Source of the DNA: Buxus sempervirens
Lineage: Eukaryota; Streptophyta; Magnoliopsida; Buxales; Buxaceae
NCBI GenBank assembly: GCA_947561395.2
Contig: OX387182.1
Location: 1,002,001-1,066,000, forward strand
Direction: 5' to 3'
DNA: 64,000 nucleotides
A program made the translations under genes and the position numbers. Shown here in pieces: positions 1 through 64,000 of this stretch; position 1 is the first letter of the stretch; the number at the start of each line of letters is the position of its first letter. Under the pieces are notes generated by a model that saw nothing but the letters and a program-made list of their open reading frames with translations, searched no databases and was not told the DNA's origin.

Positions 1-563
1 GGAAATTGTTGCCTGAAAAAAGCACCTTATAGTATCATTGGCAATTTCAGAGGTTCTTGATTGATCTTATGTTCAATTTAACTGCATTGATTAAGAGAAT
101 ACTTCAAGCCACTGGGATTCTTGTATGGATGGAGAATGTCTTCCTGTTTAAGTATTTCTGTTTCTCCTTTTCCCTCCTGTCTTGCTGTTGAATTTTTTTG
201 TAACTGTAGCACTTGAAAATTTAGAATTCGTTGAAATGCTATGTGAAAATCCCTGTCCAGATTGGGGCATCTATGTGATTTATTTTTAAAGGCCTACGCT
301 GCAAAATATGTGTTACATGAACAAAGCATGTCAAAGTAATAGAATGGTGAAGCAAACAAGTTTCAAAAACTAAAGTCTTAGGACTTCAAAAGTATTACTA
401 TTCGTTGCCATAATGCTCAGTAGTTTCTACGTCAAACAATTTTCCATGTTCGTGCATATGTAGAACAGCAAAATATATTAAAAGCTCAACACGAGTAAGA
501 CAATGGGATCCTCTTTTGTTACTTTTCAGGGACCAATTCATATTTTTGTTTTCATCTTGGGCA
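1..563. other. Flanking sequence, no gene seen
   Basis: I see no coding region here. It lies just downstream of the glycosylase stop codon and probably holds that gene's 3' untranslated region on the minus strand. Nothing else is recognisable. Confidence 0.4.
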
Positions 564-3500
564 TTAGGGCAGTCTCAGAGTAGTCTTAGGAGCACTGATC
601 CAAGGGCTATCGGCGATTGCAAACCGCCAAAGTGCATTGACATGCTCCGCTGCTGCGTATTCAATGCCAACGCGTGGGCCCACCAGTGTCTTCTCCGGCT
701 CAGGCCCATCTAAGACTTCTAAACCACCTGGTTCCACCCATTTATTCGTCAGTACATCCACAACTCCCACAAAAATTGTGATGACTCTGTAGGGGATAAA
801 ATCTTACCAGGAGTGTAGAGAGGATGGTTTGACCATTCAGTAGTAATTCCCAGTGCTTGACCAACCTATTAAGGGGGTTGAGAAAACATTATGCAACAGG
901 GGTCACAGTAACCAAAGAAACAGGCACATATATCGATGCAATTATTCTAAAAAATTTCAATTGCTAATCAAAATTCTGTGGATTATGTCATTAAGGTGAC
1001 ATTAAGAAAATCTCATCATGTATTTATAATAGTAAAGAGTTTCTCAAATGGGAACTAAAAACCATAATGCCTTAAATCTGAAAGGCTAAGTGGCAACTTC
1101 AATAAGCTCAACCCCATTTTTTTTTTAAAATGCTCTAAAATCCATGTTCCACTGACCAGTGTTACCAGTCACAGCTCTGGTTCTCAGGGTACGTACAATT
1201 TGGCAACTTAAACAAGAGTAGAATTCAATGGGTTTTTTAAATATCCATTTTCTTTTTCAAGCAAGAAAAACGTTGGCAAGAAAAGCAGCATTTTGCCACA
1301 TGTGTAATGTTCCAGCTAAATTTTTGGCATGTAGAAAGAGATGATGTCGAAGAACAAGTTTACCAAATAGGCCTCCCCAATGCAGTTTCCACAATTAAAA
1401 ATCTCATGCCAGAATTAAAAAAAAAATTTCTGACAATCATAGAAAAAAATTGTAGAAATTGATTTATTTGCATATTATTGGAAATGGAATATTGCTGAAT
1501 ATCCAGCTAGTATCTAACACTGCTTGTTAAATTTTATTTGGTTTATTGTAGTTGTAAATAATACATCAGAGAGCGTTTCATAATCTTAGGGGTGTCTCGG
1601 GTCATGAGTACTCCTTGCCATTTACTGTTAAATCTGCTGCAAATCCTTTAAAATAAAGTTTGAGTAAAGACCAAAGATACAAAATAAAGTTTGCAAAAAT
1701 TAATCACTTCCATCGTCTTGGTCAATTATCCATGGAAGAGAACATTGAGGAGAATGTCGTATAGGAAATTAGAAGCAGATAACTTAAATGAAGAAACTCT
1801 TCCAATTGTGACTGACACATTCTACTCAAGCTAAATGCCAAGACGGTAATTTTATATGGTAACTACTAGAACATTAATCAGATATTGAGCAGAGTGTTGG
1901 ATAATCACAAGAAAAAACTTCATAAGGCAAGCACGTAGGGTGTTCCACTAAAAGTTGAAGGATCTGAAGGAAAAAGACGGGAGAAAGATTATGAAGGACT
2001 TGGATGGAGTTGGGCAAAATTGATTTTGGATCATGTAGGATTGGAATGTGAAATTCTATTTTTTTTTATCTCCATGTGTGTGTTTGTCCATGCGTATGTT
2101 AATATTCTTTAACAAATAATAACATTATTTTCCTGCCTAAGTATCCAATATGCAACTTGGATAGAAAACAAGTCAACTTAATTAGCAAGCGTGGACAAAT
2201 ATATCATGAATACAAGATATGCTTAACAAAGTCAGACCAATCCATATAGAAATATAAGAACTAAGCCATTGTCATTTATTATAAATGCAATCAAACTCAT
2301 CATGGAGAAGGAAAAGAAAAACAAGGCATAAATCAGATCTCACCTTCCCAGGTCCTGCAAGAAGGACAGGCTTCTCAGTCTTCAGACCCCGCCGTTGCTG
2401 AATGGTCTCCAAACCTGTATATTTTCATGAAGCAAATGAAAGCTATAGCCTTTTACAAGTAGCACACCTTGCCTTTTGGATTCCACGAAAAGCACAGACA
2501 TTGAATTAACAAACTTTTCATAGCTCTAAATTGAAAGCAAACAACCGAGATCTGTACAATGAGAATGTTCTATAACCTAAGATGCTTTCGGTAGCTAAAC
2601 AAGGCAAAAGAACTCCAGAATCTAAACCCATGCAGAACATTGTTAAACATGAATGTTAGAAAATTTTCTTCATTGTGGTAGTAATTGTGGCGGACCAGTT
2701 AGCCTAGCAAGGTGCACGCATTATAAACCTGTTCTTGCAATTTTTATTCTTAGCAGCTGATTCTGTTACACCAATTTGGTGCATGTATGTCTTTGTTGCA
2801 CCCCCACCCACTTGAAGCACAGACTCAGGTGAATATAGGTTTCGTTGTGTGGAGCTATTAGAGATATATCCGTTTGATCAATAATAAGGAACTGCAAGGT
2901 CATCTCCATTTGGCAGAAACTCAAGCTTCACATGGAAACAAGATCAGATGCTGCTAACAGAATGATCTTTCCCTACTTACATAGCATGTATAGATTTGAT
3001 AAGCATCTGTCTCGGGTTGTCTTGATTTTAATCTTAACAACCCACTTATAATTTGTTCTCTAGGAAAAAAAAACTTCAATGCAAGTAAATGTTTGACACT
3101 ATCAATATTAAGCTTTATGAGAGCACATTAACCTCATCCTCATGTCTCAGTTACACAGAACAATTCAAAAGTTATGCTGAACTTGTAATTTGGGATCATA
3201 GAAAGAAATCCATGCAAGGAATAGAGATAAAATGTGTGAACAGATCTGGGACATTACCACATACTGGAGCACAAGAACGTACTAAGACTGCAGCCCCAAC
3301 TCCTTCTTCATCTGCCACAATATTAAGCATTGTGTGGAGGCCATAACAAAGATAAACATAGGCGTGCCCTCCTCGTCCAAACTAATAACACGGAAAGAAA
3401 CAACACTGGAAGTCTGATCTCACGGTAATCTAGATGTTCGTAAAGTAAAGCCGTAATGCACAATGCACACACATCAATTCAAGCTTCCGAAGAACATAAA

Positions 3501-4097
3501 TAGTTTATTGAAATAAGAAAGAGAAAAAGAGCAACTTACAACTGGAGCTGTTCTCGCGGTAACGCCGAAGCGACCATGACAAGCTGTATCATTTGGCCTG
3601 TAAGCCTCTACCTATATCGAAAATTGTTTCTTGAAATCCATCACTCAGGAGAGCAAGCCAATTTTGATATTGCAAGTAATCCAAGCTGTTAGGGTTATAT
3701 CTGTGGGGAATTTGATAGAGCAGATTGAAAGAATTACCTCTGTAATCTGAAGAACAACATCGTCTCTTCTGAGGAACTTTCCAAGGAGACGAGGAGCAAG
3801 CTCTAAAGCATCGACTTGGAAGAAAGCAGGGCTCAAGATCTTGGGATTGTCAAAGGCGAGTTGAGGCTTTTTAAGAGAGAGGGGTTGGGGTTTGGGTTTA
3901 TATCTAATGGATGCAGAATGCGAACGCAGAATCATTGAAGAGCCTTCTTCAATGTCGTCTTCTAAAGGAATCGTTTTCTTCGGCTTTAGGGTTCGTTTGA
4001 ATCGGAGAGAGGATCTCTTCATTTCACCGTTGATAATCACTCTGCTGTCTTTGTTGGGAGATTGGCGGGAGTTGATCCTCAAGGTTCCTGATTCCAT
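564..4097 (-). CDS. MPG: DNA-3-methyladenine glycosylase (MPG/AAG family), 6 exons
   Basis: Base-excision-repair enzyme that removes alkylated purines (3-methyladenine, 7-methylguanine, hypoxanthine), expected in the nucleus. I joined six minus-strand exons by GT-AG sites and homology: 3738-4097, 3540-3611, 3258-3381, 2344-2414, 808-865 and 564-727. All phases agree, giving 849 nt (282 aa plus stop). The core starts at [18 protein letters not shown], then [19 protein letters not shown] (the Glu of VEAY is the family's catalytic residue), [43 protein letters not shown] and [10 protein letters not shown], ending in PWISAPK, as in the Arabidopsis enzyme recalled from memory. The last intron is only 80 nt. 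The start is uncertain: in-frame ATGs lie at 4202, 4097 and 4022; the Lys/Arg-rich N-terminus is poorly conserved and may include a nuclear signal. An intron holds a dispersed repeat at 2455-3100. The gene is divergent from the AHA1-type gene. Confidence 0.9.
868..2343. other. Large intron of the glycosylase gene
   Basis: This gap between the exon at 2344-2414 and the exon at 808-865 (minus strand) is a ~1.5-kb intron. It is AT-rich. The part at 1720-2030 weakly resembles the C-terminal end of an RTE-type LINE reverse transcriptase on the plus strand, too decayed to annotate firmly. Confidence 0.5.
2455..3100 (-). repeat. Unclassified ~640-bp interspersed repeat, copy 1 (glycosylase intron)
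   Basis: The reverse complement aligns along its whole length with intron 4 of both synthetase genes (29685-30325 and 42857-43545). Shared landmarks are a segment reading GTGGGTTGTTAAGATT, another reading CTTGAGTTTCTGCCAAATGG and a third near GGAATCCAAAAGGCAAGG. I found no coding capacity and no clear terminal inverted repeats. It is probably a non-autonomous mobile element; the family is unknown to me. Confidence 0.7.
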
Positions 4098-4518
4098 TCC
4101 CACATTTTGCGTTGCATTTTTTTTCTTTTGACTTTTTATTTTCTTTTTATTTATGTCGTGCAAAGCTCGACCCATCACAACGGCTAGAAGAAAAGTTTGC
4201 ATGGTTCAAATGGGCCATCCCGATTGGTCAGAAAGACGGTTCGACCTCGAATGAGAACCAGAGTCCGGGTTGATGTTGTACGAGTTTCGTGGTGTTAATA
4301 GACGGTAATCAAGACCTATCGACCTGAAACCCAGCACGCGCAGCCTCGCCCTTTCTAGATCCTTCCGACCTGGAAGCGTCCAGTCTCTTCAACGTCTCTA
4401 CTTTCGTCCCCTCTTCTCTTAAACCCGCCTGGTTGTTTCGTTCCATCACTTTTCAGTTTCAAGGTTGATTCACCCAGGCCATTCGCATTTCTCAGTTTTT
4501 CTTCAAACTCCGTCGTCG
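4098..4518. promoter_or_regulatory. Shared intergenic region of a divergent gene pair
   Basis: About 420 bp separate the chosen ATG of the minus-strand glycosylase from the ATG of the plus-strand AHA1-type gene. Both promoters and 5' leaders must lie here, so it is a candidate bidirectional promoter. I see no clear TATA box for either gene; the part before the plus-strand gene is C/T-rich, as in many plant leaders. That it acts in both directions is inference. Confidence 0.5.
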
Positions 4519-5737
4519 ATGGCGAAGTACGGTGAAGGCGACAAACGCTGGATCGTGGAAGATAGACCCGATGGAACCAATGTTCATAACTGGCACTGGT
4601 CGGAGACCAACTGCCTCGATTGGTCTCGGAACCTGCTCTCCAAGCTACTCTCCGACCTCACCATTCTCAACGGCGAAGGCAATCTGTTCATCAGAACCAA
4701 GACGGTTGACAAGGTAGAAGGTGAAGCCTACGTGAATATCCGCAAAGGAAAGATTATCCCCGGATACGAGATCAGCGTTTCATTTTCTTGGGAAGGAGAA
4801 GCCAAAGATTCTGAAGGCAATTCTCTCCTTAAAGTCGACGGCACCGTCGAGATTCCTTACATCGCCGACGAGAACGCCGACGAAGATCCCGAAGTGAAGA
4901 TCACCGTCAAAGACGACGGCCCCGTTGGGAAGACGTTGAAGGAAGCTTTTATATCTAAGGGGAAGCCCATTGTTTTGGAGAAAATTAGGATGTATGTTCA
5001 GAGCATGGCCAAAGGCGGTCCGGCCAAAGACGAATTGGAAGTGAAGAATACGTCGACTAAGTCGTCAATGCCGGCTCCGGTATCTGCTCCTCAAGCTCCA
5101 GCACCTGCTCCTGCTGCGGCGAAGAAGGAAAGCAAAAAAGGGTTCAAGACCATTAAATTGACGGAAAAATTCAGTTGTCGCGCGAAGGATATGTATGAGA
5201 TTTTAATGGACGAGAATAGGTGGAAAGGGTTTACACAGAGCAATGCCAATATAAGCAAGGAGGTTGGTGGGCCGTTTAGCCTTTTTGATGGGTCGATTAC
5301 AGGGATGAATCAGGAGTTACAGGAAGGAAAACTAATTGTTCAGAAATGGAGGTTTGCAAGCTGGCCTGACGGGGTTCATTCCACTGTATGTTTTTCCTGT
5401 TAATAGTTTTTTCATATTAGTTTTGGATAATTGGAGGTAATGTGCTTTGATTTACCGAGGATTGGTGTTTTTGCAGGTTCGGATTACCTTGGATGAGCCT
5501 GAGCCCGGACTTACAATTGTTAACTTGGTACAGACCGATGTTCCTGAGGAGGACAGGTCGGACTTTACTTTTGAATTGTCTGTATACTGTTCTTGCGTTT
5601 TGGGTTGTTTCAATACTAACTGTTTTTATTTTTCACACTGCAGATATGGGAATTCTACTGTGTTTGAGAATACTGAGAGGGGATGGCGGGATCTTATTTT
5701 CCACAAGATAAGAGCTGTTTTTGGTTTTGGAATCTGA
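4519..5737 (+). CDS. AHSA1: Activator of Hsp90 ATPase (AHA1-type co-chaperone), 3 exons
   Basis: Cytosolic co-chaperone that binds Hsp90 and stimulates its ATPase. Exons 4519-5385, 5477-5556 and 5644-5737 join by GT-AG sites into 347 codons including stop (346 aa), a normal plant length. The start is the ATG of MAKYGEGDKRWIVEDRPDGT; an in-frame ATG 54 nt upstream (4465) is rejected because homology begins at MAKYGEG. The N-terminal Aha1 domain spans about residues 20-160, with the conserved NVHNWHWSE near 21-29. An Ala/Pro/Lys-rich linker follows at about 185-210. The C-terminal AHSA1 (START-like) domain runs from about 215 to the end, with DMYEILMDENRWKGF, GGPFSLFDGSITGMN and a terminal ERGWRDLIFHKIRAVFGFGI. 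No defect is seen. Confidence 0.95.
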
Positions 5738-8679
5738 GTTTTCAGAATAAGCCTTATATCAGTCCATAATGAAGGATTTTACCATCGATTATCTTGCTCT
5801 TCGTACCCAATTGTGATTTTGATGTTAATGTCACACAGATTAGGAGTTGTTGGATGTTGTAGTTACCAGTGGTTTTTTGCTCGTGTTTCTATGTGCATCA
5901 CGAGTCACACTTGCATCATTCTTGTGCAATTTATTTTGCATCAGTACATACTTTTATATATACTTGTTGAAAAACAATCTTCACCAAATATTTTTTGTGC
6001 AACATGTTTCCCCACCCCACCCCACCCCCACCTTTTTTTTGGCTGCTTGTGGTGAAGCTATTCATTCATATTTTACTTATTTGATATTGTTTTTCTAATG
6101 CTGATTTTCACCCCAAAACTTAAAATTCTCATTGAAACATATGCCTTTTAAGTATTAACCTTAAGGCACCAAAAATATATTTTCAGAATGCTGGCAATAA
6201 AAGATCAAAATATGTGTAGGATGAGTGGTGCTGAGATGCAAAATTTGAAATGGATATTTGAGAGGCAGTATATTCTTTCCGTAGAAATTTCGCCCATGCT
6301 GGCAAAATTTCACTGGTTTGGAATAAATTGGATTTTGTTGGGGTTTCAAAAGCCCCTTTGTTTTGACCGGAATGAGCAGTATGCGGTTCATTCTGGTAAG
6401 AAAGGCAGTGAAATCAATGGCTCACAGAGTGTGACTCTTATTTCAACCATTTCCACCTGACTTCCACAAGACAGTTTGCTGTGTGCAATGCAAAAAAAGA
6501 AATAAAAAAGAAGCCAGAAACTAAAAGGGAGGGAGAGGAGAGGGGAAAGGTGGATGGTGCATGCAGCGTTTGCTTCCCTGCCTCATCATTTTTCTATGTT
6601 GGCTGTTGGGAATCTTTATGATATATATATATATATATATATATATCTGTTATGATATATTCTTAGGCCTTGATGCTGGAGTGAGAATGAAGGCTTAATT
6701 TTGAGCATATATACTATGCAGGAAAATTCCACAAGTTGCTCTTGTTCCTGGATTGCAATGTAACATTCCTTTGTTTAGGCTCTATGTCAATTTATGGTCC
6801 AGTTTTAGTTTGGGAAGCACTAACATTTAAGTCATTTCCTTGTTATACAAAATTTATTTAAATATATGCTATTTAGATTTGAATGTATATGACTTTCTCA
6901 CTCTTTTTCAAGGAAGACATGATGGAAGGAGGGTGGAACAATTACATAACATAGGGAGGCAAATAACGTGTTCTGTGAAAGGATTATAACACTGATATAG
7001 ATGGATTGTGCCCAAAGGAAAATTGGATCCAAAAAAAGGGAAAAGTTGAAAATGAAGATCTGAGGTGAAATTGTTGGAGGAAGATGATTCTGACTTCCTT
7101 TTTTTTAGGCAGGCGGGAGGGTGGCAAATAACAAGAATCGCTATGCTAGTTAATCTTGTGGATGATAAAGGATGTGATGAGAAACCAATATATGGTGATG
7201 GTGAGGATATGCAAATTTGTGTGCTGAATTATGTGCAGAGATGGGATGTATCTTGGGGAAGTAGAGAAGTTGTTAGGAAAGAATTTGTGGATGCTGAAGT
7301 AGAAGCAGTTGTGGGGGAGATCTACTCTGATGAACCCTTAGCATTCCAGATGTTTTGATTTTTTACAATCTAGCATGCTTGGATATTTTTAGATATGATT
7401 TTGTGCAGGTTTCCAAGGAGCTTCTGAAGTTGGGTTTGTTTGAGTATTGATCATAGTTTCATTGCATGATCCTAAGGACTTTTCCCTGGTAGTCTTGTTT
7501 TACTTGACATCATATCTAAGATCAAGAAATGCAGTTACACTTCTAATAACATACAATGTGATCCAGAAAATAATATTTACATGGATTTCTTATGGTAATG
7601 GAGTGGAGGATAAAAGGGGAGAGGAGGGGGCTTATGTGAGGCTTGAAGATTGTTCACATTTTCAGTTTCGTTTGATGGTGCTTCTGAGGGCCTTTTGTTT
7701 TTGGTTCCATAGGGAGATCTATTTATTCTGTTCCTTTTGGGTCGTACTTCTTCTGGATTTCTTATGAGTAAATGAGATTGGTGTAACTAAGGGTTTCAAA
7801 GTACAAAAGGGATTTATGGGGTTTCCTCTTCATTATCTTATCAAAATCCCCATATTTTATGTGAAATCTACTTTTCATTGATTCGAGTTGGTGTGAAGTT
7901 TTAAGGTGACTATTAATGCTAGTAATAACCTTTTGATAGTTATATTTTCAAGCATTATTGGTCCCAATTTTGAGTAAAATGTTGTTGTGTCAAGTTAGCA
8001 GTCATCATTGAACTTCTTTGAAATCTTTTATGATATTAATTTATTATCTTCATTTTATGTTGGGATTCCCTTTTGAAATGAAGATTCATATCTGAACTTA
8101 ATTGTTGTGCTAAGGGGTCAAGGGTTGTCTATAGGCCATACTCTATTTATGACATGTTGCATTGCCCTGTTTCAGTGATATCTGTAAGGATTCTTGCATA
8201 AGTGGATGAACGTGAGTAAAGAGCTAGCTCAAGAAAGTAGGTTTCACCTAGAAGGTAGTTGGTGCGAAGAAAAGGGGGAAATTAATTAGTACGAAATTAG
8301 GTACATGGAGAAAAAGAAATGATGAAAATGATGTAGTTATGGTGCTAGAAAGGATATGAAGGATAATGTTATAGGTATTCGTAGAATTAGCAGTAATTTA
8401 ATGGTATTTATATTTGTCACAAGAAAAGAAAGTGGAAAAAAATATTTTGGAAATATCATAAGCAAGATTGAATAACAAATATTGTAAGTTAATGGCATTT
8501 TTTTTATGAATGCAAGTTAATGGTATTGAAATTCGTCACAAGATATGAAATAAGAAAGTGGTAAAAAAAAAATCATTTTGAGAAGATAATAAGAAAGTTT
8601 GAAAAACAAATATATAGTAGCTTACTAATAACCTAGGTCTGAGAGCGTATGAAGTATATTTGCAGACTTGCAAAACTTA
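5738..8679. other. Intergenic region, no confident gene
   Basis: It starts with the 3' flank of the AHA1-type gene. There is a C-rich stretch at about 6008-6032. An open frame of 97 codons at 7065-7358 (plus) has no family I recognise, and its composition does not stand out from the surroundings. The rest is AT-rich with no supported feature. Confidence 0.4.
6621..6646. repeat. (AT)n microsatellite
   Basis: An uninterrupted run of 13 AT dinucleotides. It is expected to be length-variable between individuals. Confidence 0.95.
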
Positions 8680-8683
8680 TAGA

Positions 8684-10650
8684 CAAGATTTATTTCACCT
8701 TAGATGCGTTACTTTGACAATCTTGATTAAAGTATGAGGAGAATAAAGATAGGTGAAGAGTATGTATTTTCAAAAATTGTTAGACGGAAAAGATATGCAG
8801 AATTCATTTTAGTTGTAGAGATAACATTAATGTGTTTGTAGGATCAGGATTCTTAAAGGAAAGGGAGCATAACCAAGATGAAAATATAGGTCTAGACCAT
8901 ATAATTTCTAGTTTATGTTTGGAAGTGATTAGGAGAAATTGATGTACTGTGGGGGATCAATTATTAATGAATTTTGAGGTCTATAAAAATGCAAAATGCT
9001 TAGAGGAAGAGCATGATGGGAGATTTATGAGGAGGCTTATAAACGAGATTTATTTCACCTTCACCTTAGATGCATTAATTTGACAATCTTGATTATAGTA
9101 TGAGGAGAATAAATATAGGTGAAGAGTATGTATTTTCAAAAATTTTTTTCTTTTTTGATCGGTAAGTAAGGTATTTTATTATATCTATAATGGGTAAGAA
9201 GGAAAGAGAAATACAGGTACACAATAGCGTACCAAGGATTCCCCAACCCACATTATGGATACCCCTTATTACAACTCAGCAAAACTTAGACATCCCAGAA
9301 AATCTTCAAGTAGTATGTCTTTTATTGAAGGTTGTTCCACTAACTAGCTATGAATCACTCTCAAAACTTTTCTTTCCAAGTAAAACCAATTCCTCTCAGC
9401 ATCCTTCAAAGTCCTGCAATTTCTCTCCCATAAGACCCAAGCTATGGCAGCTGGTGCCGTGCTCCATATCAAGTCCCTGCAAGATCTTCCTTTGATCCAT
9501 CTCCATGATTCCAGAGATTGCCTGAAGGTTTCAGGTTGGGTCCAACAAATGCCCATCTTTACTAGAATCATGTTCTACTTCCACAGTTTAGAGGCTCCTG
9601 AACAATGAAGTAACAGGTGCTCCACTGATTCTTGATTCTCTTTGCATATGATGCACCTGTTAGGCAGCTGCCAGCCCCTACTCTTCAGGTGATTAACCGT
9701 TAGGATTTTCTCCAGGGCAGCTGCCCACAAAAAGAAACTCACTTTGCTTGGAATACCCTTTGCTCAAATCAAGCTAGAAGCCTGAAATTTCAAACCTGTT
9801 AGATACCATGTCTGTGAGGGCTGATCTAACTGAGAATGTTCCTGATTTGCCCTTACTCCAAATTCTGGTATCATCCCCTTGACCCACTTGCACTTTATAG
9901 AGCTCAGACATCAACTCTTCATACTCATTTACTTCCCAATCTAGTAAAAGTCTTCTTAATTCCACGTTCTACACAATTCCAGCCTCACTAATAGTCATGA
10001 TTTCACTAACTAAAGCCTGCTGATTTCTGCAAATGCTGAAAATTGATGGATATGAATCACATAATCTACCATCTCCGCACCAAATATCATCCCAAAAGCG
10101 AGTCTTCATGCCATTGCCAACTGAAAATCTACAATGTCTTTCCACCTAACCACTTAGTTTTGCAATGGCTGTCCACAAGCTAACCCACCATAAGGGGAGT
10201 TAGAATTATTTGGAAACCAACCATCATGTGATGAACCGTATTTCTGATGAATTACTTTTCTCCACAGATTGTCCTTTTCACTATATCTCCATAACCATTT
10301 CTGAAAGTAAGCACTATTGGATGTTATCATAGGTCTCAGTCCAAGGCCCACCCTCTTCCTTTAGCATACATACTCTGTCCCACCTAACCAAGTGATAATT
10401 GTTAGATGGAAAAGATATGCAGAATTCATTTTAGTTGTAGAGAAAACATTAATGTGTTTGTAGGATCAGGATTCTTAAAGGAAAGGGAGCATAATCAAGA
10501 TGAAAATGTGAGTCTAAACCATATAATTTCTAGTTTATGTCTGGAAGTGATTAGGAGAAATTGATGTACTGTTGGGGATCAGTTATTCAATGAAATTTTG
10601 AGGTCTATAAAAATGCAAAATGCTTAGTGGAAGAGCATGATATGAGATGC
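8684..10650 (+). repeat. ~360-bp tandem duplication, second copy split by a LINE
   Basis: The segment 8684-9040 is repeated starting at 9044. The second copy reads to about 9144, is interrupted by a minus-strand LINE, and resumes at about 10397 to end near 10650. The match continues exactly across the insertion: the TATGTATTTTCAAAAA text at 9128 joins to TTGTTAGATGGAAAAGATAT at 10398, as it does uninterrupted at 8762. The copies differ by scattered substitutions and a 6-bp insertion. Confidence 0.85.
9145..10396 (-). mobile_element. 5'-truncated LINE (L1-type), inserted in the tandem repeat
   Basis: A minus-strand insertion beginning with a T-rich run on the plus strand (the poly(A) tail). 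Decayed coding sequence shows the C-terminal part of a plant L1 ORF2: LGLRPMITSNSAYFQKWLWRY and LWRKVIHQKYG after the reverse transcriptase, a zinc-finger reverse-transcriptase region, and a terminal APAAIAWVLWERNCRTLKDA. Several frames and stops interrupt it, so it is dead. Its edges come from comparison with the unbroken repeat copy; any target-site duplication is very short. Confidence 0.8.
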
Positions 10651-12570
10651 TTTCAGTGACAATTGAGGAGGAAGCTTAGAAATAAAATGAATAAACTTCT
10701 TGTGCATTAAGGAAGGGATCATAACACCACTGTTTTGCACAAAGTATTTAATGGGACAAAGAAAGAGAATCAAGTTGCTAGTTTGAATATTAAGAGATGG
10801 AAGGTGAAACATTAGCTTCATTGGTTGACTTCTACTCCTCTCACATCTTGGGTGATCACCATTTTGATATAAGCAATTTTGCAGTACCAAAAATTAGTGG
10901 GGTGCGCAAGGTTTGATTTGAATGTGTTTGCAAGGAAGCCAATATTAAGAAAGTGGTATGTGATCTATAGAGAGATAATTCCCTTGGTTTGGACGGATTC
11001 ACCATAGGATTTTGTGAAGATTGTTGAGATATCATTAAACATGATATTTTCGAGGTCTTTAAGAAATCCCACTCAGTAGGTATTATCTACTAAGTCACAA
11101 GTGAAACTTTCTTAGTCATTATTCCTAAGATTAAAAGAACGAGCAAGATGAAGATCTGTAGATCCATTAGTTTGGTTATTCTCATATACAAAATCATTGC
11201 TAAGGTTTTCTTAAATATGCTCAAAGTGTTTTCATACAGAGTAGGTGAATTCTGGATTGTATGCTCATTGCTAATGAATGTGGTGAGGAAAGGAAGGAGC
11301 AGATCAAGAGGGGGGAGGGGCTTTGTTCATGAAATTTATATGACAAAGCTTTATGATATAAATTGAGTGGCATTTTTCTGAGTTGGGGTTGCAGTGAAAT
11401 GGATTTGGATCAAGATAGAGGAATTGATCAAGGGATGTATGAGTAATGTAAACTTCTTCTTTTCAATGGATTAGCAGAAGGCAAGTTTATTTACTCTAGA
11501 TGTCTCAGACAAGAGGGCCATCTCTTTACTATGGCTTCTGATGTGCTATGTAGATTCCATTTTTGTGGTCAAAGAATTAGGGCTTAAAGTGGCCTCAAAG
11601 TAGAATAAGATAGGATCTATATTTACTACGTGTATTGTAACAATGAAACCATGCTCTAAGGAGGGGCCTGCAAAGATTTTCTTTGGAATAAAAGTGTTTT
11701 TCCATGTCTTAGGTTGATGTTTGCATTGAGAGCAAATGTGAACAAAAGCTTTGTTTATTCTGATGTCACAAAAAGAATGCTTGGACTTGCTAGCTTGTGG
11801 CATTGCAGCTGTGGCCTTTCAGATATTTAGGTATTCTTTTAGGTACCTCACATAGAAGTGCTAGCTTTTGGGACCTTCTTTAGAAATAAACTTATAAATA
11901 ATTATGTGGAAAAAAGAACCATTTGCTTTTTGGGGGAAATATCAATCTCATGAAAACTTCTTAAGCCAATATCCATTATAAACGAACAAGAGTCCTTTTG
12001 TGTTTTGTTTTTTTTTGTTTTTGTTTTTTGTTTTTTTTGTTTTTTTTTTGTTTTTTTGTTTTTTTTTGTTGTTTTTTTGTTTTTTTGTTTTTTTGTTTTT
12101 TTTTTTGTTTTTTTGTTTTCTTTGTTTTCATTTTTTTCTTTTTTTCGTTTTTTTGGTTTTTTGGTTTTTTGGTTTTTTGTTTTTTTGTTTTTTTGTTTTT
12201 TTGTTTTTTTGTGGTGGGTGGGTGGGGGGACCCAGTGTGCTTTGGACACACCCTATACATGAACTCACCCACAAGGCCCATGTATCAGTTATCTTTGAGT
12301 GCAAGACCTAGAGGAGGTTTGAACTCAATCAAGATGTCCAACTTTATGGTTTATCCCAGGTTCCACCCTTCACCAACCGGGCAACCCTTGCGGGTGCTCG
12401 TAAATTATGGAAAAAATTCAAAAGGATTTTCCATGGGATGAAATGGGAGAGAATAAAATGATCATTTAGTCAAGTGGGAACAGATTTGTAGAGAATGTAG
12501 CAAGGGGTTAAAAATCTGGGTAACATATTGGAAATGAATTCATCAATTTTAGGAAAGTGGTTGTGGAGAT
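10640..12570 (+). mobile_element. LINE (L1-type) reverse-transcriptase remnant
   Basis: A decayed plus-strand ORF2. Recognisable pieces in order are SLGLDGFTIGFCEDC near 10980 (family pattern APGPDGF), ETFLVIIPKIKRT and ISLVILIYKIIAKVFLNML at about 11105-11230, and the terminal RT piece KIQKDFPWDEMGENK near 12415-12460. Stops and frameshifts are frequent. The SINE at 12000-12410 sits between two adjacent parts of the RT core and so arrived later. The left edge is uncertain. Confidence 0.65.
12000..12410 (-). mobile_element. tRNA-derived SINE with an expanded A-rich tail, nested in a LINE
   Basis: Read on the minus strand, the body runs from about 12410 to 12212. It has a box-A-like TTGCCCGGTTGG and a box-B-like GAGTTCAAACCTCC about 58 nt further on, matching an RNA polymerase III internal promoter. 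The 3' tail on that strand is ~210 nt of A runs broken by single C residues, seen on the plus strand as T6-8 blocks separated by G. The tail produces long phenylalanine/lysine reading frames that are not genes. I found no clear target-site duplication. Confidence 0.55.
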
Positions 12571-12969
12571 TTAGGACAGAGAAGGGAAGACTGATATATA
12601 TATATATTTTTGACTTAATAGATTAAGAGGAGACTGCACAACCAAGTATGGAAGGGATATTAATCTTAGAGCTAGATATTTCAGTTTGGGGCTGTGGAAC
12701 CTGTACTTTCGTTGCACCCACCTGGTACCCATGTTCATTTGTTAGTAATTTTTTGAACTTCTGTTAGATTATTGAATGATATTTTAGGAGTAGAGGAGGC
12801 GAATGGGGCGAGTTAGTTGCTTAAAAGAGCTTTCTGCCCTTAATGATTATGATTTGGTAATTCATAAATCAGGTTAAACATCCAACTTAACCCTAACATC
12901 CCTAAACTGCCCCAAACTTTACCTTGATACATTAAAATATATATTTTTTGGTATATATCTAATATAAAA

Positions 12970-13310
12970 ATACATCATCATCATCAGAAGCCAGTTTCCA
13001 CCCAAGTGGGGTTGCCGACACAAATCTTGTCTTTCCATCCCGCTCTATCAAAAATCATATCTTTCGTTAATTTAGGTTTTTGTATGTCTTGTTTTGTTCA
13101 CTCCATCCATGTCTTTAGGTCATCTTGATCTATTAGGCCCTTCAATATGCGTCCCTTCACACCTTACAGGCACATCACTAGATCTCGGCATTACATATCT
13201 AAACCACCTTAACCTACTATCTTCCATTTTATCCCAAATGTATGATAGTCCTAACTATTTTCAAATATCTTCATTGTTTATTTTATCTTTCTTAAAATGC
13301 TCATTTTATA
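12970..13310 (-). mobile_element. Possible RTE-type LINE remnant
   Basis: The plus-strand text around 13000-13220, with AAGTGGGGTTGCCGACACAA and later phrases about 180 nt downstream, resembles the reverse complement of plant RTE-type reverse-transcriptase sequence that I know from other genomes. It is too decayed for a protein alignment by eye. Low confidence. Confidence 0.3.
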
Positions 13311-13789
13311 AATAAATTATATTAATTAAATAATATATTTTATTTGAAAACAATAATATTATAAACATTTTATAGTATAATTTGGTAAACCCAACCCATA
13401 CTGTTACCAACCCAATAGAATTAGGAGTGGGTTTGGTATAGGCTAAATTCTTATGGTGTGGGTTAGGGCTTGACAAAACCTGCCCTATTACCGTTCCTAG
13501 TTGTGGGAAAGAGCTTATTAGCTTCTCAATTCCCTTGGACATATAAATTCATTCCAACAAAGACTCTTTTGTTGCAAAATTTCTTTTCTGGTCTTCCAAT
13601 GGTTTTGATTAGAATCTCCCTCTTGGATGAGACCTCAAGCATGAAAAACAAGAAAGTGGAATTATTGAGTTAGATATTAGAAGGTTAGCAAAATGGTTAT
13701 TTTTGCATTTGGATTGCAAAGTGTTACTGACCACAAGTATTGCTCAGGATTGGAGAGCCTTGATGTTTTCCTCCTTTATGTAACAGTCT

Positions 13790-14300
13790 CCTTATTTGGT
13801 ATACACTAAATGCAGGATGTATTAACTATTAAGCTTAACTTTTATGGCCATTTTCTTCATAATTCAGGGCAATCAGGAGTGGGGGCAGTGTTCAGGGACC
13901 ATGAGGGGCTGGACATTCACCTCATCTTTGGAAACATTGGATGGGGATATTTGATATGAGTAGAGGTTATGGCAATCCGTGTGGATGCGAAGGAAGTGAT
14001 AGCCCAGGGTTAGAGACTTGGAGTTGTAAGGGGATTTTAACACAATTAATACTTGGATGAGAACCAAAGCACTTGTTCCTTGGCAGCTTCAATATGAGTT
14101 TGGGCTTTGCAGTATGGTGTTGAAGGAATGAATTTCTCATTATCGCACATCCCTAGACCTGATGATGTGCTGACAGATTTTATAGCAAAACGAGGAGCTC
14201 AACATGATTCCTTTTACATGGGGCATAGCAACGAAAGTGGGATACAATTCTGGTTTATTTAGTTTAGTGAGGATAGGATCTCACTTGTACCATCAGTAGC
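13790..14300 (+). mobile_element. RNase H-domain remnant of a plant LINE
   Basis: Plus-strand fragments read GQSGVGAVFRDHEGL near 13866, VEVMAIRVDAKEVIAQG near 13960, and SHIPRPDDVLTDFIAKRGAQ near 14140-14205. This is the order of the plant RVT_3-type RNase H domain at the end of L1 ORF2 or derived host proteins. Frameshifts and stops are present. It may be the 3' end of the LINE at 10640-12570, pushed apart by later changes. Confidence 0.55.
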
Positions 14301-16312
14301 TAGCCTGGGTATTTGACTGCTTGGTTGCTTGTTTCCTCCTCTCTCTATTTTCATCCAGAGTAGGGAGATTGTGTCTCCTTGCCTTCCTACATTATCCCTT
14401 TCATATATTAAATTTTATTATAAATCCAGAGAAAGAGAGGAGGAACATGTGTAATGATACCTAAATGATCTCTATCTAGCTTTCAATGTTCAATTGTCTC
14501 AAGCTCCCCATAAATTGCTGACCACAGTTTAGTTTTGATAGGACTTGGCACAGAGCTGCGTAGCATTGCAGGGAAGCAGGGTTTATACGTTGTCCTCCCT
14601 ACATCTATCTAATAATGTGCAGATGGAATTTTCCATGACCCGGTCAGTCAGTCAATCCAGTCCGATTAGGTGTAAGATTCCGAATCAAAATATCTGCAAG
14701 AGGGGGTCAGGGTTTATAATCTCTGCTCCATTTTACCATCATTGTGGAGGCTTTCGGTTTTTGTGGTGGATGTGATTGGTGGACAGTTATTGGAGGCTTT
14801 CCTCGTAGGGTTGGTAAACAAAATTTTGGAGTGGGTAGTTTTCGAGTAATCTACATGGGATCCTTTGCTTGCTCCATTTTAATCAAGCTTTCTTTTGGGA
14901 TGGACATTCAATGTACTTGAATGGAAGATTGGTTACATGGAGACATGTATATATGCCTAAGGAGAAAATAGTCACACTTATCGGATTCAACATTATCTAA
15001 ACTTATTACGTGCCTCATGTCTATCTGTGTTCTAGAATACACTATCATAAGTTAACACTTACAGCTTTTTCTACAGAAATAAGTCCTGTGCATGGGCAAT
15101 GGCTCCCAAAAAAGATTAATTTTATTGATGAACCGTCGGAGATTAAAAGCTCTCTCTTCAAATGCACTTTGTGTGTTATGGGGTTTTTTTTTTTTTTTTT
15201 TTTGGTGATGGAAGTTGTGTTATTGCCTATATGATGCCTTTGGATATTTGTTAGGTTCATTAACAGTGGAATTTTATGGAAGAGTTGTGTACAAATTAAA
15301 TTTCTCCGTTCATGCCATTTTTTTGATAATATTGCAGATGATATGGTTAGATTTTTCAACTTGAATCCATATCTGGGCGGGAATCGGGATAAATAAGGAT
15401 TGGTCATTGGGATTTTATTCTTGAGGACTTTGAGGTGGTTTGGTGGACATTTTGAGTGAGTGAATGGAGTTTGATGTAAATGGGTAGTCCTCCCTCAACC
15501 AGGGCTATTGAACTGGATTTTGATGGGTTCTTGTGCACAAGGCCGTCTGGAATTAGAATTTTTCATAATAATTAGCTGCTGTAAATTAAGCTAAGAAGAT
15601 ATGCTGATTGTGCAATTTTAGACCATGAATGGTTTGGCGAAATGGGTAATGCTGTAATTGATGAGATACAGGTAAGCCAGCCATCTTTCTTTTGCGGATG
15701 GTCCCAATCCCACATTCGAAGTCTCTGAATCTGGGAATGTTTTTTCTCCTGTTGTGGTTAACATATCTTGGCGTCGTTCTTGTACATACTCTGGTAACCC
15801 ATCTTTCAGACTTCAACTCGTCTAGAGATTTCTGAATCGTGATTGATGATGTTTAAGGTGAAATGTGGCTTGCTGCTAATGTTCTTGTAAAGCATCTTGG
15901 AGGTCATCTGGCTTCGCCCACAATGGAACCTATGAGTGCAGGTAAAGTTGTAGGGATGAATTGTATTAATAGACACCTTGGTCCTCCTCAATAGACATTT
16001 AAAAGTTGTATAAAGAAAGAAAACTAAATAGCTCAAAATAATTAATTCTAGATACGTAAAATAATATCAATTAGTAAATATAAAAATAAAAAATAACAGA
16101 TTTAGTGATAGAAAGGCCAACTATGTTGTAAAGATATTCAGCTTTTTTTTTATTTTTGAAGAGTGTGAATGCAACTCTAATTCTTCCAAAAAGGTTGTTT
16201 GTAGGATTTACCTCTTAGGACAATGTGGGTGGAGGTGCTGTAATTTCATCGAGCATGTGTGGGGGTTTTGGGTAATTAATTTACCGTTGAGTTACAAAAT
16301 CAAAAAGCGTGA
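14301..16312. other. Intergenic region, nothing firm
   Basis: AT-rich sequence between the LINE remnants and tRNA-Ser. A T18-20 run near 15183-15203 yields a spurious poly-lysine frame on the minus strand. I see no supported gene. Confidence 0.4.
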
Positions 16313-16394
16313 CGTCGCCTGAGAGATTCGAACTCTCGCGGGGAAACCCCATGTACTTAGCAGGCACACGCCTTAACCACTCGGCCAAAGCGAC
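16313..16394 (-). tRNA. tRNA-Ser, anticodon GCU
   Basis: On the minus strand the 82-nt gene begins GTCGCTTTGGCCGAGTGG and ends with AGGCGAC plus a G discriminator. The 7-bp acceptor stem pairs GTCGCTT with AGGCGAC (one G-T). The anticodon loop is CTGCTAA, giving GCU (AGC/AGU serine codons). A long variable arm (GGGGTTTCCCC region), typical of serine tRNAs, and an intact T-loop GTTCGAATC are present. There is no encoded CCA, as expected for a nuclear gene. Confidence 0.97.
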
Positions 16395-17802
16395 GCTCGT
16401 GGTAAAGAAGTTATTGCATTTTATATTTTACTATTATTCATGGAACATGGCAAGCAAATCGTTTTCCAACTTGCAACAGCGCAAGGGGCCTCGCTAACAG
16501 TACTGTTTGGAAACATGAGATATCTACGGATCCGAGAGTTACACCTACATATGTCACTCCTGAGTACACTGCACCCCAATTGCAATCGCCACCTGCCGCA
16601 TGCATCATCTTAATTGCGTGGTGATTTAAATGGGTTGGGTAGGGTTCAACTTCCATTTACCAACACGTTGGAAAATCATAAAACCAAACCCAACCCACAA
16701 ATAAACGGGGCAATCTAACCCGTTTAAATTTAACTTACTTGTTTTTTTTTAAATTTCTTTTTAAATTAGTGTTTATAGAGAAATTAGAAATCCTGGAGAC
16801 ATGAACAATATATTGTTTTTACAGGTAATATTAAGAATCAATAGATGATATTAACACTATCACTAAAACTAATCATGCATTAGCCGTATCTTTTTAATAA
16901 CACTAAACCCGTTTTTTATCTACCACATAAAAGTCAATTTAAAAAACCAAAGGAATTTTTTGTATTACATATATATATACATATATATTACTATGATTTG
17001 GGTACAATTAGGGTTGATTAACTGGCCGGCCCAGCATGGCACGAGCACATTTAAACCGTGCTTGGCAAGCCATGGGCCAGGCACAGCATGGCCCACCTAG
17101 GAGGCGGGGCGTGCCATGCTTGACCCGTAACCCAATACCTCAAGCACAATTAGGGATGAGCCATGCCATGCCGGGCTAGCTGGCCACCCACGGGCCGCAT
17201 AATAAATGTATTAAAAAATTCAAAAAATGGTAAAAATTAAATAAAAATACAAAAAAGTAGATATTATTTATTCACACACATTTTATATATATATTAAAAT
17301 ACAATGTTCTCCAAAAAATTTTTAAAAAGGTCAAAAAAAAACCCCCCAAAAAAAGCAAAAAAAAAACCTCTTCTTTTTAATGCAAGACTGCGGGCTGCGG
17401 CCTAACACGCGAGCCAATACGGTATAGTACGCTTAAAGCGTGCAGTGCCGCCCGCATGCTTCACGGACCACGACCCACGGGGCTTAGTGCCCAGTACCCT
17501 AGGACAGTACAACCTGCTAAGTGCCCCCGGCCCGGCCCGATAAGCTACCCGAGTTACAGTACGAGATACAATGGTTTTAGTCTTTAGTTTAGACCCTTCT
17601 GTTAAGTTTTAAAAAAAGACGACAATAGTGACGTATCGGGCTGATGAACTTTTAGACGGCTTTTTGGCAAGTATTTTAGTAATTATAAACAGTTGGCGCC
17701 ATCCGTTTCCTGCTTCCCCCGAAGGAAAGCAAGCGGAAGCTACCCGGGGAAAGGAGAGGGGGACGACACTGATCGAGAAAGCCATACGGAGAGAGAGAGA
17801 GA
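16395..17802. other. Intergenic region upstream of the RING gene
   Basis: Apart from the GC-rich repeat at 17010-17565, I see only AT-rich sequence, including AT-dinucleotide stretches near 16965-16990 and 17284-17300. The last ~240 bp must contain the promoter and leader of the RING gene; a GAGA run just precedes its ATG. No clear TATA box is seen. Confidence 0.4.
17010..17565. mobile_element. Possible hAT-like MITE with GC-rich ends
   Basis: The two ends (about 17020-17190 and 17390-17545) are rich in GGCC, GCATGG and GGCACG words and are imperfectly inverse-complementary. The ~200-bp middle is AT-rich. That architecture is common among plant hAT MITEs whose ends repeat GGGCC/GGCAC words. 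I could not fix exact termini or a target-site duplication. Confidence 0.3.
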
Positions 17803-18897
17803 ATGTCGTCAACCGACGCCACAACCACCGCCGCGGCCAGTGCCAGATCCACCATGAATGCAAGGCTGGCTTACTGGTGTCACCTGTGCGACATGAGCGT
17901 CTGGCTGTCCTCGTCTCCACCGCTCCGCTGCCCCTACTGCCGTGGCGATTTCCTCGAAGAAATGGACTCCCCTATTTCTTCTTCTCCTCTCTCCCATTAC
18001 CTTGACCCCTTCACCATTCCATCCCCTCCTCAAACCCTAATTTCCACAGCCGATGACTACCATTACGACTACCACCGCACCTTGGATTTCCTCTCTTCCT
18101 CCGGATCCCTCTTCGACGACGTGTCAGCCGCCGCCATTAACCGCACCTTGGATTTCATCTCTTCCTCCGGCCACCTCTTCGACGACGTCCCATTCGCCGC
18201 CATTGGCCACACTTCCAACTTTGAAGATGGCGATCGCACCTTTCCAACCAACCGCTTACCATCCGTACCCCTAACCACCGTTCGTCCTTCCTACGTTGAT
18301 CACCGCCATCTGATCCAACATCTCGCGGATCCTGAAGATCATATCAGCAACAACGGTTCCTCTCCGGCGTCAAAGTCTTCCGTCGAATCCATCCCCACCA
18401 TCAAGATCACCAGTTCCTTCTTGACTTCGGATACCATTCTCTGTGCAGTGTGCAAGGACGAGTTTGCAATTGATGTCGAGGCCAAGCAATTGCCTTGTAA
18501 ACATATCTACCATCCCGATTGTATACTACCATGGCTTTCGCAGCACAACTCCTGTCCTGTGTGTAGGTTTAAGCTACCGACCGACGATAATGGGGAACGG
18601 ATACTATCGAATGATAGTCGTAGGCTTTCATTGATGTTGGATAATTTCATGTTGGATATTGTCGGCGATTTCGAAAGTTTCTTCAGTCGTTCTGCTCGGT
18701 CGGCGACTCGGATGGCCCAAGTTGAGACTAGCTTGGCTGGACCTGCTAACAGCGGGGAGACTGTTTCGAGAAGGCCTGTTCCTGAAGGGAGCCGTGTGGA
18801 TGGTATCGGAGTTGGAGTCGGTGGTGGTGAGATTGCCTTGATAGACGAAGATGGTGATACTGTGATGTCTGATGTCAGGGAAAATTTGTCCGATTGA
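17803..18897 (+). CDS. RING-H2 E3 ubiquitin ligase with N-terminal zinc ribbon
   Basis: Single-exon gene of 364 aa, predicted to transfer ubiquitin from an E2 to target proteins. An N-terminal zinc ribbon uses C26, C29, C43 and C46 (YWCHLCD and RCPYCRGDF). The RING-H2 finger spans residues 214-254: C214, C217, C232, H234, H237, C240, C251 and C254, all eight ligands present, with the IxxWL-type ILPWL between ligands 6 and 7. This zinc-ribbon plus RING-H2 order matches the plant RZF1/RDUF group, often linked to stress signalling; the assignment to that group is from memory. The middle is low-complexity and holds two exact-length 22-residue repeats (residues ~92-135). No transmembrane segment is seen. 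The ATG lies at the first Met before the ribbon. Confidence 0.92.
   Translation: MSSTDATTTAAASARSTMNARLAYWCHLCDMSVWLSSSPPLRCPYCRGDFLEEMDSPISSSPLSHYLDPFTIPSPPQTLISTADDYHYDYHRTLDFLSSSGSLFDDVSAAAINRTLDFISSSGHLFDDVPFAAIGHTSNFEDGDRTFPTNRLPSVPLTTVRPSYVDHRHLIQHLADPEDHISNNGSSPASKSSVESIPTIKITSSFLTSDTILCAVCKDEFAIDVEAKQLPCKHIYHPDCILPWLSQHNSCPVCRFKLPTDDNGERILSNDSRRLSLMLDNFMLDIVGDFESFFSRSARSATRMAQVETSLAGPANSGETVSRRPVPEGSRVDGIGVGVGGGEIALIDEDGDTVMSDVRENLSD
18076..18207 (+). repeat. In-frame 66-bp tandem duplication inside the RING gene
   Basis: Two adjacent 66-bp copies (18076-18141 and 18142-18207) encode RTLDFLSSSGSLFDDV and RTLDFISSSGHLFDDV followed by an Ala-rich end. The reading frame is kept. Confidence 0.9.
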
Positions 18898-19389
18898 ATG
18901 GTGGTTTCCCGAGTTCTATATTTTTTGTCCTTTTTTTCTTTTATCAGAGCTAAGGTATGTTTTCTAATCCCGCAATATGCTTTTTTAGTATCCCTCTAAT
19001 GTGAATTTGGCTTCCTAAAAAGATTTAGATTTCGAGAGTTTGATATCTCCTTAAAATTCTAATTTTGATTGTATCCGGAATTGTCTTGTAATTGAGTTGA
19101 TAAATTATTTGCTTGAGCTCATGAACTACCTAACTGACTAATATATCACATTGATTGGAAGTTACAAAAAATTATTTGCATGTTATGAATGTATTTACTA
19201 GTTATATCCCAAATGAGATACCTTGGTGTTTCTATTTGCAAGTGATGACTGAACTTGGGAGGGAGTAAAAATTCAAAATTTTAGGTAGGGATAATCCTTT
19301 TGAAAGTATACAGAGTATAGCTTCAGTACAAAGAGTGGTAGAGGTGAAGTGACAACAAGAATTGATTAACTAAAAATCCCTAAAAGTAA
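18898..19389. other. 3' flank of the RING gene
   Basis: Probably the 3' untranslated region followed by AT-rich spacer. No gene seen. Confidence 0.4.
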
Positions 19390-19945
19390 TCAAATTTCAT
19401 TACTTTGGGTCAATTACTCACAAGAGGAGGGACATTGATGAGGATGTTGCGTATAGAAATAGAGTTGGGTGTCTTAAATGGAGAGGTATATTTGAAGTGT
19501 TATGCCATCAATTTATTCCACTTAAATTAAAAGGAAAATTTTATGAGGTAGTCATTAGGCTCGTTTTGATATATAATACATTTTAGGGCAACATAAAACC
19601 AACATATACATGAATCTTGTCCAGATGCATTTGTTGAGATGGACGTGTCTGAAGACTAAAAAGGATGATGTGAGAAATGAACATATTCAAGAGTAGTTGT
19701 TTGGACATGTAAAGTGAGTATGGAGAAAGTTAATTATGACAAGATATTGAAAGAATACTCGTGGGTGGATATTAGGGGGTAAGGAAAGACCAAAAAATAT
19801 ATAGATAGAATCAATTAGAAAGGATTTGAATAACCTTAAGTTAACTAAAGATATTGTTCTTGATAAATTGGGATGGAGGAATAAGATTCGTGTTGCTGAT
19901 CCTAACTAGTTGGCATATGACAATTGATTGAGATTTCATTACATT
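19390..19945 (+). mobile_element. RTE-type LINE, 3'-terminal remnant
   Basis: Decayed plus-strand frames follow the order of the C-terminal end of plant RTE reverse transcriptases. There is an ITREEGH-like start near 19410, then LKLKGKFYE near 19515, HQHTHESCPDAFVEMDV-like text at about 19590-19650, a FGHVK-like motif near 19700, and a final IRVADPN followed by a stop near 19890-19905. Many stops and frameshifts are present. Confidence 0.6.
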
Positions 19946-20803
19946 GACAAGTTCTTTATAGAGGTTCCAACAGTTTTATCAGTCATTATTTGGTGATCTA
20001 ACTGTTTTATCACGTAGCATTTAAGTTATTACTTCTGATTGGATCTTCAGTGTTCGAGATCATGGGATAGTTTCTCTTTAGTTGGTTCTCTTTGAAGGAA
20101 AATGCAGAACAAAAGAGCTGTTTGCCTGTACAAGAAGGGGAAGGGGAAGAGGGGGGGTGTCCATCTTAGACACCAAGATTGTGCCTTCACTTTAAATTGC
20201 TTTATAGTCGACTTTCGGATCTTTTCAGATTTTACCTTGAGGAACTCAGTTGGCTTCTTCAGTTATTTCATTCTTAAAAAACTTCTGGGAAATGAGGTTG
20301 AAGTATTTGAACACTTAGCAAGTTTAGCATGCATTTTCAACACAATAGAAGGTTGGATTGTCAAACATGTAGTTGAAAATAGTTGATTTCACATTTAAGT
20401 TATATTTAGTGGGAAAAAGATCAATTGTCTTGATGGCGTGATGGTATGATCTTGTGTAAGCATGTTTTCATTTTCAGTTCTTGATCCCAGTTCAAGGATA
20501 TTTACCATTAGTGGTAAGTCAGGGAAAACTTCAGTGGCCTAGCCCATGACGCATTAGTCAAACAGGTTTTGTCGCACACCAACTACTGAAAGCTTGAGCC
20601 ATATGGCTTTGTTTAGTAGGTCATTATTCATAATGATGGAACAGATTTTGAACCCTCTGATGGTTGCACCATTCTAGTGCGATGACATACACCATCTAGT
20701 CAAAATCTCGTAAGAACTATGAAATATTTAATTTACGGCTTAGTTATCTAAACAGGATCCAGCATCTAAAGAGCTCAAATATGCAATTAGTAATAAGATT
20801 TTT
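19946..20803. other. Intergenic region, no gene seen
   Basis: A 94-codon open frame at 20102-20386 has no recognisable family and lies in unremarkable AT-rich sequence, so I do not call it. Confidence 0.4.
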
Positions 20804-21970
20804 CCTTTGTTTAGTATGGCATTTATCCTTGAATATCTGACCTTTGAATACTTAATTATCTTTGTTTTTATACATGAAAGTCTTCTGTGCCGGAGTTTTA
20901 TTTCCTTAATTATTTTCTTAGTTGTTTGAATAGATTCTAGTACCTAGAGAACTACCTTCAACAATACTCCAAAGAACCTCTGATAAATGCAGCAAGTGAC
21001 ATGTTTACAATTCAACATAATGCAATGGATAACAACAGTAACCTCACATACAGTATTAATCCCCATATTACAATAGCAGATCACCCGACGGAATAAATTT
21101 TACAACAGTGTGAACAGCACTCTTTGCATAAGTGGATCACACCACATTATACACAGATTAAGGGCAGTGCAGGATTTCATGTGCGGAAAATTTCCAGCCA
21201 AAAATGCTGGCTCTGGCACTGAACACAAAAAACCCCTGAAAATAAGTAGTTTTTCATAAGAGGTTTCCTTTGTTAAGTATGTCATTCATCTCGAATATGT
21301 GACCTTTAAATGCTTAATTATCCTTTTTTTTAACATATGAAAGTCATCTGGGCCTGAGTTTTACTTGCTTAATTATTTGCTTAGCTTTTTGAATAGGGTC
21401 TAGTACCTATAGAACCCAAATAAACAATCTCTTCATTGGTCTTACCTTTGTTAAGTGTGATGATCATCCTCTAGTTAAGCTACTTTTGAGTACTTAATTA
21501 TATTTCTACTGTATACACACTCTCGACGTCTGAGTCATTCCTTTTTCTCATAAGGTTTGATTTTCTTTAATTGATTTGAATTCTGGAATAAAGAACTTGA
21601 ATAACCGATTTCTTCATTGGTTTTATCTGTGTGAGGTATGGAAATCATCCTCAAATATATGAGTTCTGAGTAATAATTTCCTCTTTTACTCACATGTTCC
21701 CAGGCCTGAGTCTTGTTTACTTTTCTTCTGATTTTTGCTCTGCAATAATTCAATTCTTTTTTCGTTATTTAGACGGAATCTGATTTAGTCGGAATCTATT
21801 ATCAAAATAACTCAAGGGATCTCTTCGTTCGTTTTACCTTTGTAAAGTACATGATCATCATTTAAGTATATGACTTTTGAATGTTTAAATATTTATTTAT
21901 TTTTGTATACTCTTGTGCTGGCACAAGTCTTATTTCCTTTTCCTCTGAGGCTTTATTTGCAGTTTATGTA
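20804..21970 (+). repeat. Five imperfect tandem repeats of ~180-210 bp
   Basis: Equivalent points (TTTGTTAAGTATG-like) occur near 20815, 21267, 21448, 21626 and 21837. Each copy runs through ATCATC, GACTTTTGAATACTTAATTA-like text, then CCTGAGTCTTATTTCC-like text and a TCTAGTACCTA-like end. Unrelated sequence of ~270 bp (about 20950-21240) separates the first copy from the others. There is no long open frame. It could be a decayed minisatellite or a repeat-bearing non-coding transcript. Confidence 0.75.
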
Positions 21971-23300
21971 CAGAAAATCATCACCATGCGAGTAATAAGG
22001 GTAATTCTACGTAATCTGTGGAAACAACATGGAAATCTGCAGCAGGCCTTGTTAGTAACTAAATGATGTATATACATAGTTGTAGTCGTCGCTCTTTCTC
22101 GGTCACTCTTAAGATGCATTTATCATTTTGTACATCTTTCTTTCAACAGCACAAATGGAATTTCATTTGTGATTGAAACTAATGTACATTATGTTCTCTT
22201 CTGATTTTGAATAACAACTAGAAGGGGAATTTTTCTTTCCTTTGTGCTGTATGTTCAGGTTTCTTGAGCTGCCATTCTGCTAAGGTAAGCGCCTGTAATT
22301 TACTTTGGGCTCACTGCATTATCTGCCTGTTGGTTATCTCCTTATTGGTTTGTGCAGAGTTATACAGTAATCTATTGGTACCTGTCATAATTGATTTGTT
22401 ATTTTAAATTAAAAAGAGATTTTGTTTTCGAGATGACTGGATGTGATGAAAAGCAAATGAGTGGGTTGTTAACCCTTAATCTCCAATCCCATAAGCACAA
22501 ATCCAAATTTAAAATTTTCTAATATGTATGAGTTTTGACCATTCAATGTAGAACTTCAAGGGAAATTGCTTTAAGATGTAATCTAAAAATACTTCGACTA
22601 ACAATTTTAGATTCTTAAAAGTAAAATTTAGGGGTTCGGAGCTTAGAAATTCATTCTGAGGTTGGGATCAGCTTCCTACAGTTTAAGGGTCAGTATTCAT
22701 CTTTTGATGGATTCTATTGGAGACACCAGAGATGTCAAATCTCTTTTATATAAAAAAGTGCAACTAGTAATTTCACTAGATTCTTTCGGACAGTGAAAAA
22801 CTGTTGAAAACTTAGAAAGATTTTATGGTAAAATCCTTGTCAAATGATATTATTAGCAAAGCTTGATAAGATATTAATAAAAGCACTGCGTCTGCGTGAA
22901 TCTGGAAGTTTTAAGATAGATTCTGATTATGGATTGAATTATAACATTAGATTGTAGAATCAGGCCTTAAAATTTCATCCAAAACCTAACACAAGGACCT
23001 TAGGACTTAGGACTTTTATGTATGGAAAAAGACAAGCCTCAACCAATGGGGATCATTTGGACTTTTTACTCCTTTTAATATTTCCTTGTAACCTCTTAAT
23101 TCTATCCGTTCTAGAATCGGTAACGAAAGTCCCTCTCTGTGCAATAGTGGACAAGTCTGTTGAACCTTTTTAAACTTCTAGAGACCACCTTCCTTCCCCG
23201 TGACTTCCTTTCATGACAAAGAACGTCAAAAAAAGGCTTCTAAGTGATTGGTTGCAAATCAAACCGTCGGCCGCATCACATGAATTACGCCTCCTATGCA
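21971..23300. other. Intergenic region, no gene seen
   Basis: AT-rich sequence with no open frame or repeat I can support. The final part is the upstream region of the small membrane-protein gene. Confidence 0.4.
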
Positions 23301-23311
23301 TTCTCTCCCTC

Positions 23312-23318
23312 TATATAA
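23312..23318 (+). promoter_or_regulatory. TATA box of the small membrane-protein gene
   Basis: TATATAA lies in a C/T-rich context (CCCTCTATATAACAAGG) about 92 bp upstream of the ATG at 23410, a usual plant arrangement with a ~60-nt leader. Confidence 0.65.
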
Positions 23319-23409
23319 CAAGGTAGCCTGAGCTTTAATTTCATCTCTCTCCCATAGCTAGAATTAATTTTCTTTCGACCTCATATTTCTTCAAGTTATT
23401 GGGATTAAT

Positions 23410-23664
23410 ATGGCGTTTGACGGCAGCCTGGGAGACACGTTGGTGAAGGTGGCCCTGTTTATCCTTGTTCAAGCTTTGGTGTACCTCATCCTTTCCAATT
23501 CCTCCAATTTCTTCTCTGAACATAAGATGAGATCACTGAGTTTCAAGACTGCTCGCTCCTACAGTCTCTCTCGATTTTTTGCTTCTTCCTCTGACTTACC
23601 GCCTGCTGGCGAGCCCTCGCCTTCATCAACGGGTTCACCGTCAGTGACCGGAGAAACTTATTAA
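23410..23664 (+). CDS. Small single-pass membrane protein, function unknown
   Basis: An 84-aa, single-exon gene. Residues ~11-31 (LVKVALFILVQALVYLILS) form one strong hydrophobic segment, followed by a basic, Ser-rich stretch (HKMRSLSFKTARSYSLSRFF) and a Pro/Ser-rich tail. I recall similar short proteins of unknown function in other plants, with the same VKVALFILVQALVYLILSNSS segment and MRSLSF motif. The TATA box at 23312 and a kozak-like AATATGGCG support the start. Positive charge after the segment suggests a cytosolic C-terminus. It may act at a membrane, but no function can be given. Confidence 0.8.
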   Translation: MAFDGSLGDTLVKVALFILVQALVYLILSNSSNFFSEHKMRSLSFKTARSYSLSRFFASSSDLPPAGEPSPSSTGSPSVTGETY

Positions 23665-25128
23665 CCCCGACGATCACTAATCTTAGTGTGAGATGAGTTT
23701 CTTCTCAAGTTTCACTTCACGATTGAAGACTGAAGAGCGCACTTTCGTTTTGTTTTAAACAATTAGATGTACGCGGTATATATAAATCTTGAAATTGTTT
23801 TGTATTTTATTTCTGTCCTCTGTCATCTGGAAAATGTTTTGTATTGTATTCCTTTTGTTTTTTGTGAAACATTATGTATTTTAATATTAGTCATTTATGA
23901 AACAAATAATTAAAAACACTGAAAATTAGTTGACAATTACATATTAAATGGTATGGGTATATAAAAGGGATGACCTAGGAAAAAAGTTACAAGAAAGCTT
24001 GGAAGTTTACTCGTTCAGATATCTAAAAGGTGCACTGAAGACTAAAAAAAAGGGTTATTTTGCACTCATTCGTGCATTTTTAAAGATATGTTATCACGTG
24101 AAGCATTTAATGATTATTTTTAAGGAAAAAACAAGTTCTTAAATTTGAAATAGAAAAAACTTTTAATCGTTCGATGAAGTCAGTTACAAAAGATTTAAAA
24201 ACGCATAGCCTAACTAAATATATAATTTCTAACCTTTTTTTGGGGTAATCTAATAGATTAGGACATTTTGTTAGTCTTAAATTAATTAATAGAGATAATA
24301 CATTTGGTTATTTTGTACTCATGAGAGACAAAGATGAAGGTTTGTAAAAAAAAAAAAGTAACAAATAACAGCAAATCAATTTTAAGGATAGTGACTTGTA
24401 CCACATTTTCTGGGAATTGCGTTCTCTGAGTTTTGATCTTCTTCCTCTTTTTAATATATTCTTAAAAATATTCTTGACTCATTTTATCGTTTCGTCTGAT
24501 GTATTTTCCATCAATAAAAAACTTATGGACTTCTCCATGCCCCTTTCGAAATAGGAAGGCATTTTTTCTATAAAGCCAAAATCTGATGGTTCTAAGAAAC
24601 CACCACTGAGATAGAGTTTGGATGTGTAGGGCCCCCTCTCAACATGGGTATCCATCCGTGCGTTTCATACTGGCACCACTGAGTGGCAGCTCTCCAGAAA
24701 TAGATTGCTTATCAGTCAAATAATCATAACAATGCTGTAATCGATAGGTGTATCAGAGATTTTAGCTTGGAATCAGTAAATCTTGATATCTCCCTGCATC
24801 CAGCATTTAGTAGGCGTGTAAGTAGTTTTTTTACTATTGGCTACAGGCTTACAGCAGATCAAACTAGTCGCTAGTTTTTTTTGTTTTTTTGGGTAATGAA
24901 CTAGTCGCTAGTTGGTATTTACCATTTAGTCGTGCTTGTTTTATAACGCAAATGATAATGCGTACAAGTTTTTATGATGGATTGCAGTCACTTAGTGAAC
25001 AAATGAAATTTTTTATAATTTTTGCAATCACTCGTTAACAAAAATAATTTGGATATTGTTACATTTTAAAAGTGATCCAGAATTAGATTTATTTTAACAA
25101 ATTCACTACTAGACAACCTAATATCCAG
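23665..25128. other. Intergenic region upstream of tRNA-Ala
   Basis: AT-rich spacer. A short repeated phrase, AACTAGTCGCTAGTT, flanks a T-rich tract near 24863-24915. No gene seen. Confidence 0.4.
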
Positions 25129-25201
25129 GGGGGTGTAGCTCAGATGGTAGAGCGCTCGCTTAGCATGCGAGAGGTACGGGGATCGATACCCCGCATCTCC
25201 A
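25129..25201 (+). tRNA. tRNA-Ala, anticodon AGC
   Basis: 73 nt with box A TAGCTCAGATGG, anticodon loop TTAGCAT (AGC) and T-loop region GGGATCGATACCCC. The acceptor stem pairs GGGGGTG with CATCTCC with G-T wobbles; the usual plant gene has A at the fifth position, here G. A T-rich terminator for RNA polymerase III follows immediately at 25202. It lies 112 bp before the left edge of the tandem duplication and was not duplicated. Confidence 0.96.
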
Positions 25202-25364
25202 TTTTTTTTGCATGTAATCTACCAATCAGAAGCCCGTCAAACGAAAAGTTAAAACATTGAAAAATAAAAAATGACAGGCGTACCGATTATTCGGCAATTA
25301 AAATCTCTAAGGCTCACGAAGTCACGATTCCAAAAAACCAGATAACCCAAGATTGCATCTGGAG

Positions 25365-28300
25365 ATGAGTACATCAAAGACACTGAGGAAATTGCAGGTC
25401 GTTTCTCCGGTTCCTGCAGATATCGATGTTGCCAACTCTGTTGAACCTTTTCACATCTCAGATATTGCAAATGAGCTCAATCTCAGCTCTCAACACTACG
25501 ATCTCTATGGAAAGTACAAGGCCAAGGTTTATTACTGATCCCCAGTTCCTCTTTTCTCCGTTTGTCTCGTTATATTTGGCTTGAGTGGAAGTTTGAATGA
25601 TTTGGGTATCGATTTCTATTAGGTTCTTTTATCTGTGATTGATGAGCTTGAAGGGTCGAGGGATGGATTCTATGTTGTGGTTGGAGGGATCACTCCCACC
25701 CCTCTTGGAGAAGGCAAGTCTACTGCAACAGTTGGTCTCTGTCAAGCTCTTGGAGCTTTTCTTGACAAAAAGGTAGTCTTCACTCTTGTTTTCCATTTGT
25801 AAGTACTGACTTGTATTCCTTCTTCCCTCCTTTTTGGAATACACGCATACAAGGACTATGTTTTCTTGTCCAAGGAAGATCTACGAGTACGCTCACTCAA
25901 TGGGTTAATGCGTTTGGCAATCCTGGGTCTTTTTTTTGATATTTTGCTTCATGAGCCTTTAACTGTAGTTTTAAATGACAGGATAAGAAAATCCAGATCA
26001 AGCCCTTCTCATTTTTTTTCTCTCTTCAATTCCCTGTATTTTAAATGAAGTTTATGAGATGACTCTGTAGAAATCTGGAAGTAATGACATAGAACATCAA
26101 GAATGGAGAAAAGGAAGTTGTGGCAGACAGTTTAAGGTTCTTCAGTTTCATTACTAATCTGATTATGTTTAATTTTAACTCTGACTGACATATGAGTTTG
26201 AGATAAATCAGTACTTCTGACAACTCACTTAGATGATTAATTTTGTGTTCTTGTTTACTTACTCTGGGGAAGACAGGTTGTGCTCATAACTTGGAACTCG
26301 CATCCTCTGGGCACACTTGATTGTATGGAACTCTTGATATTTTCTCGAAATGATTTTGTGCCAAAGATGAGTAATGGTGATTGTAAAAATATTTTATGTT
26401 TTTTTTCTAATGATAAAGGTTTTTGCTACCTAATTATACTTGTCAGCACTAGAGATTTGTAGCAGCTTGGAACAGAGCATGTCATTCAGCCTTTCTGGCT
26501 ATTATATTATGATACTGACAGTTACATGTCAGTTTTATACCTTAAAAATTTCCTGAGAGATAATAGACTTTGTGGTCTGCTCTACATGTGCCAAAGCTTG
26601 ACAGTAGATGAACAGTTGTAATTTCTCTCTCTCCCTCAGTTAAGGATTAAGGAATGCAAATGAGCAAGCCAGCAACTCCATTGATTTTGAGTGTGGGTAA
26701 TAAGTGGAAGTATCTTGCTCATATTAAGGATGTTGGTTATGTCTCAATTTCTCAGTCAGATTTGGGATTCTTATTTCATCAGAAATCTACTTACTAAGAT
26801 GTCCTATTTTCAAGTAAGTCCAAGGATTTTAAATACAAACCTTGTTTTGGTGTTTTCATATGTAATTTCTATCTTTAAGCTAGATTTATGGTTGGTATTT
26901 CATGTGATATCTCTTATTGGGATGAAAGTGCTTGGAGGAGCATTCTGAAAGAGATCTGCAGTGTGCTCTTGGGAGGGGTTGGCGGTGTTGCTTTTTCTGT
27001 GCAGTCGGCTCCTTTTAGTGGAGTTTCTTTTGATCATCTTGGCTCGTTGACATAGCTCTTGTTTGGACAAATCACGTATATATTGTGCTGTGGTTTGGGT
27101 AATCATTTATTTATTTTTTATTTTCTCCAATTATTTTTCAGTTATCAAGTACAACGATCATGACAGCTTTGCACAATATAGCCTTGTAGGAGTTATCTGT
27201 GCAATTTGGAATCACATTCTGTTCCTATAAATATGAAGGCCTTATAAATCATATTGCCTGCATTATTCTTTTGCTTTCTCTGAATTTCAGCGAGTACAGA
27301 CATTCATTTAATTCTTCATTAGATGATAAATGGGTAGTTTTGCTGGAAGAAGTTGATTTCTGCTAATCTTGACCTTTGAAAATTTAATGCTGCACTGCTA
27401 GGTCTAGGAAAACGTAGTTGAAACCTTGTTATTTGCAGCTACTTGCTATTGTGTGATGTAAGCTCAGTGCCCAGGTTAAAAATCTTGTATCCCTCATCTG
27501 AGTTTGCTCTCTCATATTGAGATTCATGATGGTTGCATATGTTTCTTAAGCCCCTTGCCTTGTAATGTCCTATCAGCACCTAATAGGAGAATAGCATGAA
27601 TACCTTCAACATTGCTGGCTTACTCATCCGGAAGATTTACAGATCACCTGGTAGCCCTACTAATAGTTAAAACAAATTGCAAAAATTCCATGAGCCCACT
27701 AATCTAACTGCAAATAGAATGAACCTCCAGCCCAATAGCAAAACTGTTGAAAAAAAAATATATGGAAGGTAAAAGAAAACAAAGAGAAGCTTCAGCACTT
27801 TAACAAAGTCTTGTTTTCGTATTCAATAATTCATCTCCTGTAGAATTACTTAATTCGACATTTTTCCAGTCATATGCTGGTTGTGGGGGAAATATTGTGC
27901 AGAGAGGCTGCTCCATGGCTTTTTTGCAAATGGTACTATAATCTTTTCTTGTTCCTTCTTGAAATGTTTCCCACTGTGTTTTTTCTTTGTCAAAGATTGA
28001 ATTTACTTTTGAAATGAGACCTCTTAGTACATTGTTCTATTTTATTTTTGGAAAATTTAACATTTCACATTTCCCTTTTCTGTCCTAATCAATAATAGCA
28101 ATTCATTTCATGAAACGTCAACGATAAGTAGAAATAACTTAAATGCAACTTTGTCCCAAACCCAAGGAACATACTTGCTGTATTGCATTGGGCAATAGGT
28201 GTCATCTTTCCCTGGTTGAAGGAAGAATGCTTTTAGATTACAACTAATCCTTTCACCATTGGATAACCTTACATTCTTTGGATCGAAGTGAAACTGATTT

Positions 28301-31045
28301 AGGATAGTTTCTTAGATTTGGTTTGACATGTTGCAGCCACCATTTATTTTGTATCTACTTGTGCTAGGTTGTCACCTGCCTCCGTCAACCATCTCAAGGA
28401 CCAACCTTTGGAATCAAAGGGGGTGCAGCAGGTGGTGGTTACAGTCAAGTCATCCCAATGGATGAGTTCAATTTGCATCTTACAGGAGATATCCATGCTA
28501 TCACTGCTGCTAATAACCTCCTAGCAGCTGCTATTGATGCGCGCATATTCCATGAGGCAACACAGTCGGATAAGGCTCTGTTGAACAGGTTATGCCCTCC
28601 TACCAAAGAGGGCAAGCGGAGCTTTTCTAACATCATGTTTAGGCGACTCGAGAAGCTTGACATCTCCAAGACCAACCCTGATGAGCTTACTCCGAAAGAA
28701 ATCAAGAAATTTGTTAGGCTTGACATAGACCCAGATTCTATCACCTGGAGAAGGGTTATGGATGTCAATGACCGCTTCCTGAGGAAGATTACTGTTGGCC
28801 AGGGTCCTGACGAAAAAGGGATGGTGAGAGAAACGGGTTTTGACATATCAGTTGCCAGTGAGATCATGGCAGTGTTGGCACTCACGACTTCTCTGACTGA
28901 TATGAGAGAGAGGCTCGGAAAAATGGTGATAGGAAACAGCAAAGCTGGTGACCCAGTTACAGCAGATGATCTCGGTGTTGGTGGTGCCTTGACTGTGCTA
29001 ATGAAGGATGCCATCAACCCTACACTTATGCAGACTCTTGAGGGAACCCCTGTTCTTGTTCATGCTGGGCCATTTGCTAATATTGCTCATGGGAATTCTT
29101 CCATTGTTGCTGATAAGATTGCCCTGAAGCTGGTGGGACCAGGAGGATTTGTGGTCACTGAAGCAGGTTTTGGTGCTGATATTGGTACTGAGAAATTCAT
29201 GAACATAAAATGCCGATACAGTCAATTAACTCCTCAGTGTGCTGTACTTGTGGCAACAATAAGGGCCCTGAAAATGCACGGAGGGGGGCCGGAGGTGGTT
29301 GCTGGTAAGCCTCTTGACCATGCTTACTTGACTGAGAATGTGGCTTTAGTGGAAGCTGGCTGTGTCAACCTGGCTAGGCATATAACCAACACAAAAGCAT
29401 ATGGGGTGAATGTTGTGGTTGCTGTGAACATGTTCTCAACTGACTCTGAGGCAGAGCTAAATGCAGTGAGGAATGCAGCATTGTCTGCTGGTGCATTTGA
29501 TGCCGTTATCTGTTCTCATCATGCACATGGTGGAAGGGGAGCGGTTAGTATCAACTTCCATTTTAAAATTTTGGCATTATTTATCTATCATTTTTCTGGT
29601 GGACATTACTCCCTTCCATATACAAAAGCACATAGACGGGTTGGAAAAAAGAAGAGAATTTGGGAGAGCAATTGCAAAACACTGTAGTGTCCAACATTTA
29701 CTTGCATTGAAGTTATTTTTCCTAGAGAACAAATTATAAGTGGGTTGTTAAGATTAAAACCATGACAAATGCTTATCAAATCTATACATGCTACGTAAGT
29801 AGGGAAAGATCATTCTGTTGGCAGAATCTGATCTTGTTTCCATGCGAAGCTTGAGTTTCTGCCAAATGGAGGTGAACTTGCAGTTCCTTATTATTGATAA
29901 GATGGATAAATGTCTAATAGGTCCACACGGCCAGCCCTATATCCACGTAAGCCCCTGCTCCAAGTGGGTGGGGGTGCAATAGAGAAATACATGCACCAAA
30001 TTGGTGTAACAGAATCAGATGCTAAGAATAAAAACTACGAGAACAGGTTTATATTGTGTTCACTTTGCTAGCCTAACTGGTCCTCCACAATTACTACCAC
30101 AATGAAGAAAATTTTCCAACTTTCATGTTTAACAATGTTCTGCATAGGTTTAGACTCTGGAGTTCTTTTTGCCTTGTTTAGCTACCAAAAGCATCTTAGG
30201 TTATAGAACATTCTCATTGTATAGATCTCAGTTGTTTGCTTTCAATTTAGAGTTATGTAAAGTTTGTTAATTCAATGTCCATGCTTTTCACGGAATCCAA
30301 AAGGCAAGGCATACTACTTGTAATACTATACATGCACTCGCTTATCATATGCTTTGTCTAAATCAATAAAAACCATATGCATTCACCTGAGAAGTCAGAC
30401 AAAGATGGTGAATGATGTTGAAGAGCACAATAGAATGAATCTTTACCTGCAGCTTAGGTTCGACATATTTTTACAGGCTCTGGTTAGCATAACTTTTTTG
30501 GCTAACTGTACAAAGTTACCCAACTCTTCAGGTTGACCTCGGTATTGCAGTTCAAAGAGCATGCGAGAACGTGACACAGCCATTGAAATTTTTGTATCCA
30601 CTAGAATTCAGCATCAAAGAGAAAATAGAGGCAATAGCAAGATCATATGGTGCGAGTGGTGTTGAATACTCAGAGCAGGTAATGTTTCCCACTGCTTTGG
30701 CAATTTGTTCTCCTTTATGTGATTGTTCATATGCTATCATGTTCAATAGTTTCCCATTTTGGCTTGTAGGCTGAAAAACAGATTGAGATGTATACCAAGC
30801 AAGGATTTTCTAATCTGCCAATCTGCATGGCAAAAACTCAGTATTCATTCTCACACATCCCCTCAGAGAAAGGAGCCCCAGTTGGTTTCATCTTACCAAT
30901 CAGAGATGTTAGGGCCAGCATCGGAGCTGGATTCATTTATCCCTTAGTTGGGACGATGAGTACAATGCCTGGGCTTCCAACAAGGCCTTGTTTCTTCGAC
31001 ATTGACGTTGACACTGCGACCGGAAAAGTTCTTGGTCTTTCTTAG
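25365..31045 (+). CDS. THFS: 10-Formyltetrahydrofolate synthetase (formate-THF ligase), copy 1
   Basis: Monofunctional plant enzyme of one-carbon metabolism, expected in the cytosol: formate + ATP + tetrahydrofolate to 10-formyl-THF. Exons 25365-25526, 25623-25772, 28368-29543, 30532-30678 and 30770-31045 (162, 150, 1176, 147, 276 nt) are all in phase 0 and give 636 aa, the usual plant length. The P-loop TPLGEGKST is at residues ~80-88; then [67 protein letters not shown] and the terminal ATGKVLGLS. Exon 3 ends at GGRGA with donor GTTAGT; the open frame beyond it is intron. Intron 2 (2.6 kb) and intron 4 (1 kb, holding an interspersed repeat) are large. This copy keeps its native upstream DNA, next to tRNA-Ala. 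No defect seen. Confidence 0.97.
29685..30325 (+). repeat. Unclassified ~640-bp interspersed repeat, copy 2 (synthetase intron 4)
   Basis: Matches the reverse complement of 2455-3100 over its whole length, with scattered substitutions and small indels. Its boundaries are where the match to the glycosylase intron fades. It was present before the tandem duplication, because unit 2 carries it too. Confidence 0.7.
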
Positions 31046-32121
31046 CCACCATCTTTGCATGTTGATGATGGTCTGTATGGGGTTTGGTGATATGCTGTGT
31101 TATTTAATTTCTCTTGCTGGCTTTTGGGGGGCTTTCTTTTGTTTGTGGAGAAACTGCGGAAGGCTGAATAATAGCTATCCTCTTCCTCTCATGGTTCCTT
31201 GAACATTTATTAATTCGGATGCTCATCCTATCTTGTTTTCTTGTATTGGAAAAACAAAAAAAAGGGAAAGGATTAGAATAAAGGGTTCTTGTATTGGAGA
31301 AACAAAAAAAAGGGAAAGGATTAGAATAAAGGATCTGTTTCTTGTTCATTGCATCATGATTGCAATAAAAAGGGCTTGAACATTAGCTTTGATACTTCGG
31401 CATCCTGAACTTCCAATGACATAATCTATTTGTACTATTGATAAAGGGAATGGGGGAATATTCCCCTAAGATTCTGGCTCTCTTTTTTTTCTTTTCCCAA
31501 ATATTGTCTTCCACAACTAAGACAATCTGAAACTATAACCACCCCACTAATCTTTCCGCATTCGAATTTAAACCCTCACTTATATGCGATGGTTAAGGGC
31601 GTAGATGTGTATATGCACGTGCTACCACTAGTCTATGCTAAAATAAAGCTTTCAGCTTGTAAAGGACTAAAGAGAATAGAAGGAAGAAAGAAAGACATTA
31701 AAATGTAGTTACATGATTAAACAAGTATGTGAGATGGAATAGACATGGGCTTAAGTTTGAACTTCCATTGAAAAAGGACAATAACTTGGTGTAGGTCTCA
31801 CCGAATCAAGATCCTTTTTTTTTTTTTTAACACCGAATCAAGATCCTGATAGGGTTGAAGTCTGCCATTTTCATTCAACTTGATTGCTCTTAGAATTGAA
31901 ATTGCATTCTCGCTGGAGAAAGCTGGGTCTTTTATAATCACACCAAGTGAGATTCCTTCATCATTTATCCACTAAAGCCTTTTTTTTGGCATTCATTTTG
32001 GATTAAGAATGAGTTCCCCAAATTAGGTTGCTGCAAAAAGTTGAAAGGTTTTATTTGAGGTTTGGCAAAGGACAACTGATTCTCGTATAACTTAGAAATA
32101 TTATAAATTTACCATTGTTTT
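31046..32121. other. 3' flank of synthetase copy 1
   Basis: The 3' untranslated region and spacer, aligned to 44263-45760 in unit 2. No gene. A short T-run and a repeated ACCGAATCAAGATCCT phrase occur near 31800-31847. Confidence 0.5.
31238..31332 (+). repeat. ~47-bp tandem duplication in the 3' flank, unit 1 only
   Basis: Two near-identical copies start with TTCTTGTATTGG at 31238 and 31286. Unit 2 has a single copy near 44447, so this arose or was lost after the segmental duplication. Confidence 0.85.
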
Positions 32122-32590
32122 TGTGATATCTCGATCCCACATCGGAAACGGATGAATACCCGGTATGGTATAAGAGTTAGGAAGAACACACTAACTAGCG
32201 AAGCACCTTTTGAGGACAAAATCGTACGGGCTGAGGCTCAATGTGGACAATACTTCGCTAGATTGAGTTGTTACAAATGGTATTAGAGCTAGATCCGGGT
32301 CCAGTAGTCCGTGGCTGATGTGGGCCCTAGCGTTGCCTGTAGGAGATGGTTGGACCGATGAAGGCGGGCCCGTGAGGGGCTGGTAAGCTTCTAGGTGGCC
32401 ACTGCATGGGACGTGTAGCCCTGAAAGGAGGGGAGATTGTGATATCCCGATCCCACATCGGAAAGGATGAATATCCAGTATGGTATAACAGTTAGGGAGA
32501 ACACTCTAACTAGCGAAGCGCCTTTTGAGGACAAAATTGTGCGAGTTGAGGCTCAAAGCGGATAATATCTTGCTGGGTTGGGTTGTTACA
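32122..32590 (+). mobile_element. TRIM element (miniature LTR retrotransposon), unit 1 only
   Basis: A 469-bp non-coding element: LTRs at 32122-32275 (154 bp) and 32438-32590 (153 bp), each TGTGATATC...TTACA. A primer-binding site of the initiator-methionine type (TGGTATTAGAGC) follows the first LTR, and a purine tract (GAAAGGAGGGGAGA) precedes the second. The 5-bp target duplication GTTTT is perfect. Unit 2 shows the uninterrupted site (ACCATAGTTTTGACTTAAAA near 45762). The two LTRs differ at about 21 of 154 positions by eye, mostly transitions, so it looks old. It is a non-autonomous fossil with no protein. Confidence 0.9.
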
Positions 32591-33134
32591 GTTTTGACTT
32601 AAAATAAGTTTTCATAAATGACAAATGTGCTCTTATCATATAAAGGAGTTTTTAAAACAAGTTTTGAGTATATCTTTTAGAATTTATAAATATTACAAGG
32701 ATACCACCATACTTTTGCAAAACTCATTCTAAAAATCCACAGACAAGTATTGGGGTGATCTTTTTTTTTTCTTTCTCAAAACTCATTTGGTGAAAACTTA
32801 TTCCCCAAATGGAACCAAACGCCCATTTAATCCCTTATACTCATTCTATCCATATAACTCATTTCAAGCCTTGGAATGAGTTGGCAAAATGAATGCCAAA
32901 CGACACTTAATCTTTGGATAATATCTTTCAGAGTACCAAATATACAAATTTGACTTCTTGCATTCTAATCTTCTTTTCTTCTCATGAAAATAATATCCTT
33001 GAACTCAATGGGGTGAGACTTGAAACCTAGACCAAGGGACAAATGAGTAGTCTTTTCTCAAAACAAACAGGAGAAACAAAAAAAGAGAGCTTATTTCGTT
33101 TGGGTGTCCTATATGTGATTCTTGAGGTTACATC

Positions 33135-33771
33135 TAGAGGTGGCAATTGTGACCCGCCAACCTACCCGATATTAGATGGGTTTGGGTTGACTGTTTCAAC
33201 CCGTGGGTTGAGTTCAGGTCATGAATTCTCAACTTGATTATAAACAGGTTGGATTCAGGTTTGACCCCTCAACCCGAAATAACCCCATTACAACTCAATT
33301 ATTTTTTTTGGTAATATAAGTTTGGAACATTATGCTAACAATAGTTGTGGCTATTCAACCTCTCCTCTTTTAATATAAATAATGACAAAGGATAAAAGAG
33401 AAGAAAGATTTTCTACATATAAATATTTCAAATTTCTTAGCATCTACTAATATAAATTGAGGCATTGATGACAATTAAAGTCTTTTAAGGCTTTATTATT
33501 ATATTTTAGTTCTTTTCTTCTCGTTATTTTAGTTATATCTTAATGATTGTTGTGTTATTATGCTTGTCAAGTGTGTTTTGTTAGTAGAATGAATTCAAAA
33601 TTTTAATTTTTAGTAGTAATTTAAATTATTTAAACGGGTTGGCAGGTTAAAGCGGGTTGGGATATTTCAACCCATTTATTAAATGGGCAGGGTCGGGTTG
33701 CACCTTGGCTTGTTAAACCCCTACATAAACCCGATCCGAACCCACTCGAACCTGACCCATTGCCACCTCTA
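33135..33771. mobile_element. hAT-type MITE, unit 1 only
   Basis: 637 bp with ends TAGAGGTGGCAAT and ATTGCCACCTCTA, ACCCG/CGGGT-rich subterminal regions and an AT-rich centre. Unit 2 has the uninterrupted site (GAGGTTATATAGTCTATAAT near 46620). The flanking 8-mers GTTACATC and CTTATATA are diverged copies of GTTATATA as found in unit 2. No transposase. The ends match those of the gene-capturing hAT at 56556-57967. Confidence 0.85.
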
Positions 33772-34189
33772 CTTATATATCGTCAATAATAAGTTTCTGA
33801 CACCTTACAATAAAGATTCTTCTATAGTATTTTACAATAAGATACATGGGATCTTGGATCTCATAAATAAAAACATATTTTTATTATAAGGGAAATTTGC
33901 AGGGACACCCCCTGAGGTTTCTGACTATTACAGTCAGACCCCCTGAGGTTTGGAAGCGATCACTAACACCCCCTGACGTTCGCGCATTGCGCACATACAC
34001 CCCCTGCCGTCAATTTTGTGCTAACGGCGTCACTTGACTTCCATTAAACCCGGTTTTTATTGAACCGGGTCTAAACCTGGTTTTTATTTCATTCTTTCTC
34101 CTTCCCACGCCCTAAGCAAACCCCTGCTATCGCCCATTTCGTTTTTTTTCCTCCTCCTTCCTTCCAACGCCCCTTTCTGTCAGCAATAT

Positions 34190-34390
34190 CAAACCATGGC
34201 CGGCCACCTTTGGCTTCCCACATTGAACATAGCCTGCGATCACGGCGGTCCATGACCTCACGCTTCTCTGGGGCATTCGAGCAAACAAGTCACAGGCCTC
34301 GTCAATCTCTCCCGCCTTTATCAGTTGGGTGATCATTATATTCCACGTCACAACATCTCGTTGGCGCGTTATCCCGAACAATTGACGACA
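34190..34390 (-). pseudogene. Captured PPR gene fragment (downstream piece)
   Basis: On the minus strand: GITRQRDVVTWNIMITQLIK, then AGEIDEACDLFARMPQRSVR, then SWTAVIAGYVQCGKPK. This is two PPR motifs of a PLS-type pentatricopeptide protein, family of organelle RNA-processing factors. It lies just downstream of the stop of the chimeric frame and probably comes from the same source gene as the chimera's N-terminus. It is not in frame with the chimera. Confidence 0.75.
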
Positions 34391-34423
34391 GTGGCAGTGT
34401 TACTGTAGAGCTACAGCATCGAA

Positions 34424-35974
34424 TCAGTGATCACCAACCTGGTGCGATGTAATCGTTAAGCTGAACATTGATCGAATTTCAGTTGGAATTTGGCCAGAAA
34501 GTTGATTTCCTGATAAATTGAGAGTGCTTAGAATCTTCAGACTTGCAATCTCTTTTGGTATTTGTCCGTGAAGATTATTCCGACTGAAATCTACCAGAGT
34601 AAGAGACGAACAGCGAGAAATAGTTCTCGGAATGTCTCCGGTGATGTTGTTGGCGCTAATATTAATACTTGACAGGTTCTTCAAATCAAATATTTCCGGA
34701 GGAATTTCGCCGTAAAATTGATTCGACTCCAGAGACAGAGTCTGTAGACTAGCTAACCTTCCAATTGTTGCAGGGATTCTACCAGTAATCCTATTATTAG
34801 ACAGTCTCAGTAGTCCGAGATGATTCCCGGATATTTCCGCCGGAAGTTCGCCGGTGAGGTAGTTGTCGTTGAACTCGAGTATGGTTGCGGAAGGCAAGTT
34901 AAAAAGCCCTGGGGGAATTGTTCCATTAAGGAAATTCTTCGTTATACGTACCTTCGCCAACGATTTACACGCACCGAGTTCTTCCGGAATCGTTCCTATG
35001 AAATAGTTGTTCATCAAGATCAACGTCTCCAATCTTCCCCCGGAGCACGGATCAGGAGGTATTGTCCCAGTAAGATGATTAAAAGAGACATCAAGAATCT
35101 TTAGCCTACCGTTTCGGCCAAAATTATCCGGAAGTTCTAGCGTGAAGTTATTTTCCCACACTTGCAAGACCTCCAGATTCGGAAGAACGATAATGAACGC
35201 TGGGATGCTTCCGTGGAGATGGTTGCGAAACAGATGAAGTAGTTCCAGAGCCTTCAGGGCAGAGAAACTCTCCGGTATCTCGCCTGTTAGTTCATTATTC
35301 GAGAGATCAAGAGATTTCAGACCGCCTAGACCAGAGAGCTCCGTCGGTATCTGACCTGAGAGCCGGTTAAATTGCAGAAACAAGGTTTGTAGCATCTTTA
35401 AACCGCCTAAACTACCAGGTATCATGCCGGAGAGATTACAGTTTGCCGATGAGGCATACATGTGAACAAGTGTATTTTGCAAGAACAGATCTGATTGAAA
35501 CCCAAGTTTCTCAATTAACCCATGAATGATTCTACCCATCGAGAGATCCGATAAAATAGAACAAGCTTTGAGAACGAATGATAACGTGAAGGTATTGGGA
35601 AGGACATTATACTGACGCAACCGGTAAAAGAGATGAATGGCGTCAACCTGCGAATCTCCTTCGGCAAAGTCCCTCAGGCAAGAATTCCATGCAATAATCT
35701 CAGGCTTTTCGAGATGGTAAAAGATTTGTCGAGCATAATCGAAGCTTGGGGAAAAAGCGCAGACAAACCCAACACGAGAGGGAGGAAGAATCGAGAGCGA
35801 GTTGTTGGTTTTGATTATGTAAGAATGGATTTGTTTGAGCTCGAAAGGGGAGTTGAATTTGTACAACAAATCAGTGGCGAGCTTCTCCGTCCAGAGAGGA
35901 ACAGAGTTTCTGCTCTGGGTTTGGTTGGGTTTTGGCGATGGATAAAGGTGGAGGGAAGATAGGGAACAAATCAT
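34424..35974 (-). CDS. Chimeric PPR-LRR reading frame inside the Pack-MULE
   Basis: 516 aa, open from ATG to stop with no intron needed. Residues 1 to ~176 are the N-terminus of a PLS-type PPR protein ([66 protein letters not shown]). From ~179 to ~506 come about 13-14 plant LRRs closely matching the CLAVATA1 receptor-kinase ectodomain ([55 protein letters not shown]). About nine unrelated residues end it. No kinase, no transmembrane segment and no classical signal peptide are seen; the PPR part may carry an organelle-targeting N-terminus. The ~190 bp before the ATG could be the captured PPR promoter. Whether it is expressed is unknown; it may be a transduplicated pseudogene that happens to be open. 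Confidence 0.6.
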
Positions 35975-36522
35975 TTGTGAACGTTCTGTTGAATCTTCAG
36001 AAAAAAAAAATCGAATTTATAATGGTAACACAGAAAGAAGGACATCAGTTTGATCTTCGCCTAATCTGGTTTTTGACAAGAAGTTCTTTGCGCTATTGCT
36101 GACTGGCCATGGTTTGATATTGCATGTTTTTTCTAAAACTAGGTTTACGACCCCGGTTCAAACCACGGTTCAATAAAAACCGGGTTTAATGGAAGTCAAG
36201 TGACGCCGTTAGCACAAAATTGACGGCAGGGGGTGTATGTGCGCAATGCGCGAACGTCAGGGGGTGTTAGTGATCACTTCCAAACCTTAGGGGGTCTGAC
36301 TGTAATAGTCAGAAACCTCAGGGGGTGTCCCTGCAAATTTCCCTTATTATAAAGCCCGAACCTATGGATATATCAGATATAAGGTATCGTATGGGAATAT
36401 TGACGAAAAGGACTGTCAGGTCGTCTGTAAAATTCAAAATTTAAAATATGCCGCACAGACGAGGGGTATTATTGCAATTTGACTGGAACTCAAGTTCCTC
36501 TATGGTAAATACGTATAACTCC

Positions 36523-36529
36523 TATAAAA
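36523..36529 (+). promoter_or_regulatory. TATA box of the LIN37-like fragment, unit 1
   Basis: TATAAAA 90 bp upstream of the ATG at 36613, kept in the same place in unit 2 (46919). It would drive transcripts rightwards towards synthetase copy 2. Confidence 0.65.
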
Positions 36530-36612
36530 TGCCGTCCTTTTTTAAGTTGAGGGGAAGGCAATCTACGATTTGAAAGAAAAAGAAAAAGAAGAGAAAAACC
36601 AAATCCCCCGCC

Positions 36613-37193
36613 ATGGCGACAAGCTCTTCCTCCCCTTCCGCAGAACCTCCAAACAACCGTCCCTTCCCAAATCCGCCACCCAAAGATCTAAGACCTTTAA
36701 ACTCAATATCATCGCCACCCGCTGCCACCACCTCCGCCTCCGCTCCGCCCCCGCCGTAGCACCTCCTTCGACGTCTTCACCTCCAACTGTCCACCCAGCT
36801 CAGTCTCTCCCCCTTGGCGCGGGCAAAATCTCGAACCCTAATCCCCCTCAAATGCCCGGTGTCCACGACCCATCAGCCGTTCTTCCGCAGGGGTTTATTT
36901 ACCCTGTTGCCTCCTCTGGTCGGGGATTTGTTCCCAGAGGGTTTCGACCTCAATCCGCTGAACAATCGGTGACCGTTGCGAATCCGGCTGGGTTACATCC
37001 TCGATCCGTTCTGGCATTTCCGAACCAGGTTCGACCTTTTGGGTTCTATTATTCTGATCCCCAGGCCCAGACGGTTCACTCAATGAGGCCGCCGCCGCCG
37101 CCGAATATGCAACACATGCATCTTGGATCACGGCAGGTAAGCGGCACTGTCTCAGGCCAAATGGCGAGCATTCCTGTTGCCTCTCATCCAAAG
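36613..37193 (+). pseudogene. LIN37-like proline-rich gene, exon-1 fragment (unit 1)
   Basis: Only the first exon and ~1.2 kb of intron 1 are present, because the duplication breakpoint at 38400 cuts the intron. The N-terminus SSSPSAEPPNNRPFPNPPPK and the later QGFIYPVASSGRGF, TVANPAGLHPRSVLAFPNQV and IPVASHPK segments match unit 2. The first part (from ATG 36613) hits a TAG in the proline/alanine-coding GC tract near 36756, and the downstream part lies in another frame. That frame is open from an ATG at 36570. A good donor (AAG/GTTCG) remains at the exon end. See the unit 2 gene for the family. Confidence 0.75.
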
Positions 37194-38319
37194 GTTCGTT
37201 TATCTTTTTCCTTACATGTGTATTCATGTATATCTTCTTGATGTTATCTTGGATGATGGGGTAATCTTTATTTTTAATTTAGATGCTTTGATGTGTTTTT
37301 AATGTTTAGTTCCAGCGTCTGATTGCTGATATAATGTCTGCGTTACATTGACAAAACGTTGTAAAAAATTAAGATTCTTGCTTTGTGTTATAGTTATTAT
37401 AGTCATAGATCTCATTAAGCTGTGTGCCAAATGTATGATGGTGAAAGTAAAACATACCTTTTGTCTCCATGGAAGGTTAAAGAATTAGTACAATATGGTT
37501 TTAATCTCAGAATGTCTGGAGACATATGCGCTAGTTTATAATTTCACTTACCTGTCCGTCTGCAGTGAAATATGTTGATTGTAACAGAGAATTACGGTAG
37601 GTCAAGACCTCCTTTCTGGGTTCACCACACACCTCTACCCCTTCCCCACACCCCCACCCACTCACCACCGACACACACACACACACAATCCACCATGTGT
37701 GACAAAAAGCAGCTCTGAGTGACCATGAAATAACACAAATTGATGCTAAGTAATTCTTTTGGATTTCGTCATACACTCATCTCAAAATATAAGATTTGCA
37801 CATTTATTTTCAACTTGGTCTTGACTATTATATTTTTCTGCTTTCATGTTTTTCACTTGAATACCACAGTACAGTTGTTGCTTTTGGTCAAAATTAACAA
37901 AACACATCAAGATTTGAGAAACTAACTAAGTATTGTAGTTGTCAACTGAGCTGGCTGCTACTTATCGCCACTTGCATGACTTAATAATCATGACTGAGGA
38001 TTTAGCAGGTGATGATAATGAATGAAACTAGTGGTAACTCTATGCTCCTTCATTTGTGTAAGACTAGTGCATATGTAATGTTCATATGCTGTTACAAGAC
38101 CTAATTTAATCCATGTAATTACCGCTAAATATTTCTCCAAATTATTAATTATGCAGTGAATCAGTGTTGACCTTGCATATTTATGTCAAAGAATATGTTT
38201 CTTGGCAAGGGTCCCTAGATACCAATGCTTTTCAAAAAATGTTAGTCACCAGAACTTGAAGCAAGAGTTAGGGATATAAAATCACCGAATACCCTTAAAC
38301 TGAGAGCTCTTTGAGAGGA

Positions 38320-38326
38320 TATATAA
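38320..38326 (+). promoter_or_regulatory. TATA-like site upstream of synthetase copy 2
   Basis: TATATAA lies ~130 bp before the ATG at 38455, in DNA that comes from intron 1 of the LIN37-like gene. The same text sits at the end of unit 2, where it is plain intron. It could serve as an accidental promoter for synthetase copy 2. Inference only. Confidence 0.3.
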
Positions 38327-38400
38327 TTTATATATTTATAATACGTGGATACAAGCATATACACACATACACATCAACAATAGAGAGAATAAAATATTAC

Positions 38401-38403
38401 ACA
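38401..38403. other. Junction of the tandem duplication
   Basis: Unit 1 ends with AAAATATTAC at 38400 and unit 2 starts with TCACGAAGTC at 38404. The three bases ACA between them match neither parent at that point. Little or no microhomology is seen, which fits end-joining rather than recombination between repeats. Confidence 0.85.
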
Positions 38404-38454
38404 TCACGAAGTCACAATTCCAAAAAACTAGATAACCCAAGATTGCGTCTGGAG

Positions 38455-41400
38455 ATGAGTACATCAAGGACACTGAGGAAATTGCAGGTCGTTTCTCCGG
38501 TTCCTGCAGATATCGATATTGCCAACTCTGTTGAACCTTTTCACATCTCAGATATTGCAAATGAGCTCAATCTCAGCTCTCAACACTACGATATCTGTGG
38601 AAAGTACAAGGCAAAGGTTTATTACTGATCCCCAGTTCGTCTATTCTCCATTTGTCTCGTTATATTTGGCTTTAGTGGAAGTTTGAATGATTTGGGTATC
38701 AATTTCTATTAGGTTCTTTTATCTGTGATTGATGAGCTTGAAGGGTCAAGGGATGGATTCTATGTTGTGGTTGGAGGGATCACTCCCACCCCTCTTGGAG
38801 AAGGCAAGTCTACTACAACAGTTGGTCTCTGTCAAGCTCTTGGAGCTTTTCTTGATAAAAAGGTAGTCTTCACTCTTGTTTTCCATTTGTAAGTACTGAC
38901 TTGTATTCCTCTTCCCTCCTTTTTGGAATACACGTATAAAAGGACTATGTTTTCTTGTCCAAGGGAGATCTACGAGTACGCTCACTCAATGGTTTAATAG
39001 TTATCAGTCCAAAAGTGAGTTTCAGTTCCGAGCCAACGAGAATTCTCAATTAGAAGCGCAGACCAAAGCTTTGAAGAATTTTGAGAAGGCCACAGTTTGA
39101 GATATTTGTTTTTGCCAAAGACTGTTTGAATTGAGCAGTTTCCAGCCCATCTTCATCTTGAAAGCTTTAGATACATCTTGAAAAGTTCTAACGTAAAGAC
39201 CCCCTTCTGTTTTTGGAGAAGATATTTGTTTGTGTTTGGAAATCCTGGGTATTTTTTTGATATTTTGCTTCATGAGCCTTTAAGTGTAGTTTTAAATGAC
39301 AGGATAAGAAAATCCAGATCAAGCCCTTCTCATTTTTTTTCTTCTTCAATTCCCTGTATTTTAAGTGAAGTTTATGAGATTCAGGTTGGGCGCCAGATAG
39401 AAGAGATGACTCTGTAGAAATCTGGAAGTAATGACATAGAACATCAAGAACGGAGAAAAGGAAGTTGTGGCAGACAGTTTAAGGTTTTTCAGTTTCGTTA
39501 CTAATCTGATTATGGTTAATTTTAATTCTGACTGACATATGAGTTTGAGATAAATCAGTACTTCTGGAAACTCACTTAGATGATTAATTTTGTGTTCTTG
39601 TTTACTTACTCTGGGGAAGACAGGTTGTGCTCATAACTTGGAACTTGCATCCTCTGGGCACACTTGATTGTATGGAACTCTTGATGTTTTCTCGAAATGA
39701 TTTTGTGCCAAATATGAGTAATGGTGATTGTAAAAATATTTTATGTTTTTTTCCTTAATGATAAAGGTTTTTGCTACCCAATTATACTTGTCAGCACTAG
39801 AGATTTGTAACAGCTTGGAACAGAGCATGTCATTCAGCCTTTCTGGCTATTATATTATAATACTGACAGTTACATTTCAGTTTTATACCTAAAACATTTC
39901 CTGAGAGATAATAGACTTTGTGGTCTGCTCTACATGTGCCAAAGCTTGACAGTAGATGAACAGTAGTACAGGATAGTAATGGCAGAAATAATACTAGTTC
40001 ATGTGAATGTGGTGGAAAAATTATTTGGAATCACATTCTGTTCCAATAAATATGAAGGTCTTATAAATCATATTGCCTGCATTATTCTTTTGCTTTCTCT
40101 GAATTTCAGTGAGTACAGACGTTCATTTAATTCTTCATTAGATGATAAATGGGTAGTTTTGCTAGAAGAAGTTGATTTCTGCTAATCTTGACCTTTGAAA
40201 ATTTGATGCTGCACTGCTAGTTGACTAGGAAAACGTAGTTGAAACCTTGTTATTTGCAGCTACTTGCTATTGTGTGATGTAAGCTCAATGCCCACGTTAA
40301 AAATATTGTATCCCTCATCTGAGTTTGCCTGGGAAGGTTTTGGCACTATTAATTTTTCTCTTCTTTGAATTTGGAATTAATGTCTAATAATGTAGGAAAT
40401 TGACGTGGTATAAAATTGAAGATAACTGAATATAATGGTGAATCATGTTGCTCTTCAAAAATTTAGTGCTATTATTTGCTGCTACTGCTGTAGTGAGATG
40501 TAAGCTTAGTGCTCAGGTTATGAAACTCGTCTCACCTCGAATGAGTTTGCCTAGGAGGGCTTTGGTCCTATTATTTTTCCCTTCTTAATGTTCAGAACTA
40601 ATTCTTAGCAATCAAGGAAATTCACGTGGTTTTAAAATTGAAAATGAACAAAAATCATGGCTAATCCTGTTGCTCTCTCATATTGAGATTCATGATGGTT
40701 TCATATGTTTCTTAAGCCCCTTGCCTTGTAATGTTCTATCAGCACCTAATAGGAGAATAGCACGAATACCTTCAACATTGCTGGCTTACTCATCCAGAAG
40801 ATTTACAGATCACCTGGTAGCCCTACTTATAGTTAAAACAAATTGCAAAAATTCCATGAGCCCACTATTCTAACTGCAAATAGAATGAACCTCCAGCCCT
40901 ATAGAAAAACTGTTGAAAAAAAAATATATGGAAGGAAAAAGAAAACAAAGAGAAGCTTCAGCACTTTAACAAAGTCTTGTTTTCGTATTCAATAATTTAT
41001 CTCCTGTAGAATTACTTAATTGGACATTTTTCCAATTATATGCTGGTTGTGGGGGAAATATTGTGCAGAGAGGCTGCTCCATGGCTTTTTTGCAAATGGA
41101 ACTAGAATCTTTTCTTGTTCCTTCTTGAAATGTTGCCCACTGTGTTTTTTCTTTGTCAAAGATTGAATTCACTTTTGAAATGAGACCTCTTAGTACATTG
41201 TTCTATTTTATTTTTGGAAACTTTAACATTTGACATTTCCCTTTTCTTTCCTAATCAATAATAGCAATTCATTTAATGAAACGTCAACGATAAGTAGAAA
41301 TAACTTAAATGCAACTTTGTCCCAAACCCAAGGGACACACTTGCTGTATTGCATTGGGCAATAGGTGTCATCTTTCCCTGGTTGAAGGAAGAATGCTTTT

Positions 41401-44262
41401 AGATTACAACTAATCCTTTCACCATTGGATAACCTTACATTCTTTGCATCGAAGTGAAACTGATTTACGATAGTTTCTTAGATTTGGTTTGACATGTTGC
41501 AGCCACCATTTATTTTGTATCCACTTGTGCTAGGTTGTCACCTGCCTCCGTCAACCATCTCAAGGACCAACCTTTGGAATCAAAGGGGGTGCAGCAGGTG
41601 GTGGTTACAGTCAAGTCATTCCAATGGATGAGTTCAATTTGCATCTTACAGGAGATATCCATGCTATCACTGCTGCTAATAACCTCCTAGCCGCTGCTAT
41701 TGATGCGCGAATATTCCATGAGGCAACACAGTCGGATAAGGCTCTGTTGAACAGGTTATGCCCTCCTATCAAAGAGGGCAAGCGGAGCTTTGCTAACATC
41801 ATGTTTAGGCGACTCAACAAGCTTGACATCTCCAAGACCAATCCTGATGAGCTTACTCTGAAAGAAATCAAGAAATTTGTTAGGCTTGACATAGACCCAG
41901 ATTCTATCACCTGGAGAAGGGTTATGGATCTCAATGACCGCTTCCTGAGGAAGATTACTGTTGGCCAGGGTCCCGAAGAAAAAGGGATGCTGAGAGAAAC
42001 GGGTTTTGACATATCAGTTGCCAGTGAGATCATGGCAGTGTTGGCGCTCACGACTTCTCTGACTGATATGAGAGAGAGGCTCGGAAAAATGGTGATAGGA
42101 AACAGCAAGGCTGGTGACCCAATTACAGCTGATGATCTTGGTGTTGGTGGTGCCTTGACTGTGCTAATGAAGGATGCCATCAACCCTACACTTATGCAGA
42201 CTCTTGAGGGAACCCCTGTTCTTGTTCATGCTGGGCCATTTGCTAATATTGCTCATGGGAATTCTTCCATTGTTGCTGATAAGATTGCCCTGAAGCTGGT
42301 GGGACCAGGAGGATTTGTGGTCACTGAAGCAGGTTTTGGTGCTGATATTGGTACTGAGAAGTTCATGAATATAAAATGCCGATACAGTCAATTAACTCCT
42401 CAGTGTGCTGTACTTGTGGCAACAATAAGGGCCCTGAAAATGCACGGTGGGGGGCCGGAGGTGATTGCTGGTAAGCCTCTTGACCATGCTTACTTGACTG
42501 AGAATGTGGCTTTAGTGGAAGCTGGCTGTGTCAATCTGGCTAGGCATATAACCAACACAAAAGCATATGGGGTGAATGTTGTGGTTGCTGTGAACATGTT
42601 CTCAACTGACTCTGAGGCAGAGCTAAATGCAGTGAGGAATGCAGCATTGTCTGCTGGTGCATTTGATGCCGTTATCTGTTCTCATCATGCACATGGTGGA
42701 AGGGGAGCGGTTAGTATCAACTTCCATTTTAAAATTTTGGCATTATTTATCTATCATTTTTCTGGTGGACATTATTCCCTCCCATATACAAAAGCACATA
42801 GACAGGTTGGGAAAAAGACGAGAATTTAGGAGAGCAATTGCAATACCCTGTACCCTGTAGTGCCAAACATTTACTTGCATTGAAGTTATTTTTCCTAGAG
42901 AACAAATTATAAGTGGGTTGTTAAGATTAAAACCAAGACAGTCCTATAAGTGGGTTGTTAAGATTAAAACCAAGACAGTCCGAGACAGATGCTTGTCAAA
43001 TCTATACATGCTACCTAAGTAGGAAAAGATCATTCTGTTGGCAGAATCTGATCTTGTTTCCATGTGAAGCTTGAGTTTCTGCCAAATGGAGGTGAACTTG
43101 CAGTTCCTTATTATTGATAAGATGGATAAATCTCTAATAGGTCCACACAGCCAACCCTATATCCACGTAAGCCCCTGCTCCAAGTGGGTAGGGGTTCAAT
43201 AGAGAATACATGCACCAGATTGGTGTAATAGAATCAGATGCTAAGAATATAAACTACGAGAACAGGTTTATATTGTGTTCACCTTGCTAGCCTAACTGGT
43301 CCCCCACAATTACTACCACAATGAAGAAAATTTTCCAACATTCATGTTTAACAATGTTCTGCATAGGTTTAGACTCTGGAGTTCTTTTGCCTTGTTTAGC
43401 TACCAAAAGCATCATAGGTTATAGAACATTCTCATTGAATGGATCTCAGTGTTTGTTTTCAATTGAGAGTTATGGAAAGTTTGTTAATTCAATGTCCATG
43501 CTTTTCATGGAATCCAAAAGGCAAGGCTTACTACTTGTAATACTATACAAGCACTCGCTTATCATATGCTTTGTCTAAATCAATAAAAACCATATGCATT
43601 CACCTGAGAAGTCAGACGAAGATGGTGAATGATGTTGAAGAGTGCAATAGAATGAATCTTTACCTGCAGCTTAGGTTTGACATATTTTTAAAGGCCCTGG
43701 TTAGCTTAACTTTTTTGGCTAACTGTACAAAGTAACCCAACTCTTCAGGTTGACCTTGGTATTGCAGTTCAAAGAGCATGTGAGAACGTGACACAGCCAT
43801 TGAAATTTTTGTATCCACTAGAATTCAGCATCAAAGAGAAAATAGAGGCAATTGCAAGATCATATGGTGCGAGTGGTGTTGAATACTCAGAGCAGGTAAT
43901 GTTTTCCACTGCTTTGACAATTCGTTCTCCTTTATGTTATTGGTCATATGCTATCATGTTCAATGGTTTCCCATTTCGGCATGTAGGCTGAAAAACAGAT
44001 TGAGATGTATACCAGGCAAGGATTTTCTAATCTGCCAATCTGCATGGCAAAAACTCAGTATTCATTCTCACACATCCCCTCAGTGAAAGGAGCCCCAGTT
44101 GGATTCATCTTACCAATCAGGGATGTTAGGGCCTGCATCGGAGCTGGATTCATTTATCCGTTAGTTGGGACGATGGGTACAATGCCTGGGCTTCCAACAA
44201 GGCCTTGTTTCTTCGACATTGACGTTGACACTGCGACCGGAAAAGTTCTTGGTCTTTCTTAG
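38455..44262 (+). CDS. THFS: 10-Formyltetrahydrofolate synthetase, copy 2 (native promoter lost)
   Basis: Same reaction as copy 1. Exons 38455-38616, 38713-38862, 41534-42709, 43749-43895 and 43987-44262 have the same lengths and phase, so 636 aa with P-loop GEGKST and all family motifs intact. I count about 17 amino-acid differences from copy 1. At most positions where the family residue is known to me, copy 2 carries the departure (DLYGKYK to DICGKYK, LTPKE to LTLKE, PSEKG to PSVKG, RASIGA to RACIGA, GTMSTM to GTMGTM). In exon 5 I count 7 nucleotide differences in 276, of which 4 change the protein. Only 51 bp of native 5' DNA were copied; upstream is now LIN37-like intron sequence. The gene may be weakly expressed, driven by a new promoter, or on the way to decay. 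Confidence 0.93.
38996..39232 (-). mobile_element. LINE (L1-type) fragment in synthetase intron 2, unit 2 only
   Basis: On the minus strand: [20 protein letters not shown] and [13 protein letters not shown], the plant L1 segment just after the reverse transcriptase. Unit 1 lacks it, with five different bases at the site. It could be an insertion in unit 2 or a loss in unit 1. Confidence 0.7.
40190..40680 (+). repeat. Old ~223-bp tandem repeat in synthetase intron 2
   Basis: Two diverged copies: TTATTTGCAGCTACTTGCTA near 40249 and TTATTTGCTGCTACTGCTGT near 40472, ending with TTGCTCTTCA and TTGCTCTCTC respectively. Unit 1 joins GAGTTTGC of the first copy directly to the CTCTCTC end of the second, so unit 1 lost ~340 bp (the equivalent of 40327-40668) after the duplication. 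Confidence 0.75.
42857..43545 (+). repeat. Unclassified interspersed repeat, copy 3 (synthetase intron 4, unit 2)
   Basis: Counterpart of 29685-30325. It contains an extra ~39-bp tandem duplication (TATAAGTGGGTTGTTAAGAT occurs at 42909 and again at 42948) absent from unit 1. Confidence 0.75.
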
Positions 44263-44604
44263 CTACCATCTTTGCATGTTGATGATGGTCTGTATGGGGT
44301 TTGGTGATATGCTTTTGTTATTTAATTTCTCTTGCTGGCTTTTGGAGGGCTTTCTTTAGTTTGTCGAGAAACTGCGGAAGGCTGAATAATAGATATCCTC
44401 TGCCTCTTATGGTTCCTTGATTCGCATGCTCATCCTATCTTGTTTTCTTGTATTTGAAAAACAAAAAAAGGGAGAGGATTAGAATAAAGGATCTGTTTCT
44501 TGTTCATTGCATCATGATTGCAATAAAAAAGGGTTGAACATTAGCTTTGATCCTTTGGCATCGTGAACTTCCAATGACATAGTCTATACTATTGATAAAG
44601 GGAA

Positions 44605-44606
<2 letters not shown>

Positions 44607-44638
<32 letters not shown>
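44607..44638 (+). repeat. Homopolymer of 32 G
   Basis: An uninterrupted run of 32 G in the 3' flank of synthetase copy 2. The matching place in unit 1 (near 31452) has five G. Such tracts can form G-quadruplexes, are unstable, and are prone to sequencing error, so the exact length is uncertain. Confidence 0.9.
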
Positions 44639-45018
44639 CGTGGAATATTCTCCCAAGATTTTTGCCTCCTTTTTTTTTTTTTTTTCAAATATTGATTTCC
44701 ACAGCTAAAACAATCCCAAACTATAATCACCCCATTACTCTTTCAACATTCGAATTTAGACCCTCACTTATATGTGATGGTTAAGGGTGTAGATGTGCAG
44801 CATGCATGTGCCACCACTAGTCTATACTAAATAAAGCTTTCAGCTTGTAAAGGACTAAATAGAAGAGAAGAGAAGAAAGAAAGGCATTAAAATGTAGTTA
44901 CATGATTAAACACATATATGAGATGGAATAGACATGGGCTTAAGTTTGAACTTCCATTGAAAAAAAGGATTGTAACTTGGTGTAGGTCTCACCGAAGCAT
45001 GATCTTGATAGGGTAGAC

Positions 45019-45503
45019 TAGGGGTGCAACTTGGTTCGGTTCGGGTTGATGTCAATCTAAGACAAAATTGAAAATATATATAGTTAAACCGAACTGAACC
45101 AAACTGAATTGAAAACCGAAACTATTAAACCAAAAACTGAATCGAAAATATATAGAAAAACCGAAACCCAAACCGAACCAAACTACCTGAAAACTATTCG
45201 CTTCGGGTTAGACCAATATATTTTTGTCTCAAACAAGGGTTTTTTTGTAATATCCTTCCTTAAAGTTTAAAGATAAACTTTGAAAGTTTAACATATATTA
45301 TATTATATATATATATAACATATATTATATATTATAATATATATGTGAATTCGATTCGGTTCGGTTTGATTTAGGGAAATAATTCAACCCAAAACCGAAC
45401 TGACCTAGTTCGGTTTAAGGATTTTTGGACCGAAACCGAACCAAACCACTATAAAACTGAACCGAAGTCGGTTCGGTTTTAACCGGACCGAGTTGCGCCC
45501 CTA
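45019..45503. mobile_element. hAT-type MITE, unit 2 only
   Basis: 485 bp with ends TAGGGGTGCAACTTGGTTCGG and (inverted) TAGGGGCGCAACTCGGTCCGG, rich in CGGTT/AACCG words, with an AT-dinucleotide centre near 45300-45345. Flanking 8-mers GGGTAGAC (45011-45018) and TGGTAGAC (45504-45511) are a one-mismatch target duplication. Unit 1 has the uninterrupted site (CTGATAGGGTTGAAGTCTGC near 31847). No coding capacity. Confidence 0.9.
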
Positions 45504-46266
45504 TGGTAGACTAGTAATAGACTTCACCATCTGCCATTCTCATTCAACTTTGAAAGAATTGGCTTTCTCGTAGGAGAAAGCTAGTTCTTTTATAATCACA
45601 CCAAGTGAGATTCCTTCATCATCTATCCACTAAAGCCTTTTTTCGCATTCATTTTGGATAAAGAATGAGTTCCCCAAATGAGTTTGTTGCAAAAAGTTGA
45701 AAGGTTTTATTTGAGGTTTGGCAAAGAACAACTGGTTCTTGTATAACTTAAAATATTACAAATTTACCATAGTTTTGACTTAAAAGAAATTTTCATAAAT
45801 GACAAATCTGCTCTGGAGTTTTTAAAACAAGTTTTAAGTATATCTTTTAGAATTTATAAATATTATAAGGATACCATCTTACTTTTGCAAAAAGCATTCT
45901 AAAAACCCACAGACAGGTATTGGGGTGTGATCTTGGGACTTGGGTTGTAATGTATTTTTGAAAACTCATTTGGTGAAAACTCATTCCCCAAATGGAACCA
46001 AGCACCCATTTAATCCCTTGTACTCATTCTATCCCTGTAAAATGAATGCCAAATGACGCTTATCTTTAGATAATATCTTTCAGAGTACCAAATATACCAA
46101 TTTAATTTCTTGCATTCTAATATTCTTTTCTTTTCATGAAAATAATATCCTTGAACTCAATGGGGCGATACTTGAAACCTAGACCAAGGGACAAATGCGT
46201 AGTCTTTTCTCAAAACAAACAGGAGTAACAAAAAAAGTGAGCTTATTTCATTTGGGTGTCTTGTAT

Positions 46267-46602
46267 ACAATGTTTTGAGTTTTGGTGTGCTGAAGGAATT
46301 TCGATTTTTTCCCCTAGCGATGTGTTTCGCTTGGAGAATTCGTTAGGATAGTTTCCTCGGCGATTTTTCGGCGAAACGAAGCGGCATGCCGAGCAAAAAA
46401 GGCAAAATAAAGAAGAAAAATATAAATTTATTTAATTTTTATTAGTGAAATAGGCGACATGCCAACGAAACGGAGCGGCGTGCCGACGAAATTTCCCCAA
46501 AATCCAAAAAACCCAATTTTTGCTCATTTTAAATTTTCCAGCGTTTCGGCGTGCCGTCGAAATTTCATTTTGGCGCCCATCAGCACTGAGACAATAAACC
46601 TT
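46267..46602. mobile_element. Short MITE-like insertion, unit 2 only
   Basis: 336 bp absent from unit 1, flanked by TCTTGTAT (46259-46266) and CCTTGTAT (46603-46610), an 8-bp target duplication with one mismatch. The ends are weakly inverted (TTTTGAG...TGCTGA against the reverse complement of the right end). The body repeats GGCGTGCCGACGAAA-like and GAAACGAAGCGGC-like phrases. The 8-bp duplication suggests the hAT superfamily. Confidence 0.75.
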
Positions 46603-46918
46603 CCTTGTATGTGATTCTTGAGGTTATATAGTCTATAATAAGTTTCTTCTATGGCTATGGCACCTTATTATAAAGATTCTTCTGTAGTATTTTACAATAA
46701 TAAGGTACATGGGATCCTGGATCTCAAAATTAAAAAAAATATTTTTATTATAAAGCGGCCCGAACCTATGGATATAAGGTATCGTATGGGAAATATAGAC
46801 GAAAAGGACCGTCAGGTCGTTCGTAAAATTCAAAATTTAAAATATGCCGTAGAGTAGAGGGGTATTATTGCAATTTGACTGGAACTCTAGTTCCTCTATG
46901 GTAAATACCTATAACTCC

Positions 46919-46925
46919 TATAAAA
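46919..46925 (+). promoter_or_regulatory. TATA box of the LIN37-like gene, unit 2
   Basis: TATAAAA 89 bp before the ATG at 47008, matching 36523-36529 in unit 1. Confidence 0.65.
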
Positions 46926-47007
46926 TGCCGTCCTTTTTGAAGTTGAAAGGAAGGCAAGCTACGATTTGAAAGAAAAAGAAAACAAGAAAAAAACCAAATC
47001 CCCCGCC

Positions 47008-49679
47008 ATGGCGACAGGCTCTTCCTCCCCTTCCGCAGAACCTCCAAACAACCGTCCCTTCCCAAATCCGCCACCCAAAGATCTAAGACCTTTAAACTCA
47101 ATATCATCGCCACCCGCCGCCACCGCCTCCGCCCCCGCCCCCGCCCCCCGCCCCCGCCGCAGCACCTCCTACGTCTTCACCTCCAACTGTCCACCCAGCT
47201 CAGACTCTCCCCCTTGGCGCGGGCAAAATCTCGAACCCTAATCCCCCTCAAATGCCCGGTGTCCACGACCCATCAGCCGTTCCTGCGCAGGGGTTTCTTT
47301 ACCCTGTTGCCTCCTCTGGTCGGGGATTTGGTCCCAGAGGGTTTCGACCCCAATCCGCTGAACAATCGGTGACCGTTGCGAATCCGGCTGGGTTACATCC
47401 TCGATCCGTTCTGGCATTTCCGAACCAGGTTCGACCTTTTGGGTTCTATTCTTCTGATCCCCAGGCCCAGACGGTTCACTCGATGAGGCCGCCGCCGCCG
47501 AATATGCAACACATGCATCTTGGATCACGGCAGGTAAGCGGCACTGTCTCAGGCCAAATGATGAGCATTCCTGTTGCCTCTCATCCAAAGGTTCGTTTAT
47601 CTTTTTCCTTAAATGTGTATTCATGTATATCTTCTTGATGTTATCTTGGATGATGGGGTAATCTTTATTTTTAATTTAGATGCTTTGATGTGTTTTTTAT
47701 GTTTAGTTCCGGCGTCTGATTGCTGATATAATGTCTGCGTTACATTGACAAAACGTTGTAAAAAATTAAGATTCTTGCTTTGTGTTATAGTTATTATAGT
47801 CATAGATCTCATTAAGCTGTGTGCCAAATGTATGAAGGTGAAAGTAAAACATACTTTTTGTCTCCATGGCAGGTTAAAGAATTAGTACGATATGGTTTTG
47901 ATCTCAGAATGTCTTGAGACATATGCGCTAGTTTATAATTTCACTTACCTGTCCGTCTGCAGTGAAATATGTTGATTGTAACAGAGAATTACGGTAGGTC
48001 AAGACCTCCTTTCTGGGTTCACCACACACCTCTACCCCTTCCCCACACCCCCACCCACTCACCACCGACACACACACACACAATCCACCATGTGTGACAA
48101 AAAGCAGCTCTGAGTGACCATGAAATAACACAAATTGATGCTAAGTAATTCTTTTGGATTTCGTCATACACTCATCTCAAAATATAAGATTTGCACATTT
48201 ATTTTCAACTTGGTCTTGACTATTATATTTTTCTGCTTTCATGTTTTTCACTTGAATAACACAGTACAGTTGTTGCTTTTGGTCAAATTAACAAAACACA
48301 TCAAGATTTGAGAAACTAACTAAGTATTGTAGTTGTCAACTGAGCTGGCTGCTACTTATCGCCACTTGCATGACTTAATAATCATGACTGAGGATTTAGC
48401 AGGTGATGATAATGAATGAAACTAGTGGTAACTCTATGCTCCTTCATTTGTGTAAGACTAGTGCATATGTAATGTTCAGATGCTGTTACAAGACCTAATT
48501 TAATCCTTGTAATTACCGCTAAATATTTCTCCAAATTATTAATTATGCAGTGAATCGGTGTTGACCTTGCATATTTATGTCAAAGAATATGTTTCTTGGC
48601 AAGGGTCCCTAGATACCAATGCTTTTCAAAAAACGTTAGTCACCAGAACTTGAAGCAAGAGTTAGGGATATAAAATTACAGAATACCCTTAAACTGAGAG
48701 CTCTTTGAGAGGATATATAATTTATATATTTATAATACGTGGATACAAGCACATACACACATACACATCAACAATAGAGAGAATAAAATATTACTGCTGA
48801 TTGGGCAGGGGAGAGAGAAGAGAAGCAGATTAAGGATTTTTGACTAATCATTCTTGGAAAGCACATTCTTGATGGTCAAAAGCATTTAATAATTTGACAG
48901 TCATTGCCTTCAGAGCGAGAGGAGAGATAAAGATAATGAAAATGATTATGGTTGGACTGTGGAGAGAAGAGGAAAAGCTGAAGGATATTTAATAAATCCT
49001 TCCCAGAAATTTCAGTCGTTAATTTCAACTCTGATGATTATACAGGGGATTTGGCACTTATATTATGAAATAATAGTCTTAAAAACCTATATGATTTTGT
49101 TTTTTAACTTTTTCAATAATGTACAGACCATGTGAACAGTAGTCATTTATTTAATTTCCATTCTCATGATTACTCTGATTTCATAGTGTACGATGTTAAA
49201 CAGTTCCATTCATTGCTCACAATGAATTTTTTTTTAATTCCTGTTGCTTATTGTTAATGAGTTTTGTTTTTGAACTGTGACTACTTCTTTACTTCAGAGT
49301 TCATTCTCTTGAAATCTGCTGAAATAACTTCACATCAAGTTATGCCAATCTCTTTGCAGCCTGACCAAAGGATTTCTTGATTTTGTCCTTTTCACATCAG
49401 CTCTTCATGTCAAGGCCGTTGGTTTTGTTTGTCTTATTTAGAGAATGCTTGTACTTATTATGTTTGCATCAGATTAGCTTTCTCTCTTTGTTTCAGGTTT
49501 CTCCATTTCCATCTTCAGCTTCTGATTTCAATGGATATAAAGATTTAAGGTATTGATGTATGTGAACATTTCTATGTCCTATCTGAATATTTAGTAACTA
49601 GACAGTACTTGTTTCCTCTTGTACTTTCTGTAGGGATAGAAGTAGAGATGATACAATTTTGACGATTAGAGATCGAAAA
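47008..49679 (+). CDS. LIN37-like proline-rich protein, 5' part (exons 1-3 seen)
   Basis: Exon 1 47008-47590, exon 2 49497-49549 and exon 3 49634-49679, joined by GT-AG sites (exons 2+3 = 99 nt, in frame). Exons 2-3 read VSPFPSSASDFNGYKDLRDR, then SRDDTILTIRDRK. I recall this in plant proline-rich proteins annotated as LIN37-like, subunits of the MuvB/DREAM cell-cycle complex; the diagnostic LYALCRSW-type motif would come in the next exon, which I do not find. Exon 1 has a frame conflict: MATGSSSPSAEPPNN from 47008 and the conserved QGFLYPVASSGRGF part (open from ATG 47252) are in different frames, changing within the GC-rich Pro/Ala tract at ~47117-47163. Either the sequence there is wrong or translation starts later. 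After exon 3 the locus runs into a LINE and LTR fossils, so the gene may be truncated or have a very long intron. Family call tentative. Confidence 0.6.
48795..49496. other. Intron 1 of the LIN37-like gene, unduplicated part
   Basis: AT-rich intron sequence ending in a TTTGTTTCAG acceptor. It shows where the original locus continues beyond the duplication breakpoint. No other feature. Confidence 0.6.
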
Positions 49680-49981
49680 GTAAGTAGACTATTTCTTGTG
49701 TATTTAGACTTACTGGCTCACATTCGAATTACATCTGCGGCTGGAATTCTTATTTTAAGGGCACTTTTATGTAATAGATAACAGTTCTTCCTTAAATGTT
49801 ATGCTGCATATCTGTTTATATGCTATTAATATTAATAATATATTTTATCTGAATAATGCTGATAGGCTTGTGGATTTGTTGCACAGTTTAGGATACGCAT
49901 TTTATGCCGCACACTATGCACTTAGCATTGATACATAATGATTGTGTTAGGTTTTGCTGATGTCATTTTGTAATGCTATAT

Positions 49982-52530
49982 CTTTTTTTTTAATTGATTG
50001 GTAATAAGAGAAATTCTATTAATAAAGAATGGAGAGAGTAATGTACAGCAAAAAGAAGCAAACAACTACAGGTTCCTGAAATCTCTACATGCTAACACTT
50101 CCTGAAAATTCAGATCAGTACATGAGTCCTTAATTGATGCCCAAAACAGAATAGTGCTAAGAGAAGACTCAAATATGCCTTGGACAGTTCTTGATTTGTT
50201 GTAAAAAATTCTCTTGTTCCTCTCTTTCCATAGTGTCCATAAGATTGCTGCCGGGTCAAACTCCACACTATCTGAACTTGAGATGTCTATCCACCACTCT
50301 TCCAGGAGCTAAGAACTTGCTTCACATCTTTAGGATGGGCCCACATCACTCCAAATCTAGATAGGAAGACGTTCGAAATCTCGTGTGCCACTGAGCAATG
50401 GAGAAGGAGACGATTCACTGTTTCCACTTAAGACTTGCATAAGATACACCTGTTAGGGATTTGCCAACCCCTTTTCATGAGATTATCCACTGTTAGAATA
50501 TTCTCTGCAGTTGCTGTCCAAAGGAAGAATCCTACTTTAGATGGGATAAGAGGCTGTCAAATCATTTCTGATAAGTTAAAACTGATGCTTTGCACACACA
50601 AATGGGAATAGAGGCTCTTAACTGAAAACTCTCCCCCTCTTCCCCATTTCCATCTCATAAAATCCTTCTCACTTCTAGGACTATGCCCACTTACCCTCCA
50701 CAATAAACAAGAAAGAGGTTCAATCTCCCATTCAAACATAGCTCTTCTGAATTGCAAGTTCCAAGTGGTCACACCTTCCCCTTGAGAACACATATCAACT
50801 ATGAATGATTGTGAAGATGAAGAGATGCTAAACAAGTCTGGAAACCCCTATTTTAGGAAACCCTCACCACCCCAAGGATCCTCCCAAAATCTAATCCTGT
50901 CTGCTCTCCCCAATTGGAACCGCAAGCCTGGTAGAAACAACTAATGTAGCTTGCATATTGGCCTCCAAAGACTGCATCCGATGTTCCCCCTCAACGAAGT
51001 CAGCATCCAAGCAGTGTGACTGTAGGCATATTTCGTGCATATCAGCTTTCTCCATAGGCTTGATACTTCATCCCTAAATCTCCAACACCATTTTGCTAGC
51101 AAAGCCCTATTGAAGAGACACAAATTTATAATGCCCAGGCCTCGTCTTCTAGGTCTACATACCTCTTTCCAACTGAAGAGATGGTACTTCTTGGACTTGC
51201 CCCAGCCTGTCCATAAGAAATCTCTTTTTATTTTGTCAATTCTATCAATAATTGATGTCGGGGCCACCATAGAAGAAAGCATATAGGTTGAAAGATTTGA
51301 AAGAGCACTTTAAATTAGGGTAACCTTACCTCCTTTTGACAAAAAGTTACCTTTCCAACCCGCCAACTTCCTCTTCATCCGAGCTACCACCAGTGTCCAC
51401 ATTGACTTTGCCTTGAAAGGGGCACCAATTGGTATACCCAGATATGGTGTTGGGAGAGAGTCTAACCTGCATCCCAAAATTCCGCACAAATCCGTCGCAA
51501 TGTCACTTCCACCCACATTGAACATCTCACTCTTCTGTAGATTAATCTTTAAACCCGAAACCGCTTCGAAACATGTCAAAAGTGCTCTAATAATAAGGAC
51601 CTGAGAAGCTTGTGATTTACAAAAAATCATTGCATCATCTGCAAACAACAAGTGCGAAATCTAGAGATCTCCTCTATCAAAACATACACCCTCCAGCAAG
51701 CCCAGATGGCTTGCTTTCCTGACTAACATGCTGAACGCCTCCATTACTATTAATAAAAATAAAGGTAAAGAGGGTCCCCTTGCCTCAGGCCTCTCGAGGA
51801 TCGAAAGAAGCCTACCGCCACTCCATTAACCAAAATGGAAAAGGAAGCTGATGTTATGCATGTTTTCATCCACGTGCACCACTGTGCCCCAAAACCCATC
51901 CGACGAAGAAGGTACTATGAAAAATTCCAATTGACATGATCATATGCTTTCTCAATATCCAACTTGCACATCAACTTGTTATCGTCCTCCATCTTGATAG
52001 AATCCAAGCATTCGATTGCTATCATGACTGTATCAAGAATTTGCCTCCCACCCATGAATGCATTTTGAAATGGAGAAATAATATTTGGCAGGATCTTTTG
52101 GGTTCTTTTCTTCTGATCCCCAGTGTCCACATTGACTTCGCCTTGAAAGGGGCACCAATTGGTATACCCATTACCCAGATATGGTGTTGGGAGAGAGCCT
52201 AACCGGCATCCCAAAATTCCGCACAAATCCGCTGCAATGTCACTTCCACCCATATTGAACATCTCACTCTTCTGTAGATTAATCTTTAACCCCGAAGCCG
52301 CTTCGAAGCATGTCAAAAGTGCTCTAATAATAAGGACCTAAGAAGCCTGTGCTTTGCAAAAAATCATTGCATCATCTGCAAACAACAAGTGCGAAATCTA
52401 GAGATCTCCTCTATCAAAACATACACCCTCCAGAAAGCCTAGATTGCTTGCTTTCCTCACTAACCTGCTGAACGCCTCTATTACTATTAAGAAAAATAAA
52501 GGGGAAAGAGGGTCCCCTTACCTCAGGCCT
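49982..52530 (-). mobile_element. LINE (L1-type), 5'-truncated and internally rearranged
   Basis: A T-run at 49982-49990 marks the poly(A) tail of a minus-strand element. Reading from 52530 leftwards are [16 protein letters not shown] (RT core), MLFADDAMIF with [12 protein letters not shown] and [32 protein letters not shown], the zinc-finger region GEFSVKSLYSHL, and the terminal ILWTLWKERNKRIF. The segment encoding [12 protein letters not shown] to PYLGIP is present twice (about 51400-51790 and 52110-52530), the second copy lying out of order before the RT core. Stops and frameshifts make it inactive. It lies downstream of exon 3 of the LIN37-like gene. Confidence 0.85.
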
Positions 52531-53392
52531 CCATCCCCCCACCCTCTTCCACCTAGCTCCACCCTTCCAAAGAACAGCTGCTCAACAACCCCTGTTTGAC
52601 AGCAGCAGCAATACACGCCCCCACCCCACTTCCTTCCCCACTCAAAGCTTTTTTCACAATTAAAACAATCACATAGATATAAAGTGTAAACAAATAAATG
52701 AATATAATATTCCAATTGACAAAAAAAGATAAAAATACCATGTAGGATTCAAGATTGTAAGTAATGCCACATAAGTATGAAAGAAATTCTAATTTCTTTT
52801 AATAGAGAAAACAAATAAAGAAACAAAGATGTGCTGAGCTGACCCACTTCCAACAACAGCTTCCCCACCTCACCCCACCCCCACCCCCACCACCTCTTGT
52901 TTGACAGCAAAAGCAGCACAACTCAAGGACACACACACACACACACCCCACAACCCCCCAATCCATCACAGTAAAAAGGATGCACTTTTAGACTTCTTTT
53001 CAATTTCCCTTTTTGTTACCATGGTCTTAGCCTTTATAAATTTGTTTGCGAGAAATGTGTTGTTGAGTGATTTTCTGCCATGTGCCAAGCGTCTTCAAGA
53101 TTGAGATTGTATGTAAAATGGGGCCATTTGGAATTACACATGGACCAATAGGGTTTGCTTAGTCATTAGTTAAGTGTGGATCTACTCTACACTAGGCTTG
53201 TAAGTTGTAACTATGGTGTGTCTTAGCATTAAACCAACCTCTTAAAATTTTATTCTTTACTACCTTCATAATATACTTTGCTCCCTTTCCAACAAAAGTC
53301 CTAGCTTTGTGCCTGTGTATGTACACTTTCATGAACATATACATAACATAAAGAACCCATGTTAGCCTACTTATAAAACTGATAATATGATA
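52531..53392. other. C-rich and (AC)n spacer
   Basis: Two C-rich segments with similar wording (about 52531-52625 and 52845-52960, sharing TGTTTGACAGCA) and an (AC)n microsatellite at about 52930-52946. No gene seen. Confidence 0.5.
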
Positions 53393-55601
53393 TGTAGCGC
53401 CCCGGATCTGAGTTGTTTATTAAAGATATAACTCATCTCACGGTAACACTATGCATGAATCCATAGTAAGCCGATGCCATAATATAATTCAATAATTATA
53501 CTAATATTAGAGTGCGGAAACAAAAGGGAAATAAAACAACTAAACTAAAGCTTTATTACTTCATAAATAAAAGTGCTAATGATCTTCAAAATAAACTTCT
53601 TAATTCAATACATCAAATCTGAAATTTTAAAAGGCAACTACCTATTCTAGACACTTCTCAAACCTAACATAAAAGAAATAACTCCTAAACAAATCTCCTA
53701 ATAGAATATAAAAGAAAACTAATAATCCATAAGGTGTTCATCAAGGTCCTTTACTGTACCCTCTGTATTATCTATCCCAACTTGCACGTCTTCTCCAAGA
53801 GTATTTGAAAACAAATAGTAAAAACAAGGGTGAGATATAAAATCTCAGCAAGTAGTAATATGCATGCTATAAAACAGTCCATATAATTTATAAGACATTT
53901 TCATGAGGTACAATGAATAAACCAAGGTTCATATCCAGAAAATACAGTGTAAAGTCCAAAATCCAACAAGTTATAATCCAAAACCAGCATAATATTCACA
54001 CAACAAACCACACAATTGTGACATCACAGGACTCATGAAATAAGACATCTTTGAGAAGTTTAATACCCGATTTTCAAATGCCACCTCCCGACATATGCTG
54101 GCCGAGATACACGAACTACAACATAGGGGAGTAACCACCCAGATACAGGGACTAAGGTTGGCATGTACAACCACACTTCCCACCGAGATACACGGATCAA
54201 GGAATATGATTACTGTGAGTTCCAACTTCCCACCGAGATACATGAATCAAGGAAGAGGATTGCTGAGATATACAGACTAAATTGCATAAATGGACCACAG
54301 GGTTAAATAAACAATGAACGACCCACTCCACTATTTAGCTAAACTATGGATCCATGACAAGCTATGCCCGCTAGATACAAGGCAATTTATTACTCAAACA
54401 TGTTATTTTAGATACCAAAAACATCATCAATAATCCACAAGTCAACTCCAAGATACATGGAGGAAATCCAAGTCTCAAACCCAAGCTACATGAGTGAGAA
54501 TAACCACAAGTCAACTCCAAGATACATGGAGGAAAAACCAAGTCTCAAACCCAAGCTACATGAGTGAGAATAACCACAAGTCAACTCTAAGACATGGAGG
54601 AAAAACCAAGTCTCAAACCCAAGCTACATGATTGAGAATAACCACTCCGAGGTACACGGAGGAAAATAATAACAATAATAATCCACAAGTCAACTCCAAG
54701 ATATATGGAGGAAATCCAAGTCTTAAACCCAAGCTACATGAGTAAGAAATTCACCACAAGTCAACTCCAAGATACATGGAGGAAAAACCAAGTCTCAAAC
54801 CCAAGCTACATGAGTGAAAATAATCACTCCGAGGTACACGGAGGAAAATAATAACAATAATACCTTAACAATTATGAAAACATCTTTAGGTAGGTTAAAT
54901 ATAAGTGTATGAATCAATAAAATCAAACCAAGTTGAAAGGAAAAGGATTTGGAACAATAAATTCAAATAAAAGTCATTTTAGTATAACGTATCTGTCAGA
55001 ACCACAATTTTGGGGATTTCAATTCAAAAAAAAAAAAAAAACCAGAAAAGGGGTTTTTGAAATAGAAGTTGAAAAACAGGGGAAAAGTGAAAATTTGGAA
55101 ATTATTTCTCGTACCCTGAACTTTTTAAAATAACAAGAAAGGAATTAAATTCTTTAAATTCTTTAAATAACAAGAAAGGAAATTATTTTTCGTTTGAAGG
55201 TTGCTTTTTTTGCAACCCAAAATCTGTGGAAATCATCTAGAAGTGATTCCCCCGTTTTAAAAAAGATGTTAAGAGGAGATTAGAAAGTTTTTTGAGAAAG
55301 ATTTAGCAATCGTTTTAAATTTGAGGAAGTTTCCAAAACAACTGTTAACAGTTGTTCAAATCTTGCTTTCTTACCTCTCTTGAGCTTGGTCTCTCTCTCT
55401 TCCTTTCTATTTTTCTTCCCCTAGGTCCGAAATACTCCAAAAAACCTGGGTATTGCTTTCCATTTGGCCAGAGATCTCTCCCTCCCTCTCTCGGTTGAAA
55501 ACGGCAACTCACCCCTTTAAAAAGGGATGAGTTGCTCCTATCAAAGGGGGAACCTTCTTCCGTTTTAGGGGATATTTTCGAAACCTTGGAGACACACAAC
55601 A
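53393..55601. mobile_element. LTR-like sequence with internal tandem repeats (Ty3/gypsy kin)
   Basis: Begins TGTAGCGCCCCGG and ends ACACACAACA directly against the next LTR at 55602, so it has TG...CA ends. Inside are about five copies of a ~70-bp repeat at 54430-54860 (AAGTCAACTCCAAGATACAT, CAAACCCAAGCTACATGAG) and shorter GAGATACAC-phrase repeats at 54090-54260. These are features of long plant gypsy LTRs. A solo LTR or a fragment is likely. It is a fossil; orientation unsure. Confidence 0.45.
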
Positions 55602-56555
55602 TGTAACGACCTGGAACCAAGTCTGCCCCTCCAAAGCCCGACCCGTCCCAGACCGTGGCAAGTGGGCCAATTACTTGCTAAAATGTGGAGAATTTTAAAA
55701 CTTTTTCCTAACGAGTGCAAGTGATAAGACAATTTATGCGGTGCACATCAAAAGTGTGTTCTATATATATATATGAGATGTAATAAGACACATGAGCTTG
55801 GTTACAAAATGACGGGTGACTATATCACTCCTCTCAAATTGAAGGTGTACAATCCAAAAAGAAACTATACATGTAGGACAGGAATAAAACCCAAGACCAA
55901 CAGAATTCCTCTCAATACCCAAAGGCTTTATCTTTGCCTCTATCCCCAGTTTGGTGCTTCACACTGGACGTCGATGGATCTGAAAAATAAGATGAGAAGC
56001 AACTGTGAGACGAATGTCTCAGTAAGCAACACATGCATGATTCGGTAAAACGCAGTTTATGCAAATATCTCTCGATAAAACCATGGCATGAGGGTAGTTC
56101 TTAATAATATAAAATCGACGGCATCTTAGTGTCATACAATTTGTGCCTACATGTGCCTTGATGTACAGATAATCCATTTAATAGCAATCATGTAATCAAT
56201 ATTATCACTTATTATCAAGGATGTTTACATATATACTCATGGCCACATCTAACTCTATAGGTTTCCCATATAGGTTAGGCATCCAACCCGATTCCCCTTG
56301 GTATTGGGCATCCTAACGCCGATTCCCCTTAGCGTAGGGCATCCAGATGAAGCTTGGGCATCAGCCACCGATTCCCCTTAGTGCTGGAATTCAATACAAT
56401 CATCGGCCTCAAGCCGGAATCAATAAAACCTCGGCCTCTAGCCGGAATCAATAGAATCAACATATAGTGAGACAATAGTATCAAGAACAACAGGCCATGG
56501 CATACATATATATATAAACATTCCCATTTAAGTTTATGGATCCATTCCTTAAGGG

Positions 56556-57967
56556 TAGGGCCGGCAAAAAGTGAACCGACCCGACGGGTCAACCCGATTA
56601 TAAACGGGTTGGGTTGACCCGTTTATTAATTGGGTTGGGTACGGGTTGAGGTTTTCTCAACCCGCCTGTAATCGGGTCAACCCGATTACAACCCGTCCAC
56701 CCAATGGGTTACCGATTAAACTCTTTACAAAATAAGATTTAGGGTTTTCAAACTTTTCTTTCTTCCGCTTTGTATTGGATTTGTCTCATTCTTTTAGGGT
56801 TTGGCAGAGGAGGCAAGTTCGGCAAGGTTGGTGCAGGTGGTGGTGTCGCTGGCTTAGCATCTTGCAAGAGATGGCGAGCAGCTAGGCTCACAGATTTTCT
56901 TTTGATGGTGGAGTAATGTTAAGCCCTTTCACATTGACCCGTTTTCTCCTTCCTCGTGTTCTCCGGCGTCTTCCTTGTCTTCTCCGTAGGATAAGTAACT
57001 CAAACTTATCCACGACGCTCTCCGGAACAGACACCACTCACCAGCACCTCTACAACGTTCGAATCCCCGATCACGGGTAAAAACTGGCAATAAATTTCAC
57101 TAGCCAGAGGACCCATGCGTAAGGGCTTCCCTTCTCCGAAATCCAGATCTTCTACCCCCAATCCCGACCACTGAGAGATTACGAAACTCGCCGAGAGATC
57201 TGGTTTCACTCGCCTTTCTTCCAAAAAATCAATCATCGATCTTACATAGTCTTGGGTAAGGGATGTTTTGGCCTCTTGAACCAAGCATGGAACCTCTAGT
57301 TATTTCTTTAAAGAGTCGCTCCGGTTTGTCGGTCCCAAACTTCAGCCAGTCACACCACTTGGTGACTTCCAGTTTCTTGAGAAGAAAGGGGAGAGATTAG
57401 GTTGTTGATCTGTCACAGAAGACGCAAAAGTGATCCAAGTGTGGAGCTTTGATTCAACAGATGAAAAAATGGTGTGATCTCTGGAATTGAAAGAGAACAG
57501 GAGGGAGAGATCGTAGAAAAACCAGATCTGGTTTCTGAAACAGGACTCTCGATACCACCTGAGACCAAGTCAAATCGGGCAGTACCATCTAGCAACCACC
57601 TTTTTTTTTTTTTTGTAGAAAATCTCCCTGCCAAGTCAAATCGGGCAGTACCATCTAGCTAACACTTTTTTTTTTGGTAGAAATTCTCCCTACCACTTGA
57701 TTCAGACCGAGTTGATGGGTTTCTTTAATTTTTCCGGCATGGATTTGGTCCAATTGGTATTTGGGTTGGCGGGTTGAACAGTAGAAATAAAACTGGTTTT
57801 TGCAAAAATAAAAAAAAATCGGGTTGGCAGGTTGAACCCGATTAGTGGCGGGTTGGGTTCGGTTTGGGGTTTTCCCAACCCGCCACTAATCGGGTTCAAC
57901 CCGACCCAACCCGATTAACACTCAACCCGTTTATGACCCGTCCGAACCCGACCCGTTGCCAGCTCTA
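56556..57967. mobile_element. hAT element carrying a host gene fragment (Pack-hAT), nested in the LTR
   Basis: 1,412 bp with a perfect 8-bp target duplication CTTAAGGG (56548-56555 and 57968-57975). Ends are TAGGGCCGGCAA and TTGCCAGCTCTA, with many ACCCG/CGGGT subterminal words. The right end, inverted (TAGAGCTGGCAACGGGTC), matches the ends of the MITE at 33135-33771, so they are one family. No transposase is seen. The interior contains a BAHD acyltransferase 3' fragment and a short duplicated phrase (AAGTCAAATCGGGCAGTACC at about 57568 and 57634). Confidence 0.9.
57000..57300 (-). pseudogene. Captured BAHD acyltransferase 3' fragment
   Basis: On the minus strand: LVQEAKTSLTQDYVRSMIDF, then SASFVISQWSGLGVEDLDFG, then EGKPLRMGP and QFLPVIGDSNVVEVLVS. 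This is the C-terminal region of a BAHD acyl-CoA-dependent acyltransferase; the DFGxG structural motif is present as DFGEG (usually DFGWG). A small insertion shifts the frame just before the last part, where SVPESVVDKFE appears in another frame. The catalytic HxxxD half is absent, so it is a dead fragment. Confidence 0.75.
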
Positions 57968-57975
57968 CTTAAGGG

Positions 57976-59063
57976 TTCATTATGCTGATGTGTTCATTAT
58001 CCAATTCACAACAAGTGTAACAATAAAGAACACAAATATAACATTCAAGTATCCAAGCTTGAGTGGAGGATGCTAGTTCTCTATCTCCAAGTTGGGAGGA
58101 ATAAGGGTCCACTACCCCAACTGAGATGAACTGCTCACAACACAACAAGACTTATTGGTCAGTTACTCATATTAATACCTCATGCCACTAGCATGGAAAA
58201 TGCTCAAGGGTAGCCCATGGCCTTACCCGAGTCAATCTTGGGCCACTGCCCTCTGCTCAATACATCTCAATGTCATTGGGGCCACTGCCCTCCTTTCAAT
58301 TTCAATAACCATGGGCCACTGCCCTTTTTGGTTTCATGGTGGTACAAGCCATGGGCCAAAGCCCTTATTGTGGTGTAAATGTAATACGGGCCACTGCCCT
58401 TCATTCTATGTGTAAGATACCAGGCCGAAGCCCATTTGGTCATAAGTGGTGTACTCACATCGATGGTCATTGGTAAAGGTTTGGTTTTCTAGCAATTCTA
58501 TGTTTCATGACCCACTTGGCAATCTATGCCTCAATCCTATTGAATTTATGCAATTTGAATTTTGTCCTTTTATTCAACTTCCATAAGTTATTTGGAAGGA
58601 AATTGAAGTGGTAGAATCACTTTACCCCACTTCTATAATGATCTGGAACATAAACTCTCTATAAGACCTATTCTAGCAAAATGTACCACAAAACCCCTCA
58701 ACGAAATCCCTCCCATTTGCCCTAGGACTCATTTTCACATCTCAACCCTAACATCATCTAAACATGCAATTTTGGCCGAAATTTGAAAACAAGGGAGGGG
58801 TGGTGTTGCTTACCTCTTTGCAAACACCAAGTTATTTCACCTTTGCCACTCCACCTCCTATTGCACAATACCAACAAATACTTAGTCATTTTTCTCACAA
58901 TAACAAATTTTATTTAACCAAATAGAGATTACTCACCTTCACAGGTCATTGTCGCTTGGGGCTTAGCCACTTTGGCTGGCTTCCCGTTTGGGCTCCTCCA
59001 ACTTCTCCTACACATCAAGCTCACTGGTTAGGGTGTGCTAGGAATATTGGAGCGGGGTTTCAC
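57976..59063. other. LTR interior (part of the gypsy fossil)
   Basis: Part of the long LTR. A block at 58190-58440 repeats GGGCCACTGCCC and CCATGGGCCA phrases. No gene. Confidence 0.6.
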
Positions 59064-61815
59064 ATTCTACCCTCCTAAAAGAAAATTTCGTCCTCGAAAT
59101 TTGCCTTGTAATTCACCGAAGAGTGCAGGATACTTCCTTCTCATTTCGGCTTCATTCTCCTATGTAGCTTCTTCTACATTATAATGCTGCCACAAAACTT
59201 TCGCCAACGAAACAGTCTTGGTGCGGAGAATTTGCTCTCTTCTATCAAGGATTTGGATAGGACGCTCTTCAAACGTCACATCCTCACATACCTCTAGTGG
59301 CTCTAGATCGATGATGTGGTTAGGATCCGGTACATAGCGACGAAGTATGAGTACGTGGAATACGTCGGGTACATGGGCTAGCTGAGGTGGTAATTCCAAT
59401 CTATAAGCAACAGGCCCAATTCTCACAATAGTACGAAATGGACCAATGAATCTGGGGAACAGCTTGTCTTGCTTACCGAACCTCAATATACCACGGTAAG
59501 GAGATACCTTCAGAAACACCATATCCCCTACTTCGAACTCCAATTCTCTCCTTCTTACATCGACATAGCTCTTTTGTCTACTTTGGGCTGTTTTTCAGCC
59601 GCTTTCTGATCAAGTTTACATTTTCCACACTATCTTGGATGATTCTGCAGACCCAAGTATTTCCTTTCACCTACTTCTTCCCAACATAACAGGGATCTAC
59701 AAGTCGTCCCATATAAAGCCTCAAATGGAGCCATCTTAATGCTCGCTTGGTAACTGTTGTTGTAGGCAAACTCTATCAAATCCAAATGTCTACTCCAATA
59801 CTTCCAAAGTCCAACACACAGCGCCTCAACATATCTTCTAAGGTCTGTATCGTACGTTCGGATTGTCCATCTGTCGGTGGATGGAAGCTAGTACTAAACT
59901 TTAGTTGTGTTCCCAAGGCTTCATGCAAACTATCCTAGAACTTGGAAGTGAATCGTGGATCTCGGTCCGATACAATAGATACGGGTATACCATGCAACCG
60001 AATGATCTCACGTATATATAGCTCTGCAAGTGATCGTAGAGGTTGATCCTTCCGAACAGGTAGGAAATGAGCGGACTTAGTCAGTCCGTCCACTATAACC
60101 CAATTGGAATCCTACTGCCTCACTGTCTTAAGCAAACCCGAAACAAAGTCCATCGTGATATGCTCCCACTTCCATTCAGGAATAGGAAGCGGTTGCAATA
60201 GCCCAGGTGGACTCTTGTGCTCAGCCTTCACTTGCTGACACACCAAGCACTTCGCTAAGAACTCAGCAATCTCTCTTTTCATACCTGACCACCAATAATT
60301 TCCCTAAGATGTTTGTACGTCTTAGTGCTTCCGAGGTGTACCATATATCGTGTTCTGTGTCCTTCCTTTAGGATTACCCTCTTGATATCCTCATCATTGG
60401 ATACACAGATTCTGCCTCTGGATCTCAAGATATCACTACTAACACTGAAGTCTTTGGCCTTTTCTGAACCTCTGCTCATTAACTCTCTGGTTTTCTGCAA
60501 TTTAGGATCTGATAACTACCTATCTCTGATTCTGCGTACTAGATCTGGCTCTATTTGTATACGAGCCATACTCACCCCTTGGTTAACAAGTTGAAACTCT
60601 CCCGGCCAATCTCTAATTGTATCTACAAGACTGCACTGGCTATCCATAAATGACGCTAGGGTGGCAATGGATTCATCTGAAACTCCACTGCGACTTAGTG
60701 CATCCACTACTACATTAGCTTTCCCCGGGTGGTACTGAATATCAAATCTATAGTCCTTCAAAAGGTCTAACCACCACCACCTTCTTTGTCTCATATTCAG
60801 ATCTCTTTGGGAGAAGATGTATCTTAAGCTCTTGTGATCTGAGTATATCACAAACTGTGCACCAAAGAGGTAGTGTCACCAAATCTTCAAGGCAAACACC
60901 ATGGCTGCAAGCTCAAGATCGTGCATAGGATAATTACACTCGTGTGGCCTCAAAAGTCTAGAAGCATATGCTACTACTTTGCATCAATACACAACCCAAT
61001 CCGATGCCGGACGCATCACAATACACTGCAAATCCCTCATTCACAGATGATATCACCAAAATTGGGGCTGATGTCAATCTGCTTTTCAGCTCTTGAAAAC
61101 TATCCTCACACTTCTGATCCCAATGGAAAATCACAGACTTCTTAGTCAAATTGGATAATGGGCAGCAATCTTGGAAAACCCCTCATTGAATCTACGGTAA
61201 TATCCAGCCATCCCTAAGAAACTGTGGATCTTTGAAACATTGGTAGGTCTAGGTCAGTCTGACATTGCCCTCACCTTGGATGGATCCACTGATATGCCAT
61301 TTCCAGAAATAATGTGCCCAAGAAAAGAAATCTGCTTCAACCAGAACTAGCACTCGCTAAGCTTGGCATACATCTGATGGCTGCGCAAAGTGTGCAAAAA
61401 TACCTTAAGATGACGTTCGTGCTCTTCCCTTGTCCTTGAATAGACCAAAATATCGTCTATAAAGACTACCACAAAGTGATCCAAGTGCTCATGGAAGATT
61501 CGGTTCATCAAGTCCATAAAGACTGTTGGGGCATTCGTCAACCCAAACGGCATCACCAAGAACTCAAAATGGCCGTATCTCGTTCGAAACGCCGTTTTCT
61601 CTACATCTTCTGGAGCTACTCTCAACTGGTGATAACTTGATCTCAGGTCTATCTTAGAGAACCAAGAGGCTCCTTTCAATTGATCAAAAAGATCGTCTAT
61701 CCTTGGCAACTGGTAATTGTTCTTGACAGTGACTTGATTCAACTGTCTATAGTCTATACACAACCTCATACTGCCGTCCTTTTTCCTTACAAATAACACC
61801 AGTGCACCCCAATGA

Positions 61816-62830
61816 TATCATCACCATCATAGTAGTGTTTAGGTTTTTTTTTTAAACGAAAAATCTCAAAAAAATATATATATATATAATAAAAGAGAAA
61901 AAAAATTATTAGAATTTGTATTATAGAAAATGAGTTAGGAATTTAAAATTTTAGGAATTTTGCATATATATAAATTTTAGAATTGTAGAAATAGTCTATC
62001 TGTATAAATCCTAAAAAATTAGAAACTTTCCTTTTTTAGAAAATTAAAAACTTTCCTTTTTAAATATTTAGAAATTTGTAGACATTATGATTTTAGAAAT
62101 AATTACCTTGTATAAAATTTAACAAACTTAGTAAATTTTTTTTAGATTTGTATATTAGCAAATGTAGAAACATTTAGAAAATTTCCTTTTTTAGAAAATT
62201 AAAAACTTTCCTTTTTAAATATTTAGAAATAATTACCTTGTATAAAATTTAACAAACTTAGAAATTTTTTTTTTTAGATTTGTATATTATCAAATGTAGA
62301 AACATTTAGAACATTTGAAAATTTCCTTTTTTAGAAAATTAAAAGCTTTCCTTTTTAAATATTTAGAAATAATTACCTTGTATAAAATTTAACAAACTTA
62401 GAAATTTTCCCTTTTTGAGGATTTATATATATTAGTAAATTTAGAAGCATTTCGAAAATTAGAAATTTTCCTTTTTAGTAAATTTGGAAACTTTCCTTTT
62501 TAGTAAATTTGGAAACTTTCCTTTTTTAATATTTAGAAATTTGTAAATATTAGGATTTTAGAAATAATTACCTTGTATAAAATTTAACAAACTTAGAAAT
62601 TTTCCTTTTTTTTAGATTTGTATATTATCAAATTTAGAAACATTTAGAAAATTAGAAATTTTCCTTTTTAGTAAATCTAGGAACTTTCCTTTTTAATATT
62701 TAGAAATTTGTAAATATTAGGATTTTGGGAATAATTATCTTGTATAAAATTTAACAAACTCAGGAACTTTCCTTAGCATTTGTAAATATTTAAAATTTTG
62801 AAATTGTAAATAAATAATTTCTTTTTAGGG
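61816..62830 (+). repeat. AT-rich degenerate tandem repeats
   Basis: At least four copies of a variable-length module built from TAGAAATAATTACCTTGTAT, AAAATTTAACAAACTTAG and AAACTTTCCTTTTTAAATATT (occurrences near 62095, 62220, 62365 and 62565). It abuts the gypsy fossil and may be part of the LTR of the next element. Confidence 0.75.
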
Positions 62831-63065
62831 TGAAATTTAGATAAGGTAACTGGTTCATTGAACCAGAAGTGGTTGGGTGTCTAATACCTTCCCAACCACT
62901 TAATTGAACCCCCTAACCCAGAAATGTGGTCGAACCAAATTTTAAACTCTCATGTGATTAAATAATTTTCTTGGTGTCCATCCACATCCGAAATTGAACC
63001 ATGGATGGTGGCGACTCCATAGACCCGAACTGACCCTCACGGGCCGTGTTCCCACAGTACCCAAA
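62831..63065. mobile_element. Possible LTR end of a Tat/Ogre-type gypsy element
   Basis: A hairpin AAGTGGTTGGG / CCCAACCACTT around TGTCTAATACCTT, followed by TGGTGGCGACTCC, is a combination I associate with the LTR ends of plant Tat/Ogre elements. No coding part is seen. A fossil; tentative. Confidence 0.35.
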
Positions 63066-64000
63066 TCTTTACTACTATAAAAAGCACGAAGGGCCTTATT
63101 GTTTGTCTACTTTTACTTTCCAAAAATATCCTCGCCCTTAACCATATTTCCTCTTATTTTCAAACTACCTTAACACCCGTCCACTACTAAAAGTTGTACC
63201 AATGCCCCTCTTCTCTTCCAATCGGTATCTCCTTTCAAACAATAGTTATCAAAATATCTCATTGCTAAATGTCATGTTCCAAACGCTATCTCGAAACGTT
63301 ACCTCCTTTCAAACGTATAAATAAAAATTTGCAATTTATCTTCTTCATGTCCCAAATATCCAATCGAATGTGTCCTATATTGCAAATCTCTAAAGAGAAG
63401 TGAAGAACCACCGGTTAGTTTCTTTCTTTCTTTTTTTCATTCATGTCATTTATCTCTCAGTTAGTATCCTAATGAATGATGATATTTATTTGTTTTAAAG
63501 GGTGCTAGCATGTTATCTCATACATATTTAATTCGTTTTTATCTAATGGTTCTTCCTTATTTTTTTCTTAATGTCACTTATCTCTTGATCAGTATCTTAA
63601 TGTTTGATGATATGTGTTTCACGTTTCAAACATTGTTTGCATGTTATCTTTATCTTACGTATTTAATTCATCTTTATCTTATCATGAAATACATATTAAT
63701 TAGGATAATTAATAGGAGCCATCAATGGAAACTGTAAAGAAAATTCTATATAATAGGAGAATTAATAGGAACGAATATCCTTATCTCTACTAAAAACATG
63801 TTTTGGTTCCTTCTAATTAATTAACCTGATAGAGCCCAGAAGATCAATTGGGTTAGTTCATTACTTTCCATCAATTTCCGATTGGTTTGTTTCCCATATA
63901 TGTGATATTCATACGATATTTGTTTATTTAGTGGTTACACTTCAATTTTAGATTGCAATAGATATTTGTTTATGAATCTTATGTTTCCATATTTATCCAT
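63066..64000 (+). mobile_element. Possible Helitron left end
   Basis: TCTTTACTACTATAAAAAGC, preceded by A, resembles the 5' terminus of plant Helitrons (TC, then TACTA and TATAAAA words, insertion between A and T). No Rep/helicase coding sequence is visible, and the window ends before any 3' hairpin and CTRR end. The rest is AT-rich with a 75-codon hydrophobic frame at 63510-63737 that I do not call. Confidence 0.35.

Follow-up and report, generated by a model that had tools for sequence, protein, structure and literature searches.

A Pack-MULE of Buxus sempervirens that probably acquired fragments of two unrelated genes in successive captures

Structure of the element

The window, a stretch of 64,000 nucleotides from the genome of Buxus sempervirens, harbors at 33890-36343 an element of 2454 bp delimited by a pair of 178-bp TIRs that differ at 2 positions. 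It is bracketed by a 9-bp target site duplication (TSD), TTATTATAA, whose two copies match at 9/9 positions, and the near-identical ends and perfect duplication described in the original prediction are thereby upheld. Nearly all of the sequence between the ends is explained by subterminal sequence of the transposon family and by fragments of two donor genes, one on C8 and the other on C12 of the same genome. The features, from left to right, are as follows, with the open reading frame (ORF) given last:

33881-33889, no strand: target site duplication, left copy (TTATTATAA)
33890-34067, plus strand: left TIR, 178 bp
34068-34181, plus strand: left subterminal MULE sequence, common to other family members (family matches reach query base 292)
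34183-34201, minus strand: 19-nt inverted copy of the 5' flank of the PPR donor, pairing exactly with 36105-36123, at the apparent inner border of the first capture
34203-34384, minus strand: second PPR-DYW piece, 99% identical to the C8 donor
34385-34387, no strand: joint without clear template, 3 nt (ACG)
34388-34452, minus strand: shorter CLV1 piece, 65/65 identical to C12, with the apparent last part of exon 1 (34439-34452) and first part of the intron (34388-34438), CAG/GT
34453-35447, minus strand: CLV1 LRR piece, 990/995 identical to C12
35448-35450, no strand: joint without clear template, 3 nt (GAT)
35451-36140, minus strand: first PPR-DYW piece (5' flank, start codon, codons 1-174), 98% identical to C8
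36135-36165, minus strand: right subterminal MULE sequence, of which 36135-36140 is covered by both the MULE-family and the PPR donor matches
36166-36343, minus strand: right TIR, 178 bp
36344-36352, no strand: target site duplication, right copy (TTATTATAA)
35974-34424, minus strand: chimeric ORF of 516 codons with an ATG start (PPR codons 1-174, LRRs and a short out-of-frame tail from CLV1 exon 1 and intron)

A search of the same genome with the element recovered at least 91 matches, most of them to the TIR ends of other elements (74-94% identity), a count that is a lower bound in that it derives from the best 40 of 281 candidates scored. We sampled the family as 18 stretches representing 14 other places (6 long and 8 short), and scanned 2 of the long and 3 of the short members for Pfam domains in their open frames. 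Two long members with the same ends encode transposase domains, in each case in separate frames: L049 has DBD_Tnp_Mut (PF03108) and SWIM (PF04434), with MULE (PF10551) falling below the Pfam cut-off, and L054 has DBD_Tnp_Mut (PF03108) and MULE (PF10551), which marks this TIR family as MuDR-type. The element itself lacks a transposase of its own, the frames scanned in it (516 and 69 aa) matching LRR and PPR families only. That it has transposed is evident from related copies with differing flanks on C1 (the window) and C3. With its long TIRs, 9-bp TSD, MuDR-type ends and captured host fragments whose parents lie elsewhere, the stretch is, to judge from its sequence, a non-autonomous MuDR-type Pack-MULE with two parent genes, an element of a known kind. 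Its TIR contains the motif ACCCCCTGA-GTT at a spacing of ~30 bp (window 33897-33981), with 3 copies found computationally and a fourth by eye near 34009; these are possibly transposase-binding repeats.

Other short members of the family have the same ends as this element and other internal sequences. One of them, L061 (C15:36126193-36127775), carries a WRKY fragment (PF03106), and is hence another Pack-MULE; it is 92.6% alike to L062 (C8:19308848-19310417) over ~1.6 kb, ends included. Similarly, L059 (C6:46488430-46490102), with an RVT_3 (reverse-transcriptase-like) fragment in Pfam, and L060 (C8:32695516-32697191) are 97.2% alike over ~1.7 kb. The frames of L063 matched no Pfam family.

In the immediate neighborhood, window 33134-33772, just to the left of the Pack-MULE, is a separate element-like stretch, whose ends, delineated by eye, are TAGAGGTGGCAA...TTGCCACCTCTA, and which we take to be akin to hAT-type non-autonomous elements. 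On the right, ~200 bp from the element, lies a 231-codon open frame (36546-37241), head-to-head with the chimeric ORF and with no Pfam match at E<=0.01; the element may have inserted in the promoter of this frame. Further along, open frames on the plus strand (38453-44262) resemble exons of one gene, presumably a formate-tetrahydrofolate ligase.

The parent genes and the captured pieces

The donor on C8 is a PPR-DYW gene of 632 aa with PPR, E, E+ and DYW domains in Pfam, whose nearest other full-length gene is 46% identical among the best 70 of 1209 candidates scored. The donor on C12 has an 881-codon open frame, with its first ATG at codon 12, that spans the LRRNT, the LRRs and most of the kinase, the remainder of which lies in a second frame of 130 codons; the gene nearest to this donor is 56% identical among the best 52 of 2845 candidates scored. 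We name it CLAVATA1 (CLV1)-type on its architecture and its likeness to the known CLAVATA1 sequence, an assumption made from these rather than from a tree. The matches to the two donors, at 98-99% identity over 182, 690 and 995 bp, exclude chance likeness. Thus, the intact PPR and CLAVATA1-like donors that the original prediction proposed to seek elsewhere in the genome both exist there, and its reading of the locus as a Pack-MULE that combines two unrelated host genes within a single frame is confirmed.

From the PPR gene, the element keeps the start codon and 166 bp of 5' flank, and the 19-nt foldback copy of that flank lengthens its inverted-repeat structure. A further PPR piece beyond the LRR had also been predicted, and it is indeed present at 34203-34384; in C8 only 25 bp separate the stretches corresponding to the two PPR pieces. 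In their place the window has 1066 bp, made up of 3 nt, 65 bp of CLV1, 995 bp of CLV1 LRR and another 3 nt. The two CLV1 pieces have the same order and orientation as in C12, with the ~850 bp that lie between them in C12 absent. The outer joints fall at 35447-35451 for PPR/LRR, which had been placed at about 35440, and at 34384-34388 for LRR/PPR; the latter, together with the internal CLV1/CLV1 joint at 34452/34453, resolves the junction originally put at about 34390-34450. This internal joint is blunt and shows no exact microhomology, with 3 shared nucleotides if 1 mismatch is allowed.

The shorter CLV1 piece appears to hold the start of an intron, the exon/intron boundary in C12 being inferred from conserved kinase codons and the frame of exon 2, and this points to DNA rather than mRNA as the template; we accordingly rejected a retro-derived filler. 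An LRR segment carried in by a transposon of its own was likewise rejected, as neither a target duplication nor a TIR was found at the joints that form the edges of the filler.

A sister element and the order of captures

An element at C3:53273688-53275056 has the same ends and the same PPR/MULE breakpoints as that in the window, and contains the PPR fragment, in a 292-codon frame, but no LRR. Its flanks are runs of T on both sides, which makes its 9-bp duplication consistent with transposition and less telling than that in the window. Identical stretches of 25 bp link the two PPR pieces in C3 and in C8. We aligned the PPR part of the window, C3 and C8 over 873 columns, including gaps and two sites (34206 and 36140) that lie at capture joints. 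Relative to C8, 9 substitutions and 1 indel are common to the window and C3, 3 substitutions are private to the window, and 5 substitutions and 1 indel are private to C3. The order that emerges from comparing the two elements and both donors is capture of the PPR fragment, copying of the element and only then insertion of the LRR into the captured PPR fragment, in agreement with the nesting that the original prediction had proposed. The window-private change in the PPR part (3/~872 sites) is similar to the window-branch change in the LRR (2 to 4/995), so that the capture of the LRR is compatible with the time of the C1-C3 split, the numbers being small. A coarse comparison of the short members L056-L063, using matches of at least 330 bp, brought out no second pair with and without a filler.

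Other histories of the locus can be weighed against this order. Were the chimera to have arisen in a single capture, or with the LRR present first and later deleted from C3, the close relationship of the C1 and C3 elements, in a setting with no dated outgroup copy, would be accommodated. However, C3 and C8 are identical over the 25 bp missing from the window, and a plain deletion from a window-like element could not restore these; single-step capture was rejected on account of this segment common to C3 and C8. An LRR-first order would call for something like an ectopic conversion tract from C8, falling between the element-specific sites 34206 and 35527, which could bring back the 25 bp, and we regard this whole class of histories as very improbable. 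The complete identity of the shorter CLV1 piece to C12 (65/65) is what might be expected if reads of a PPR Pack-MULE had been wrongly joined to CLV1 reads in the assembly. Yet, the LRR piece differs from C12 at 5/995 sites, which argues against a chimera built from donor reads; at each outer joint there are 3 nt that match neither parent, and the filler is bracketed by intact TIRs and a TSD, such that an assembly artefact is exceedingly improbable. We also sought an ordinary PPR-LRR gene outside any MULE, and saw none among the best 40 of 281, 52 of 2845 and 70 of 1209 candidates scored, the last of these sets lacking even the PPR part of the window itself, so that this absence is not an absolute one. 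We rejected an ordinary fusion gene on the ground that no second PPR-LRR locus appeared among these best candidates.

The chimeric open reading frame

As had been predicted, the frame starts with the N-terminus of the PPR gene: its first 174 codons reproduce the beginning of the C8 protein save for D127N and V150I. In Pfam, the 516-aa product matches LRR families, with no PPR family at E<=0.001, and the 69-aa frame beyond it has a PPR match. We nevertheless label the N-terminus as PPR because of the C8 donor and because residues 79-176 match designed PPR proteins with solved structures. The LRR part matches solved structures of plant LRR receptor ectodomains, and a simple pattern recovers 13 complete LRR cores and 1 partial core ahead of them, which bears out the earlier count of 13-14 repeats. 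The product is without an N-terminal LRR cap and without a kinase, as against the LRRNT_2 and Pkinase domains of the C12 donor. Having LRR families only, it does not have the architecture of a CLAVATA1-type receptor kinase; nor, with 174/632 donor residues and no match to E, E+ or DYW, does it have that of a PPR-DYW editing factor. Five alternative placements of the LRR (2 frame shifts and 3 inverted) all end the frame at 179-197 codons, which makes the long frame a one-in-six outcome, or one-in-three once the orientation is given.

Between the LRR piece and C12, all 5 of the differences (5/995 sites) are nonsynonymous, namely (donor/window) A/T498, L/P309, K/N288, L/R287 and D/V263. The 5 differences between the PPR part of the ORF and C8 comprise 2 nonsynonymous and 3 synonymous changes. 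Four CLV1 paralogues of the same genome help in polarizing the former set. Position 263 is D or E in 4/4 of them, with V in the window, and position 309 is L in 4/4, with P in the window, such that D263V and L309P are best placed on the window branch. By comparison, N288 is kept in 4/4 paralogues and the C12 donor has K; here the window seems to have kept the ancestral residue and C12 to have changed, which implies that the template of the capture was not exactly the present-day C12 sequence. T498 is found in 1/4 paralogues, and R287 in 0/4 (Q or S at this position, with L in the donor), so that these two changes may lie on either branch.

We simulated neutral change starting from the ORF of the window (20,000 runs, kappa 4, no indels). 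The probability of 5/5 nonsynonymous changes in the LRR was 0.17, and that of 2/5 or fewer in the PPR part 0.14; the PPR half alone thus leans towards synonymous change, on n=5 changes. After 10 changes the frame was still open in 75% of the runs, meaning that an open frame needs no selection. The substitutions in the fused frame show no departure from neutrality, in a test that has almost no power with 10 substitutions, which are too few for dN/dS proper.

Against this background, the readings of what the element does can be set side by side. In its strongest form, the fused ORF would be a functional new gene: translated, with the PPR N-terminus directing the LRR array to an organelle, and retained by selection. 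The single intact 516-codon frame, which comes with the start codon of the PPR gene and 166 bp of its 5' flank, speaks for this, as does its head-to-head placement with an open frame starting ~200 bp past the element, presumably a host gene. However, openness in 75% of neutral runs is what youth alone predicts. Moreover, each of the 5 LRR differences alters the protein, and at least 2 of them, placed on the window branch, strike conserved positions; the LRR segment comes from within an extracellular receptor and has neither cap nor kinase, and only one PPR-LRR copy was seen in the genome among the best 40 of 281 candidates. We therefore hold a selected new gene to be highly improbable. The more specific picture, in which the imported product would reuse in an organelle the LRR surface of an extracellular peptide receptor as part of a PPR-headed LRR protein, seems to us just as far-fetched. 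The claim of a new protein architecture, in the functional sense, is accordingly the part of the original prediction that found no support, given a young frame, openness expected without selection, no sign of constraint and an internal receptor slice.

A regulatory role, in which transcripts of the element give rise to small RNAs acting on the CLV1-type gene, the PPR-DYW gene or both, gains some plausibility from the 98-99% identity to two genes whose nearest listed relatives are only 56% and 46% identical, and from the mention of small-RNA roles of Pack-MULEs in the available text of PMC8277862; even so, we consider it rather unlikely. The captured fragment may be transcribed or feed small RNAs. 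Most likely, the element is a young, neutrally drifting captured fragment without a protein role.

Discussion

Taken together, we consider it very probable that this is a Pack-MULE built stepwise by PPR capture, copying and an LRR gain through break repair, with most likely no present role as a protein. In the initial step, as shown by the shared breakpoints, a fragment of the C8 PPR-DYW gene was captured between the TIRs, leaving the 19-nt foldback. This PPR Pack-MULE was then copied, as its presence at two sites shows, such that one copy persists without the LRR on C3 and the other with it on C1. In the latter, the captured PPR piece probably suffered an internal break that was repaired with the loss of 25 bp, the outcome being seen and the pathway conjectural, using as filler two stretches of the C12 CLV1-type gene copied in order and in one orientation, with ~850 bp skipped. 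The LRR fell into the PPR frame by chance. The scars (3 nt at either outer joint, and no duplication of the target) resemble those of gap repair by template switching from genomic DNA, and we infer such a pathway for the second capture.

Rice Pack-MULEs and MULE-derived chimeric genes were reportedly described by Jiang and colleagues in 2004. The element studied here resembles these rice elements in being non-autonomous, in its long TIRs and TSD, and in placing unlinked gene fragments in a new frame. Unlike them, it has both a sister free of the second capture and both parents, which make the order of events and the scar readable. Rice Pack-MULEs are cited in the available parts of PMC13317346 and PMC9168764, and frames with two parents make up ~5-10% of MULE-derived putative genes according to the accessible text of PMC4858842. 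Among the matches listed in the literature searched, we saw neither a PPR and CLV1 pair nor a PPR-LRR Pack-MULE and, judging by titles and the beginnings of abstracts, no two-step capture in a plant MULE resolved to the base.

The closest mechanistic parallel comes from animals. Animal Pack-TIRs are attributed to gap filling or FoSTeST, gap filling by template switching being the published model for the single-copy ones; 67.6% of animal Pack-TIRs show some microhomology, and whether the two routes extend to plant Pack-MULEs is left open in the available text of that paper (PMC8277862). The likeness lies in a TIR element that took its filler from a different locus, presumably by template switching. 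In contrast to the animal cases, the host here is a plant MULE, the filler entered an already captured fragment, and the joints have 3-nt inserts or are blunt rather than showing microhomology. The hybrid-element mechanism of Arabidopsis Pack-CACTA elements, which takes up the DNA between neighboring elements (PMC13317346, section 7), is comparable as a route of host DNA uptake by TIR elements. However, the LRR here has PPR sequence on both sides and its source is on another chromosome; a route that needs neighboring elements leaves the second capture unexplained. The accessible sections of PMC13317346 also allow that a further mechanism for capture of unlinked sequence by DNA elements may be undiscovered. 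According to the available text of PMC3310237, acquired sequence may become part of extended TIRs. As for the foldback, the available text of PMC11724301 has short templated inverted duplications arising via foldback at yeast breaks.

How DNA elements take up unlinked gene fragments is still treated as an open question in the available parts of PMC13317346 (section 7) and, for plants, of PMC8277862. In this regard, the present locus offers the state before (C3), the templates (C8 and C12) and the state after (the window), with few later mutations, which allows the second capture to be followed at single-base resolution. A capture that is internal rather than at the TIRs, from apparently unspliced DNA, with two jumps within a single donor gene and no duplication, favors repair of an internal break over end-based models for this second capture. 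As a protein, the fused frame is probably unimportant; its value lies in a clear before-and-after record, which shows that captures in series can give rise to a Pack-MULE with two parents.
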